NCBI GenBank assembly: GCA_029261255.1
Contig: JAJDBQ010000234.1
Span: 1-51,164 of the forward strand
DNA length: 51,164 bases
From: Nitrospirales bacterium
Lineage (GTDB): Bacteria; Nitrospirota; Nitrospiria; Nitrospirales; UBA8639
Reading direction: 5' to 3'
Shown here: piece by piece, positions 1-51,164 of the stretch
How positions within the stretch are numbered: the first letter of the stretch is position 1
How the letters are laid out: each line of letters opens with the position of its first letter
The notes under the pieces: model-generated
Databases searched by the model: none
Told to the model about the DNA's origin: nothing
What the model saw: only the letters and a program-made list of their open reading frames with translations
Program-made: the position numbers and the translations under genes

Positions 1-1
1 C

Positions 2-154
2 TATAGCAGTAGTGTCAGATTATTGTGTGGGAAGGACACGTGGCACATCACGTTTACTGGAAGCACAAAAGCTACCTATCAAGAATATCGCCCGCAGATT
101 GAACAAATGATGCAGTCCATGTCGCTCGTCGATCAATGTGATGGCAGGCTCTGA
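2..154 (+). CDS. C-terminal end of an unidentified protein (partial)
   Basis: An open frame enters from the left edge and runs about 50 codons to a TGA at 152-154. The residues look like a genuine protein tail: a WHITFTG strand followed by a helix containing YRPQIEQMMQSM. This pattern resembles the C-terminus of small PsbP/DUF1795-like or lipoprotein folds, but the fragment is too short to assign. It is followed by a gene-free stretch and a minus-strand gene, so it is the last gene of its transcription unit. Confidence 0.5.
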   Translation, partial: YSSSVRLLCGKDTWHITFTGSTKATYQEYRPQIEQMMQSMSLVDQCDGRL

Positions 155-239
155 ATTGGAGTCTGTCTAGCCAGTCTACTCAATCAATTTTTATCGATTC
201 TGTCGGTGTGACTGCTCGTCTTTTTCAAGTAGAATGTCC

Positions 240-503
240 AATTGATTTTCTGTGATGCCGGGTTTCGTCCCGGCGTACGAGCCACTTTTGTTTCGGCAAA
301 AGTAGCCAAAACCATTGACGCCCAGTCCGGCCTGATCAAAGGGGACGGACGCAGGAGAGAGAGCGGACCAACTCGCTCCGCTCAAACAAGGCCCGCAGCA
401 TGATTAGGGCGTCCATCCCTAGAGCCGGCCAGGAGGCGTCGAGAGTTGAGGGAAAGAGACGAGATGGGCTAGTCGGCCTGGTGCATCGGCCTTCTGGGTT
501 ACT
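240..503. repeat. Probable dispersed intergenic repeat with two stem-loops
   Basis: The stretch 155-503 has no convincing gene. It holds a stem-loop with arms GCCGGG (257-262) and CCCGGC (269-274), then a second with CCACTTTTG (282-290) and CAAAAGTAG (297-305, one mismatch). The rest is GC-rich. Read on the minus strand it gives peptides such as NGFGYFCRNKSG and VTQKADAPGRL, which I recognise from many short spurious ORFs across bacterial genomes. I therefore read it as a common dispersed repeat rather than a gene. It could also serve as a transcription end for both flanking genes. Confidence 0.4.
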
Positions 504-854
504 TTAATTGAAAGCGAGGAAACGGTCGCAGCCGTCGATGATATTGGAGAGGATGACGAGGCCGCAAAAATTGACTTCTTTGCCATAGCCGTCTGTTGAG
601 ATCTTGTGCTGTTGGCAGCCGTAGGCACAGACGAAAAGTTTTAATCCTGCATTGCCCAATTCCGCAAATCGAGGATCTTTTAAGTTGAGGACCCCTTCAT
701 CAATGAAATAGAGGTAGGTATCGACCTTGTTGTCTAGGGCTGTTTTGGAGAGCTGGTAGACCGTCTCGGCATTGGGATTGTCGGGGGCTGTTGATAGGAG
801 TATGCCTAGTTTCTTCTTCGCAAGGGTAGGGTTGGGTGTTGCCGCTTGATCCAT
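504..854 (-). CDS. DsrE/DsrF-like family protein
   Basis: A protein of 116 residues if translation starts at the ATG at 852-854, which follows an AAAGGAAACCTC ribosome-binding region. A longer in-frame reading to 962 is unlikely, because it would include a clear sigma-70 promoter (894-922). The protein shows the DsrE-like layout: strand KKLGILLST near residue 15, then NPNAETVYQLSKTAL, a YLYFIDEGV strand, and KLFVCAYGC with two cysteines, followed by GLVILSNII. DsrE-fold proteins include sulfur-relay (TusBCD/DsrEFH) and peroxiredoxin-like members. Which role applies here cannot be told. It diverges from the molybdenum cofactor operon, which also needs sulfur transfer, but a functional link is only suggested. 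Confidence 0.75.
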   Translation of the reverse strand: MDQAATPNPTLAKKKLGILLSTAPDNPNAETVYQLSKTALDNKVDTYLYFIDEGVLNLKDPRFAELGNAGLKLFVCAYGCQQHKISTDGYGKEVNFCGLVILSNIIDGCDRFLAFN

Positions 855-893
855 GAGGTTTCCTTTATCTGGTGGTGCTTGCTGCTGGGGAGT

Positions 894-922
894 TTTATAG
901 GGCGACCTTAGGCCGTTGTCAA
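894..922 (-). promoter_or_regulatory. Sigma-70 type promoter of the DsrE-like gene
   Basis: On the minus strand TTGACA (917-922) is followed after 17 bases by TATAAA (894-899), about 40 bases upstream of the ATG at 854. Both hexamers and the spacing are close to consensus. This fixes the short start of the DsrE-like gene. Confidence 0.75.
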
Positions 923-945
923 GCCCAATTAGACCCTTCTTTTGC

Positions 946-975
946 TTGACCAAGGTTTTCACCCCTCTCTATAAT
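946..975 (+). promoter_or_regulatory. Sigma-70 type promoter of the moa operon
   Basis: TTGACC (946-951), an 18-base spacer and a perfect TATAAT (970-975) lie about 50 bases before moaC. This promoter is back to back with that of the DsrE-like gene, so the two units share a control region. No obvious Moco riboswitch fold is visible in the short leader. Confidence 0.7.
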
Positions 976-1026
976 TTTAAAGTTTTCAAGCATTTCCGAA
1001 AGTTTCATTCTGTAATCCTTGGGTGA

Positions 1027-1533
1027 ATGATGAGTCAATTGACGCATTTTAATGAATCGGGTCGAGCCCGCATGGTGGATGTGACCGATAAGGAGGCCAC
1101 AGCGCGCGTGGCAGTGGCCCAAGGGAAGGTCTGGATGCTGCCAGAAACCCTCGAGAAAATTCAAAAAGGTCGCATTGCTAAAGGGGATGTTCTGGCAGTT
1201 GCTCAAGTGGCTGGAGTCATGGGTGCCAAGCGGACGCCTGACGTGATCCCCATGTGCCATCCTTTATTATTATCTGGCGTGGATGTAAATTTTTCTGAAA
1301 ATGCCGATATAAATGTTTCCGGTCGTTGTTCTATTACGATTGAAGCAACGGTGAAAACGACTGGAAATACGGGAGTGGAGATGGAGGCCATGACAGCGGT
1401 CTCAGTCGCTGCTCTGACGATTTATGATATGTGTAAGGCGGTAGATAAGGGCATGGAGTTTGGTGAGATTTTCTTGGTATCGAAATCCGGTGGGAAATCC
1501 GGTATGTATCAGCGTGATGCGGTTGAGGGTTAA
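1027..1533 (+). CDS. moaC: Cyclic pyranopterin monophosphate synthase MoaC
   Basis: A protein of 168 residues, the normal length for MoaC. The enzyme converts the MoaA product (3',8-cyclo-GTP) into cyclic pyranopterin monophosphate, the second half of step one of molybdenum cofactor synthesis. Family signatures are clear: [12 protein letters not shown] near the N-terminus, [14 protein letters not shown] in the middle, then [21 protein letters not shown] and a KSGGKSG tail. There are two adjacent ATG codons (1027 and 1030); the ribosome-binding site is weak, so the exact start is uncertain by one codon. It is the first gene of moaC-moaD-moaE-moaA and follows a good sigma-70 promoter. Confidence 0.97.
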
Positions 1534-1581
1534 CCTACATGTGCGTGTGTTTCTTAATCAGAGAAAGTTAGAGCTTTGACG

Positions 1582-1836
1582 ATGTTTCAGGTTAGACTTT
1601 TTGGCATGTTGAAAACCTTAGTGGCAGGGAGCAATATGTTAGAAATGCCCTTGGCAGATGGCGCGCTGGTCAAAGATCTTGTTGATAGTTTGAAAGTAGA
1701 ATATCCGGAATTAGGTAAGCTTCTTGAGCAAAAAAAAGTCGTGGTATCCGTGAATCAGGAAATTGCTCATTGGGAAACGGCGCTTGTGGAATCAGATGAG
1801 ATTGCGCTGTTACCGCCGTTTGCGGGTGGGGCATAA
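1582..1836 (+). CDS. moaD: Molybdopterin synthase sulfur carrier subunit MoaD, with an extra C-terminal alanine
   Basis: The ATG at 1582 gives 84 residues; an in-frame TTG at 1576 is less likely. The sequence is a ubiquitin-like MoaD: MFQVRLFGML strand, a central helix region, and a LLPPFAGG-type tail. MoaD normally ends in exposed Gly-Gly, which MoeB adenylates and which then carries the thiocarboxylate used by MoaE. Here the frame reads Gly-Gly-Ala before the TAA, so the diglycine is capped by one alanine. Either the residue is removed, or a second MoaD exists, or the base calls need checking. It lies between moaC and moaE. Confidence 0.92.
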   Translation: MFQVRLFGMLKTLVAGSNMLEMPLADGALVKDLVDSLKVEYPELGKLLEQKKVVVSVNQEIAHWETALVESDEIALLPPFAGGA

Positions 1837-1883
1837 TCGTGAAAATTCGCAATCCTATCGCTTTGAAATGAGAAAGGTGCGCT

Positions 1884-2327
1884 ATGGCTGTTGAAACAGA
1901 CGCAGACATGCTGGTTCGCGTTCAAGAGGGAAATTTTTCCATTGATCAGGAATTAGAGCGCGTGCGAGCTCGATCCACCAAGATTGGTGGGATAGCGATG
2001 TTTTTGGGGACGGCTCGCGATCACTCGAAAGGCCATGATGTGAGTTCCATGGCTTTTGAACATTATGAAGGTATGGCGCAAAAAAAACTGAAGGAAATTC
2101 GCGAGCGAGCGTTGCAAGACTTTGACATTATTGAAGCGTTGGTCCTTCATCGCTACGGGCCCATCGAAATTGGTGAAAATATTGTGTTGATCATTGTTGG
2201 AGCTCAACACCGAGCTGATGCCTTCAAGGCTTGCCAATGGTGTATTGATGAACTGAAGAAAATTACGCCGATCTGGAAAATGGAATACACACCACAGGGT
2301 GATGTCTGGGTTGAGGAACATCCCTAA
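1884..2327 (+). CDS. moaE: Molybdopterin synthase catalytic subunit MoaE
   Basis: A protein of 147 residues preceded by a GAGAAAGG ribosome-binding site. MoaE pairs with MoaD to insert two sulfurs into cyclic pyranopterin monophosphate, making molybdopterin. Family features include GGIAMFLGTARDHSKG, the FEHYEGMA segment, HRYGPIEIGE, and the lysine-containing KKITPIWKMEY motif that lines the active site. The sequence is complete with no missing key residues. It is 47 bases after moaD and 136 bases before moaA, consistent with one operon. Confidence 0.96.
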   Translation: MAVETDADMLVRVQEGNFSIDQELERVRARSTKIGGIAMFLGTARDHSKGHDVSSMAFEHYEGMAQKKLKEIRERALQDFDIIEALVLHRYGPIEIGENIVLIIVGAQHRADAFKACQWCIDELKKITPIWKMEYTPQGDVWVEEHP

Positions 2328-2463
2328 TGTCCAAACGTGGTTTGTTGAAGAAAGCTGCCAGCGGCCTGGCTGGACGACATTTTTGAATCGACCCAAAATT
2401 TTTCCCATCCAATATTTCTCTGGATTTATTTGCTTATGAAAAACCTTATCATTCAAAAATCCT

Positions 2464-3519
2464 ATGATTAACCAACACGCCTTGCCTGAGCCTGCGAAAG
2501 ATTTGTTTGGTAGACCGTTACGATCGTTACGAGTGTCGGTCACAGATCGGTGCAACTTGCGCTGTCAGTATTGTATGCCCGAAGAAGAATATGTGTGGTT
2601 GCCTCGTGAAACCTTACTGACATTTAAAGAGATTGTGTTTCTGACGGATCTCTTCTCGGAACAGGGCGTGGATCGAGTCCGTATTACCGGTGGTGAACCG
2701 CTTCTACGAAAAGATTTGGCGTCCTTGATTGGCATGCTCCAGAAGAATACCCGGATTAAAGATATTGCGATGACCACCAATGGGGTGTTGCTGGCAGAGC
2801 ATGCGCAGAATCTTTTTGATGCAGGTTTGCACCGAGTGACCGTGAGCCTGGATACATTGAAGCCTGAACGATTTAAGGCTTTGACCCGCCGAGATACCTT
2901 GGCCCAGGTGTTTGAAGGTATTGAGTCGGTTGGCCGAGTCGGGTTTAGTGGATTCAAGTTAGACACCGTGGCGATGAAGGGCTATAACGACGACGAACTT
3001 ATTCCGCTCATTGAGTATGGAAAACGTGTCAATGGGGAAGTGCGGTTCATTGAATATATGGATGTTGGTGGAGCGAACGATTGGTCGGCGGATAAAGTCC
3101 TTTCACGCAAAGAAATTCTTGCGATGCTCACCCAATATTATGGGCCGATTGAGCCCGTGACTGAGATCAGTTCAGCTCCTGCTCAGAGATTTCGACTTCC
3201 TGATGGAGCCACCTTTGGCATTATCCCATCTACGACCATGCCTTTCTGTTCCACCTGTGATCGTAGCCGCTTGACGGCTGATGGCATGTGGCTTCTGTGC
3301 CTGTATGCCAAATCTGGTCTGGATTTACGAAAACCGATCCGAGATAGACGCTCTCGTGAAGATTTGGTCTCTATGATTCAATCAGTCTGGGAGACACGTC
3401 GAGATCGTGGCGCGGAAGAACGCAAAGAGCTCGAATCCAGCACCGGTCGTGGTCAATTTATTGATATTGATCGATTGCGCCAAGACCCACATTTGGAGAT
3501 GCATGCCAGGGGCGGCTGA
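2464..3519 (+). CDS. moaA: GTP 3',8-cyclase MoaA (radical SAM)
   Basis: A protein of 351 residues. It catalyses the radical SAM cyclisation of GTP that starts molybdenum cofactor synthesis. The N-terminal CNLRCQYC motif (CX3CX2C) binds the SAM iron-sulfur cluster, and RITGGEPLLR follows. The C-terminal FCSTCDRSRLTADGMWLLC supplies the second cluster that binds GTP. The protein ends in HARGG; a terminal Gly-Gly is typical of MoaA and needed for activity. It is the last gene of the moa operon. The 233-base gap after it contains no gene, only a small GCATGC hairpin. Confidence 0.97.
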   Translation: MINQHALPEPAKDLFGRPLRSLRVSVTDRCNLRCQYCMPEEEYVWLPRETLLTFKEIVFLTDLFSEQGVDRVRITGGEPLLRKDLASLIGMLQKNTRIKDIAMTTNGVLLAEHAQNLFDAGLHRVTVSLDTLKPERFKALTRRDTLAQVFEGIESVGRVGFSGFKLDTVAMKGYNDDELIPLIEYGKRVNGEVRFIEYMDVGGANDWSADKVLSRKEILAMLTQYYGPIEPVTEISSAPAQRFRLPDGATFGIIPSTTMPFCSTCDRSRLTADGMWLLCLYAKSGLDLRKPIRDRRSREDLVSMIQSVWETRRDRGAEERKELESSTGRGQFIDIDRLRQDPHLEMHARGG

Positions 3520-3653
3520 GTTGCATACCCATTTCTTGTTCTTCACATGACGGCTGTGTTCTCCTTTCCTCTTGCCTTGCCTGCTAAATATTTCTTGCCG
3601 GGTACCACACCCTATGTTAATGTTTTTTGATTGATGAATTGAGATAGAATGAT

Positions 3654-3670
3654 GCATGCGCCGTGCATGC
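3654..3670. repeat. Small GCATGC inverted repeat upstream of accD
   Basis: GCATGC (3654-3659) and GCATGC (3665-3670) are separated by five bases. Each copy is self-complementary, so the pair can form a hairpin or two protein half-sites. It lies in the moaA-accD gap about 80 bases before accD. No T-run follows, so it is not a typical terminator. Function unknown. Confidence 0.3.
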
Positions 3671-3752
3671 TCTCTCGTTCCCTTCCCTGACGTTTCTTAT
3701 TATTCAATGGCTCAATTCATGATTTTCATGACAAGATAGGACGTGTGCATCG

Positions 3753-4607
3753 ATGGGATGGTTTAAGCGGAGTAAACAGGACAATGCCAAAGGTAATCCT
3801 GTCAACATTATGGAAGGGATGTGGATTAAATGTACGGTTTGCCGTGCAACCATCTTTAAACGTGAAGTTGACCGGAATCTCAAGGTCTGTCCGAAATGCC
3901 ATTACCATTTTCCTATGTCGATAGAGGAACGAGTGGAGTTGCTTGCTGACGTCGGCACGTTCCAAGAGTGGGATGCGAACCTCATTCCTGGTGACCCGTT
4001 ACAATTTGAAGACACACTTCCTTACCAAACACGTGTTCGCAATGCTCAGCGTAAGACAGCAAAACAGGAGGCGATTCGCACTGGTCGTTGTCATGTGGCT
4101 GATATTCCGATTGCGATTGGTATTTTTGATTTTTCGTTTATGGGTGGGAGTATGGGTTCAGTTGTGGGAGAAAAAATTTGCCGAGCTATCGATCAAGCAT
4201 TGCTTGCTCAAATTCCGTTTGTATTAGTGACGACCTCTGGTGGAGCTCGGATGCAAGAGGGAACCTTGTCACTGATGCAAATGGCCAAAACGGCTTCAGC
4301 GATCGCAAATCTTCAGGAAGCTCGGTTGCCGTACATCGTATTATTGACGGATCCCACCTTTGGCGGGGTGACAGCAAGTGTGGCGATGTTAGGCGATGTG
4401 ATTCTTGCTGAACCGAAGGCACTCATTGGTTTTGCAGGTCCACGAGTGATTGAACAAACGATCAAACAACGGCTTCCTGAAGGGTTTCAACGTGCTGAGT
4501 TTTTGATGGATCATGGCATGGTTGATCAAATTGTCGAGCGGAAAGTTCTTAAAACCACACTTGCCACTCTGCTGACCCATTGTGGAGCTCGTGCCATGTC
4601 TGTTTAG
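3753..4607 (+). CDS. accD: Acetyl-CoA carboxylase carboxyltransferase subunit beta AccD
   Basis: A protein of 284 residues, the normal length. AccD is the zinc-ribbon-bearing half of the carboxyltransferase that moves a carboxyl group from biotin to acetyl-CoA, the first step of fatty acid synthesis. The N-terminal ribbon shows CTVC and CPKC pairs (near residues 28-31 and 47-50). The crotonase-fold core has SGGARMQEGT and FGGVTASVAMLGD, with the oxyanion-hole glycines. The accD-folC order is common in bacteria. The AccA partner is not in this window. Confidence 0.97.
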   Translation: MGWFKRSKQDNAKGNPVNIMEGMWIKCTVCRATIFKREVDRNLKVCPKCHYHFPMSIEERVELLADVGTFQEWDANLIPGDPLQFEDTLPYQTRVRNAQRKTAKQEAIRTGRCHVADIPIAIGIFDFSFMGGSMGSVVGEKICRAIDQALLAQIPFVLVTTSGGARMQEGTLSLMQMAKTASAIANLQEARLPYIVLLTDPTFGGVTASVAMLGDVILAEPKALIGFAGPRVIEQTIKQRLPEGFQRAEFLMDHGMVDQIVERKVLKTTLATLLTHCGARAMSV

Positions 4608-4649
4608 GTCTCCTGCCCGTTCTTCCCGTGTCTATCATTTGGCGATTTC

Positions 4650-5948
4650 GTGCTCACGTATTCAGAAACACTTGCCTATCTGTTTTCTCTCCATCGGTTT
4701 GGCGTCAAGCTGGGGCTTGAGGCTATCACAGACATTCTGCATCGCTTAGATCATCCACAGCGCACCTATCCGACGCTTCATCTTGCAGGAACCAATGGGA
4801 AGGGTTCTTCGGCGGCAATGTTGGCGGCCATGTTACAAGCGGGAGGCTATCGTGTTGGCTTGTACACTTCACCGCATCTGGTAGATTTTCGTGAGCGTAT
4901 ACGAGTGCACAATGAAGATATTTCAGAAGTAAGCGTGTGCCAATTGACGGAGCATATTCGGCGAGTTGCTAATCCTGTTGGTTCCCTCACCTTTTTTGAA
5001 CTGACGACGGCCATGGCCTTTCAGCATTTTCGGAATGAACATGTTGACGTGGCGATTATCGAAGTCGGCTTAGGTGGACGATTTGATGCCACCAACGTTT
5101 TGGATCCATTAGGTATACTGATTACAGGAATTGGCCTTGACCATGAACAATATCTTGGCTCGACCCTTCAGGCCATTGCCCAAGAAAAAGCCGGTGTTAT
5201 TCGTAAAAAAGTACCAGTGGTTATGGGGAAGATGCCTGCGGACGTGAGTCAGATTTTTGAAGCGCGCGCGCAACAGTTCAATGCTCCTTTGTATCGAGCT
5301 GAACAAGAGTTTTCCATTTCAACAATCAGCCCAACAGCCTTTACGTATCATGGTCTGCGAGATTCATTCTCGGATTTACAGACGAATTTATTAGGGCGCC
5401 ATCAGATGCACAATGCAGGCAATGCGTTAGCGTTGCTGGAATCAGCCACCTCGGAGCGATTGCCTCTGACTCGTGATGCCATGCAGTCGGGCTTGCAACA
5501 TGTCCGCTGGAAAGGCCGTTTGGAAATCACGCAGCATCGCCCTACGATCATTCTGGATGGAGCTCATAATCCATTAGGTGGAGAAGCGCTATTTGACTTT
5601 CTGCAAGCGCAACTTCATGATTGCCCTGGCCGTAAACTCATTGTCATACTCGGGATGATGCAAGATAAGAATCTTGGCAAATTTTTGCAGGTCTTGCTTC
5701 CTCTTGTTCACTCTTTGATTGTCACACAACCCCACATGGATCGAGCTGTGCCTGCTGATGTCCTTGCGCAAGCTGTGCCGAGATGTGATGTGGTCCTTTC
5801 CGTGATTCCCTCGCCATGGGAAGCCTATTGTCGTGTTCGAGATACGGCTGATCCCACTGATCTGGTTTGTGTGACTGGTTCATTGTTTCTCGTTGGAGAA
5901 ATTCTCCAACACCTTTCATCGTCAGAATCCCCAACGGTTCACCCATGA
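4650..5948 (+). CDS. folC: Bifunctional folylpolyglutamate/dihydrofolate synthase FolC
   Basis: A protein of 432 residues starting with GTG at 4650; no strong ribosome-binding site is visible. It ligates glutamate to dihydropteroate or to folates using ATP. The P-loop HLAGTNGKGS (near residue 45) is diagnostic, followed by the TSPHLVDFRERI segment, IIEVGLGGRFDATNV, and in the C-terminal domain ILDGAHNPLG. It lies 42 bases after accD and overlaps the next gene, lptD, by an ATGA junction, so translation of lptD is probably coupled to it. Confidence 0.96.
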   Translation: MLTYSETLAYLFSLHRFGVKLGLEAITDILHRLDHPQRTYPTLHLAGTNGKGSSAAMLAAMLQAGGYRVGLYTSPHLVDFRERIRVHNEDISEVSVCQLTEHIRRVANPVGSLTFFELTTAMAFQHFRNEHVDVAIIEVGLGGRFDATNVLDPLGILITGIGLDHEQYLGSTLQAIAQEKAGVIRKKVPVVMGKMPADVSQIFEARAQQFNAPLYRAEQEFSISTISPTAFTYHGLRDSFSDLQTNLLGRHQMHNAGNALALLESATSERLPLTRDAMQSGLQHVRWKGRLEITQHRPTIILDGAHNPLGGEALFDFLQAQLHDCPGRKLIVILGMMQDKNLGKFLQVLLPLVHSLIVTQPHMDRAVPADVLAQAVPRCDVVLSVIPSPWEAYCRVRDTADPTDLVCVTGSLFLVGEILQHLSSSESPTVHP

Positions 5949-8176
5949 AGGTTCTCGGACATCTGCCTTATGTGTCGTGTCCGTTGATACTCCTGGCTGC
6001 GCTCTTCTCTCTCCCCACTGTTCTGTCTGCAGAGGTGCCTCCTGAAAAATCGGAAGTGAATGCCTCGAGTTCTCGAGGGGTTCCGGTTGAAATTACGGCT
6101 GATCGAATTGAGTATGATCAAGAACGAGAAGAATATCATGCGATCGGAGCCGTGGATATGACTCGTGGTGCCGTGCGACTGACTGCTGATGACGCGACGC
6201 TTCAGAAGTTAACCGGGCGTCTTATTGCGATCGGTCATGTGCATCTTCGTGATGGCCAATCTGATGTGTGGTCGGAACAGCTTGAGCTGAATATGAATAC
6301 GGAGGCCGGTGTGCTGACAACTGGCAAGATCTTTGGCAAAGAACGAAATTCGTTTGTGACGGGGAACCGGCTTCAGCGATTTTCTGAAACACACTATCGG
6401 ATCAAAGATGGCTCATTTACCAATTGCGATGCGAAGGATGGTGAGATTCCCGCATGGCGCTTCACATTCGATGATGTCGATTTAGATTATGAAGATAGCT
6501 TGTTCGGCAAAGGTGTGTGGTTCAATGTGAATGATGTTCCCATTATTCCGCTTCCGTCCTTTCAATATCCGTTAGGTGCCGACCGCAAGTCTGGATTATT
6601 AATTCCGACACCTGGGTACAACAGTCGGTTTGGTTTCAAATATCGACAAAGTTTCTTTTGGGCTATTGATCCGAGTCAAGATCTCACAATTTCTCCGCAA
6701 ATTTTGACTGAACGAGGGTACGGCGGCGATTTGAATTATCGTTATGTCTGGAGTCGTCGGGCCAAAGGCCAATGGCTTATGAATGCCTTAAATGACACTG
6801 ACCAGGGACGAAAGCGTTTTCAGTTTCGTGGTGCACACACGCAACAATTTAATCCAGATCTCTCCTTCCGCATGAATCTGAACTATTCGACTGATCGTGA
6901 TTTCTTGCAAGATCTGAGCAATTCTGGGGTACAACGAGCCTTACCAAGTCAGGAGTCGAATCTCACGTTGTTACAGCGGCTTGATCATGGAGCGTTGTAT
7001 CTCTGGGGTCAGTATCTTCAACCGCTGAATACGGGAGGGGATAGGACATTTCAACGATTGCCAGAAGTCGGCCACAGATTGTTTCTTCCTGGTCTTCTGG
7101 GTAGTCCAGTTGAACTCACAGCAGATACAACTTTTGTTCATTTTTGGCGAGAAAAAGGGTTTAATGTGAGCCGGGTAGATTTTGTGCCTGGTTTGTCTGT
7201 AGAAGGACTGCATGCCGGACATACTGTCGGGTTCCGACCGCAGTTTAAATTCCGAGAAGTGGCGTATTCCCGTGGTCTTACTGAACGCTCACGGCAGCAT
7301 AGAGGAACCTATTGGGCTGGAGCAGAAGTCTTCAGTAATCTCAGTAAGCGCTTTACGGTGGGTGAAGACAATTGGTTGCGACATTCAATCAAACCTCGTG
7401 TCATTTATGAGTTTGTTCCTCAAACCAGACAAGCGAAACTTGTTCAAATTGATGCGGTTGATGATTTGATCAATAAAAGTCTGCTCACATATTCGCTAAA
7501 AAATCGTCTAAGCTATCAAGGTCGTCAGGTGGCATCGACAACGTGGTTAGATTTGCTTCTTGCGCAAAGTTATCATGTCGGGGACCCACCTCCATTGGCG
7601 TCTAAGTTTTCTGATATTTGGGCTCGAGGGGTTTTTCACCAACCCTTAGGTGGGCAAGATTATCTCTCTGCTTTTAATGTGAACGTTGATACTTTTTGGG
7701 ATCGAAAAGAGAAAGAATTTACCCAATTCAACACGGATGGAGTGATTCAGGGGCATAAAAGATGGTATCTCTCAGTCGGTCAACGATACTCAAAGGCTGG
7801 CTCTCGGACACGTCGAGGAGATATTTGGAATCCTATCTCGTTCAACGAAGTCTTTGCACCTGCAGAAAAAATTCTGTTTCTCACGGCTGGAGCGGGAGTA
7901 CGGTTACCGGCAGGGATCACGGTTGGTGCCCGCTGGTATCATGATTTACGGACAGGTCAAACTTCAGAGTTGGATGTCGTCGCTCTGTATCAGAATCCTT
8001 GCCGTTGTTTTTCAGTTGGGATGTCTTATATTCAGTTCCAGGATCAAAAACAGTATGATTTTCTTATTAGTCTGACAGGTTTATGGGGGTCTCAAGGTAA
8101 TGCGACACAATTGATGAGGGAAATCTTAAGTCCTATTATGGGAGGAGAACGAGGTGTCCCTTGGGATTCTCGCTAG
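5945..8176 (+). CDS. lptD: LPS-assembly outer membrane protein LptD
   Basis: Starting at the ATG overlapping the folC stop, this gives 743 residues with a signal peptide ending near residue 29 (after LPTVLSA). An OstA/LptA-like beta-jellyroll follows (VPVEITADRIEYDQ to about residue 160), then a long C-terminal beta-barrel rich in aromatic strands. LptD with LptE inserts lipopolysaccharide into the outer membrane. Only three cysteines remain in the mature chain: one at about 161 and a CRC pair near 686-688. E. coli LptD uses four, so at most one interdomain disulfide would form here. An upstream in-frame extension to 5867 lies inside folC and is not used. Confidence 0.92.
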   Translation: MKVLGHLPYVSCPLILLAALFSLPTVLSAEVPPEKSEVNASSSRGVPVEITADRIEYDQEREEYHAIGAVDMTRGAVRLTADDATLQKLTGRLIAIGHVHLRDGQSDVWSEQLELNMNTEAGVLTTGKIFGKERNSFVTGNRLQRFSETHYRIKDGSFTNCDAKDGEIPAWRFTFDDVDLDYEDSLFGKGVWFNVNDVPIIPLPSFQYPLGADRKSGLLIPTPGYNSRFGFKYRQSFFWAIDPSQDLTISPQILTERGYGGDLNYRYVWSRRAKGQWLMNALNDTDQGRKRFQFRGAHTQQFNPDLSFRMNLNYSTDRDFLQDLSNSGVQRALPSQESNLTLLQRLDHGALYLWGQYLQPLNTGGDRTFQRLPEVGHRLFLPGLLGSPVELTADTTFVHFWREKGFNVSRVDFVPGLSVEGLHAGHTVGFRPQFKFREVAYSRGLTERSRQHRGTYWAGAEVFSNLSKRFTVGEDNWLRHSIKPRVIYEFVPQTRQAKLVQIDAVDDLINKSLLTYSLKNRLSYQGRQVASTTWLDLLLAQSYHVGDPPPLASKFSDIWARGVFHQPLGGQDYLSAFNVNVDTFWDRKEKEFTQFNTDGVIQGHKRWYLSVGQRYSKAGSRTRRGDIWNPISFNEVFAPAEKILFLTAGAGVRLPAGITVGARWYHDLRTGQTSELDVVALYQNPCRCFSVGMSYIQFQDQKQYDFLISLTGLWGSQGNATQLMREILSPIMGGERGVPWDSR

Positions 8177-8201
8177 CCTACATCGATTTGAGTACGGTGG
8201 A

Positions 8202-8834
8202 ATGAAACTCGTCCTTTCATTGGCTGTAATCGGTAGTTTAGTCTTTGGAGTCTGGGACGGCGTGAGTTCTGCACAGCAAGTGCTCACGGATCGCGTGAGC
8301 ATCACGACTAGCCAAGGGCAAGTATTTGGTTTAACGTCAAGAGAGGGAATTGCGCGTCAGGTCTTAGGCGCTGGGGAAGAAGTCTTAACAATTGAAGCGA
8401 AGGGCGTCACGGGATTTGTTCAAACGACTGAACGATTATTAGGGTTTTCGGGTTTGCTTCAGCGGTGGGTCTCATTTCCTACCTCCACGGCAGAACATAT
8501 TCTCAAATGGACCGTGACGTCTCGAATGATCATTGTCCATGGTGCGCAAGCGATGTATGGATTTCAAAGTGATCGTGGACGATGGAAACGTGAAGCCTTC
8601 GGCGCCGGTGAAATGTTGATGCAGCGTGCCGTCAAAGATTCTATCGCGGTTTTCATTACGAACCGAAGGGCGTTAGGATTTTCCTCATTCACTGGGGGGT
8701 TTTTCGCACGAGATCTTCCCGTGGGCGATGCTATCGCGGATATTCAGATCAATGACAGCGTGCTCATTCTTCACTTGTCCGATTCGATGCTCGTGTTTCG
8801 GTCAGGCTTAGCTATTTGGGCAGAATTGCCATAA
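8202..8834 (+). CDS. Exported protein of unknown function with propeller-like repeats
   Basis: The ATG at 8202 gives 210 residues with a signal peptide (MKLVLSLAVIGSLVFGVWDG, cleaved near SSA). An upstream ATG at 8154 would overlap lptD and bury the signal. The mature chain shows about four loosely repeated units of 45 residues, each with a hydrophobic strand, a Gly-Phe pair (VFGLTS, LLGFSG, MYGFQS, ALGFSS) and an aromatic residue near the end (RWVSF, RWKRE). This recalls beta-propeller blades, perhaps half a propeller. I do not recognise the family. Its position directly after lptD suggests an envelope role, but this is inference. Confidence 0.75.
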   Translation: MKLVLSLAVIGSLVFGVWDGVSSAQQVLTDRVSITTSQGQVFGLTSREGIARQVLGAGEEVLTIEAKGVTGFVQTTERLLGFSGLLQRWVSFPTSTAEHILKWTVTSRMIIVHGAQAMYGFQSDRGRWKREAFGAGEMLMQRAVKDSIAVFITNRRALGFSSFTGGFFARDLPVGDAIADIQINDSVLILHLSDSMLVFRSGLAIWAELP

Positions 8835-8847
8835 GAGGATTGTGAAA

Positions 8848-8929
8848 AGGTAGAAGTAAGAAGTAAGAATTAGTAACAAAACGACCGGCCGTTTTCTTCT
8901 TGCTATTTACTCCTGACTCCTTACTTTTT
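8848..8929. repeat. Heptad hairpin element E1 (GTAAGAA type)
   Basis: The 5' arm (8849-8875) carries AGTAAGAAGTAAGAA. The 3' arm (8896-8925) carries the complementary pattern TTCTTGCTATTTACTCC. A near-palindrome AAAACG...CGTTTT sits at the tip. It fills the gap between two convergent genes and could act as a bidirectional terminator. Confidence 0.7.
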
Positions 8930-8937
8930 GGATGCTG

Positions 8938-9171
8938 TCAATTTGACGAGAGGCTCGCGGCTGGTTCTGTGTGTTGGGTGAGACCTGGATAATCAACGCC
9001 GATGGGAGCATTGGAGCAGTATTGTCCCCACCATTGAATGACTTCCTGGAGGAAAGGATCTTCTGGTCCAGTCGCGAAGAGGTGGCCGTAGAGATACCCT
9101 GTTTGAGTATCAAATAAGATGAAAATCGGCATAGATTCTGGTTCTGGTTCTGGTTCTGGAAGAGTGTCCAT
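8938..9171 (-). CDS. Small hypothetical protein with an N-terminal Glu-Pro repeat
   Basis: A protein of 77 residues, starting MDTLPEPEPEPES, then a protein-like stretch MPIFILFDTQTGYLYGHLF and IQWWGQYCSNAPIG. I do not recognise the family. The Glu-Pro repeat comes from a hexamer microsatellite (9136-9159), so the N-terminus may vary in length in frame; an internal ATG at the MPIF methionine could be the true start. The competing frame (8907-9188) reads Gln-Asn repeats and looks less like a protein. It converges on the lptD operon. The stretch 9172-9465 upstream holds no other gene. Confidence 0.5.
   Translation of the reverse strand: MDTLPEPEPEPESMPIFILFDTQTGYLYGHLFATGPEDPFLQEVIQWWGQYCSNAPIGVDYPGLTQHTEPAASLSSN
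9136..9159. repeat. Hexanucleotide microsatellite, four perfect TTCTGG copies
   Basis: Four perfect tandem copies of TTCTGG, inside the start of the small minus-strand gene, encoding alternating Glu-Pro. A hexamer keeps the frame when copy number changes, so length variation would be tolerated. Confidence 0.8.
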
Positions 9172-9465
9172 ACGTTCTCGTGTGCCATCCGGCCATAAAT
9201 GTTGTATTCATTCCGTGCAGTATGGAAACTTGTCGGTAATTGGATGGCGTTCCTTAAGGTAGGCCGTCAGGAATCGGGGAAGATAGTGGGACTCTTGCCA
9301 GAAAGCCTGAAAAAGCGCATGCTTAGGATGGGAAATCCAGCGGTCTCAGGAGGGGGCCCTCCTGGCGTTTCTTGACCTCCTCTATGAAATGAGGTAGCTA
9401 TGGCCTGGGTTTCGTGACTGGTCCTATCAATGAGTAGGGTAATTGAGTTGTGATGGAGGGTATTC

Positions 9466-10926
9466 ATGGAAACGACAGCATCTGAGGCATCCGTCGCTCA
9501 TAGGGTGACTGGAAAAATTCTTTTAGTTGAAGATGAACTCGATGTGCGAGAAACGATCAAGCTTCAATTAGAAGAAGAAGGACACGAAGTCACCGAAGCT
9601 GGGACTGGAAGAGACGCGTTGGCACTGGCCGAATCTCTGCCATTTGATATTGTGTTGACCGATGTCATGATTCCGGGCATCAATGGTCTTGAGCTTGTTC
9701 AGAAGATGAATGAATGGCCTTTACGTCCAGTCACGTTGGTCATGACCGGCTATGGGTCCGTCGAGATGGCGGTGAATGCCATCAAAGCCGGAGCCTTTGA
9801 TTTCCTCTCCAAACCCTTTTCCGTGGATGTGTTGAGTGCCACTGTGGCCAGTGCCTTGCGAGTGAAATCTCTTCAAGATGAAAATGAGGAACTCAAAAAA
9901 ACGGTCAAAGGTCAATTTAGTTTAGGAAAACTAGTAAGTACCAGTCAGGTGATGAAAGAAGTCTTTCAACTGATCGATTGCGTCGCGGACACAGATAGTA
10001 CGGTGCTCATTTTAGGCGAAAGTGGGACGGGCAAGGAGCTCATTGCCCAAACGCTTCACTGTAATAGTACCCGCAGGCGAGGAAATTTGATCCCGGTGAA
10101 TTGCGGTGCGATTCCGGAAGCCCTTTTAGAAAGTGAGTTGTTTGGTCATGAAAAAGGGGCGTTCACGGGCGCGGTGGCGGCTCGAGTCGGTCGTTTTGAG
10201 TTAGCCACAGGCGGAACGATTTTCTTGGACGAAATCGGAGATCTCAGTCCTCCCCTTCAAGTGAAATTGCTTCGTGTTCTTCAAGAGCGGACATTTGAAC
10301 GAGTCGGTGGGACTCGAACGTATAAATCCGATGCGAGGGTCGTGGCAGCGACGAATCAAGATCTTGAGAGTTTGGTCGCAGCGAAGCAATTCAGGGAAGA
10401 TCTTTTCTATCGTCTGAATGTGGTCCCTATTCTCGTTCCACCAATGCGGCAGCGAGTTGAAGACATTCCGCTTTTGTTACAGCACTTTATCGATATGTTT
10501 AATGATCGTCGAAAAGCAGAAATTACAGGCGTCGCAGATCAGGCCATGGCCTTACTCTGTGAGTATCCGTGGCCTGGCAATGTGAGAGAAATCAGCAATA
10601 TTGTCGAGCGCATTGCTATCTTGAAACGACGAGGCCAGATTGAGCCTGAAGATTTGCCAGAAAAAATTCGTCGACTGCCCTCGGACCATCTTCCCACGAT
10701 GTCGGCGGCCATTCCTATCGGCGGAGTGGATCTGTCTCGAGCCGTGGAAGAATTTGAAAACCGGTTGATTCTCGAAGCGCTTGAACGAACGAATTGGGTG
10801 AAAAGTAAAGCCGCGCGTCTTTTGCAGATTAACCGCACGACGCTCATTGAGAAGTTGAAAAAGAAATCTCTCGCCGAAGTGGTTGCTCAACGTGTGACTC
10901 CACCTGAAGATCTGGTTGACGCCTAA
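9466..10926 (+). CDS. NtrC-family sigma-54 activating response regulator
   Basis: A protein of 486 residues with an N-terminal receiver (acidic VEDE near 21-24, phosphoacceptor Asp66 in LTDVMIP, Lys116 in SKPF), an AAA+ core with Walker A GESGTGK (184-190), sigma-54 contact loop GAFTGA (231-236) and Walker B IFLDEIGD, then an Fis-type HTH ([19 protein letters not shown]). It therefore activates sigma-54 promoters when phosphorylated. No kinase gene is next to it. Its closeness to the flagellar cluster suggests a master flagellar regulator, comparable in place to FlrA, but FlrA normally lacks an intact phosphoacceptor site, so this is not certain. Preceded by GGAGGG. Confidence 0.93.
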
Positions 10927-11002
10927 CGGCTGACAACCGCTTTCTCCATCTCCTCTTCCTTGCTGTCCTATTCTCCTCCGTTTCCATGACGCGCTCATCG
11001 AA

Positions 11003-11117
11003 TGAGTAAGGAGTGAGAAGTTCGTCGTGAGAAGTAGGGGTGAAGAACATTCTGTCGGTCCATTCTCGCTTTTTTCCCTTCCCTTCTGCCTCCTGATGCC
11101 TAACGCCTGACGTCTTC
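11003..11117. repeat. Heptad hairpin element E2 (mixed type)
   Basis: The 5' arm (11003-11046) has GAGTAAGGAGTGAGAAG and GTGAGAAGTAGGGG. The 3' arm (11082-11117) has CTTCTGCCTCCTGATG then GCCTAACGCCTGACGTC. It combines both heptad flavours. The whole gap 10927-11303 has no gene; it holds this element and a possible sigma-54 promoter. Confidence 0.65.
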
Positions 11118-11256
11118 AAATCAGCTTGAAGTTCTGACCCTTCCGTCAACCTCTTGACGCCGGCAGTTTCTTCCGAGTGTTGGTTTCTGCCAAAAAACCC
11201 TCGTTTTTACAACAAATTTTCCGGTCGGTCTTTTTGTGCCAGGTAAAAAATACTCG

Positions 11257-11270
11257 GGTCCGGTTTTTGC
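11257..11270 (+). promoter_or_regulatory. Possible sigma-54 promoter before the TPR/FlrBC-like operon
   Basis: GG at 11257-11258 and GC at 11269-11270 are exactly 10 bases apart. The -12 part reads TTGCT (consensus); the -24 part GGGTCC is weaker. It lies about 34 bases before the preferred GTG start at 11304. FlrBC-type operons are typically sigma-54 dependent, which supports it, but the sequence match alone is moderate. Confidence 0.4.
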
Positions 11271-11303
11271 TGAATAGAACTTGAGGTGGAGGGCATACAG
11301 AAC

Positions 11304-13376
11304 GTGAGAAGATTTCTCTGGATAGTCGGAGTGGTTGTCCTTTGGCCGAGCATAGCAGTGGGTGGATCCTGTACGGATTTTCCTTGGCAATATCCAAGAG
11401 ACATGGTCATGCCACTTTTAATCGCAAACGGTCAGGTTACGGTGGAAGAGGGACTTTTGTTAGAAGCGCGTGAATACTTTTCTGCCTATCTCTTAGAACG
11501 AGACGAAGGTGTCTTTGCGGAGGGCGCTCGGTGGATGCTGGCTTCACTCCCTGCCGAAACAGACCCACCTGGAAATGAGTTTTTGGAACAGATCAAGCGT
11601 CTTGAGGCCATGAAAGTCGAGCATCCCGATAGCGTCTATGCCCCATGGGCCTTGTGTTCAATGGGACAACTCTATTGGGAGGCTGACTGGCATTCTGAAG
11701 CGCATTCATTATTTGAAGAATTTCTTGAAATTTATCCCAGTCATCCGTTGGCTGGGGGTGTGATGGTCGAAGCGGGAATGGGGTATTTGGAAAATCGGCA
11801 ATATCTTGAAGCGGCATTGATACTTCGTCGAGTCGTAGAGGAGCCAAAATGGGAAGTCTATCGCACCAGAGGAGCTCTTGGGTTAGCTGATGCGACGGCC
11901 ATGTCCGAGGCGTGGAAGCAAGCCTACTATTGGTATCAAGTGGTGGAAGCCGAAGCGCCGGAACTGATTCGTCAATCTGTGTTCTCCTCGTACTATTGCG
12001 GCTTGACGGAATTTCATATTGGTGACTTTGATCAAGCTATCGCTCGTTTTTTGACTCTTGTCAATCTCCACCCAGATAAAAAATTTACTGGACAGGCCTT
12101 GAATCGTATTTCAGAGACACTCATGAAAAATGGACACACATTTCTCTCTCTCTGGTTTGCCGATCACGCGAAGCGGCGTTTTGAGGGCCAGGAAGCCGGG
12201 CGACGAGGTCAGGCGGATCAAATTCGGTGGGTGGTCAATCATTTATCACAAGACCACTCGGAAGAAGACTGGGAGAATACCTATAAGCGTTTAAATGATC
12301 TCGACATATTCTTGTCGGTGTCTTGGGATAATGTCGTGGAAACAGCTCGATCCTTAAGTCAAAGCCCAGAGCAAGATATCGTAGAAGAAAGTGTATTGTG
12401 GATGGGCAAAGGATATCTCGTATTGTCTGATACTTCAGCAGCCATGCAGTCATTTAGACATTTGGCTATTATCGCGACCTCAGAGACATGGCGACATGAG
12501 GCCGTGCATCAGATGAGTGCACTTCTCAACCAGCAACTCCAAGCATTTTCCGAAAAACAGGCGTGGGTCTCATTACTTAAATTTCATGAAGATCAACAAG
12601 AGAACTTTCACCTCGTTCCGTTGGCACGTGAACGTGTCCTGGCTGTTGCGCAGGCCTATCGTTCTGTGAATCTCCCCTCAAAAGCGATGCAGTGGTATGA
12701 CCAATTGTTGCAGGACTACCCCAAAAGCCCTTTACGAGAGGATATTTTTGCGCAACGAGTGTTTCTTGCTGAGGACCAAAACGAATCAGAATTGATACAG
12801 ACGGCTGGTGAAACGTATTTGCATGAGTATCCACATGGTCAATGGCTGGCGGAAGTCTCGACAGCCTTGGGCCTGGAAGCCGTGAATCGTCAAGCCTATG
12901 CACAGGCTATTCAACAATTCACCGATGTCCTGGAAATGACTCATGATCATACCCTTATGAGTTACGTGCTCCGTAATCGTGCTTTGGCCTACCAAGAAAT
13001 TGGAAAAAGGGATTTAGCGCTGCTGGATATCCAACAGGTTGTGGCGCTTGATCCTTTGGATATGGCGAATGTCATACGGCTTGGTGATTTTCTCTTCGAT
13101 CAAGGCGAATATTCCGATGCGGAATTGCAGTATGACCATGTGCTTGAGTCAGAGGCCTCTGTGGCGTTGAAAGCCTGGGCAAAGTATCGGTGGGGGCTAT
13201 CATTAGATTATCAAGGGAAAGCCGATGAATCACAGAAATTATTGAGAGAAGTTCGGCAGTTAGAAACACAATCACCAGAATTTGAAAATACGATTCGTGC
13301 CGCTGCCGTTGCCGTGTTGGATGAATTTTCATTAAGCGGGAAACCTCAATTAGAAAGCATCAATAATGAGAGTTAA
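11304..13376 (+). CDS. Large exported TPR-repeat protein
   Basis: The GTG at 11304 is preferred over 11286, because GGAGGG (11288-11293) lies at correct distance and the protein then begins MRRFLWIVGVVVLWP, a good signal peptide ending near VGG. About 690 residues follow, with many tetratricopeptide-like helical pairs, including WYDQLLQDYPKSPLRED and a C-terminal TPR unit RNRALAYQEIGKRDLALLDIQQVVALDP. Likely a periplasmic or outer-membrane scaffold; no enzyme motif is visible. The gene ends 11 bases inside the start of the histidine kinase gene, so the two are translationally coupled and may act in one flagellar assembly checkpoint (inference). Confidence 0.85.
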   Translation: MRRFLWIVGVVVLWPSIAVGGSCTDFPWQYPRDMVMPLLIANGQVTVEEGLLLEAREYFSAYLLERDEGVFAEGARWMLASLPAETDPPGNEFLEQIKRLEAMKVEHPDSVYAPWALCSMGQLYWEADWHSEAHSLFEEFLEIYPSHPLAGGVMVEAGMGYLENRQYLEAALILRRVVEEPKWEVYRTRGALGLADATAMSEAWKQAYYWYQVVEAEAPELIRQSVFSSYYCGLTEFHIGDFDQAIARFLTLVNLHPDKKFTGQALNRISETLMKNGHTFLSLWFADHAKRRFEGQEAGRRGQADQIRWVVNHLSQDHSEEDWENTYKRLNDLDIFLSVSWDNVVETARSLSQSPEQDIVEESVLWMGKGYLVLSDTSAAMQSFRHLAIIATSETWRHEAVHQMSALLNQQLQAFSEKQAWVSLLKFHEDQQENFHLVPLARERVLAVAQAYRSVNLPSKAMQWYDQLLQDYPKSPLREDIFAQRVFLAEDQNESELIQTAGETYLHEYPHGQWLAEVSTALGLEAVNRQAYAQAIQQFTDVLEMTHDHTLMSYVLRNRALAYQEIGKRDLALLDIQQVVALDPLDMANVIRLGDFLFDQGEYSDAELQYDHVLESEASVALKAWAKYRWGLSLDYQGKADESQKLLREVRQLETQSPEFENTIRAAAVAVLDEFSLSGKPQLESINNES

Positions 13377-14232
13377 GACCACATCAACACGTTCGTTGGA
13401 ACAGGTATCGGAATGGAAAGGCGATGTTCCGTCGTTAAATACTCGTACGGATCAACGCTTCAGGAAACCCTCGTTATCTATCTCCATTGATGCGGATTTT
13501 GCAGACTCTCAATTGCTTCACGCAGATGGGGATGAACATCAGCAACGGTTAGCGAGTCTTGGAGATCATGTGGGCCGACTCGCTCATGACATTCGGAACC
13601 CTCTATCGAGTATTGAGTGGTTCGCCACGTTGTTGGGGCGTGCACATCATAGTCAGGAAGAGCGCGAAACGTTGGCCGATCATTGTATTCAGGCTGTTCG
13701 TTCCTTGGACCAATTGGTTTCCAATATTCTAGTTGCCAGTGCTCCATTGCATGTTGATCAAGAATGCCTATGCCTACGGTCATTATGTGACGAGGTGGAA
13801 TTGTTAGCGTTGTACCCCATACACAAGAAAGGTCTTATTATTCATCGTCGTGAAAAAGACAAATCGACCACGATGAGCGGACAAAAATCTTTGTTGAAAC
13901 AAGCATTACTCAATCTTTTGCTCAATGCCGTTCATGCATCAGAACCAGACGGCTCCATTGAACTACAGAGTAGCAATGAGACACGCATGACGGGTGAGCC
14001 AGGGAATCGCAATCTCAAAAACGGCATAGCTCTCCGTATTCGAGATTATGGTTGCGGGATGACTGAGGATGAGCTCTCACAAATATTTCAGCCTTTCTAT
14101 TCGAACAGAAAGGGAGGCACGGGCCTTGGTCTTTCCATTGTTAAACACATTGTTCATCTTCATCACGGTGTGATTGATATCACGAGTCAAGAAGGAAAAG
14201 GGACAACAGTCGATCTCTTTTTCCCTCAGTAA
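13366..14232 (+). CDS. Soluble FlrB-like sensor histidine kinase
   Basis: A protein of 288 residues without membrane segments. The H-box AHDIRNPLSS contains the phosphorylated His74; the ATPase domain has N-box NLLLNAVHAS, G1 DYGCGM, F-box FQPFYSNRKGG and G2 GTGLGLSIV. The N-terminal 60 residues show no PAS or other named sensor domain. By family and position (immediately before an NtrC-type regulator and flgB) it corresponds to FlrB/FleS/FlgS, which senses assembly of the flagellar export apparatus and phosphorylates FlrC/FlgR. It overlaps the upstream TPR gene by 11 bases and lies 11 bases before the regulator gene. Confidence 0.88.
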   Translation: MRVKTTSTRSLEQVSEWKGDVPSLNTRTDQRFRKPSLSISIDADFADSQLLHADGDEHQQRLASLGDHVGRLAHDIRNPLSSIEWFATLLGRAHHSQEERETLADHCIQAVRSLDQLVSNILVASAPLHVDQECLCLRSLCDEVELLALYPIHKKGLIIHRREKDKSTTMSGQKSLLKQALLNLLLNAVHASEPDGSIELQSSNETRMTGEPGNRNLKNGIALRIRDYGCGMTEDELSQIFQPFYSNRKGGTGLGLSIVKHIVHLHHGVIDITSQEGKGTTVDLFFPQ

Positions 14233-14243
14233 AGGAGAATGGC

Positions 14244-15632
14244 ATGCTAGATACGGAGAGTGGGGTGAGCCGGGGCATCCTGGTTGTCGAAGATGATGAG
14301 CAATTGCAAACGGCTCTGACCCACGTTCTCAGCCAACATGGCTATGACGTGACGGTCGCGAGAGATGGTCATGAGGGCTTGGAGAAGGTTGAACGCGAGA
14401 CTCCATGGCTCGTGCTGACTGATTTGAGTCTACCTGGAAAAGGAGGAATGGATTTTCTCCGAACAGTCCGAACGCAGGGTTATCATATGCCAGTGGTCGT
14501 CATGACCGCCTATGGTGGTGTAGATGTTGCGGTCGAGGCATTAAAATATGGGGCAACTGATTTTCTCCAAAAGCCATTTCCCCTTGATCGTTTGGAGAAA
14601 ATTATTCAACAACTTGATGATGATCGTCATGGATCTGGTCTAGTCACGGAAGCTCCACCAGCGCGATCTACCTCCGTAGAACCGCGTGAAGGGTTCCTGA
14701 CGAGAGACCCTAAAGTGCTCCAAACCCTAAAAATGCTGGATATGCTGTCTAGCAGTTCGGCGACGATTCTGATCCAAGGTGAAAGTGGAACAGGCAAAGA
14801 AGTGTTGGCTCGACATATTCACCACAAGAGCACACGGGCTCATCAACCCTTTGTGGCAATCAATTGCGCGGCGTTGCCTGAGGGCCTGTTGGAAAGCGAA
14901 TTATTCGGCTATGAGAAAGGGGCGTTTACCGGAGCCCTGACAAGACGGGCCGGAAAATTTGAGCTGGCTCATCATGGAACCTTGTTGTTGGATGAAATTG
15001 GTGAAATGAGTCTTGGCCTGCAAGCCAAATTGCTTCGGGTCCTCCAAGAACGAGAAGTAGACCGACTGGGATCGCGGCAACCCATTTCCGTCGATGTTCG
15101 GGTCATTGTGACCACGAATCGAAATCTTGCGCAGGAAGTGCAGGCTGGGAGGTTTAGGGAGGATGTGTATTACCGCTTAAGTGTCATGCCGTTTACGATT
15201 CCTCCTTTAAGAGATCGACCGGAAGATATTCAGTTATTGGCTGAACAATTCACGCATCGTTCGTTCCAGCGAAATAACCGACCTTGGAACGGAATCTCCG
15301 ATGAGGCCATGATGTATTTAAAGAGCCGACCATGGCGAGGCAATGTCCGTGAATTAGAGAATGTGATCGAGCGAGGTGTTCTGTTGGCGGACAATGGTGC
15401 CTTACAAGCCGAGCATTTTCAATTTGACGAACCGATGCTCACGTCCAGTGCTACACAAGCGCCAACGGGGACGATATGGGAAATGGAACGAGATCTTATT
15501 CTGCGAACATTAGAAGCACATAATAGTAATCGAACTCATGCTGCCAGAACATTAGGGATTAGCATTCGCACATTACGGAATAAATTGCGTGAATATCGGG
15601 AACTCAATGGTGGGGTTTCTTTAGGTATCTAG
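14244..15632 (+). CDS. FlrC-like sigma-54 activating response regulator
   Basis: A protein of 462 residues with an AAAGGAG ribosome-binding site. Domains: receiver with Asp60 (LTDLSLP) and Lys110, AAA+ core with GESGTGK (179-185), GAFTGA (226-231) and LLLDEIGEM, and a Fis-type HTH (RTHAARTLGISIRTLRNKL). It should accept phosphate from the kinase just upstream and drive sigma-54 promoters. The nearest downstream promoter, a near-perfect -24/-12 site before flgB, is the obvious target. Family relatives are FlrC, FleR and FlgR. Confidence 0.93.
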   Translation: MLDTESGVSRGILVVEDDEQLQTALTHVLSQHGYDVTVARDGHEGLEKVERETPWLVLTDLSLPGKGGMDFLRTVRTQGYHMPVVVMTAYGGVDVAVEALKYGATDFLQKPFPLDRLEKIIQQLDDDRHGSGLVTEAPPARSTSVEPREGFLTRDPKVLQTLKMLDMLSSSSATILIQGESGTGKEVLARHIHHKSTRAHQPFVAINCAALPEGLLESELFGYEKGAFTGALTRRAGKFELAHHGTLLLDEIGEMSLGLQAKLLRVLQEREVDRLGSRQPISVDVRVIVTTNRNLAQEVQAGRFREDVYYRLSVMPFTIPPLRDRPEDIQLLAEQFTHRSFQRNNRPWNGISDEAMMYLKSRPWRGNVRELENVIERGVLLADNGALQAEHFQFDEPMLTSSATQAPTGTIWEMERDLILRTLEAHNSNRTHAARTLGISIRTLRNKLREYRELNGGVSLGI

Positions 15633-15680
15633 GAAGGCGAGTCGCGGGTTGAGTGAAACAATTGCTCATTGTGGACATCT

Positions 15681-15729
15681 TGAAACTGAAAGAAGGCAAA
15701 TCTTGCCCATGATAGGAAAAAAAGTTTCA
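15681..15729. promoter_or_regulatory. Possible activator binding sites (spaced inverted repeat)
   Basis: TGAAACT (15681-15687) and AGTTTCA (15723-15729) form a 7-base inverted repeat with a 35-base gap, 80-130 bases upstream of the flgB sigma-54 promoter. That distance is typical for enhancer sites of NtrC-type activators. The gap 15633-15922 contains no gene. The match is short and could be chance. Confidence 0.3.
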
Positions 15730-15809
15730 GAGACACGGCTCTTCATGTATGAGGATTCTTGTTGAACGTGTTGCGAAAGCTGTTGGAAGCCTAGAGATGG
15801 TCTAAGGGG

Positions 15810-15825
15810 TGGCACTGGTGTTGCT
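15810..15825 (+). promoter_or_regulatory. Sigma-54 promoter of the flgB operon
   Basis: TGGCAC (15810-15815), five bases, then TTGCT (15821-15825). This matches the -24/-12 consensus TGGCAC-N5-TTGCW completely, with GG and GC exactly 10 bases apart. It is about 100 bases before flgB and directly downstream of the FlrBC-like pair, so it is very likely their target. Confidence 0.88.
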
Positions 15826-15922
15826 ATTTACGTAGGCCTCTGTGCTGTTTGAGAGTTGAGATATTGGGCCTCTCGCCTGATTTATCACTCAATATTACGT
15901 AGTGATGTGAAGGAGGATGCTG

Positions 15923-16330
15923 ATGATAATTTCTCCATGGGATGCAGGAACGCACTTATTTGAACGCGCGTTGGATGTACGGAGTGCCGTCCATGAAACC
16001 ATTGCGTCGAATATGGCAAATGAAGAAACTCCAGGGTATAAGGCCAGGCATTTGCCATTCCGTGAGACTTTTTCAGCGGTGCTCTCGGGAGAAAATCCTA
16101 TCGGTTCGACGAGTACAAATTCTCGACATATCGGAATAGGAGTGGCCGGGAGCGATATATTTCAACATACCATCAAACAGAATGTTGGAGCTGGGTTAGA
16201 CGAAAACACGGTGAATTTAGAAAAAGAAATGACGTTGATGGCTGAAAATACCATGTTGTATATGGCTGTTACCCAATTCTTGGATGGACGATTCGAGGGT
16301 TGGAAAAAAGCCATCAATGAAGGACGGTAA
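15923..16330 (+). CDS. flgB: Flagellar basal-body rod protein FlgB
   Basis: The ATG at 15923 (135 residues) is chosen because AAGGAGG at 15910-15916 sits six bases before it; the ATG at 15917 overlaps that site. FlgB is a proximal rod protein of the periplasmic flagellar axle. It has the rod-family N-terminus, ETIASNMANEETPGYKARHLPF (split around SNxANxxTPGYKA), and the C-terminal helix VNLEKEMTLMAENTMLYMAV. It is the first gene after the sigma-54 promoter and is followed by a heptad hairpin element, then flgC. Confidence 0.95.
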   Translation: MIISPWDAGTHLFERALDVRSAVHETIASNMANEETPGYKARHLPFRETFSAVLSGENPIGSTSTNSRHIGIGVAGSDIFQHTIKQNVGAGLDENTVNLEKEMTLMAENTMLYMAVTQFLDGRFEGWKKAINEGR

Positions 16331-16487
16331 CGTCAGTGAGAAGTGAGAAGTGAGAAGTGAGAAGTGAGAAGGAAGAAGTAAGGAGTAAGGAGTGATAAGG
16401 GAAACGCGAAGCGTGAAAAAAAGGAAAATTGAAGGCTTGACTGTTCTTTTCTTTTACTACTCACTTTCTACTTCTAACTTCTCACCA
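16331..16487. repeat. Heptad hairpin element E3 with five tandem GTGAGAA units
   Basis: Right after the flgB stop, five perfect GTGAGAA heptamers (16336-16370) are followed by GGAAGAAGTAAGGAGTAAGG. The 3' arm (16448-16486) has ACTACTCACTTTCTACTTC and TAACTTCTCACC. The middle (about 16400-16445) is unrelated sequence. This is the clearest tandem array of the GTRAGAA type. Confidence 0.8.
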
Positions 16488-16507
16488 GTTCAAAAAAGGA
16501 GACTGTT

Positions 16508-16951
16508 ATGAATCTTGATCGAGTCTTTGAGGTGGTTGGGTCGGCGTTGGATTCCCAACGGCAACGATTAAATATCATCGCGAGCAATCTGGCGAATGCT
16601 GAGTCCACTCGAACACCTGAAGGAGGGCCCTATATTCGGAGGGATGTCGTCCTCCGAGCTGTCTCCCCAGATAAATCTTTTCATTCTGTTTTTGACAGTG
16701 CCTTCGCCAACGGGTCAGGACCTTCGGCTGTTCGAGTGACCGATATTATTCAGGACGAACGTCCGTTTCGTGTTGTGTATGATCCCGATCATCCGGATGC
16801 TGATGAGAAAGGATTCCTGCAACTGCCTAACGTGAACCCTATTGAGGAAATGGTGAATCTCATGTCAGCCACGAGGGCGTATGAAGCGAATATTGCGGTG
16901 TTGGAAACAGGGAAAACGATGACTCTTCGGGCATTGGAAATGGGACGGTAA
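16508..16951 (+). CDS. flgC: Flagellar basal-body rod protein FlgC
   Basis: A protein of 147 residues with an AAAGGAG site. FlgC is a proximal rod component of the flagellum, exported by the flagellar type III system. It shows the rod signature RLNIIASNLANAESTRTPEGG, a middle section with DDERPFRVVYDPDHP-like residues, and the C-terminal NVNPIEEMVNLMSATRAYEAN, the classic FlgC ending that packs with the N-terminus. It is flanked by heptad hairpin elements on both sides. Confidence 0.96.
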   Translation: MNLDRVFEVVGSALDSQRQRLNIIASNLANAESTRTPEGGPYIRRDVVLRAVSPDKSFHSVFDSAFANGSGPSAVRVTDIIQDERPFRVVYDPDHPDADEKGFLQLPNVNPIEEMVNLMSATRAYEANIAVLETGKTMTLRALEMGR

Positions 16952-16960
16952 TTTTTGATC

Positions 16961-17091
16961 CGTGAGGCGTGAAACGTGAGGCGTAAGGGGTGAAAAGAGG
17001 AGAGTAAGAAGTACAAGAGAACAAGGAATACGTGAGCGGAAGGCTGTTCTTCACTCTTGCTGCGTACCTTGTACTTCTAACTCCTTACTTC
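16961..17091. repeat. Heptad hairpin element E4, both flavours in one element
   Basis: The 5' side begins with GTGAGGCGTGAAACGTGAGG (GC flavour) and continues with GAGTAAGAAGTACAAG (AA flavour). The 3' arm (17061-17090) is CGTACCTTGTACTTCTAACT and CCTTACTT, which pairs only with the AA-type inner part. The GC-type outer arm has no partner here, suggesting one element inserted into or replaced part of another. Confidence 0.7.
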
Positions 17092-17115
17092 AATGTTTCT
17101 TAGGAAGGAAAATTT

Positions 17116-17421
17116 ATGGATTATTCCATCATTAAAGGCATCGAGGCGATTCCTGAGGCGCCATTTGGTAGCTCTCCAGTTAAAAAGGCGACTCAAGGTG
17201 GTCAGGAGTTTGGTGATTTATTAAAAAATGCTGTTGAGGCGGTCAACACGATGCAACATGAAGCAGGACGCTTAGAGGAGGCGGTGGCGAAAGGCGAAAA
17301 TGTCAATATTCACCAAGCCGTGATTGCAGGAGAAAAAGCCGGGCTGTCCTTTCAGTTGCTCATGCAAGTGAGGAATAAGATGGTTGAGGCGTATCAAGAA
17401 GTGATGCGAATGCAGGTATAA
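17116..17421 (+). CDS. fliE: Flagellar hook-basal body complex protein FliE
   Basis: A protein of 101 residues with an AGGAAGG ribosome-binding site. FliE links the MS ring to the rod and is an early export substrate. Family features are FGDLLKNAVEAVNTMQ, the NVNIHQAVIAGEKAGLSF segment and the C-terminal LLMQVRNKMVEAYQEVMRM, which ends the protein as usual. It lies between heptad hairpin elements E4 and E5 and before fliF. Confidence 0.96.
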   Translation: MDYSIIKGIEAIPEAPFGSSPVKKATQGGQEFGDLLKNAVEAVNTMQHEAGRLEEAVAKGENVNIHQAVIAGEKAGLSFQLLMQVRNKMVEAYQEVMRMQV

Positions 17422-17430
17422 GGCAAACAT

Positions 17431-17558
17431 AAAAGTAAAAAGTAAAAAGTGAGAAGGGAGATGTAAGAAGTAAAGAGTGAGGAGTCAGGTGTAAGTTCGG
17501 GGAAAGATCTGAAATATGTCCTTCTGTTTGGCTTCTCTCTTCTTACTTTTCACTAGGC
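17431..17558. repeat. Heptad hairpin element E5 (GTAAAAA/GTGAGAA type)
   Basis: 5' arm (17434-17495): AAGTAAAAAGTAAAAAGTGAG, continuing with GTAAGAAGTAAAGAGTGAGG. 3' arm (17529-17558): GGCTTCTCTCTTCTTACTTT then TCACTAG. It occupies most of the fliE-fliF gap. Confidence 0.7.
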
Positions 17559-17575
17559 ACTTTTTTTAGGACGCT

Positions 17576-19177
17576 ATGGCGAATATTGCGGAAAGTCTCA
17601 CATCAAATTTTCAGGCCTTAACATTAGGGCAACGGATAGGAGTTGTCGTGGTCTTGGCGCTGGCCATTGCCACAATCCCTATGTTGATGCTCTTGGGTAA
17701 AGAACCTGAACTGGTGATCTTGTTCTCTCAATTAGATACTGAAGATACACGGGCGATTATTCAAGAACTGGGCAAACAAGGGGTCACCTATGAGATGGGT
17801 GATGGTGGAAGTACGATCAAGGTTCCTGCCGAGCGCGTACATGAGTTGCGTCTTCAGTTAGCCTCGGCCGGTCTCCCGGAATCTGCAGGTGTTGGGTTCG
17901 AAATATTCGATCGCACAGGTCTAGGCGTCACGCCCTTTACTCAACAGATGAATTATCGTCGGGCACTGCAGGGGGAATTAGCTCGGACGATTAGCCAGAT
18001 TTCACAAGTTGATCGAGTTCGTGTGCATTTGGTCATCCCCGAGAAACGCCTATTCGCTTCTGAACAAAAACCGGCTCAGGCTGCTGTGGTCCTCACCTTG
18101 AAGCGAGGCAGTCCCCTTGGGGGGAAGCAAGTTCAAGGTATCGTGCATTTGGTGGCCAGTAGTGTGGAAGGTTTAGAGCCAAGTCAAGTGACGGTTGTCG
18201 ATAACCATGGTGAAGTTCTCAGTCAGAATTCGGCTGATTCGGAAGCACAACTTACGGGAACGCAAATTGAGACACAACGTCGTGTGGAGAAAGATTTAGA
18301 ACAGCGTGTTCAGACGATGTTAGACCAAGTGTTGGGACGCGATAAATCAGTTGTGCGTGTGACGGCGCCATTGGAATTTCGACAAGTGGAAATTACGGAA
18401 GAAAGTTTTGATCCGAATAGTCAGGTCGTCCGAAGTGAAAATCGCAGTCAGGAAAAAGTGACTGAGAATGGTTCTGGGGCGAATGCTGGAGTTCCTGGTG
18501 TGCGGAGTAATGTCCCGACTGAGTTGAAAGCGACGGGAGGGGCAGGTCCCAAAGAAGCTAAGCGAAAAAATGAAACCTTGAATTATGAAGTGAATCGAAA
18601 AGTCAGCAGAATTATTGAGCCGACAGGTGCCATTCAACGGTTAAGCGTGGCGGTGCTGGTGGATGGAACATACGAAGCGGCAGCGGCCGTTGATGGGGAA
18701 ACCGGGGATACGACAAATGCTCCGACCTATGTCGCACGCCCCGAACAGGAAATACAAAACCTCATTCTCATCGTGAAAAAAGCCGTTGGATTTTCTGAAG
18801 AGCGTGGCGATCAGATTGAAATGGTGAATGTGCCGTTTGATATTCCTGCCGTGCAAGAAGGTGAAGAGGGAATGACTGCTGGAATACAGTCATTTCTAGC
18901 GACCTGGGGTGGCTTCATCAAGCCGGTGTTGTTTTTCTTCCTGGGTGTGATGGTGCTGTTGTTGGTGATCAAACCAATGGCGTTGAATTTGAGTAAACCA
19001 TCTGTCGCTCCTGTGGCGTTACCACAAGCCGGGTTGCCTGCTACCGTCACAGAATACGAGGCGCAGATAACCGAATCACCTCAAGAGGCAGCCATAAAGC
19101 TTGCCGCTGATAATCCTGCATCCGCAGCTCAAGTCATTCGTACCTGGATTAAAGAAGAACAAGAGCAAAAGGCCTAA
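17576..19177 (+). CDS. fliF: Flagellar MS-ring protein FliF
   Basis: A protein of 533 residues. FliF forms the membrane-embedded MS ring, the base on which rod, C ring and export gate assemble. A first transmembrane segment lies at about 20-40 (GVVVVLALAIATIPMLMLL), then the ring-building motifs (YRRALQGELARTI, VRVHLVIPEKRLF) and a long periplasmic domain. A second transmembrane segment is near 445-468, and the cytoplasmic tail ends AAQVIRTWIKEEQEQ, the FliG-binding helix. fliG follows after three bases. Confidence 0.97.
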   Translation: MANIAESLTSNFQALTLGQRIGVVVVLALAIATIPMLMLLGKEPELVILFSQLDTEDTRAIIQELGKQGVTYEMGDGGSTIKVPAERVHELRLQLASAGLPESAGVGFEIFDRTGLGVTPFTQQMNYRRALQGELARTISQISQVDRVRVHLVIPEKRLFASEQKPAQAAVVLTLKRGSPLGGKQVQGIVHLVASSVEGLEPSQVTVVDNHGEVLSQNSADSEAQLTGTQIETQRRVEKDLEQRVQTMLDQVLGRDKSVVRVTAPLEFRQVEITEESFDPNSQVVRSENRSQEKVTENGSGANAGVPGVRSNVPTELKATGGAGPKEAKRKNETLNYEVNRKVSRIIEPTGAIQRLSVAVLVDGTYEAAAAVDGETGDTTNAPTYVARPEQEIQNLILIVKKAVGFSEERGDQIEMVNVPFDIPAVQEGEEGMTAGIQSFLATWGGFIKPVLFFFLGVMVLLLVIKPMALNLSKPSVAPVALPQAGLPATVTEYEAQITESPQEAAIKLAADNPASAAQVIRTWIKEEQEQKA

Positions 19178-19180
19178 CTG

Positions 19181-20176
19181 GTGAGTGATAATTTATCAGG
19201 ATATGAAAAAGCCGCGATTTTATTATTGGCGATTGGCGAGTCTGCAGCCGTGGAAGTCTTGAAAGTTCTCGACCAAAAAGATATTCGATCAATCGGTGCC
19301 TACTTAGGAGCGTTAGTCAATGTCGGGCAAGACGAACATCGCTATGTCCTAAAGGAATTTCAGGAATTGGCTGGAGCATCAGGACTGAGTGTTGAAGGAA
19401 AAACCTATTTGTCCAAAATTCTCAATGCGGCACTAGGAAAAGATAAAGCACGTCGTATTCTGAGCTCTCTGAATACATCGGAGAACGCAGGATTCGAAAC
19501 GTTAAAATCATTAGATGCGGTCTCAATCGCGAATTTACTGACCTATGAGCATCCGCAAACAGGAGCGTTGATCTTAGCGAATTTAGAGTCAGATCAGGCC
19601 GCATCCGTCTTGTCCTTACTGCCGGCTCATAAACGAGATGCGGTGGTGTATCGTTTGGCGACAACAGAAGAAGTCTCGCCAAATATGCTGGATGAATTGA
19701 ATGGAGTACTACAGGAAGAACTGCGTCTCGGGTCTTCCAAGAATGCGGTTCCTGTTGGGGGCACTGGTTTGGTCGCTGAAATTCTGAATGCGGTCAAGAA
19801 AACGGTTGAAGGAGAAATATTCACGTCTCTGGAAGCGAAAGATCAAGATGTGGCTGACGAAATACGTGGAAAGATGTTCACGTTCGAAGATCTTGATGCC
19901 GTGGACGATCGTGGTATGCAGGAAGTCTTACGTGAGGTCAGCAAGGAAGAACTACTCTTGGCGCTTAAACCAGTTGAAGGACCGCTACGTGATAAATTCA
20001 TGAACAATATGTCAAGTCGTGCAGCAGAATCCTTGCAAGAGGATATGGAGACTCGAGGTCCAGTCAAATTGAGTGATGTGGAAACTGCGCAACAAAATAT
20101 TATTAAGATTGTTCAGCGGTTAGCTGGCGAAGGACGGGTGGCTCTCGGAGGAAAAGGCGAAGAGCAAATGGTTTAG
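19181..20176 (+). CDS. fliG: Flagellar motor switch protein FliG
   Basis: A protein of 331 residues starting with GTG. FliG is the C-ring protein that contacts the stator and generates torque. The N-terminal domain begins LSGYEKAAILLLAIG; the middle domain contains the YEHPQ motif (EHPQTGALILANL) that meets FliM; the C-terminal domain has TFEDLDAVDDRGMQEVLREV and charged torque-helix residues (LLALKPVEGPLRDKFMNNM). Nothing is missing. It is tightly linked to fliF (3 bases) and fliH (13 bases). Confidence 0.97.
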   Translation: MSDNLSGYEKAAILLLAIGESAAVEVLKVLDQKDIRSIGAYLGALVNVGQDEHRYVLKEFQELAGASGLSVEGKTYLSKILNAALGKDKARRILSSLNTSENAGFETLKSLDAVSIANLLTYEHPQTGALILANLESDQAASVLSLLPAHKRDAVVYRLATTEEVSPNMLDELNGVLQEELRLGSSKNAVPVGGTGLVAEILNAVKKTVEGEIFTSLEAKDQDVADEIRGKMFTFEDLDAVDDRGMQEVLREVSKEELLLALKPVEGPLRDKFMNNMSSRAAESLQEDMETRGPVKLSDVETAQQNIIKIVQRLAGEGRVALGGKGEEQMV

Positions 20177-20189
20177 GGCAGGGTGATTT

Positions 20190-20786
20190 ATGGAGCAGAA
20201 TACAGACGTGAAAAAATTTGTGATGGCGGAATTGATCCCAAAGGATCAGGTTGAGGAAACTCCGCCACATGATTGTTCAGCGCTGCAGCAACAAGTCTTT
20301 AAGCAAGGATGGCTGAAGGGAATGGCTGAAGGACGAGCACAATGCCAGGCCAAAGTGGATGAGCAACTGAACCGAGCCATTCATCTAGCGAATCAACTCG
20401 GGAGAGCTCGTGTGACCGCTCTTGAAGAGCAAGATCGAGATGTTGTGGAAGTGGCGTTGGTTATTTGCAAGAAAATACTCTTGAAAGAGGTCGATGCTGA
20501 CAAAGAGCTTATCGTGCGGCAAGTGCGTCAAATCCTTGGACTACTCCTGAACAAACATCTTGTCACCCTCAAAGTGCATCCTGAAGATCTTCTGGTGTTA
20601 CAACCTCTTCACGAGGCTTTACGAGCTGAATTTCTTGATGGAGATCACTTGGTCATCGAAGCATATGCAGACGTTCAGCCAGGAGGTTGTCTTGTGGAGC
20701 AGGCAGGACTGCAGTTAGATGCGCGTCTGGAACAACAACTCGAAGCCGTGGCGACTGAATTTGGCTTAGAAATTACTCCTTCATGA
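20190..20786 (+). CDS. fliH: Flagellar assembly protein FliH
   Basis: A protein of 198 residues. FliH binds the FliI ATPase as a peripheral stalk and regulates it in flagellar export. The chain has an N-terminal variable part, a helical zone with GWLKGMAEGRAQ and the FliH/YscL-type C-terminus (VALVICKKILLKE, LKVHPEDL, VQPGGCLVE). Its stop codon overlaps the fliI start by ATGA. Confidence 0.93.
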   Translation: MEQNTDVKKFVMAELIPKDQVEETPPHDCSALQQQVFKQGWLKGMAEGRAQCQAKVDEQLNRAIHLANQLGRARVTALEEQDRDVVEVALVICKKILLKEVDADKELIVRQVRQILGLLLNKHLVTLKVHPEDLLVLQPLHEALRAEFLDGDHLVIEAYADVQPGGCLVEQAGLQLDARLEQQLEAVATEFGLEITPS

Positions 20787-22126
20787 GTCTCGCAGTCATT
20801 CAACAACGGCTCGATGAACTGTCGACCACCACCGTGACCGGTCGTGTGGTGAAAGCCGTGGGATTAACCTTAGAAACCACGGGTTCAGGGGCTGCTGTCG
20901 GTCAGCGATGTCATATTTTTAGTCAAAGGCGGCAAGCAGTCCTCGAAGGAGAAGTCATTGGATTTCGAGAACAGCGCGTGATCGTGATGCCATTTGGTCC
21001 AGTTCGCGGGATTGGGGCTGGCGATTTGGTGCGATACGATCCCAGTTCTTCCCGAATGCTTGTTGGACAGAATCTTTTAGGACGAATGGTGGACGGCTTA
21101 GGCCAACCAGTTGATGAGAAAGGGCCAATTCAACGTAGTCAACGGTATGCCCTCTATGCTCCAGCTCCAGCCCCGTTACAACGAAAACGTATCACCACAC
21201 CCATGGATCTAGGGATCCAATCGATCAATTCGCTGCTGACATGTGGGATCGGGCAAAAAATGGGAATTTTTGCTGGGAGTGGCGTAGGAAAAAGCGTCTT
21301 GATGGGGATGCTCTGTCGTCATACGAAAGCAGATGTGAATGTCATTGCGTTAGTCGGCGAGCGTGGACGAGAAGTGAGGGAATTCCTGGAACGTGATTTA
21401 GGAGAAGAAAGTCTGCGTCGCTCCGTGGTGGTGGTAGCGACGTCCGATCAATCCCCGCTGGTTCGCGTGCGTGCGGTGTTTGTGGCAACGGCGATTGCGG
21501 AATATTTTCGTGATCAAGGGAACCAAGTGCTCTTGCTGGTGGATTCGCTTACACGACTCGCTCATGCTCAACGTGAAGTCGGACTGGCAGCGGGGGAGCC
21601 TCCGACAACAAAAGGGTATCCGCCATCAGTCTTTACGCTGTTCCCTCAGGTTTTAGAGCGTGTGGGCCCCCTAGAGAAAGGCTCCATCACTGGCCTATAT
21701 ACCGTACTCGTTGATGGGGATGATCTCAATGATCCGATTGTCGATTCTATACGTTCAATTCTAGATGGGCATATTGTGTTATCTCGACAACTCGCCATGC
21801 AAGGACATTTTCCGGCTATTGATGTGCTTCAAAGTGTCAGTCGAGTGATGTCGGATATTGTGCCGGATTCACACTCGGAAGCAGCCAGAACCATTGTCCA
21901 GGCGATGGCTGAATATCGAAACTCAGAAGAGCTGATAAATCTGGGTGCGTATCAGCAGGGAACGAATGCACGATTGGATGTTGCGATACAGATGAAAGAA
22001 CCCATTGATGATTATCTCCGACAGCGCCGTGATACGGCAGTCAATCTGGCAGAGAGCTGGCAAAACCTTGAAAGATTAGCCACACACAGTCAAAGTCAAC
22101 TTGTCGCGAAGGGACGAAAACCATGA
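20783..22126 (+). CDS. fliI: Flagellum-specific ATPase FliI
   Basis: A protein of 447 residues, homologous to the F1 ATPase beta subunit. FliI hydrolyses ATP at the export gate and helps unfold and release export substrates. Walker A is AGSGVGKS (164-171); ALVGERGREVREFLERDL, Walker B LLLVDSLTRLAHAQREV and GEPPTTKGYPPSVF are the usual type III ATPase motifs. It overlaps fliH and fliJ by ATGA junctions, indicating coupled translation. Confidence 0.97.
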   Translation: MSLAVIQQRLDELSTTTVTGRVVKAVGLTLETTGSGAAVGQRCHIFSQRRQAVLEGEVIGFREQRVIVMPFGPVRGIGAGDLVRYDPSSSRMLVGQNLLGRMVDGLGQPVDEKGPIQRSQRYALYAPAPAPLQRKRITTPMDLGIQSINSLLTCGIGQKMGIFAGSGVGKSVLMGMLCRHTKADVNVIALVGERGREVREFLERDLGEESLRRSVVVVATSDQSPLVRVRAVFVATAIAEYFRDQGNQVLLLVDSLTRLAHAQREVGLAAGEPPTTKGYPPSVFTLFPQVLERVGPLEKGSITGLYTVLVDGDDLNDPIVDSIRSILDGHIVLSRQLAMQGHFPAIDVLQSVSRVMSDIVPDSHSEAARTIVQAMAEYRNSEELINLGAYQQGTNARLDVAIQMKEPIDDYLRQRRDTAVNLAESWQNLERLATHSQSQLVAKGRKP

Positions 22127-22566
22127 ACTGGACAACGTTACTGAGATTTCGAAAGCAAGTCGAGGATTTGGCTCGTGAAGGGGTTGTGCTGGCAGAATGG
22201 CAAAAGAGTCAGGTGGTGAGTAAGCGTGAAGACCTGAATCATGAAATGGAGACCGTGGTGGCTGGATTGGAAGATCAGATACAGGTCGGTCTTGATTCAC
22301 AACTTCTCGAAGAGCGGTATCGATGGCTAGATCAGCTCGGGTCGGCCATGGAACAGCGGACAGCAGAAATTGAGCAGCTGGAGGAAACCCTAGTAGGACT
22401 CCGTGAAAAGTTAAAAAAAACGTATCACGCCAGACGAGTTGTGGAGTTGGTGATTGCCAAAAAAGAGGAAGCGGTCTTGAAAAAAGTGGCTGCGCAGGAG
22501 CAACGAATTCAAGAAGATCTCTCTTCTCATGCATTTGCCACCTGTCACCTTGAAGAAATGACCTAG
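22123..22566 (+). CDS. fliJ: Flagellar export protein FliJ
   Basis: A protein of 147 residues, almost entirely coiled coil. FliJ is the central stalk-like partner of the FliI hexamer and links it to FlhA. The family is poorly conserved in sequence; identification rests on length, two long charged helices (LRFRKQVEDLAREGVV; RRVVELVIAKKEEAVLKK) and position directly after fliI with an ATGA overlap. Confidence 0.88.
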   Translation: MNWTTLLRFRKQVEDLAREGVVLAEWQKSQVVSKREDLNHEMETVVAGLEDQIQVGLDSQLLEERYRWLDQLGSAMEQRTAEIEQLEETLVGLREKLKKTYHARRVVELVIAKKEEAVLKKVAAQEQRIQEDLSSHAFATCHLEEMT

Positions 22567-22570
22567 TAGT

Positions 22571-23185
22571 ATGAAATTGCCTAGCCGACGAAGGTTTTTT
22601 GGGTGGCTTGTAGTCTTAGTGTTTTGGGCTTCTGCCGTATGGTCGGTGCAAGCCACAACAGAGCACAGTCCTTCCGATTCACAGGAAAAACAACAGGTTA
22701 AAGACGACGACGATGATAAACCGCGTAGTGCTGAATCGACCTTGTTAGAAGATCTTCAGGCTCGCTTGAAAGAGGTCGAGGAACGGGAACGTGGTTTGCA
22801 ACTTCGTGAAGAACAGATCGTGGGGCTGCAGCAAGATTTAGAAGCATTAGCAGCTCGGCAAGCGAAAGAAGCGAAACGATTAGAAAAGGAAGCCTCAGCA
22901 TTAAGTGATGAACAACGCCGTTATCTTGAGCAAGATCCAGCGCTGGTCCATTTGCTTAAAATTTATGAGGCGATGGACCCGGAAGAAGGTGCCTTGCGAA
23001 TCGAAAAAATGCGAGAGAATCTTGCCCTTGATATTCTTGCAGGCATTAAGAATAAGAGAGCTGCAGGGATTTTAGCAGGGATGACGCCGAAGAAAGCCGC
23101 CAAGTTATCGGAAGGGCTTCGAAGATATCGTGAGATCAAATTGAAACGTAGCCAAAATTCGAAAGAACCAGATAATAAATCATGA
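22571..23185 (+). CDS. MotE-like flagellar chaperone (MgtE-N-like domain)
   Basis: A protein of 204 residues with a signal-anchor (GWLVVLVFWASAVWSVQA), an acidic linker with DDDDDK, a coiled coil (about residues 55-115), and a small C-terminal domain with VHLLKIYEAMDPEEGALRIEK and KRAAGILAGMTPKKAAKLSE. That last pattern is the MgtE N-terminal fold found in MotE, a periplasmic chaperone for the stator protein MotC in some bacteria. The genes between fliJ and fliK often include such a protein (FliB/YlxF/MotE). The name is by domain and position; its client here is unknown. Confidence 0.75.
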   Translation: MKLPSRRRFFGWLVVLVFWASAVWSVQATTEHSPSDSQEKQQVKDDDDDKPRSAESTLLEDLQARLKEVEERERGLQLREEQIVGLQQDLEALAARQAKEAKRLEKEASALSDEQRRYLEQDPALVHLLKIYEAMDPEEGALRIEKMRENLALDILAGIKNKRAAGILAGMTPKKAAKLSEGLRRYREIKLKRSQNSKEPDNKS

Positions 23186-24831
23186 GTAACCTTCTTCCAT
23201 TTTTGGACAGTCCCCAGAATAGCTTGAATATCAGCGCTCGTCCTGGAATTTCGACTGAATCATTGACGAAGGTGAACAAGGATCAAGGAACACCATTTCC
23301 ACGTACAGAGTCTCCGGCCTTTTCTCAAGTTCTGCGCGAGCTTCACGAACGCCCCTCACTTCGAGAAGGAGGAGAACCATCGACTCCAATAGATGGGCCG
23401 GTTGATGACGCGGAACTCTCGTTTCTGACGCAAAAGGAGCTTGAGAAGCTAGAGGTCGCGATCGGACCTGATTCACTTGAAAAGTTCTGGCGTGAATCTC
23501 AACTGTACGGGCTACAGACACGAGCTTCTCATGAACTAGCCACTCAGCCACCAAATGGTCCAGATGGCGTGTATGATCCTTCGCGACTTCTACAAACCAC
23601 AGTCTCTGAAGGCACTATTGCTGATGAGCCATTGAAAGCTATTCAACAATCATCGCCATATGGAACGATTGCAACCATTGCCTACACGCCTCTTGCTGAA
23701 AATCAAGTCCTTGAGAATGCGCCACTGCTGAGGCACGTATCTCAATCAACACGTGGAGAGCATGCCTTTGGAGTTGTGAGTCAAACGGGTGTCACAAATC
23801 CACTTCTGCCTGAATCTGTAGGAGCTGCCCCTCAGACTGGATTATCGAAGGTTCCTGAAGTTGGACCACCATCGACTCATGGTGCTCAAGGTCCGGAAGT
23901 GAAGCTAGCGACGCTCTTCCCGAATCAGGATGGAGCGCAAGGAGTCCGAACCCTGGCTACTTCTGGTAAGGAAGCTCCAGTAGCACTGACGCAAACAAAC
24001 CCTGCTATTCAACAAACTGAACCTTTGAAAATTTCGAATCGTCCTAGTCAGATACACTCACCAATTGATCTTCACCCTTTGCGGCACAATAGCCCTCCAT
24101 TGACGCCGCCTGTTCCCCCTGCGGGACCTGCAGGATTTACTCAGGCCGATGCGATCAGTCAAGTACTAGGAAAATCGATACCTGGAAGCGCATCAATTGT
24201 GAATGATCTGTCGAGTTCAGTGATTGAAAATCGTACAACGCTCCAAATCGATCCACTTGGAGATACGGGGTTGCTCAATAAAGGGGAGCGTGCCCAGTCT
24301 GTCATTGATGCATCGACGAAAAGTGTAGGGCTGGATGCAAGTGGTGGACAGGGATTGGGGAGTGGGATGAACTATCCACAAAATTCTCAAACCGGATACC
24401 AACAAGCATTCACGACAACAGGGCACGCGATGGGGGTTCGAGGACTTGAAGAACGTGTTGCAGAATTTCCTACACCTGCACTGCAACGACTGCAAATGGA
24501 TGTTCAATTATCTGAGACACAACGAGTGTCTATCGATGTGGGTGTGCAGAACAGACAGGTCTATGCTGGGTTGGTGACGGATCACGCGGTCTTGCGAAAC
24601 CTCGCCACGCAATTTGTTCCACAACTCGAGAATCAATTGGCTGATGTCGACTTGGAGCTCGAAGAGTTTTCTGCTGAGGTTCGAGAAGAACGCCAACAAC
24701 AGGATGATCCTGGATTACGTCATCCTAGCCTCACAGGGCAAGGAACTCGACGAGCTTCTCAGCAAGAATCTGTCGCTCCGCCATCGTCTTTGAACAGACA
24801 GGAACAGGCTGGGTTGCATCTCGTAGCATGA
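23182..24831 (+). CDS. fliK: Flagellar hook-length control protein FliK
   Basis: A protein of 549 residues, long, Pro/Gln/Ser-rich and low in conservation over its first 420 residues, as expected for the ruler part of FliK. The C-terminal domain is recognisable: PALQRLQMDVQLSETQRVS, then LATQFVPQLENQLADVDLEL, the Flg_hook fold that contacts FlhB and triggers the export switch. It overlaps the MotE-like gene by ATGA and precedes flgD and flgE, its usual partners in hook building. Confidence 0.9.
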   Translation: MSNLLPFLDSPQNSLNISARPGISTESLTKVNKDQGTPFPRTESPAFSQVLRELHERPSLREGGEPSTPIDGPVDDAELSFLTQKELEKLEVAIGPDSLEKFWRESQLYGLQTRASHELATQPPNGPDGVYDPSRLLQTTVSEGTIADEPLKAIQQSSPYGTIATIAYTPLAENQVLENAPLLRHVSQSTRGEHAFGVVSQTGVTNPLLPESVGAAPQTGLSKVPEVGPPSTHGAQGPEVKLATLFPNQDGAQGVRTLATSGKEAPVALTQTNPAIQQTEPLKISNRPSQIHSPIDLHPLRHNSPPLTPPVPPAGPAGFTQADAISQVLGKSIPGSASIVNDLSSSVIENRTTLQIDPLGDTGLLNKGERAQSVIDASTKSVGLDASGGQGLGSGMNYPQNSQTGYQQAFTTTGHAMGVRGLEERVAEFPTPALQRLQMDVQLSETQRVSIDVGVQNRQVYAGLVTDHAVLRNLATQFVPQLENQLADVDLELEEFSAEVREERQQQDDPGLRHPSLTGQGTRRASQQESVAPPSSLNRQEQAGLHLVA

Positions 24832-24877
24832 ACCACAATCTTTGGGTATGAACGCTTGAAGAAGGAGTAGAAAATCA

Positions 24878-25534
24878 ATGGATCCAATCACACCAACCAC
24901 ATCGGCATCAACGGTAACCGGACAAAGGGAAGTGCAGAATGCCGTAGAAGAACTTGGATCAGAAGTGTTTCTACGATTGCTCGTGACACAGTTACAAAGT
25001 CAAGATCCAACGAATCCTACTCAGAATGAAGATTTTGTGGCTCAGTTGGCACAATTTACGTCGTTAGAGCAAGCCACCAATTCAACGGATCTTCTGCAGC
25101 AATTGGTAGATCAACGAACTGAGCTGGATATTGTCAGTCTTCTAGGACGGGATATTGTCACTGAAGGGGACATTCTCACTTTGGATAAAGACAATGAGCC
25201 AGTCCTGTCGTATGTGTTAGAGGAGGATACGAGAAAGATACAGGTTCAGATTCTTGATAAAGATGGAAATATCGTCAAAAATCTGGATGCGGATCAAATT
25301 CAAAAATCCGGCAGCCATGATCTAATCTGGGATGGATTGGATAACAACGGGAACCGTCCACCGGAAGGTCCCTATCAATATGCGATTCGGGCGTTGAATG
25401 AAAAAGATAAAGAAGTGGAACTGAAGACTTTTTCCATAGAACGGGTCGCGAGTCTGTTGCCAGGCACCGACAAACCGATCGTGGTTGCGAGTGGAAGGAC
25501 CTATGGTACGGATCAAATACAGGCAATACGTTAA
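24878..25534 (+). CDS. flgD: Hook assembly cap protein FlgD
   Basis: A protein of 218 residues with an AAGAAGGAG site. FlgD caps the growing hook and guides FlgE polymerisation. The N-terminal signature LGSEVFLRLLVTQLQSQDP and NEDFVAQLAQFTSLEQATN is typical; the C-terminal half has the FlgD Ig-like domain with GSHDLIWDGLDNNGNRPPEG. It is 46 bases after fliK and 57 bases before flgE. Confidence 0.96.
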   Translation: MDPITPTTSASTVTGQREVQNAVEELGSEVFLRLLVTQLQSQDPTNPTQNEDFVAQLAQFTSLEQATNSTDLLQQLVDQRTELDIVSLLGRDIVTEGDILTLDKDNEPVLSYVLEEDTRKIQVQILDKDGNIVKNLDADQIQKSGSHDLIWDGLDNNGNRPPEGPYQYAIRALNEKDKEVELKTFSIERVASLLPGTDKPIVVASGRTYGTDQIQAIR

Positions 25535-25591
25535 CCTCACAGATATTAATGATGTGGCAGGGACGCCTCAGGAACGAAGGAGAGAGAATCG

Positions 25592-26938
25592 ATGGGCATA
25601 ACATCAGCGTTCTTTGCAGCGACGAGTGGAATTAATGCAACGAGTCGTGCACTTAGTGAAATTGGAAATAACATCGCCAATGCACAGACCGTCGGCTATA
25701 AAAGCCGATCGGTTTCCTTTGGTGATCTATTTGGCGCCACGATTGGTGGCGGAGGAACCAGTACCGCATTGACTGAAGGTCGTGGTGTGCGGGTATTGGG
25801 GATCGATCCCAGCTTTACGCAAGGCTCGCTGCAGACTACCTCGAATGCCTTAGATTTAGCTATTGATGGTGATGGATTTTTTCAAGTCAATGATTCGTCG
25901 GGGAACACTTTTTTTTCTCGGGCAGGGCAGTTTAATATTGATGCAAATGGCAACATAACGAATCCGGCTGGTTTGCGTCTGCAAGGGGTTGATGCCACGA
26001 CTGGCGCTACAGGTGATTTGGTTCTAGACACAAATCAACAGGTTGGCACGGCGACCACAAGTGTGACCATGAGCGGAAATTTGAAAGCTGATTTGCCTTT
26101 GCTCGCTGCACCCAGCGATGCCGCTCTCTTAGCTGATCCGTCAAGCTCGGCTGTTTCTCAATTTAGTTCACCGGTTCGGGTGTTTGATTCCCAGGGATCC
26201 GGTCATGATTTGAATATATATTTTACCAAGACAGCGGCGAATACATGGCTATACCATGTGCTGGCTGCACAGAGTGAAGTTGATGTCCCAGCCGGACAAG
26301 AAAACACCACAACGGGCAATGCCTTAGTTGCTGATGGGACGCTGACGTTTAACACCAGCGGATTGTTGGCGTCGGAAAGTACGATTAACTACTATGATGC
26401 GAGCGGAACAGGGGGTGCGGGAATTGATTTTGTCACTGGTACGACAGTGCCAGTTGCTGGCCAAGCTGTTGGCTTTAATTTTGGGACGAGTATTGCGGAA
26501 GGTGGAGCTGGAACGGATGGGATGTTGCAGCAAGGTTCAGCATCAGTCTTACTCACACTCAGTCAGGATGGGTTTTCAAGTGGAACCTTAACTGGGACAT
26601 CAATCGGAGAAGATGGGTCAATAACCGGACGATTTTCCAATGGGACAACCCAGGCCATCGGACAAGTAGAACTGACGCGTTTTATCAATCCTGATGGCTT
26701 GCAACCAATTGGGCGAAATCTCTTCATTCAATCAGGGGATTCAGGAACGCCATTGACTGGGAATCCTGGTGACGGTTCTTTTGGAAAAATATCAGCGAGC
26801 ACCTTAGAAACTTCTAATGTCGATTTGGGGGATGAACTCGTGGATATGATCACGATGCAACGAGGTTTTCAAGCCAATTCGCGAATCATTACGACGACGA
26901 ACGATCTCTTGGGAGAGTTGGTCAATCTGGCTCGATAA
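25592..26938 (+). CDS. flgE: Flagellar hook protein FlgE
   Basis: A protein of 448 residues. FlgE polymerises into the hook, the universal joint. It has the axial-family N-terminus SGINATSRALSEIGNNIANA followed by QTVGYKSRSVSFGDLF, the LDLAIDGDGFFQV motif, a central domain of Ser/Thr/Gly-rich strands and the C-terminus LETSNVDLGDELVDMITMQR with FQANSRIITT. It closes the first flagellar transcription unit: a strong intrinsic terminator follows 28 bases after the stop. Confidence 0.97.
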   Translation: MGITSAFFAATSGINATSRALSEIGNNIANAQTVGYKSRSVSFGDLFGATIGGGGTSTALTEGRGVRVLGIDPSFTQGSLQTTSNALDLAIDGDGFFQVNDSSGNTFFSRAGQFNIDANGNITNPAGLRLQGVDATTGATGDLVLDTNQQVGTATTSVTMSGNLKADLPLLAAPSDAALLADPSSSAVSQFSSPVRVFDSQGSGHDLNIYFTKTAANTWLYHVLAAQSEVDVPAGQENTTTGNALVADGTLTFNTSGLLASESTINYYDASGTGGAGIDFVTGTTVPVAGQAVGFNFGTSIAEGGAGTDGMLQQGSASVLLTLSQDGFSSGTLTGTSIGEDGSITGRFSNGTTQAIGQVELTRFINPDGLQPIGRNLFIQSGDSGTPLTGNPGDGSFGKISASTLETSNVDLGDELVDMITMQRGFQANSRIITTTNDLLGELVNLAR

Positions 26939-26965
26939 GTTTTCGTCCCAACGCGTGAATCTGAA

Positions 26966-26999
26966 GCCCCCTGTCATTACTGGCAGGGGGCTTTTTTTT
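26966..26999 (+). terminator. Rho-independent terminator after flgE
   Basis: Perfect 8-base stem GCCCCCTG (26966-26973) / CAGGGGGC (26984-26991), a 10-base loop, then eight T (26992-26999). It is the only textbook intrinsic terminator in the flagellar region and separates flgE from the fliL operon. Confidence 0.93.
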
Positions 27000-27200
27000 G
27001 TTCAAGTCGACCACAAACACGTGTCGAGGAGGTAATGACCTTAAAGCGTCAAAGCTTCCAGCGCAACGCCAGGAAAATGACGATATGCGTATCACATTGT
27101 TCTGTGAGAAGGTTTGGTTTGTATCTGTCATCATGACTGAATGTCTTGTTTTTATGACGTTTTTTGATCGGACAGGGAGAAGAGAGCATTCGTGGGTGCA

Positions 27201-27216
27201 TGGCATAGAGGTTGCT
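27201..27216 (+). promoter_or_regulatory. Sigma-54 promoter of the fliL operon
   Basis: TGGCAT (27201-27206), five bases, TTGCT (27212-27216), with GG and GC exactly 10 bases apart; one mismatch to consensus. It is about 60 bases before fliL and downstream of the flgE terminator. The gap 26939-27274 holds only the terminator and this promoter; an open frame there (26998-27282) does not look like a gene. Confidence 0.78.
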
Positions 27217-27274
27217 CCCTTTGAAAGAGAAACGGTGGGTTCAAGAACTAATTTTTTGCATGTGAGGTTATGGT

Positions 27275-27769
27275 ATGGCTGATGAAGAAGCCAGTGATGC
27301 GGCGCCGGCAGCAGGGGGATCAAGTAAAAAAATGATGATGCTAGGGCTTGTCGGCGTTCTTCTCCTTGGTGGAGGAGGAGGGGCGGCATGGTTTTTCATG
27401 GGAGGAGAAAAGGAAGAAGGCGAGAAGCATGCCAAGGCGGAGCACGAGGAAGAGCATTCTGAAGAGCCTGGTCCCGTCATGGAACTGGAGCCGTTTCTTC
27501 TCAATCTTGCCGATCGAGATGAGCTGCGGTTTCTTAAAGTCAGTATTAAATTAGAGTTAGATCGTCCAGAAGAAAAAACTGACTATACGAATAAAGTGCC
27601 AGCTATTCGTGATGTGCTCCTTGTCCTGTTAAGTAGCAAGGAATCGCAAATATTGCGGACGACGAATGGGAAACGGCGAATTCGCGAAGAAATTATGACG
27701 CGGGTGAATGGGGTGATGAACAAAGGGAAAGTCGCGAATGTGTTCTTTACAGATTTCATCATTCAATAA
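27275..27769 (+). CDS. fliL: Flagellar basal body-associated protein FliL
   Basis: A protein of 164 residues. FliL forms rings around the stator and stabilises torque generation. It has a short cytoplasmic N-terminus, one transmembrane segment (MMMLGLVGVLLLGGGGGAAW, about 25-44), an acidic His/Glu-rich linker and the FliL periplasmic domain (MELEPFLLNLADRDELRFLK, RDVLLVLLSSKESQIL). It is the first gene after the second sigma-54 promoter. Confidence 0.94.
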   Translation: MADEEASDAAPAAGGSSKKMMMLGLVGVLLLGGGGGAAWFFMGGEKEEGEKHAKAEHEEEHSEEPGPVMELEPFLLNLADRDELRFLKVSIKLELDRPEEKTDYTNKVPAIRDVLLVLLSSKESQILRTTNGKRRIREEIMTRVNGVMNKGKVANVFFTDFIIQ

Positions 27770-27770
27770 A

Positions 27771-27860
27771 AACGTCAGGCGTAAGGGGGAAGCCGTAGAG
27801 CGGAAGGAATAAAGATGGTTTTGAATTTACGCCTTACGCCTTACGCCTCACGTTTTACGA
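27771..27860. repeat. Heptad hairpin element E6 (GTAAGGC type)
   Basis: 5' arm (27772-27790): ACGTCAGGCGTAAGGGGGA. 3' arm (27827-27859): TTACGCCTTACGCCTTACG then CCTCACGTTTTACGA, with three near-perfect GCCTTAC/GCCTCAC units. It fills the fliL-fliM gap. Confidence 0.8.
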
Positions 27861-27890
27861 AGGTTTTTTACTTTTTATCAGATTAAGAAT

Positions 27891-28877
27891 ATGGAAAAGA
27901 TACTCAGTCAAGATGAAGTTGATGCGTTGCTTCGGGGTGTTTCTGATGGAGCCATTGAAACCGAAGAGGAAGTGGTCGAGGATGAACTTCAAGAAGGGCC
28001 GATTCCCTATGACCTAGGAAACCAAGAATGGGTGATCCGGGGTCGCATGCCGACCTTGGATGTGATTCATCAACAATTCTCTCGCCTGTTCCGCCTCGCC
28101 CTGAGCGACATTCTTCGTAAAACGGCTGAAGTGACCGTCACAAATCAATCGGTCTTGAAATTTGGTGAATTCACCAAGCGGTTGCCCGTTCCGGCCTATC
28201 TTCAAATTATTTCCATGGAACCTCTTCGAGGAACCGCGATGGTGGCACTCGATGCCGCAACGGTCTATCTTCTTGTCGATCATTTTTTTGGCGGAGCCGG
28301 GCAGACTCACGTGAAGCCAGAAGGGCAGGATTTTACAGTGATCGAGCAGCGCGTGATGCGTAAGGTGATCGCCATGGGATTGAAGGACTTACAGAAGGCC
28401 TGGGAGCCTGTTCAAAAGGTTGTGGTGAAACCAGTGCGGGCGGAAATGAATCCTCAATTAGCCTCGATCGTCTTGCCAGCTGATGTTGTCATCGTGGTGA
28501 CGTTAGGAATTGAACTTGGCAATTCAGTGGGAGATCTGCACCTCTGCCTTCCGTATGCCATGTTGGAACCGATTCGAGATCGACTCCAAGTGAGCTTTCA
28601 AAGTGATTTTTATGAAGTTGATCACAGTTGGGTTAATCGATTTGCGAGCAGGATTAAGGATGCGCCGGTCAAGATAACTGTGACACTCGGGGAAGCCGAA
28701 GTGACCGTAGAGGAGTTTATGAATTTTGAAGCGGGAGATGTCATCGGTTTAAATCAATCTCCTCAGCAGCCATTAATTGCGACCGTAGAAGGCGTGCCTA
28801 AATTTGCGGGTTTTCCAGGGACGGCGAATGGGATGCAATCATTTCAAATTCTGGACCAGGTCATGTTGCCGGAATAG
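27891..28877 (+). CDS. fliM: Flagellar motor switch protein FliM
   Basis: A protein of 328 residues. FliM binds phosphorylated CheY and passes the direction signal to FliG. The N-terminal peptide KILSQDEVDALLRGV is the CheY-docking motif. The CheC-like middle domain contains MEPLRGTAMVALDA and VDHFFGGAG; the C-terminal SpoA domain follows (VTLGEAEVTVEEFMNFEAGD). No strong ribosome-binding site precedes the ATG; the upstream gap is taken up by hairpin element E6. Confidence 0.97.
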   Translation: MEKILSQDEVDALLRGVSDGAIETEEEVVEDELQEGPIPYDLGNQEWVIRGRMPTLDVIHQQFSRLFRLALSDILRKTAEVTVTNQSVLKFGEFTKRLPVPAYLQIISMEPLRGTAMVALDAATVYLLVDHFFGGAGQTHVKPEGQDFTVIEQRVMRKVIAMGLKDLQKAWEPVQKVVVKPVRAEMNPQLASIVLPADVVIVVTLGIELGNSVGDLHLCLPYAMLEPIRDRLQVSFQSDFYEVDHSWVNRFASRIKDAPVKITVTLGEAEVTVEEFMNFEAGDVIGLNQSPQQPLIATVEGVPKFAGFPGTANGMQSFQILDQVMLPE

Positions 28878-28937
28878 GTCGTCAAGCCTGATGCGAAGAT
28901 GACATGGCCACGAATGCAGACAACATGGAGATGAGAC

Positions 28938-29477
28938 ATGAGTGAAGAAGACAACGTAGACATGGACAGCTTTGATGCTGAGAAAGAAATGGCAGAGGCC
29001 ATGGCTCAGGAAACGGCCACGCAGAGTGAAGCGCCCTTTGATGCTGAGAAAGAAATGGCGGAGGCGATGGCTCAGGAAGCGGCGACGACCAGTGAGGTGC
29101 CCTTTGATGCCGAGAAAGAAATGATGGAGGCGATGGCCCAGGAAGTCACGCCAAAGGCGGAGAGTCCGTTGCCGACTTTGACGCCACCAGCTGCATCAGA
29201 CCCAACGCCTCCTCAGGATGGCAATCTTGAGCGACTGTTAGATATTCCGCTTGTGTTATCTGCGCAATTGGGGAATACACGAATGTTGATTAAGGATCTG
29301 CTCCAGCTTGGTCCAGGATCAATCGTTGAATTAGATAAACTCGCAGGAGAGCCGCTAGAGGTCTTGGTGAATGAGCGCCTGGTGGCACGCGGTGAAGTCG
29401 TGATGGTGAATGAGAAGTTTGGCATTCGTCTCACGGATGTCATCAGTGCTACTGAACGAGTGAATAAACTTCGTTAA
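28938..29477 (+). CDS. fliN: Flagellar motor switch protein FliN, with an N-terminal triple repeat
   Basis: A protein of 179 residues. The last 85 residues are a normal FliN SpoA domain (LLDIPLVLSAQLGNTRM, GSIVELDKLAGEPLEVLVN, GEVVMVNEKFGIRLTDV) that forms the bottom of the C ring. Ahead of it are three tandem 22-residue units built on FDAEKEMAEAMAQE (residues 12-77), acidic and probably helical. FliN proteins usually have a shorter unstructured N-terminus, so this extension is unusual; it might bind a partner such as FliH or an effector. Confidence 0.95.
   Translation: MSEEDNVDMDSFDAEKEMAEAMAQETATQSEAPFDAEKEMAEAMAQEAATTSEVPFDAEKEMMEAMAQEVTPKAESPLPTLTPPAASDPTPPQDGNLERLLDIPLVLSAQLGNTRMLIKDLLQLGPGSIVELDKLAGEPLEVLVNERLVARGEVVMVNEKFGIRLTDVISATERVNKLR
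28971..29168 (+). repeat. Three tandem 66-bp coding repeats in fliN
   Basis: Three in-frame copies of 66 bases (28971-29036, 29037-29102, 29103-29168), each beginning with codons for FDAEKEM and encoding AMAQE in the middle. Copies 1 and 2 are most alike; copy 3 has diverged at its end. This indicates recent duplication and a likely site of copy-number variation between strains. Confidence 0.85.
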
Positions 29478-29479
29478 GA

Positions 29480-29550
29480 ACATAAGGGGTAAGACGTAAA
29501 ACGCTAGGGGAAGAATTTTTTTTCGCCTGACGTTTCACGCCTCACGAAAA
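29480..29550. repeat. Heptad hairpin element E7 (GTAAGAC/GCCTGAC type)
   Basis: 5' arm (29482-29510): ATAAGGGGTAAGACGTAAAA then CGCTAGGGG. 3' arm (29524-29548): CGCCTGACGTTTCACGCCTC then ACGAA. It spans essentially all of the fliN-fliO gap and ends two bases before the fliO ATG. Confidence 0.78.
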
Positions 29551-29552
29551 AA

Positions 29553-29954
29553 ATGGATTTGACACATGAAGCACTCAAAATGGCCGGGGCGTTGGCTGTG
29601 GTCATCACTATCCTTCTGGCCGGGCTGGCTTGGGTCCGTCGCACATTTGGGGAAATTCCTGGAAATGGTGGTGAGCCTCTGATGCGTGTGCTGGGAGGTC
29701 TGCGAGTTGGCACAGGAAAGCAAATCATGCTGGTTGATGTCGCAGGGGAAGTCTTGGTCTTAGGTACCACAGCCAAAGACATGATCTTATTAACAACAAT
29801 CACTGACGAAGAGCGTACGACTCGCATGCGAGGGTTGGCGAATCCTGTTGCCAGTCGCATTGGGTCGTGGCTAGGGCGTGCCACAGAGCCCAATTCAGAA
29901 AAGAATGACGCTGGGGTAGTTTCCAATCCGTCGTCTGCCAGGATGGAAAAATGA
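29553..29954 (+). CDS. fliO: Flagellar biosynthesis protein FliO
   Basis: A protein of 133 residues. FliO helps assemble the FliP export-gate ring. One transmembrane helix lies at about 12-30 (ALAVVITILLAGLAWV), followed by the FliO domain with LRVGTGKQIMLVDVAGEVLVLGTT (shown here split by function: an LRVG strand then a VLGTT strand). No Shine-Dalgarno sequence precedes the ATG, since hairpin element E7 ends immediately before it. The stop overlaps fliP by ATGA. Confidence 0.88.
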   Translation: MDLTHEALKMAGALAVVITILLAGLAWVRRTFGEIPGNGGEPLMRVLGGLRVGTGKQIMLVDVAGEVLVLGTTAKDMILLTTITDEERTTRMRGLANPVASRIGSWLGRATEPNSEKNDAGVVSNPSSARMEK

Positions 29955-30757
29955 TCATGAATGGTTTTGCGAAACCTGTGGGAGCCTGGGCAAGCCGTTG
30001 TGCTGCGTGTCTTGGACTGCTGAGTGGTGTCGTAGTGAGCGATGTCATGATGAGGCCAACCTCCGCGTTGGCGCAAGCCACAACAGATCCAATAATCAGC
30101 TTGCAAGTGTCTGGGCTCGATGCAACAGAACCCTGGACATTTGGTCTGCGCATTCTTTTTATGCTGACGGTTCTTACGTTGGCGCCTGCACTCCTCATGT
30201 TAGTCACATCGTTTACCCGTGTGGTGATTGTTCTTGGGTTGTTGCGACAAGCCTTAGGGACTCTCCATGCGCCTCCCAATCAAGTCATGATTGGCTTAGC
30301 GTTATTTTTGACGTTATTCATCATGATGCCGGTGTGGGAGCAAGTGCGAACAGAGGCGTTGAATCCTTTCCTTGAAAATCAGGTGACACAAGAAGTCGCC
30401 ATGGAACGCGCTATTCAACCGATACGAGAGTTTATGTTGAAACAGGTCAGGGAAAAAGACTTGGGTATGTTTATGAGTATGGGGAAAATTCCCGATCCTC
30501 AGACCTCGAAGGATATTCCCATCCATGTTTTAGTGCCAGCGTTTATCACGAGTGAATTGCGAACGGCCTTTCAAATTGGGTTTCTCATCTATGTTCCGTT
30601 TCTTGTGATCGATATGATCGTGGCGAGTACGTTGATGTCTATGGGGATGATGATGTTGCCTCCTATCATGATTTCGCTGCCGTTTAAGCTTGTCTTGTTC
30701 GTCCTTGCAGACGGGTGGTTTTTGGTCGTGGGTTCACTCATGAATAGTTTTCAGTAA
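29951..30757 (+). CDS. fliP: Flagellar export gate protein FliP
   Basis: A protein of 268 residues with a cleavable N-terminal signal (ending near SALA), as known for FliP. Five FliP subunits form the core channel of the flagellar export gate. Diagnostic segments: TLAPALLMLVTSFTRVVIVL, LGTLHAPPNQVMIGLALFLT, ITSELRTAFQIGFLIYVPF and MGMMMLPPIMISLPFKLVLF. It overlaps fliO by ATGA. Confidence 0.97.
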   Translation: MIMNGFAKPVGAWASRCAACLGLLSGVVVSDVMMRPTSALAQATTDPIISLQVSGLDATEPWTFGLRILFMLTVLTLAPALLMLVTSFTRVVIVLGLLRQALGTLHAPPNQVMIGLALFLTLFIMMPVWEQVRTEALNPFLENQVTQEVAMERAIQPIREFMLKQVREKDLGMFMSMGKIPDPQTSKDIPIHVLVPAFITSELRTAFQIGFLIYVPFLVIDMIVASTLMSMGMMMLPPIMISLPFKLVLFVLADGWFLVVGSLMNSFQ

Positions 30758-30763
30758 CGAAAT

Positions 30764-30857
30764 GCCGTCAGGCGTGAAGCGAAAAAAGACGTGAGGCGAG
30801 AGGTCGTCATCATGACCAATCTTTTTTCTTTACGTTTCACGCCTTACGCCTCACGAA
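30764..30857. repeat. Heptad hairpin element E8
   Basis: 5' arm: GCCGTCAGGCGTGAAGC (30764-30780), then GACGTGAGGCGAGAGG. 3' arm (30830-30857): TTTACGTTTCACGCCTTACG then CCTCACGA. An inner stem GGTC/GACC sits at the tip (30803-30818). It lies between fliP and fliQ. Confidence 0.8.
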
Positions 30858-30897
30858 ATAACTTCATGTTTCATCTTTCACCTAGAGGACAAAAATA

Positions 30898-31167
30898 GTG
30901 ACTCCAGAGGGCGTAATGGCGGTCGGCCAGGAAGCGATTAAAACAATTTTACTTGTGGCAGGCCCCATGTTGGGATTGAGCTTGATCGTGGGACTGATGG
31001 TCAGCGCATTTCAAGCGATGACACAAATCAATGAAATGACTCTCACGTTTTTGCCAAAGATTATCACGATGTTCCTTGTGCTGCTCTTCATGTTTCCATG
31101 GATGTTACAAATTCTCGTGGGTTTTATGACCGGTGTCTGGGGACAAATTCCTGAAATGGCTCAATGA
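30898..31167 (+). CDS. fliQ: Flagellar export gate protein FliQ
   Basis: A protein of 89 residues starting with GTG after GAGGAC. Two transmembrane helices (TILLVAGPMLGLSLIVGLMV and MFLVLLFMFPWMLQILVGF) flank the conserved loop AFQAMTQINEMTLTFLPK. FliQ surrounds the FliPR channel. It is separated from fliP and fliR by heptad hairpin elements, which is unusual since these genes are normally tightly packed. Confidence 0.97.
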   Translation: MTPEGVMAVGQEAIKTILLVAGPMLGLSLIVGLMVSAFQAMTQINEMTLTFLPKIITMFLVLLFMFPWMLQILVGFMTGVWGQIPEMAQ

Positions 31168-31250
31168 GGGAAGACGTGAATCGTGAGGCGTCAGGTGAAA
31201 TAAAAAGAGATATTACTCCTTCACGTTTTACCCCTCACGCCTTACGAAAA
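31168..31250. repeat. Heptad hairpin element E9
   Basis: 5' arm (31171-31197): AAGACGTGAATCGTGAGGCG then TCAGGTG. 3' arm (31217-31248): CCTTCACGTTTTACCCCTCA then CGCCTTACGA. It starts directly after the fliQ stop. Confidence 0.78.
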
Positions 31251-31328
31251 TTGACCATAGTTATGACACAGACTTTAAACAGGACAATAAGAAGGCTCAT
31301 TTTTTCGTGCAAGGAAGTAGGCTAGCTG

Positions 31329-32114
31329 GTGTTGCAATGGGATATGGCGATGCAACAAGTTTGGCAATTTATCGTGGTGCTCGTGCGAACTTCGGTCATT
31401 TTGGCGGCATTGCCTCTACTGGGAGGCCGAACGGTTCCCAAGAGCATCAAAATTGGGTTAGCCGCAGCGATCTCCGTGGTTCTGACTCCCGTTGTAACTT
31501 TTACGCTGCCGCCCAATTGGTTAGAGCCCGTTCATTTGGTGATGGCCTTAGGTGCGGAAATACTCGTTGGACTCGTGCTTGGTTTTGCCATGCGATTAAT
31601 CATGGCAGCCGTGGAATTGGCTGGAGATGTGCTGGGATTTCAAGTGGGGTTTGCGATGGCCAATGCGCTCGATCCCGTCTCCCAAGTGCAAACACCGGTG
31701 TTCGGACAATTGATGACCGTCCTGGCCACGCTATTATATTTTCAGATAGACGGACACCTCCTGTTGCTCTTAGCGCTGGGCAGTAGTTTTCAGTTGATTC
31801 CTCCATTCGGTGCGCACCTGAGTGCACCGCTTCTTCCCGATGTGACAGGATTGATTCAACGGATGTATGAGACGGGGTTGAGATTGGCGGCTCCGGTGAT
31901 GGCCGCCACATTTCTTGTGCATATCACAATGGGTGTACTTGGGCGTCTTGTTCCTCAAATGAACATTTTGATGACCAGTTTTCCTATCACCATTTCTGTT
32001 GGCCTTATCGTGTTGGGGTTGGGTTTGCCGTTCATCGCCTTGGTGTTTCAGCAGTCGGTCTTGGAGATGGAAGGTATTTTATGGGATCTCTTGCAGGAAT
32101 TAGGGCATGGCTGA
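31329..32114 (+). CDS. fliR: Flagellar export gate protein FliR
   Basis: A protein of 261 residues starting with GTG at 31329 (MLQWDMAMQQVWQF), which fits the FliR family N-terminus. FliR caps the FliPQR channel with several hydrophobic helices. Typical segments: VRTSVILAALPLLGGRTVP, EILVGLVLGFAMRLIMAAVE and GFQVGFAMANALDP. The C-terminus overlaps flhB by eight bases. Confidence 0.95.
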   Translation: MLQWDMAMQQVWQFIVVLVRTSVILAALPLLGGRTVPKSIKIGLAAAISVVLTPVVTFTLPPNWLEPVHLVMALGAEILVGLVLGFAMRLIMAAVELAGDVLGFQVGFAMANALDPVSQVQTPVFGQLMTVLATLLYFQIDGHLLLLLALGSSFQLIPPFGAHLSAPLLPDVTGLIQRMYETGLRLAAPVMAATFLVHITMGVLGRLVPQMNILMTSFPITISVGLIVLGLGLPFIALVFQQSVLEMEGILWDLLQELGHG

Positions 32115-33186
32115 AAATAAAGACGGAGGAGAAAAATCCGAAGAACCGACAGGGAAAAAATTAGCGGATGCACGTAAAAAAGGCCAAGTCCCTATCACGA
32201 GAGAATTACCCCCGCTCTTTGTGTTGTTAGGTGGCGTGGGAGCGATCACGCTGTGGGCACCTCAAATGCTTCGAGAATTCTCCGAGCACTATCGGCATTG
32301 GTTAGAACAGGCAGGAACACTGCAGCTTGATCCAACCACGATACACCTGTTGCTGTTTAATGTGATGAACAAAGCCTTTGTGCCGCTCATTCCGTTTGGC
32401 CTCATCGTCGCCCTATTAGCCTTGGCTGCTCTCTTGATGCAAACAGGACCTTTATGGATAGAGGAGGGGTTGAAGCCCAAACCCTCGAAAATGAATCCCA
32501 TGAATGGGATCAAACGCATATTTTCATGGAAAGGGGTGATCGAACTAATCAAGTCTCTCGCGAAGCTCGCTATGGTGGCGGGAATACTTTATGGCGTGTT
32601 TTCCGAAAGTATGTCTGATCTTGTACAACTTCCCATTAAGAATATCTTGGAGTCGATTGGAGTTACCTGGGATCTCGTACAAGACATTGTCTGGTCCGTT
32701 GGAGGTATCCTTTTAATTTTGGCGGTAGCCGATTTTGTCTATCAACGGTGGCAACATAACGAAGATTTAAAAATGACAAAGCAGGAAGTCAAAGATGAAT
32801 CGAAGGATGCGGAAGGGGATCCTCAGATTCGATCTCGTCGACAAAGTTTACAACGGGAACGAGCACGGCAACGAATGTTGCAGGCCGTGCCCAAAGCCGA
32901 TGTCATTATTACCAACCCGACGCATTTGGCCGTGGCCCTTCGTTATGACACGGAGAATATGGATGCACCGGTCGTGGTCGCGAAAGGTGCCGGATTTATG
33001 GCGGAAAAAATTAAACAGATTGCGCGTCAGGCGGGTGTGCCGATTATAGAAAATAGAAGCCTGGCCCGTGGTTTATTCAAAGCCAGTAAAGTCGGCCAGG
33101 AAATTCCGACGGCCTTGTATCAAGCGGCAGCAGAACTCTTGGCCTACGTCTATCGTTTGCGACACCCCCAGGATCAAGCCGGGTAA
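32107..33186 (+). CDS. flhB: Flagellar export switch protein FlhB
   Basis: A protein of 359 residues. FlhB has four membrane helices and a cytoplasmic domain that cleaves itself and switches export from hook to filament substrates. The N-terminus has EEPTGKKLADARKKGQVP, and the autocleavage site NPTH is at residues 270-273 (DVIITNPTHLAVAL). It is complete. It starts inside the end of fliR and is followed by hairpin element E10. Confidence 0.97.
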   Translation: MAENKDGGEKSEEPTGKKLADARKKGQVPITRELPPLFVLLGGVGAITLWAPQMLREFSEHYRHWLEQAGTLQLDPTTIHLLLFNVMNKAFVPLIPFGLIVALLALAALLMQTGPLWIEEGLKPKPSKMNPMNGIKRIFSWKGVIELIKSLAKLAMVAGILYGVFSESMSDLVQLPIKNILESIGVTWDLVQDIVWSVGGILLILAVADFVYQRWQHNEDLKMTKQEVKDESKDAEGDPQIRSRRQSLQRERARQRMLQAVPKADVIITNPTHLAVALRYDTENMDAPVVVAKGAGFMAEKIKQIARQAGVPIIENRSLARGLFKASKVGQEIPTALYQAAAELLAYVYRLRHPQDQAG

Positions 33187-33187
33187 A

Positions 33188-33354
33188 CGACGTAAGGGGT
33201 GAGGCGTCAGGCGTGAGGGGGAAGGCCGAAACAGTAAGGAGTAAAGAGTGACGTGTGAAAGGGGAGGGGAAGGTATGAGGCGTAAAGAAAAAGACGAAGG
33301 ATTTCCACGGAGGACGGCTTTTCGCCTTTCGCTTCACGCCTGACGCCTCACGGG
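33188..33354. repeat. Heptad hairpin element E10, nested/mixed flavours
   Basis: 5' side (33189-33221): ACGTAAGGGGTGAGGCGTCA then GGCGTGAGGGGG. An internal AA-type segment AGTAAGGAGTAAAGAGTGAC follows (33233-33252), then TATGAGGCGTAAAG. 3' arm (33323-33353): CGCCTTTCGCTTCACGCCTG then ACGCCTCACGG. The inner AA-type piece has no pairing partner, suggesting a composite element. Confidence 0.75.
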
Positions 33355-33421
33355 GACTATGAGAAGAATTGGGACAGACATTAACAACATTTGCGATATC
33401 CATCGCTAGCTAGGAAACCAG

Positions 33422-35542
33422 ATGGCATTTGATAGTGAACAATGGAAAATTGATCTGACTCCTAGTCATTATGGCGATGTCCTGTTGCCGGTGGGCGTGG
33501 TCGGCATGCTTTTACTCATGTTGTTGCCGCTGCCACCCTTCATGCTGGATCTCTTTTTATCCTTTAGCATCACTTTGGCCATGTTAATTTTACTGGTCAC
33601 GATGAATGCGGGACGGCCAGCTGAATTTTCCGTTTTTCCATCAGTGGTGTTGCTCACGACCTTGTTCCGTTTGGCGCTCAATATTGCGTCCACGCGAGCC
33701 ATTCTCTTGCATGGGGCAGAAGGGCCTGCGGCGGCTGGAGAAGTGATTCGTGTCTTTGGCGAGTTTGTGGTCGGAGGTAACTTTGCGGTTGGAATAGTGG
33801 TGTTTTCTATTCTCGTCATTATTAACTTTGTGGTCATTACCAAGGGTGCCACGCGTATCGCCGAAGTCGCCGCCCGGTTCACGTTGGATGCGATGCCAGG
33901 ACGTCAGATGAGTATTGATGCCGATCTGAATGCAGGCATCATTGACGAAGTTGAGGCAAGAAAAAAACGAGAAATGATCTCACAAGAGGCCGATTTCTAT
34001 GGCTCCATGGATGGTGCCAGTAAGTTTGTCCGTGGGGATGCGATTGCCGCCTTGCTCATCATCTTTATCAACATCATCGGTGGCCTGGGAATTGGGGTTT
34101 TAGATCATGGGATGGACGTCGTGGAAGCCGCCAAACGGTTCACATTGTTGACGGTTGGCGATTCCATCATTGCACAAATTCCAGCACTGATCATGTCGAC
34201 GGCGGCCGGTATCATTATTACACGAGTGTCGACGGAGACCAGCTTAGGACGGGATTTAACTGATCAAATTTTCTTCAACCCCCAATTGGTGGCGGCAGTT
34301 GCGAGTATGTTGATTTTTTTAGGACTCTTGCCGGGTTTGCCCCATGCGGCTTTCTTGATCCTTGGGGCGATGACCGCCGGGTTGGCCTATGTGTTGTTTC
34401 AACAGAAGCAGGAAGCAGCCGTTGCGGCAGCTCAGCCACAAAGCACTGGTGGGGGGCAGGAAGGAAAACCTGAAGCGGCGGCAACTGAGTCCATCGATAC
34501 GGTTGCGCCGCCTGATCTGTTGGAATTGCACGTTGGCTATGGATTGGTCCCGTTCGTGGATCAAGCCCAAGGTGGAGAGCTATTAGAACGTATTCGGGCC
34601 ATTCGGAAACAGGCGGCTCTGGACATGGGATTTGTGGTGCCCTCGGTTCATATTCGAGATAACCTCCAGCTCAAGCCGCATGAATATAGTATTTTGCTCA
34701 AAGGCATTTCGGTCGCGAAGGGTGAACTCATGCCGCGACATTTGTTAGCGATTAATCCAGGGAACGCAAAGAAGGGGTTAGAGGGAAAGCCCGGTCAGGA
34801 TCCCTGTTTTGGGTTGCCAGCCGTCTGGATCGCGTCAACGGAGAAAGAACGCGCGCAAATGGAAGGGTATACGGTGGTCGATGGCCCCGCCATTATTGCG
34901 ACACATTTAACGGAACTGATCAAAACCAATGGGCATGAATTGCTGGGTCGTCAAGAGGCCCAGAATTTGCTGGATAACCTTGCTAAGACGTATCCGAAGG
35001 TGGTGGATGAGCTCATTCCCACCCAATTATCTCTAGGAGTCGTGGTGAGAATCTTACGCAATCTACTACGTGAACGGGTGTCCATTCGGGATTTACGGAC
35101 TATTCTGGAGACTGTGGCCGATTACACCACTGTGAGTAAGGATCCTGACACCCTGACGGAATATGCCCGGCAGAATCTATCTAGAACCATTTCCACGCAA
35201 TATGCCAACGCAGAAGGGTTCGTCCATGTCGTGAGTTTAGATCCTGTGCTTGATCGACGGTTGACGGAAGTGATTAAGCCGAGTGGGGGCAATCAAGAGG
35301 GGCTGTCTCCCGGCCTGTTTAACCAAGTGATTGTGTCTGTACGACAAGCGATTGAGCGGGTTGTTGGACAGGGGTATCAACCAATCGTCCTCTGTTCTCA
35401 ATCAATCAGATCCCAACTCTATCGTCTAGTTTCGCCAGGGGTTCATGCACTGGCGGTGTTATCACCGAATGAATTGGATCCTAAAACAAAAATTCAAGCC
35501 ATTGAAGTTGTGAGGTTACCACATGAAATTGAAACGCTTTGA
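33422..35542 (+). CDS. flhA: Flagellar export gate protein FlhA
   Basis: A protein of 706 residues, the normal length. FlhA is the nonameric export gate component that couples proton flow to export. The N-terminal half has eight membrane helices, with the FHIPEP signature region (TTLFRLALNIASTRAIL, TLDAMPGRQMSIDADLNAG). The cytoplasmic half binds chaperone-substrate complexes and begins near residue 360 (LELHVGYGLVPFVD). flhF starts 20 bases before the flhA stop. Confidence 0.97.
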   Translation: MAFDSEQWKIDLTPSHYGDVLLPVGVVGMLLLMLLPLPPFMLDLFLSFSITLAMLILLVTMNAGRPAEFSVFPSVVLLTTLFRLALNIASTRAILLHGAEGPAAAGEVIRVFGEFVVGGNFAVGIVVFSILVIINFVVITKGATRIAEVAARFTLDAMPGRQMSIDADLNAGIIDEVEARKKREMISQEADFYGSMDGASKFVRGDAIAALLIIFINIIGGLGIGVLDHGMDVVEAAKRFTLLTVGDSIIAQIPALIMSTAAGIIITRVSTETSLGRDLTDQIFFNPQLVAAVASMLIFLGLLPGLPHAAFLILGAMTAGLAYVLFQQKQEAAVAAAQPQSTGGGQEGKPEAAATESIDTVAPPDLLELHVGYGLVPFVDQAQGGELLERIRAIRKQAALDMGFVVPSVHIRDNLQLKPHEYSILLKGISVAKGELMPRHLLAINPGNAKKGLEGKPGQDPCFGLPAVWIASTEKERAQMEGYTVVDGPAIIATHLTELIKTNGHELLGRQEAQNLLDNLAKTYPKVVDELIPTQLSLGVVVRILRNLLRERVSIRDLRTILETVADYTTVSKDPDTLTEYARQNLSRTISTQYANAEGFVHVVSLDPVLDRRLTEVIKPSGGNQEGLSPGLFNQVIVSVRQAIERVVGQGYQPIVLCSQSIRSQLYRLVSPGVHALAVLSPNELDPKTKIQAIEVVRLPHEIETL

Positions 35543-36860
35543 AGCTCTTTCATTACAAGAAGCCCTCCAAGCGATAAAAGCTGAGTTGGGGCCGGAGGCG
35601 GTGATTGTTTCATCTCGCCGGATACAGAAATCTGGAGGATTGTTTGGGTTACTAAGCCAATCAGTTATAGAAGTCACGGCAGCGGTTGATCGATCACCAG
35701 AAGCCGAAGACATGAAGCCAGCCGTGACCTTGGATCGATCATTGCAGGCGTTGATCAGCAAACAATTGCCTGCGATGCGACCTGATGTGGAACAACCAAT
35801 AGCCAAGAAGGAAGCCACATTTTCTGAGCAGTTACAGGTGGCGACGGTCTTAGATCCTGTCACGAAGCAGTTGCATGATATGAAAGAAGAAATCCAGCGA
35901 TTACGAGAAACGCAGAAGGATCCAGAGCAAGCGCTAGCCCCTTTGAGGCAAGAGTTAGAAGGGTTGCGGATTGTGGTTGGCCAAGTCTTGGGAAGTCAGA
36001 TGGATAAACGCATTGAAGGCTTACCTGGCGATTTACTGGAAGACTATCACGCGCTTGTCGCCCAAGGTATTGATCCGCAACTCGCGCACCAGGTGTTGCG
36101 ATCGGTGGTTGAGACACTTGGGACGGCAGGACTCGGTAACCGTGACGCCATCAAGGGCCTCCTGCGGGAACGTCTTGAGGAGGGCCTGGTGGTGTCCAAG
36201 CCCTCGGTTTCTCGACAGTATGGACAAAAAATTATCATGCTGGTGGGGCCGACAGGGGTAGGGAAAACGACAACGATCGCGAAGCTCGCAGGCCTGGCCG
36301 CTCAACGAGATGCCCATCAAAAAACAGTCATGATTACGTTGGACACCTATCGTGTGGCTGCCGTGGAGCAACTTCGCGTGTTCGCCAAAATCCTGAAGAT
36401 TCCGTTAGAAGTTGCTGTTTCACCGCAAGATTTTTTGGAATGTATGGGACGTCATCAGGAGGCTGATTTGATTCTTATCGATACAGCAGGCCGAAGTCCG
36501 AAAGATCGGGCGGGCCATGAGGAACTCATCGCGATGACGCGAGGTTCATTCAAAATTGAAACGCACCTTGTTTTGGCTGCACCAATGGCTGAAGCCGTGC
36601 AGATGGACACCATTCGTCGTTATCAAACGATGCCGATACACAACGTCATTCTGACCAAACTCGATGAATCGGTGAGATCTGGGAGTCTCTACAACGTGTT
36701 GTCTGCGTCGGGCTTGGCCGTGTCATATTTGTCGGCGGGGCAACGTGTCCCAGAGGATTTAGAAGTTGCGACACGTGAACGACTCGTGGAGCTTGTGTTG
36801 GGGGAGGCATCGACGGTGGTGGGTCATGAGGCACCAGAGTTACTGGAGGTAGCTCCCTAA
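35523..36860 (+). CDS. flhF: Flagellar positioning GTPase FlhF (SRP family)
   Basis: A protein of 445 residues. FlhF marks the site and number of flagella, typically at the pole. The N-terminal basic/variable domain (1-110) is followed by a linker and the SRP-type NG domain with G1 VGPTGVGKTTT (241-251), DTYRVAAVEQLR, G3 LIDTAGRSPKD, and TKLDESVRSGS. Overlap with flhA (20 bases) and flhG (1 base) indicates coupled translation. Confidence 0.96.
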   Translation: MKLKRFEALSLQEALQAIKAELGPEAVIVSSRRIQKSGGLFGLLSQSVIEVTAAVDRSPEAEDMKPAVTLDRSLQALISKQLPAMRPDVEQPIAKKEATFSEQLQVATVLDPVTKQLHDMKEEIQRLRETQKDPEQALAPLRQELEGLRIVVGQVLGSQMDKRIEGLPGDLLEDYHALVAQGIDPQLAHQVLRSVVETLGTAGLGNRDAIKGLLRERLEEGLVVSKPSVSRQYGQKIIMLVGPTGVGKTTTIAKLAGLAAQRDAHQKTVMITLDTYRVAAVEQLRVFAKILKIPLEVAVSPQDFLECMGRHQEADLILIDTAGRSPKDRAGHEELIAMTRGSFKIETHLVLAAPMAEAVQMDTIRRYQTMPIHNVILTKLDESVRSGSLYNVLSASGLAVSYLSAGQRVPEDLEVATRERLVELVLGEASTVVGHEAPELLEVAP

Positions 36861-37792
36861 TGGCTGTATCGACAACGTCACAAATGATGAGATCGGGTGC
36901 GGTAAGGCCCCGACGTGTGGATCAAGCCAGTGGATTGCGAGCCGCGATGAATCCTACTCCGACTGTTCGACCTCAGGTGCAAGTGATTGCTGTGAGTTCT
37001 GGCAAAGGTGGTGTGGGGAAAAGCAATGTTGTGACCAATGTGGCGGTCGCATCCGCTCGGCAGGGCCGGAAAGTCATGGTGATGGATGCAGATTTGGCCT
37101 TGGGGAATGTGGATATTCTCTTAGGTCTGACGCCGCAATATACGATTGAAGACGTGCTCTCAGGTCAACGTCGATTGGAGGAGGTGCTGGTGAGTGGGCC
37201 AGAAGGGATTCAACTCCTTCCCGCCACTTCTGGTGCCGAAGCTTTTACGCAACTGACGCATGAACAACAGTTAAAGCTGCAAACAGCCTTCCTGGAATTA
37301 CCGCAAGGACCCGATCTTCTGCTGATTGATTGTGCGGCTGGCATTTCCCCGAATGTCTTGTATTTTAGTTTAGTCGCGCATGAGACGGTCGTCCTGGTTT
37401 CGCCAGACCCGACGTCGCTGACCGATGCGTATGCGCTCATTAAAATCCTCTCGACGCGCTATCACTTAAAAATATTTCGGTTGTTGGTGAACAAAGTCAA
37501 ACATACGCAAGAAGGCAAAGAGGTCTTTCGGAAATTCAGTTTAGTGACGGATCGGTTTTTGTCGGTCACGCTGGATTATATGGGCTGCATTCCATCGGAT
37601 GATTACGTGACAATGGCCGTGACTCAACAACGTGCCGTGTGTGATCTGTACCCACGTGCACCAGCGAGCAGAGCGTTCACGTCGCTGGTCTCCACGGTAG
37701 AGGATTGGAGAGGAGAACACTCCTGGCAAGGGGGGTTTCAATTATTTGGACCTTCGGCTTTAACCGCGACTCGAACTGTGACGGAAGGATAA
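36860..37792 (+). CDS. flhG: Flagellar number regulator FlhG (MinD-like ATPase)
   Basis: A protein of 310 residues. FlhG (also FleN, YlxH) is a MinD-like ATPase that limits flagellar number and stimulates FlhF GTPase. The N-terminal activating motif DQASGLR is at 21-27; the deviant Walker A SSGKGGVGKSN is at 46-56, followed by MVMDADLALGNVDILLGL and LLLIDCAAGIS. The start overlaps the flhF stop (TAATG). Confidence 0.96.
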   Translation: MAVSTTSQMMRSGAVRPRRVDQASGLRAAMNPTPTVRPQVQVIAVSSGKGGVGKSNVVTNVAVASARQGRKVMVMDADLALGNVDILLGLTPQYTIEDVLSGQRRLEEVLVSGPEGIQLLPATSGAEAFTQLTHEQQLKLQTAFLELPQGPDLLLIDCAAGISPNVLYFSLVAHETVVLVSPDPTSLTDAYALIKILSTRYHLKIFRLLVNKVKHTQEGKEVFRKFSLVTDRFLSVTLDYMGCIPSDDYVTMAVTQQRAVCDLYPRAPASRAFTSLVSTVEDWRGEHSWQGGFQLFGPSALTATRTVTEG

Positions 37793-37795
37793 CGA

Positions 37796-38596
37796 ATGAA
37801 ACGTGGTGCTGTGACAACTGCTCCTGAACAACGGAAGCCTGCTCCTGAACAACTCAAGCCGGCGATCCAGACAAAGCTTTCGCTGAATAATCAAGAACGC
37901 GAAGATTTGATCAAAGAGTTTTTACCAGTGATCAAATACATGGCCATGCGTTTAGCGATGCGAGTGTCAAGTGGACTGAACGTCGAAGATCTGATGAGTG
38001 CTGGTATGGTGGGTTTATTAGATGCCTTAACGAAGTTTGACCCATCGCGAGAAATTAAATTTCGTACGTACGCGGAATTTCGTATTCGTGGTGCGATGCT
38101 TGATGAAATTCGAGCGATGGATTGGGTGCCTCGATCACTACGAGAGCGGATCGGGAAAATCAATCATGCCGCCAACGAATGGACCAAAAGAAAAGGGCGT
38201 CCACCAACGGAGGCGGAATTAGCTGAAGCCCTAGGCATGGATGCACAAGAAGTCGATGAAACGCTGCTGCAAGCCAAAGGGGCTGTGGTGTTGAGCTTAG
38301 ATGACTTAGGGAGTAACGATGAAGATGCACATCCGATCTTAGATGCGCTGGCCGACCGTGATCAGCCTAATCCACTGGAATCATTAGTGTCGGAGGATGC
38401 GCGCCGTGCGTTAGTCGACGCGATTGAGCGCTTGCCTGAACGTCAACGACTCGTGCTGACGCTATATTATTTTGAGGAATTGACGATGAAAGAAATCGGT
38501 GTGATTCTTCACGTGACGGAATCACGTATCTGTCAATTGCATGCTCAATCCATGATTCGGCTGAAGGCACTACTTCATTCACGGCTTTCAAGATGA
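37796..38596 (+). CDS. fliA: RNA polymerase sigma-28 factor FliA
   Basis: A protein of 266 residues. FliA directs late flagellar and chemotaxis genes after hook completion. Region 2 shows LNVEDLMSAGMVGLLDAL and KFRTYAEFRIRGAMLDEIRA; region 3 RSLRERIGKINHAANEW; region 4 LPERQRLVLTLYYFEELTMKE with the HTH TESRICQLHAQSM. The N-terminus has a small APEQRKP-type duplication. A good sigma-28 promoter lies at 42679-42705, a plausible target. It is the last gene of the flagellar unit. Confidence 0.97.
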   Translation: MKRGAVTTAPEQRKPAPEQLKPAIQTKLSLNNQEREDLIKEFLPVIKYMAMRLAMRVSSGLNVEDLMSAGMVGLLDALTKFDPSREIKFRTYAEFRIRGAMLDEIRAMDWVPRSLRERIGKINHAANEWTKRKGRPPTEAELAEALGMDAQEVDETLLQAKGAVVLSLDDLGSNDEDAHPILDALADRDQPNPLESLVSEDARRALVDAIERLPERQRLVLTLYYFEELTMKEIGVILHVTESRICQLHAQSMIRLKALLHSRLSR

Positions 38597-38599
38597 AGG

Positions 38600-38776
38600 T
38601 GAGGGGTAAGCAGTGAAAGGTCAGATATCACTCTGGCATATGACAAATAACGATTGCTTTTCCTGATAAGGTCATTTTATCTTTCTCGCCTAACGCCTAA
38701 CGCCTAACGCCTAACGCCTAACGCCTAACGCCTAACGCCTAACGCCTAACGCCTAACGCCTAACGCCTAACGCCTA
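38600..38776. repeat. Heptad element E11 with 12.7 perfect tandem GCCTAAC copies
   Basis: From 38688 to 38776 the heptamer GCCTAAC is repeated 12 times without error plus a partial copy (GCCTA). The 5' arm is short and degenerate (38603-38624: GGTGAGGGGTAAGCAGTGAA and onward), so the element is strongly asymmetric. There are no spacers, so it is not a CRISPR. The gap 38597-38859 has no gene. Confidence 0.92.
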
Positions 38777-38859
38777 TTTTTCTTGTTCCAGCGCTTGAGT
38801 TTTAGTGCGAATATACCGAAAAAACTTAGACTAGTTCTCTCTTTACCAAAGCTCCCGAG

Positions 38860-40092
38860 GTGAATGTGATAGAAACAATTAATCCAATTGGAGTCGTATC
38901 TGATGAACCTGCTCAAAAGGGCAGGTGGTATACGATATTGCTTGTTGATGATGAAAAATTGGTACGGATGGTGGCCAAACGACGTCTTAGTAAGCTCAAT
39001 CATCGATTGCTTGAGGCGGAGAATGGCAAAGAGGCTCTGGCGATTATTGAACAAGAAAAGGTGGATTTAGTCTTATCCGATTGGATGATGCCTGAACTGG
39101 ATGGTCCTGGTTTGTGTGAGGCGATGAAGCAGGATGACCGATATCGGTCTATCCATTTCATTCTCATGACCGCGTTAGATCAACCCTCGCAAATAGCCGA
39201 AGGGCTGACTCGAGGAGCTGATGATTTCTTGCCGAAATCGGCCTCCGATCAAGAAATCCTTGCCCGAGTAAGCGCAGGGCTTCGCGCGCGGCAATTGTTT
39301 TTAGATCTTGAAGAATCGTATCACCTCATCACAGAAAAACAGACGCAACTCGATAATGAATTAAACTCCGCGTCAGAATTTGTTCGTTCGTTGTTGCCTC
39401 AACCAGGAGAAGTGGCGCCCGGAATACGGTTGTCATGGGAATTTCTCCCATCTTCACAATTGGGTGGAGATTTATTCCAAGTGACGGAATGGGGAGATGA
39501 TCATTTGGGGATTATGGTGCTAGATATGTCAGGACATGGCACGGGACCAGCGTTGCGAGCCGTCTCACTGGCCATGTGGTTCAAAGGCGCACACATCGCG
39601 AAATCGTTCCCAGGTTTTGATCCTGGCCAGATTGTGACACAGCTCAATGCTGAAAATCCCATGACAGACCAAGGTGATTATTTCACGATTTGGGTGGGGG
39701 TGCTTCAGCATTCAACTGGTAAGCTCCGATTTGCCAGTGCAGGGCATCCTGGTTCAATTTTAGTCAGAAATAATGCCCCTTCAGAAGTGTTAGGGCAGAA
39801 GTCATGGCCAACAGGATTTTCACCTGATGAAATTTATCAAACCGATTCTATCACTCTCATGGACAAAGATCGGCTCTATATTTTTAGTGATGGAATATTC
39901 GAAGTCGAGAATGCCGAAAGCGAGATTTGGGGAAAAAATCGCTTGCAGGAGGCACTAGAAAAAGTCTATACGCGTCCGATGAAATTAGGTCTCAAAAGTC
40001 TGATTCATGAAAGTCGTGCCTGGCAAGCTGATGGCATATTTGGAGATGACGTGGCCTTGATTGGGCTAGAATTCACGAGGGAAAATGGCTGA
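38860..40092 (+). CDS. Receiver-fused PP2C/RsbU-type serine phosphatase
   Basis: A protein of 410 residues (GTG start; a second in-frame GTG six bases on is possible). An N-terminal receiver has DDE at 30-32 and phosphoacceptor Asp74 (LSDWMMPELDG). After a coiled linker comes a SpoIIE/PP2C phosphatase: LGGDLFQV, VLDMSGHGTGPALRA, FASAGHPGSI, DGIFEVEN and FGDDVALIG keep the metal-binding aspartates. Such proteins dephosphorylate STAS anti-sigma antagonists. With the RsbW-like and STAS genes downstream it forms a partner-switching module, here right after fliA. Confidence 0.92.
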   Translation: MNVIETINPIGVVSDEPAQKGRWYTILLVDDEKLVRMVAKRRLSKLNHRLLEAENGKEALAIIEQEKVDLVLSDWMMPELDGPGLCEAMKQDDRYRSIHFILMTALDQPSQIAEGLTRGADDFLPKSASDQEILARVSAGLRARQLFLDLEESYHLITEKQTQLDNELNSASEFVRSLLPQPGEVAPGIRLSWEFLPSSQLGGDLFQVTEWGDDHLGIMVLDMSGHGTGPALRAVSLAMWFKGAHIAKSFPGFDPGQIVTQLNAENPMTDQGDYFTIWVGVLQHSTGKLRFASAGHPGSILVRNNAPSEVLGQKSWPTGFSPDEIYQTDSITLMDKDRLYIFSDGIFEVENAESEIWGKNRLQEALEKVYTRPMKLGLKSLIHESRAWQADGIFGDDVALIGLEFTRENG

Positions 40093-40132
40093 TTTCTCTT
40101 TCTGTTTCTCAATATACGTGAAGTAACCACGA

Positions 40133-41086
40133 ATGAGTGAAGAACACCTACGTATACTGGTCGTTGATGATGATGATCTGAACCTGGACGTCCTGACTGA
40201 ATGTCTGAAGGATGAACCCTATGAGCTTGTTCAGGCACATAATGGCGCTCAAGCGTTAGAGCTGTTACGTCAAGATCGCCATGGATTTAACGCCATGATT
40301 TTGGATCGTATGATGCCCGGGATGACTGGTCTCGATGTGATGGCCACGCTGAAAGCTGATGAAGAGTTTAAATGGATACCGGTGGTGATGCAGACGTCAG
40401 CGGCCTCGCCGAGGGAAATCTGCGAAGGCATGGAAGCTGGCGTCTTTTTTTACCTGACGAAACCGTATGATCAACAGCTCCTCATTCGTATGGTCCATGC
40501 GGCAGTACAGGAAGGCTTGAAATGGAAAAGCCTTGCGCGCAACCTGCGAGTGCAGGTCAAAACGATTGGGTGTCTGCAGCAAGGGCGGTTTCGCGTGCAA
40601 ACGATGGATGAGGCCTTTGATCTTGCTCTATTAATTGCTCAAGCCTGTCCGAATTCAGAGAAAGTGGCGTTTGGACTTAATGAGTTGATTATGAATGGCA
40701 TTGAACATGGTAATTTGGAAATAGGCTACGATGAAAAAACTATTTTGCAAGCAAACAATCAATGGGAACATGAAATTTCCCGCCGCCAATTATTACCTGA
40801 ATATGCTGATAAATTTGTAGAAATTGTGTATGAGCGTCATGCTGATCGGATCCAATTAACGGTGATCGATCAAGGGCAGGGTTTTGATTGGTGTGATTTT
40901 GAAGAAATCAATGCCGGACGCCTCTTAGAAAGCCATGGACGAGGAATCGCGATGGCCAAAGCTTTGAGTTTTGACCACTTGGAATATCAGGGAAATGGTA
41001 GCCAAGTGATTTGTCTCGTACATCTCAAAGACCCGCTACCTTTTGAACAGCATTCGTGTCAGGAATTGCTTGGGAAAGAATCGTGA
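40133..41086 (+). CDS. Receiver-fused RsbW-like HATPase (anti-sigma/serine kinase type)
   Basis: A protein of 317 residues. A receiver (DDDD near 12-15, Asp58 in ILDRMMPGMTG) is joined to a C-terminal GHKL ATPase with N-box FGLNELIMNGIEHGN, G1 VIDQGQGFDW and G2 GRGIAMAKAL. There is no H-box, so it is not a histidine kinase; the pattern matches RsbW/SpoIIAB serine kinases. It should phosphorylate a STAS partner, opposed by the phosphatase gene 40 bases upstream. Confidence 0.88.
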   Translation: MSEEHLRILVVDDDDLNLDVLTECLKDEPYELVQAHNGAQALELLRQDRHGFNAMILDRMMPGMTGLDVMATLKADEEFKWIPVVMQTSAASPREICEGMEAGVFFYLTKPYDQQLLIRMVHAAVQEGLKWKSLARNLRVQVKTIGCLQQGRFRVQTMDEAFDLALLIAQACPNSEKVAFGLNELIMNGIEHGNLEIGYDEKTILQANNQWEHEISRRQLLPEYADKFVEIVYERHADRIQLTVIDQGQGFDWCDFEEINAGRLLESHGRGIAMAKALSFDHLEYQGNGSQVICLVHLKDPLPFEQHSCQELLGKES

Positions 41087-41257
41087 AGTTTCACTGAACA
41101 CGTGTCATGGCACAAGTGTGTGGCCCATTTCAGAACAAGATAGTCCTCCTCCCGATTTTCATACTAATCGACAATTCACCTGAGAAGGTTTGACGTGCAG
41201 AAACGAGAGACGACGTCGATCCGTCAAAAACTCACAGCCGCGTACGGAAGGTTATGA

Positions 41258-41506
41258 ATGAACGTTACTGAACACGAGGCTGATGGGAAATTGATGTTGA
41301 CATTGAATGGGCGAATGGACTTTCAGTCTCGCCATTCTTTTCATCAGGCGATAGAACAGGCAAAAGGCTCTAAACATCAGGATATTGTTCTCAACTTGTC
41401 TGACGTTCCTTTCATTGATAGTGCAGGCATGGGTTTGCTGATGTTAGCACTCAAGACATTGGGCGAGGCCAATATTTCTCTTTCCCTTCAGGTGGTTGAT
41501 GGGTAA
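41258..41506 (+). CDS. STAS domain, truncated by an in-frame TAA (first part of a STAS-HDOD gene)
   Basis: Starts after GGAAGG and gives 82 residues of an anti-sigma factor antagonist fold: strand KLMLTLNGRMDFQSR, NLSDVPFIDSAGMGLLMLAL with the phosphorylatable Ser. A STAS domain needs about 100 residues; this one stops at SLQVVDG. The next codons after the TAA (41504-41506), in the same frame, read VREVLTLTNLKQKIPI, which is exactly the expected end of a STAS domain. The gene therefore seems to be one STAS-HDOD gene broken by a nonsense codon. Confidence 0.8.
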   Translation: MNVTEHEADGKLMLTLNGRMDFQSRHSFHQAIEQAKGSKHQDIVLNLSDVPFIDSAGMGLLMLALKTLGEANISLSLQVVDG

Positions 41507-41515
41507 GTCAGGGAG

Positions 41516-42502
41516 GTGTTGACCTTAACGAACCTGAAACAAAAAATTCCGATCACTGTCATCAAGCCTAAACAAGTGCGCAAGCCAGCGGTCCTTCTTC
41601 ATTCGCCGGTGGTGCCTCTTGTTCCTGTTCCCCTGAGACCTCCTTTGGTGTTTGAGTCGGTGAAGATACAGGAGCGGTTACTCCCCATTTTAGAAAGCTT
41701 GGAACAGAAAAAATTGGACTTTCCGCCTCTTTCTGAAGTGGCTCGTCGAGTACTCGCACTCACAAATGATCCTGAGGCACATGCAAGCCAATTAACCGAC
41801 CTGATACAAGGCGATCCCGTTCTTACGGCCAAAATCTTTAAAGTCTGTCATTCTGCTGCATCTGGAACACCAAAGGAAATAACTTCTATCTCACAGGCCA
41901 TAGACTGGCTGGGGTTAAACTCCATAGCAGGGATTACGCTGGCGTTATCGGTGCAAACCGGAGTCTTTAATGATCGTGGTTATGAGCGAGAGATCCGTGA
42001 AATATGGGCACATGCCATTGCAACAGCTCTCTACGGGAAGACTCTGGCGGGCATGATTGGGAAGAATCCAGACACGCCGTTTCTCTGTGGGTTATTGCAT
42101 AGTCTCGGTAAGCTCTTTGTTGTACACACAGTCAATCAAAGTATGGCATCCGGGTCCATACAGCTTTCATGGTCAGAGATGCTCACACTCATAGAGCAAT
42201 CATATATTGAAGTAGGTCGGCAAATGGCTGATGTGTGGAATTTTCCGGCTCCAGTAAAAGAAGCCATCAATCTACATCAGCATTATTCTTATCATTTAGC
42301 AACACATCCATCCAAAGGGGCGGCGCTCACCTGTCTAGCGAGACATATGGCGACGTACCATTTAGATTCCGTGGCCATGTCTGATGATATGCTACGGGCA
42401 TTGCCAGTGACAGCTGCACTTCAGATCCCTTCGAATGCTTTTGATGGCCTCTTGGAAATCAAAGCTCAGATTCAAACCCAAATCGATTTCCTGCTTATTT
42501 GA
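41516..42502 (+). CDS. HDOD domain protein (second part of the interrupted STAS-HDOD gene)
   Basis: As an independent gene it would start with GTG at 41516 and give 328 residues, but its first residues (LTLTNLKQKIPI) complete the STAS domain of the preceding frame. A proline-rich linker follows, then an HDOD domain: LDFPPLSEVARRVLALTNDP, LIQGDPVLTAKIFKVCHSA, AIDWLGLNSIAGITLAL and FLCGLLHSLGKLF. HDOD proteins act in signalling and often occur near chemotaxis genes; catalytic HD metal ligands are lost in the family. GGGAGG next to the GTG might allow reinitiation. Confidence 0.85.
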   Translation: MLTLTNLKQKIPITVIKPKQVRKPAVLLHSPVVPLVPVPLRPPLVFESVKIQERLLPILESLEQKKLDFPPLSEVARRVLALTNDPEAHASQLTDLIQGDPVLTAKIFKVCHSAASGTPKEITSISQAIDWLGLNSIAGITLALSVQTGVFNDRGYEREIREIWAHAIATALYGKTLAGMIGKNPDTPFLCGLLHSLGKLFVVHTVNQSMASGSIQLSWSEMLTLIEQSYIEVGRQMADVWNFPAPVKEAINLHQHYSYHLATHPSKGAALTCLARHMATYHLDSVAMSDDMLRALPVTAALQIPSNAFDGLLEIKAQIQTQIDFLLI

Positions 42503-42678
42503 AAGTCTCTTCACGATGCCCCTGTGAATCTTCATTGACCTTCTGATTCTGGGAAGTGTGAAGAAAACGATCGAAATCCGAGGCAAATTTTCCCCATACA
42601 GACCCCGTGTGAAAGTCCTGCCTGATTAAAGCGTGGACGCATGAATTTGAGTTTTTTTTTAAAAAATCATCAATTAAC

Positions 42679-42705
42679 TAAAGTCAGGATAAGTGTTGCC
42701 CGATA
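42679..42705 (+). promoter_or_regulatory. Sigma-28 (FliA) promoter of the STAS-chemotaxis unit
   Basis: TAAAGTCA (42679-42686), an 11-base spacer, then GCCCGATA (42698-42705), close to the enterobacterial consensus TAAAGTTT-N11-GCCGATAA. An AT-rich run lies upstream (42651-42670). It is about 95 bases before the STAS gene at 42800. The rest of 42503-42799 has no gene. Confidence 0.7.
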
Positions 42706-42799
42706 TTTTTAATAATAGTGAGGCTTACAACGTTCGAATGTGAAAGCCGTACGTGATAGGACGTGGCGGTGAGTCACATAAGACTTAAAAGGATATTTA

Positions 42800-43141
42800 A
42801 TGAAATCTGCCACTCGCTCCAAAAAATCGAGGAACAACATGAATGAAAAAGAAGTGGAATCGGTTCTTCCTGCAGATGCGACCTTAAAACCCATCGGAGA
42901 TCTGACCATCTTTGAAGCGGGTCAGTTTCATGACGATCTGAATGCTCTTTATCAGCAAGAAGGCCCATTGGAACTAGATTTATCGGAAATCGATCGCATG
43001 GATTCCTCATGCGTCCAGCTCATAGTGGCTGCCACTCGTTCTGGCCGACTGACCTTAAAAGGCTATTCAGCTCAGATTCGAGATCGATTTGAGCAAATAG
43101 GGTTTTCACAGTTTCTTTCAAATGAACAAGGTGCCTCATAG
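42800..43141 (+). CDS. STAS domain protein (anti-sigma antagonist-like)
   Basis: A protein of 113 residues from the ATG at 42800 (AAAAGGA upstream), or 100 residues from the ATG at 42839 (GAGGAACAAC upstream); both have good sites. The fold shows LKPIGDLTIFEAGQFHDDL, LELDLSEIDRMDSSCVQLIV with tandem serines at the phosphorylation point, and IRDRFEQIGFSQFL. STAS proteins of this type are often the first gene of chemotaxis operons. It is the first gene after the sigma-28 promoter and 56 bases before an MCP-like gene. Confidence 0.85.
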   Translation: MKSATRSKKSRNNMNEKEVESVLPADATLKPIGDLTIFEAGQFHDDLNALYQQEGPLELDLSEIDRMDSSCVQLIVAATRSGRLTLKGYSAQIRDRFEQIGFSQFLSNEQGAS

Positions 43142-43197
43142 AAAAATAGGATCACGATTATTTTAGTGCAAGAAGAATTAATGATGAGAGGTGACAT

Positions 43198-44334
43198 GTG
43201 GTGATTGATTGGATGATATGGGGAGCACTTCTGCTTGTGGGAGGTGGCGTCGGCTATGTCCTGGGCGGTCGAACAGGGCAATCTCGCATTGGTGATCTTG
43301 AGCAGAAAGTACGTGAAGCCGATGAGACACTGGCCAATGCCCAACAGAATTGGAAAGAATTTTGTGGGTGTCTTGCTCCGATGTTGCCTGTCTACGTGGG
43401 CCAATTGAAGGCGGTGATTCAAGAAACAGAAACAGCGTCGGCTGGTCTGATTCAGCGGTTTCAGAAAATCTCGCAACAAGCTCGAGAATCAGCGTTTGAA
43501 ACAGAAACGATTCTCAGCATGGGTGAAAGTGATGGAGATGAGGGGATGAGTGTTGAAGCCATTCTGAATAACACGAAAGACACCATGCAAATGTTTGTGG
43601 ATCAAGTTACGCAAACGTCAACCGTCACCGTATCGACGGTGAACGTTATGGAACAGGCCTTGGATACCACGTCCCGAATTTCTGAAGTCGTGGAAGAAGT
43701 CGAATTCATTGCGGATCAAACGCGATTGTTAGCGTTGAATGCAGCGATTGAGGCCGCTCGAGCAGGAGAGCATGGTCGAGGATTTGCGGTTGTGGCCGAT
43801 GAGGTCACCAAGCTGGCGAATCGATCAGGGCAAGCTGCCGAGCAAATCCGTGCTTTAGCGACGGAGGTAAAAGGGACAACGGAATCTGCCATGTCGGAAT
43901 TACAGGTCTTAGCTTCGTTAGACCTCACGTCGACGTTGAGCGCACAACAAAATATCATGGCTATGACTGAAGTCATGGTCTCAAAAAATTCTGCGCTGAA
44001 AGAAAGTGTGGGGCAAAATTCTGGCCGGGCCAAGGAATTAGGTCAGGACATTGGACAAATTGTGATGTCCATGCAATTTCAAGACATTACTCGTCAAAAG
44101 TTGGAGCATGTGTATCAACCGCTGGAGAGCATTCATGCTCCCTTGCAAGCCGTCGCAGATGGTCCAGGTGGAACAGACTCAATGCCAGCGATCATCGAAG
44201 AATTGCGTGGGTTAGAACATGGTTCGAGTATGGAGTCTGAGCGACTCACAATAGAGGCGGCGCAGTCTGGTGAAGCGGCGGTCCTGGTAGGAACTGGCGG
44301 AGCCGAACAAGAAGATACCGTCACCTTATTTTGA
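43198..44334 (+). CDS. MCP-like chemoreceptor without a periplasmic sensor domain
   Basis: A protein of 378 residues starting with GTG after GAGAGGTGA. One transmembrane helix ([20 protein letters not shown], about 5-24) is followed directly by cytoplasmic coiled coils. The receptor hairpin tip [20 protein letters not shown] and [19 protein letters not shown] binds CheA/CheW. The C-terminal part, [17 protein letters not shown], is shared with atypical cytoplasmic receptors. There is no HAMP or ligand-binding domain and no CheR tether at the end, so it probably senses an internal or membrane state. Confidence 0.88.
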
Positions 44335-44448
44335 AGACGTGAGGCGTGAAGCGAGAAAGCCGTGAGGGGAAAAGGACGTGAGTCGTGAAGGGATAAAACC
44401 AATCCTATCGCCTTACCCCTGACGCCTGACGTTTTACGAGAGAAAAAA
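44335..44448. repeat. Heptad hairpin element E12
   Basis: 5' arm (44335-44395) begins AGACGTGAGGCGTGAAGCG and continues with CCGTGAGGGG and GACGTGAGTCGTGAAGGG. 3' arm (44408-44440): CGCCTTACCCCTGACGCCTG then ACGTTTTACGA. It begins right after the stop of the MCP-like gene. Confidence 0.8.
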
Positions 44449-44518
44449 TAGTAGATTTCACGGGAAGTGAAGCGAGTGACGCAACATACAGCCAAACCGA
44501 CAACAGAGAGGGAAGATC

Positions 44519-44890
44519 ATGGGTAAGACTGTTTTAGTGGTAGATGATTCTGTTTCCATGCGGCAGATGGTGAGTTTTACACTCACTGGGGCAGGGTATG
44601 AAGTGGTAGAAGCCGGCGATGGAAAAGAAGCCGTCGATAAGTTAAACGGTGGAGCCAAGCCCAATTTAGTGATTACTGATTTGAACATGCCCAATATGGA
44701 TGGTATTTCGTTGATCAAAGCTATCAGGGGCATGGCCCCACATAAATTTACGCCAATTCTCATGCTCACCACAGAATCCTCGGATGCCAAAAAGAAAGAA
44801 GGGCAAGGAGCAGGAGCCACAGGCTGGGTGGTGAAACCCTTCAACCCCGAACAAATGCTCGCCACCATCAAGAAAGTGATGCCGGGCTGA
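44519..44890 (+). CDS. cheY: Chemotaxis response regulator CheY
   Basis: A protein of 123 residues, a single receiver domain, with a GAGGGAAG site. Acidic pocket Asp9/Asp10, phosphoacceptor Asp54 (VITDLNMPNMDG), Thr84/Thr85 and Lys106 (VVKPF) are all present. CheY, once phosphorylated by CheA, binds FliM (whose docking peptide is intact in this window) to change motor direction. A composite hairpin element with an S23-family gene separates it from cheA. Confidence 0.95.
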   Translation: MGKTVLVVDDSVSMRQMVSFTLTGAGYEVVEAGDGKEAVDKLNGGAKPNLVITDLNMPNMDGISLIKAIRGMAPHKFTPILMLTTESSDAKKKEGQGAGATGWVVKPFNPEQMLATIKKVMPG

Positions 44891-45366
44891 AAGACGTTAG
44901 GCGTGAGGGGACTCTGACGTCAGGCCTGAGGCGAAGAGGACGTGAGGGGAAGAAGACGAGAGACGAAGGGATTATGAAATGTGGAAAAGCCGCATAAGAA
45001 ATTAGATGTATGGAATATGGCGATGCAACTAGTCACTGACGTGTACCGTGTTTCGAAAAATTTTCCTGAAAAAGAAACGTATGGTCTTGTGAATCAAATA
45101 CGCAGAGCGGCTGTGAGTATTCCTAGTAACATTGCTGAAGGGGCAGGCCGACAAACTTCAAAAGAATTTGTGCAGTTTCTGCATATCGCGCAAGGTTCTT
45201 TGAGCGAATTGGATACTCAGTTAGAAATTTCAAAGAGGCTTGGTTTTTTGTCTCAAAAAGATTGGAGTGAGTTAGAAGCAATGATGAATCGGATTGATAA
45301 GATGGTGAGTGGACTGATTCGTCATAAAAAATCCCCTAACGCTTTACGCCTTACCCTTCACGAAAA
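44891..45366. repeat. Composite heptad element E13 carrying an S23-family gene between its arms
   Basis: 5' arm (44891-44970) directly follows the cheY stop: GACGTTAGGCGTGAGGGG, TGACGTCAGGCCTGAGGCG, GACGTGAGGGGA, GACGAGAGACGAAGGGA. 3' arm (45334-45364): CCCTAACGCTTTACGCCTTA then CCCTTCACGAA. Both arms match those of the empty elements, but 360 bases holding a complete gene lie between them. The 3' arm is inside the coding frame. Confidence 0.82.
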
Positions 45367-45403
45367 GATGAATAATCAGGTTGACGACAAAGGAGTGCAA
45401 TGA
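44981..45403 (+). CDS. S23/Avd-like four-helix-bundle protein (23S rRNA intervening-sequence protein family)
   Basis: A protein of 140 residues starting with GTG at 44981; the site GAAGGGA (44964-44970) is supplied by the hairpin 5' arm. Family hallmarks: HKKLDVWNMAMQLV in helix 1, FPEKETYGLVNQIRRAAVSI, PSNIAEGAGRQTSKEFVQFL, and a last helix LEAMMNRIDKMVSGLIRH. The usual length is about 118; here the C-terminus is extended by NALRLTLHEK and more, encoded by the hairpin 3' arm. Relatives are encoded in 23S rRNA intervening sequences, and Avd of diversity-generating retroelements has the same fold and binds RT and RNA. It breaks cheY from cheA and has no known chemotaxis role. Its TGA directly abuts the cheA ATG. 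Confidence 0.9.
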   Translation: MEKPHKKLDVWNMAMQLVTDVYRVSKNFPEKETYGLVNQIRRAAVSIPSNIAEGAGRQTSKEFVQFLHIAQGSLSELDTQLEISKRLGFLSQKDWSELEAMMNRIDKMVSGLIRHKKSPNALRLTLHEKMNNQVDDKGVQ

Positions 45404-47521
45404 ATGGCTGTTGATCTTTCGCAATTTCAGGAATCATTTTTTACGGAATCTGCCGAACATGTCGAAACCATGGAAACAGGGTTTTTGGAGTTAGAAGAGC
45501 GTCCAGAGGATCTTGATCTCCTCAATCGTATCTTTCGGGCGGCTCATTCCATTAAAGGCAATGCGGGAATGTTCAATTTTGCGGAGATTGCCGGTCTGAC
45601 CCATAAAATGGAAAACGTGTTGGACTTGATGCGGAATGAAAAGATTCCAGTCACACCGCATGCCGTAGATGTCTTGTTGCGCTCTCTGGATGGACTCAAG
45701 AGTTTGCTCGATGCGGCCCAAGGTGCAGGTGACGCTGATCAAGAGATTATCCAGGGTCTTGAAAAGGAGCTACAGGCCTGCCAAGACGGCGAGTCAGGGA
45801 GTGAGGTCACTGCAGCACCATCATCAGCGGAGGAGACGGTGGCTCCAGAAACAACAGCTCCACAGTCACCGGCATGGCGTCTCATAAAAATTAATTGGAT
45901 TCCGTTGCCAGAACTGTTTCAGCGTGGCTTGGATCCAGCGCAACTCTTTAAAGAGCTCCATGAATTGGGCATGATCAAAGATTTGATAGTACAAGTCGAC
46001 AAGATCCCTGCCTTAGACGTGATGGACCCTGAATGCTGTTATCTGAGTTGGAATCTCGAACTGGAAACGGACGTCTCGATTGACAAGGTGGAAGCGGTCT
46101 TCGATTTTGTCCGAGACGGCAGTGAATTGACCATTACCGATTGTGCGCCGAAACAGGCGGAGCCCTATAAACGTGTGGGAGATATCCTTGTCGAAGAAGG
46201 TGTCGTCACCCCAGGAGAAATCGCAGATGGTCTGGCCAAGCAAAAGCCGTTGGGAGAAATCTTAGTCGAAGACAAAAAAGTGACGCCACAGCAAGTTGAT
46301 AAGGCCCTCCAAAAACAAAAGCAACAGAAAAAAGGGGAAGTCGCCTCAATTCGAGTGGATACTGAAAAAATTGACAAGCTGATCAACTTGGTTGGTGAGT
46401 TGGTCATTACCCAATCCATGCTGACCGATTTAGGTGAAAAATTCACGATTGATCAATTGCCCGTTTTGCAAGAACGTATTGTGCAGTTGGAACGCAATAC
46501 CCGTGAACTACAAGAGCGGGTCATGTCGATTCGTATGATGCCGATTGGGTCAGCTTTTCATCGATTCCCTCGATTGGTCCGAGATTTATCTGGGAAAAGT
46601 GGAAAACAAATACAATTGGTTATGACTGGTGAAGAAACAGAACTGGACAAAACCTTGATCGAAGCGATAGGCGATCCGCTTACGCATTTAGTCCGGAATT
46701 CCGCAGATCATGGTTTAGAAGGCCCGGAAGAGCGCGTGGCGGCTGGTAAGCCAGAACGAGGTACCGTGCGTCTGCATGCATACCATGATGGTGGCAATAT
46801 TTGTATTGCAGTGGAAGATGATGGCCGAGGATTGAATCGTGACAGGATTCTCGCGAAAGCGATTGAGCGTGGACTAATTGCCGATGGTAAGGCGATGAGT
46901 GACGACGAGATCTATCAATTAATTTTCCGAGCCGGTTTCTCCACAGCCGAAACGATTACGGATGTGTCGGGGCGTGGCGTTGGTATGGATGTGGTGAAAC
47001 GAAACATTGAAGGGCTCGGGGGATCTGTGTCGGTCCAGAGCACTCCAGGCAAGGGTTCAAAACTCACACTCAAATTGCCGCTGACATTGGCGATCATTGA
47101 TGGCATGACCGTTCGAGTCGGGGAGGATAATTATATCATTCCACTCCTGACCGTCACCGAGTCGATTCGCCCAAAAGCCACTGATTTGCAGCGAATTGTC
47201 GGGAAAGGGGAAGTGGTGAATTTACGAGGAGAATGGGTTCCCCTGGTTCGTCTCTACGAAGTGTTTAATGTGACACCAGAATATACAGATCCTATGCAAG
47301 CCTTATTGGTGATTGTTGAAGTTGAGAATCGTCGACTGGCCGTCTTGGTGGACGAATTGACGGGTCAACAGCAGGTGGTGATTAAGACCTTGGAACAAAA
47401 TTATCGGAAGGTTGAAGGCGTCTCTGGGGCTACCATATTGGGCGATGGCCAGGTGGCGTTAATTCTGGACGTACCAGGATTGGCGAAGTTAGCTCGAGCC
47501 GACCATACCGTTGCAGCCTAA
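45404..47521 (+). CDS. cheA: Chemotaxis histidine kinase CheA, with an MshEN-like insert
   Basis: A protein of 705 residues. HPt domain with phosphorylated His48 (FRAAHSIKGNAGMF); a P2-like section (about 160-255); a short tandem motif YKRVGDILVEEGVVTPGEIA and LGEILVEDKKVTPQQVDKAL (about 250-300) that resembles GspE/MshE N-terminal units known to bind cyclic di-GMP; then dimerisation (IDKLINLVGELVITQSML), HATPase (LVRNSADHGLE, VEDDGRGLN, GRGVGMDVVKRNI) and CheW-like P5. It starts one base after the S23-like stop, with AAGGAG inside that gene. Confidence 0.96.
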   Translation: MAVDLSQFQESFFTESAEHVETMETGFLELEERPEDLDLLNRIFRAAHSIKGNAGMFNFAEIAGLTHKMENVLDLMRNEKIPVTPHAVDVLLRSLDGLKSLLDAAQGAGDADQEIIQGLEKELQACQDGESGSEVTAAPSSAEETVAPETTAPQSPAWRLIKINWIPLPELFQRGLDPAQLFKELHELGMIKDLIVQVDKIPALDVMDPECCYLSWNLELETDVSIDKVEAVFDFVRDGSELTITDCAPKQAEPYKRVGDILVEEGVVTPGEIADGLAKQKPLGEILVEDKKVTPQQVDKALQKQKQQKKGEVASIRVDTEKIDKLINLVGELVITQSMLTDLGEKFTIDQLPVLQERIVQLERNTRELQERVMSIRMMPIGSAFHRFPRLVRDLSGKSGKQIQLVMTGEETELDKTLIEAIGDPLTHLVRNSADHGLEGPEERVAAGKPERGTVRLHAYHDGGNICIAVEDDGRGLNRDRILAKAIERGLIADGKAMSDDEIYQLIFRAGFSTAETITDVSGRGVGMDVVKRNIEGLGGSVSVQSTPGKGSKLTLKLPLTLAIIDGMTVRVGEDNYIIPLLTVTESIRPKATDLQRIVGKGEVVNLRGEWVPLVRLYEVFNVTPEYTDPMQALLVIVEVENRRLAVLVDELTGQQQVVIKTLEQNYRKVEGVSGATILGDGQVALILDVPGLAKLARADHTVAA

Positions 47522-47650
47522 AAGCCGTGAGGCGTAGAAGACGTAAGGCGTTAGGCGAGAAGAGGTGAAGCGAGAAAGACGAGAGGTGTAAGGCGAATAA
47601 GACGTGAGTTTAATCCCCTTACGCCTGACGCTTCACGCCTTACGAGAAAA
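47522..47650. repeat. Heptad hairpin element E14
   Basis: 5' side (47524-47606): GCCGTGAGGCGTAGAAGACG, TAAGGCGTTAGGCGAGAAG and GAGGTGTAAGGCG. 3' arm (47616-47646): CCTTACGCCTGACGCTTCAC then GCCTTACGAGA. It occupies the cheA-cheW gap. Confidence 0.8.
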
Positions 47651-47683
47651 TAATGATGACATACATAACCAAGGAGCCAACAT

Positions 47684-48223
47684 ATGTCCACGGCAACGAT
47701 TGAACCGGAAGCGCAGCAAGAGATTCGGACGAGTTTTTCGAGCGATGACCAACAATTCCTGACCTTTAATTTAGCTGAAGAATTTTATGGCGTGGATATT
47801 TTGAAGGTCCAGGAGATTAAGGGCTACACCAATGTCACCAAAATTCCGAACACGCCGGACTATCTCAAAGGCGTGTTGAATCTACGAGGAACAATTGTCC
47901 CGATCGTGGATCTGAGGATGAAGTTTGGCATGGGCGTGACCGAACCTACGTCGTTCACGGTTGTGGTGGTCGTCAATGTACGCAATCGGGTCATGGGATT
48001 TTTAGTCGACGCCGTGTCGGATGTGTTGGATTTGAATGCGAAAGATATTCAACCGCCACCAGAAATGGGCAATACCGTAGATATCTCCTTTGTGGCAGGA
48101 ATCGGCAGTTCGAATGATCATTTGGTGACGCTCTTGGATATTGATCGGGTATTGACGGACGATGAAGTCAAAGCCGTCGGTAACATTCCTGTTGATGCCG
48201 AGTCAGAGGTTGCTTCAGCATAA
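47684..48223 (+). CDS. cheW: Chemotaxis adaptor protein CheW
   Basis: A protein of 179 residues with an AAGGAG site. CheW couples receptors to CheA. It shows the SH3-like core: FLTFNLAEEFYGVDILKVQE, IPNTPDYLKGVLNLRGTIVP and VDLRMKFGM, then VVVVNVRNRVMGFLVDAVSD. The N-terminal 25 residues and C-terminal 15 residues are variable. It lies between hairpin element E14 and a full-length receptor. Confidence 0.96.
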   Translation: MSTATIEPEAQQEIRTSFSSDDQQFLTFNLAEEFYGVDILKVQEIKGYTNVTKIPNTPDYLKGVLNLRGTIVPIVDLRMKFGMGVTEPTSFTVVVVVNVRNRVMGFLVDAVSDVLDLNAKDIQPPPEMGNTVDISFVAGIGSSNDHLVTLLDIDRVLTDDEVKAVGNIPVDAESEVASA

Positions 48224-48358
48224 TTGAAGTGAAAAGTAGGCGAGTGTGATGAGTGGAAATATGAAATGAAATCAAGGATGTGTGGGAGGCGGATTGGTGA
48301 CGGGTAATGCCGGTCACAAGACGCGTGCAACAAACTTTCAATCAAGGATGAACAGGTC

Positions 48359-50587
48359 ATGAACAATGTAGCAAGTAAATTTTTAAGTTGGGGAATTGCA
48401 GCGAAGTTAGTCACCATTTTTGTCATTTTTGGAGTGGTCCCCATGACCGCCGTTGGGCTTATTGCCTTTGGGGCGGCCGATGAAATGAAAGAGACGATTG
48501 GCGAACGTTTTATGAGTGAAGGGCTAACTCTCGCTGAGACCATCGACCGCAACTTATTCGAACGCTATGGCGACGTGCAAGCCTTTGGTTTTAATGACGC
48601 CGTGACGCGGACGTCTCAATGGTATGACGACTCCGAATTTAACGTGATCAGTCAAGTCATGAATAAAATGGCTAAAGCCTATGGTATCTATGATTTGTCT
48701 ATGTTGGTTGACACAGAGGGCGCACTTATCGCGGTGAATTTCCAAAATGCGCAAGGCGAACCCATTGACGTGAAGTGGATGTTTAAAAAGAATTTCAAGG
48801 AAACCGCCTGGTTTCAGGCGTTAGAAGCTGGCGAGTTTACGACGAAAATGCCGTTCACGGCTCCCGGGAATGATATTTCATCTGGCACGTTTATCGGAGA
48901 TGTGCATGTTGATGACGATGTCAAACGGGCCTATGGGAATGATGGGTTGGTGCTGGGCTTCTCGTCTCCGGTGTATGACGACAACGGTACTGTTGTCGCG
49001 TATTGGTCGAATCGTGCGAATTTTTCCGTGATTGAGCAAATGTTTCAAGAAAGCTATACCAAACTCAAATCACTGGGCTTCCCAGGTGCTGAGTTAACCC
49101 TCATAGATGCCAAGAGCCGAGTCCTTATTGATTATGATCCCAGTACAAGTGGATCACTCGATGTTGTTCGCAATTATGATGTGCTCATGAAACTCAACTT
49201 GGCGGAAAAAGGCGTTGCGTTAGCACAAGAAGCCATCAAAGGGGGGACGGGGTTTAGCACCGCGGTGCATGCTCGGAAGAAGATTACTCAAATTGGTGGG
49301 TTTGCCCATTTAGATGGAGCCTTAGGCTATCCCGGGATGAATTGGGCTGTGCTCATACGAGTTCCCGAGGTTGAAGCCGTGGTCGCCGCCAGTGCGGTGC
49401 AGAGCAAAGTCCTGATGACGGGTCTGATTTGTTTGGCCCTGCTTATCCCACTCGGCTGGTGGGTTGGCCGTAAAGGTGCGGGCAGCTTGGTGGCCATCAG
49501 TTCCGTCGCGCAATCAGCAGCCGATGGGGATCTGAGTCAACGAGTTCCGGTCACGAGCAAAGACGAGATTGGGCAATTGGGGCAATCGATGAACAGTATG
49601 TTGGATAACATCTCGAATGTGGTGGGCGAAGTGCGACAAGCGGCTGAGCATGTCTCCACAGCCTCGGGGGAAATTACCCAAGGCAATGAAGATTTGTCTC
49701 AACGCACATCGGCCCAAGCTGGAGCACTCGAAGAGACCAGTGCCTCGATGGAAGAGATGACGTCCACCATCAAACAAAATGCTGATAATGCCAAGCAAGC
49801 GAATCAGTTGGCTGTGACGGCTCGAGAAGTGGCCGAAAAGGGTGGCGCGGTCACGGATAAAGCGGTCAATGCGATGGATGAAATCAATAAGAGCAGTAAG
49901 AAGATTGCCGATATCATCAATGTGATTGATGAGATTGCGTTCCAAACGAATCTCTTAGCATTGAATGCAGCAGTCGAAGCCGCACGCGCTGGCGAACAAG
50001 GTCGTGGTTTTGCAGTGGTGGCCTCAGAAGTACGGAATCTTGCGCAACGCTCAGCTACGGCGGCCAAAGAAATTAAGACCTTGATCAATGAGTCTGTCCA
50101 GAAAGTTGGCGACGGTAGTGACTTGGTGAATCAGTCGGGTCAAACATTAGAAGAAATCGTGAACTCGGTCAAACGAGTGACGGATATTATTGCCGAGATC
50201 AGTGCGGCTTCCCAGGAACAAGCCAGTGGGATTGATCAAGTGAATAAAGCCGTGATGCAAATGGATCAGGGCACGCAACAAAATGCGGCGTTGGTAGAAG
50301 AAGCCACTTCGGCCTCACAATCCATGAAGCAGCAGGCTGGAGCTCTCATTGAGCAAGTGGCGTTCTTTAAGATTTCTGAGCAAGGGGGAGGGCAAGTGAG
50401 TCGAGGGACTAACAGCTCGACACGAGGGGCAACATCGAAGCCTTCGCTCATTTCTTCCAGCGCACCGACAAAGTCACAGAGTCCAGCGCGCATCCCAGCG
50501 AAGTCCGCCCCACAACCAGTTGGTGTTGGGAGTAGTAATGGGAAAGGTGATTCAAAAGGAGACGATGATTTCTTTGAGGAATTTTAA
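48359..50587 (+). CDS. Methyl-accepting chemotaxis protein with periplasmic Cache-type domain
   Basis: A protein of 742 residues. Transmembrane helix 1 (about 19-42), a periplasmic sensor of about 300 residues resembling dCache ([29 protein letters not shown]), helix 2 ([20 protein letters not shown]), a HAMP domain ([18 protein letters not shown]), and the signalling hairpin ([37 protein letters not shown]). The end DDDFFEEF fits the CheR-docking pentapeptide (aromatic-X-X-aromatic) on a flexible tail, so this receptor may recruit CheR for itself and neighbours. Ligand unknown. Confidence 0.95.
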
Positions 50588-50658
50588 AGACGTAAGGGGT
50601 TAGGCGTAAGGCGTGAGGCGAAGGATGATGTGTCGCCTCACGCTTCACACCTTACGAT
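50588..50658. repeat. Heptad hairpin element E15
   Basis: 5' arm (50588-50620): GACGTAAGGGGTTAGGCGTA then AGGCGTGAGGCG. 3' arm (50633-50656): CGCCTCACGCTTCACACCTT then ACGA. Compact and clear, with a 12-base loop. The remaining gap to 50820 has no gene. Confidence 0.82.
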
Positions 50659-50820
50659 TTGGGTATTGAAAAAAACGGGATGACAATATGACGGGTTGAC
50701 GGGTGGATATGGTCCAGGCCGCAAAACGCATAGTTCAGACCTTCTAGTGTCGTGGTAGACGTTTATTTTTCGCTCGACTTAGCCAAGTTGCAGCACACTT
50801 GTTAGGAGGAATAATCTTTA

Positions 50821-51164
50821 TGACCGTAGGCAAAAGTGGGAAATGGAATGAATTAGGCATTGGGCCAAAAGTCGTGGTGAGTACAATGGTGGTCTTTTCT
50901 GGCCTCTTGGTCGCTGGAGCCTATCTTCTCGGGCAACAATTAAAATCTGACCTAAATCACGTATTAGCCACACAAGCCTCGATCATTGAAAAACAAATTC
51001 AAGTGACGCGTGCGTATGTGGCGAAGCAATTTGTGGTGAAGGCCAAGGGTGCTGGCATGAAAGTCAGTATGGAGCATGATGCTCCGGATACGATTCCCTT
51101 CCCAGCGACGTTTACCCGCGAAACCTCGGAAACCCTGGCAAAAGACGGCGTCTATAACGCTCGG
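50821..51164 (+). CDS. Methyl-accepting chemotaxis protein, N-terminal part (cut by window end)
   Basis: Starts after TTAGGAGGAATAATC and runs open to the window edge (114 codons). A transmembrane helix at about 18-38 (VVVSTMVVFSGLLVAGAYLL) is followed by a periplasmic segment with IIEKQIQVTRAYVAKQFVVK and TIPFPATFTRETSETLAKDG, which resembles a Tll0287/DUF3365-type sensor domain. Its place after another receptor and cheW makes a chemoreceptor most likely, but the signalling domain is outside the window; a sensor kinase with the same N-terminus cannot be excluded. Confidence 0.75.

What the first reader, a model, noticed from the sequence alone, without database searches (positions are those of the whole stretch)
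44891..45403. An S23/Avd-like gene sits between the arms of one heptad hairpin, between cheY and cheA
The cheY-cheA gap holds the same two arms as the empty elements, but with a complete four-helix-bundle gene between them. The 5' arm supplies the ribosome-binding site (GAAGGGA), and the 3' arm encodes the last residues (NALRLTLHEK) beyond the normal family end. S23-family genes are known from 23S rRNA intervening sequences, also inside hairpin stems, and Avd of diversity-generating retroelements shares the fold and binds nucleic acid. This suggests S23-like proteins and heptad hairpins form one system, comparable to REP sequences with RAYT transposases: the gene-bearing copy would be the full element and the others non-autonomous derivatives.
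Basis: partly seen in the sequence, partly recalled or inferred. Interest (0 to 1): 0.88.

Follow-up and report, generated by a model that had tools for sequence, protein, structure and literature searches.

The report
S23 genes inside cognate heptad hairpins
A small bacterial gene of unknown function usually sits between two mirror-image runs of seven-letter repeats whose spelling goes with the gene's own lineage rather than with its host, which looks like an unrecognised kind of mobile DNA.

Summary
An S23 (PF05635) gene lies between cheY and cheA, with GTGAGGC-type heptads before it and inverse heptads over its 3' end. This copy's arms pair weakly (score 22), but its 3' arm is a four-heptad in-phase run absent from shuffles. 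The pattern is general: arms score >=28 at 54 of 71 named loci of many phyla, against 15 of 422 control ORFs and 20 of 1193 random placements; a later Nitrospirota batch gave 49 of 60 against 7 of 598. Arm period is 7. Motifs differ between lineages and follow S23 protein similarity across genomes at apparently non-orthologous sites; none of 68 same-genome pairs shares one. S23 genes on cyanobacterial plasmids, and one inside Azospirillum 23S rRNA, have the same build. The cheY-cheA gap occurs full, decayed or nearly empty; trxB-thiI also with gene-less heptad hairpins. Best reading: a REP/RAYT-like element without a recognised transposase, made of an S23 gene plus cognate inverted heptad arrays, with gene-less arrays as satellites. 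Association and cognate coupling are shown; mobility is inferred from turnover and scatter; heptad binding by the S23 ring is hypothesis. Neither reverse transcriptase nor Y1 transposase genes track S23.

The parts
44519..44890 (+). cheY-like response regulator, left neighbour
   Evidence: Response_reg 94.2 bits
44891..44971 (+). 5' arm: irregular GTGAGGC-type heptads, ending in GAAGGGA that can serve as ribosome-binding site
   Evidence: sequence; two-heptad in-phase run at 44895; segment 44891-44911 pairs with 45332-45352
44981..45403 (+). S23 / four-helix-bundle gene (PF05635), GTG start; family match 44996-45310
45332..45366 (-). 3' arm: inverted heptad array inside the 3' end of the S23 ORF; four in-phase heptads at 45335-45362
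   Evidence: RNA fold
45404..47521 (+). cheA, right neighbour
   Evidence: CheW, H-kinase_dim, HATPase_c, Hpt domains
27781..27851 (.). array of the same motif on both strands, no S23 gene
30791..30854 (.). array of the same motif on both strands, no S23 gene
31183..31245 (.). array of the same motif on both strands, no S23 gene
47527..47643 (.). array of the same motif on both strands, no S23 gene
50592..50641 (.). array of the same motif on both strands, no S23 gene

Best explanation
The S23 gene and its two arms are one element: a gene for a small four-helix-bundle protein in the loop of an inverted array of degenerate heptads whose spelling is tied to the S23 lineage. The unit enters gaps between neighbouring genes and sometimes 23S rRNA; the gene then decays or is lost, while arrays multiply or persist as gene-less hairpins. 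In the transcript the arms form a stem around the S23 ORF that RNase III could cut, as reported by others for 23S intervening sequences, which would make insertion tolerable. Most likely mechanism: the S23 ring (the solved homologue is a homopentamer) binds its cognate heptad strand as single-stranded DNA or RNA, perhaps about one heptad per subunit, and promotes copying or transfer of the hairpin with host enzymes. Shown: association, period, polarity, cognate coupling, turnover at two junctions. Inferred: mobility as a unit. Hypothesis: S23 binds the heptads and drives the spread.
For: Arms at 54 of 71 named loci against 15 of 422 ORFs, 20 of 1193 random placements and 56 of 3000 cross-locus pairings; 49 of 60 against 7 of 598; 21 of 28 in four multi-copy genomes; 12 of 13 plasmid loci. 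Of 18 other ORFs with such flanks in the 80 named loci, six are PF05635 themselves. Period 7; G-rich 5' arm in 111 of 119. Motif similarity rises with S23 identity at apparently non-orthologous sites, 0 of 500 permutations as high, 0 of 68 same-genome pairs alike; cross-phylum pairs 5 of 1000 permutations. Junction turnover. S23 inside 23S rRNA with heptad arms. Arms pair in RNA folds, z -4.27, -8.34, -2.58. Purifying selection, dN/dS 0.07-0.31 in the five pairs with dS below 1. Homologues 2gsc and 2rld have five chains each.
Against: No insertion boundary, target duplication or excision was resolved. About a quarter of loci score below threshold, including the window copy (22) and six of ten S23 genes of its genus. 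Many arrays occur without a cognate S23. The rank correlation is small (0.166; cross-phylum 0.092) because most pairs are distant. Diverged orthologous insertions may remain among the pairs called non-orthologous. Nothing tests binding or catalysis; no catalytic domain was recognised in the S23 protein.
Confidence: 0.62

Rival explanations
1. Regulatory cassette, not self-mobile: the arms are S23-binding sites controlling S23's own mRNA, the cassette spreads only by ordinary recombination and gene transfer, and gene-less arrays are S23-controlled sites at other operons.
For: The 5' arm carries the likely ribosome-binding site in the window; cognate motif coupling; purifying selection.
Against: Scatter of the same S23-motif pair to different places, including across phyla, repeated occupation and loss at the same gaps, and insertion in 23S rRNA fit an inserting unit better.
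Confidence: 0.18
2. Arrays arise by slippage and are insertion hotspots or safe havens; S23 genes merely accumulate in them.
For: Arrays are far more numerous than S23 genes; one author group cites polymerase slippage for heptamers (PMC4692102, Discussion).
Against: Other ORFs of the same contigs rarely sit in arms (15 of 422); copies in one genome have different motifs while related S23 proteins in different genomes share them.
Confidence: 0.06
3. A helper enzyme moves both arrays and passenger genes (S23, GxxExxY nuclease-fold genes): a Y1 transposase, a reverse transcriptase, or the GxxExxY protein itself.
For: GxxExxY genes also sit between inverted short-repeat arms: 26 of 29, 26 of 28 against 3 of 128 controls. 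A Y1 transposase was among the ORFs with inverted flanks. Avd, an S23 relative, works with a reverse transcriptase (PMC10053308, passages).
Against: GxxExxY arms have period 8-10 and no PF13366 match was found in the window's genome. RVT_1 is in 3 of 10 S23-bearing and 4 of 11 S23-free genomes, Y1_Tnp in 9 of 10 and 7 of 11; G242, with ten S23 matches and 93% complete, has neither.
Confidence: 0.12

Closest known systems
23S rRNA intervening sequences with S23 ORF (Leptospira, Coxiella; PMC4990558)
   Same: Same protein family inside a stem of complementary arms; one such copy in Azospirillum plasmid AZO_p2 has heptad arms
   Different: The window copy and almost all loci examined are not in rRNA; heptad make-up and lineage-specific motif are not described in the parts read of that paper
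REP/REPIN sequences with RAYT (TnpA-REP) transposases (PMC3116915, PMC2817692: listing and abstract starts only)
   Same: Many short hairpins per genome, one or few genes carrying the same arms, lineage-specific pairing of protein and repeat
   Different: Protein is a four-helix bundle, not a Y1/HUH transposase; repeats are tandem heptads rather than single palindromes
Heptameric repeats of cyanobacteria, Xanthomonas and Beggiatoaceae (PMC4692102, PMC4679880)
   Same: Tandem 7-nt units, mostly intergenic, often inverted pairs in Xanthomonas; cyanobacterial plasmid S23 genes sit in arrays of that kind
   Different: Those papers contain no mention of S23 (term counts 0); identity with the published repeat families was not tested here
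Avd of diversity-generating retroelements (PMC10053308)
   Same: Related protein family (weak matches)
   Different: No reverse transcriptase match on the window's contig and no link of RVT_1 with S23

Membership tests
S23 / 23S rRNA IVP protein family (PF05635, TIGR02436) | profile score above curated cut-off | tested here: met
   142.7 against 33.8 bits; 133.3 against 24
23S rRNA intervening sequence | insertion inside 23S rRNA | tested here: not met
   window copy lies between cheY and cheA; met for L216 only
23S rRNA intervening sequence | complementary arms forming a stem round the ORF | tested here: inconclusive
   window copy: pairing score 22 not exceptional, RNA fold z -4.27; clear at most other loci
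23S rRNA intervening sequence | excision by RNase III | not testable with these tools
   needs RNA end mapping
REP/RAYT | Y1/HUH (TnpA-REP) transposase encoded by the element | tested here: not met
   only PF05635 and weak bAvd matches in the window's element protein
REP/RAYT | dispersed gene-less copies of the arms | tested here: met
   window arrays, genus, TCAGCNN arrays in 67 of 78 genomes
REP/RAYT | pairing of protein lineage with repeat sequence | tested here: met
Diversity-generating retroelement | reverse transcriptase in the locus | tested here: not met
   RVT_1 matches of G000 lie on C236, C71 and C40, not on the window's contig C151
Diversity-generating retroelement | template and variable repeats | not tested
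   no search made
Heptameric tandem repeats (STRR type) | tandem units of 7 nt | tested here: met
   arm autocorrelation at 7, 14, 21, 28; best lag 7 in 79 of 105 arms, 8 in 19

The most novel reading that the evidence does not exclude
S23 genes with cognate inverted heptad arrays are a class of mobile element, found from many bacterial phyla to methanogenic-lineage archaea, that has no recognisable transposase: a ring-shaped nucleic-acid-binding protein copies or moves its own heptad hairpin. The 23S rRNA intervening sequences with S23, the cyanobacterial STRR heptads, the Xanthomonas GGGAATC and the Beggiatoaceae TAACTGA arrays are parts or relics of it.
Probability: 0.42. Interest if true: 0.96.

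Novelty: categorically new. Interest (0 to 1): 0.9.

Why it matters
S23 is a widespread family said to have no known function (PMC4990558, introduction), and heptameric arrays of Xanthomonas and Nostoc have a role that 'remains to be elucidated' (PMC4692102, Discussion). PMC4679880 even suggested that an unidentified repeat-binding protein might be the mobile element. Tying each S23 lineage to its own heptad makes both questions testable at once, because each protein comes with a predicted target. If mobile, this is an element without a recognised transposase, integrase or reverse transcriptase, and the S23-bearing 23S intervening sequences are a special case of it.

Tried and rejected
Reverse-transcriptase dependence: not supported (RVT_1 in 3 of 10 S23-bearing and 4 of 11 S23-free genomes). 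Y1 transposase as universal helper: not supported (9 of 10 and 7 of 11; absent from G242 with ten S23 matches). Exactly five heptads per arm for a pentamer: arm length median 33 nt, quartiles 27 and 39.5; compatible, no test. One universal GTRAGGC motif: rejected. GxxExxY as the same system: kept as a separate lead, period 8-10, 4 of 4056 S23-GxxExxY arm comparisons at 18 or more. Defence role: only a PADLOC match at E 0.008. A test on Xanthomonadaceae could not be run. Structure prediction and fold search were not used. Not scored: the S23 plasmid records beyond 13 of 42; PF13366 locus L195.

Full report
WHAT IS THERE. Between a cheY-like gene (44519-44890) and cheA (45404-47521) lies a 140-aa S23-family gene, 44981-45403. 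The gap begins with irregular GTGAGGC-type heptads ending in GAAGGGA, and the 3' end of the ORF runs through an inverted four-heptad array, 45335-45362. Runs of four such in-phase heptads did not occur in 50 shuffles of the window. Arrays of the motif on both strands without an S23 gene lie at 27781-27851, 30791-30854, 31183-31245, 47527-47643 and 50592-50641. For this copy alone the pairing of the arms is not exceptional: score 22, reached by 173 of 2000 random placements in the window, though the RNA fold pairs the arm regions with z -4.27.

IS IT A RULE? I scored local complementarity between the sequences upstream and downstream of each S23 match; chance scores lie near 18. Named loci from one scan of GTDB genomes (best 80 of 575 confirmed relatives, so biased to the canonical family): 62 of 78 exceed the maximum of 40 shuffles (two dropped for short flanks). 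With full 200-nt flanks, 54 of 71 score 28 or more (nine dropped), against 15 of 422 other ORFs and 20 of 1193 random placements on the same contigs, and 56 of 3000 pairings of one locus's upstream with another's downstream; S23 is strictly the top scorer at 51 of 71 loci. Of 18 other ORFs with such flanks in the 80 loci, six are further PF05635 genes and one is a Y1 transposase. Nitrospirota: 25 of 29 (counted), 21 of 28 in four multi-copy genomes (30 of 41 matches had loci, two dropped) and 49 of 60 in a later batch, with 7 of 598 controls. In the window's own genus only 4 of 10 S23 genes reach 28 (G011 42, G001 34, G016 31, G002 30; then G014 27, G006 26, G008 26, G000 22, G019 19, G010 17). 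The G008 gene, on another contig and split between frames, shows no heptads to the eye. Plasmids: 13 of 42 records with S23 were examined; 12 score 28 or more, 11 of 12 cyanobacterial ones.

ANATOMY. Arms have period 7: autocorrelation peaks at lags 7, 14, 21 and 28; best lag 7 in 79 of 105 arms, 8 in 19. The 5' arm has more G than C in 111 of 119. By eye the arms reach up to the neighbouring genes, and in trxB-thiI the end of trxB runs into the heptads. Spelling varies widely: GTGAGGC, GTGAAAC, TCAGCNN, GGTTTGT, AGTGAAT, GGTTCAAG, GGGAGTA and more.

COGNATE COUPLING. In 156 loci with arms of score 28 or more (the window copy is not among them), 84 pairs with homologous flanks set aside, mean motif similarity rises with S23 identity: 6.3 (0.35-0.45, 5761 pairs), 10.7 (0.60-0.65, 125), 14.3 (0.65-0.70, 35), 17.3 (0.70 or more, 27). 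None of 68 same-genome pairs reaches 18 (one reaches 14). Rho is 0.166; 0 of 500 permutations reach it (maximum 0.082). Flank homology was judged by alignment score or shared 13-mers, so old orthologous insertions can be missed. Between 59 named loci of other phyla and 97 Nitrospirota loci, flagged pairs removed, rho is 0.092 and 5 of 1000 permutations reach it; 4 of the 8 pairs at identity 0.65 or more share a motif score of 14 or more (unfiltered). These four join an archaeal Methanophagales locus (L098) with L038, and a Desulfosarcina locus (L091) with three Nitrospirota loci, so they are few independent events, and one score is swollen by sequence beyond the heptads.

TURNOVER. In the genus, 16 of 20 genomes have the CheA match and 15 have a readable junction. 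From the family scores and by eye: five strong S23 matches without stops (G000, G011, G016, G014, G002), one strong with a stop (G006), two open but strongly diverged (G010, G019), one broken (G001), one remnant (G008), two scrambled stretches still ending in heptad-like sequence (G009, G018), three nearly empty (G012, G013, G005). G011 equals the window at 100% in CheY and 97.5% in the CheA start, but its S23 is 61% identical and its arms are of an AGAAGTGA type: apparently a replaced element at the same place. At trxB-thiI the 30 best of the loci from 71 of 78 genomes with a ThiI match were read: four carry one S23 lineage with GTGAAAC-type arms, one (L242) a 56% identical S23 with GTGAGGG arms, 25 have no S23. 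Of these, by eye, L237 and L245 hold gene-less heptad hairpins, some hold single arms, many hold a different repeat of about 160 nt, and L231 and L234 are short plain gaps.

23S rRNA. On Azospirillum lipoferum plasmid AZO_p2 an S23 gene lies within a full LSU rRNA match (L216 1274-4472) with heptad arms of score 47. So at least one S23-bearing 23S intervening sequence has the same build.

SATELLITES. Triple TCAGCNN heptads occur in 67 of 78 genomes of family f2, with 0 for the reversed pattern in all 78. The eight genomes with an S23 at least 61% identical to the TCAGC-type protein have a median of 49.5 matches, the other 70 a median of 7 (p = 0.0006, no correction for kinship). Against a strict link, G213, G079 and G327 have 78, 83 and 64 matches without such an S23. 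For GTRAGGC in the genus the trend is weak (p = 0.05).

HOW IT LIKELY WORKS. S23 is under purifying selection where dS is measurable (dN/dS 0.07-0.31, five pairs, not all independent). The solved homologues have five chains and the Xanthomonas protein is described as a toroidal homopentamer (PMC4990558, introduction). I propose that the ring binds the cognate heptad strand and promotes spread of the hairpin with host enzymes, the transcript stem being cut by RNase III. Binding and movement are untested. By presence, reverse transcriptase and Y1 transposase genes do not track S23.

LITERATURE. Searches of an open-access library listed no paper that by title, abstract or the passages I saw links S23 genes to heptad arrays; subscription papers are not covered and most listed papers were not opened. 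PMC4679880 (passages) and PMC4692102 (passages and Discussion) describe heptad arrays, with no occurrence of 'S23'. PMC4990558: outline and introduction. PMC10053308, PMC10910872, PMC8934634, PMC8700078: passages. RAYT papers: listing and abstract starts only. The name STRR and its link to the cyanobacterial arrays are partly recalled.

Noticed in passing
L174-L203 (PF13366 loci): GxxExxY (PDDEXK_3) genes also sit between inverted short-repeat arms, 26 of 29 scored, but with unit length 8-10.
   Followed up: partly
window 38688-38771: Tandem run of twelve GCCTAAC heptads on one strand only.
   Followed up: no
L208, L210: S23 with heptad arms between cas6 and cas4 of type I-D CRISPR operons on plasmids of Pseudanabaena galeata and Anabaena sp. 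90.
   Followed up: no
L218-L246, trxB-thiI gaps: Many Nitrospiraceae carry another intergenic repeat of about 160 nt there, GGATGCTCAAAATGG to CATTTTCAGCATCC.
   Followed up: no
L216 1274-4472: Azospirillum lipoferum plasmid AZO_p2 has an rrn operon whose 23S gene holds an S23 element with heptad arms.
   Followed up: partly
L110 8607-9161; L131 3862-4281: ORFs with inverted flanks near S23 loci; the second is an IS200-like Y1 transposase, the first has no Pfam match.
   Followed up: partly
hits H22-H25: Riemerella anatipestifer plasmids carry an S23 gene; its flanks were not examined.
   Followed up: no
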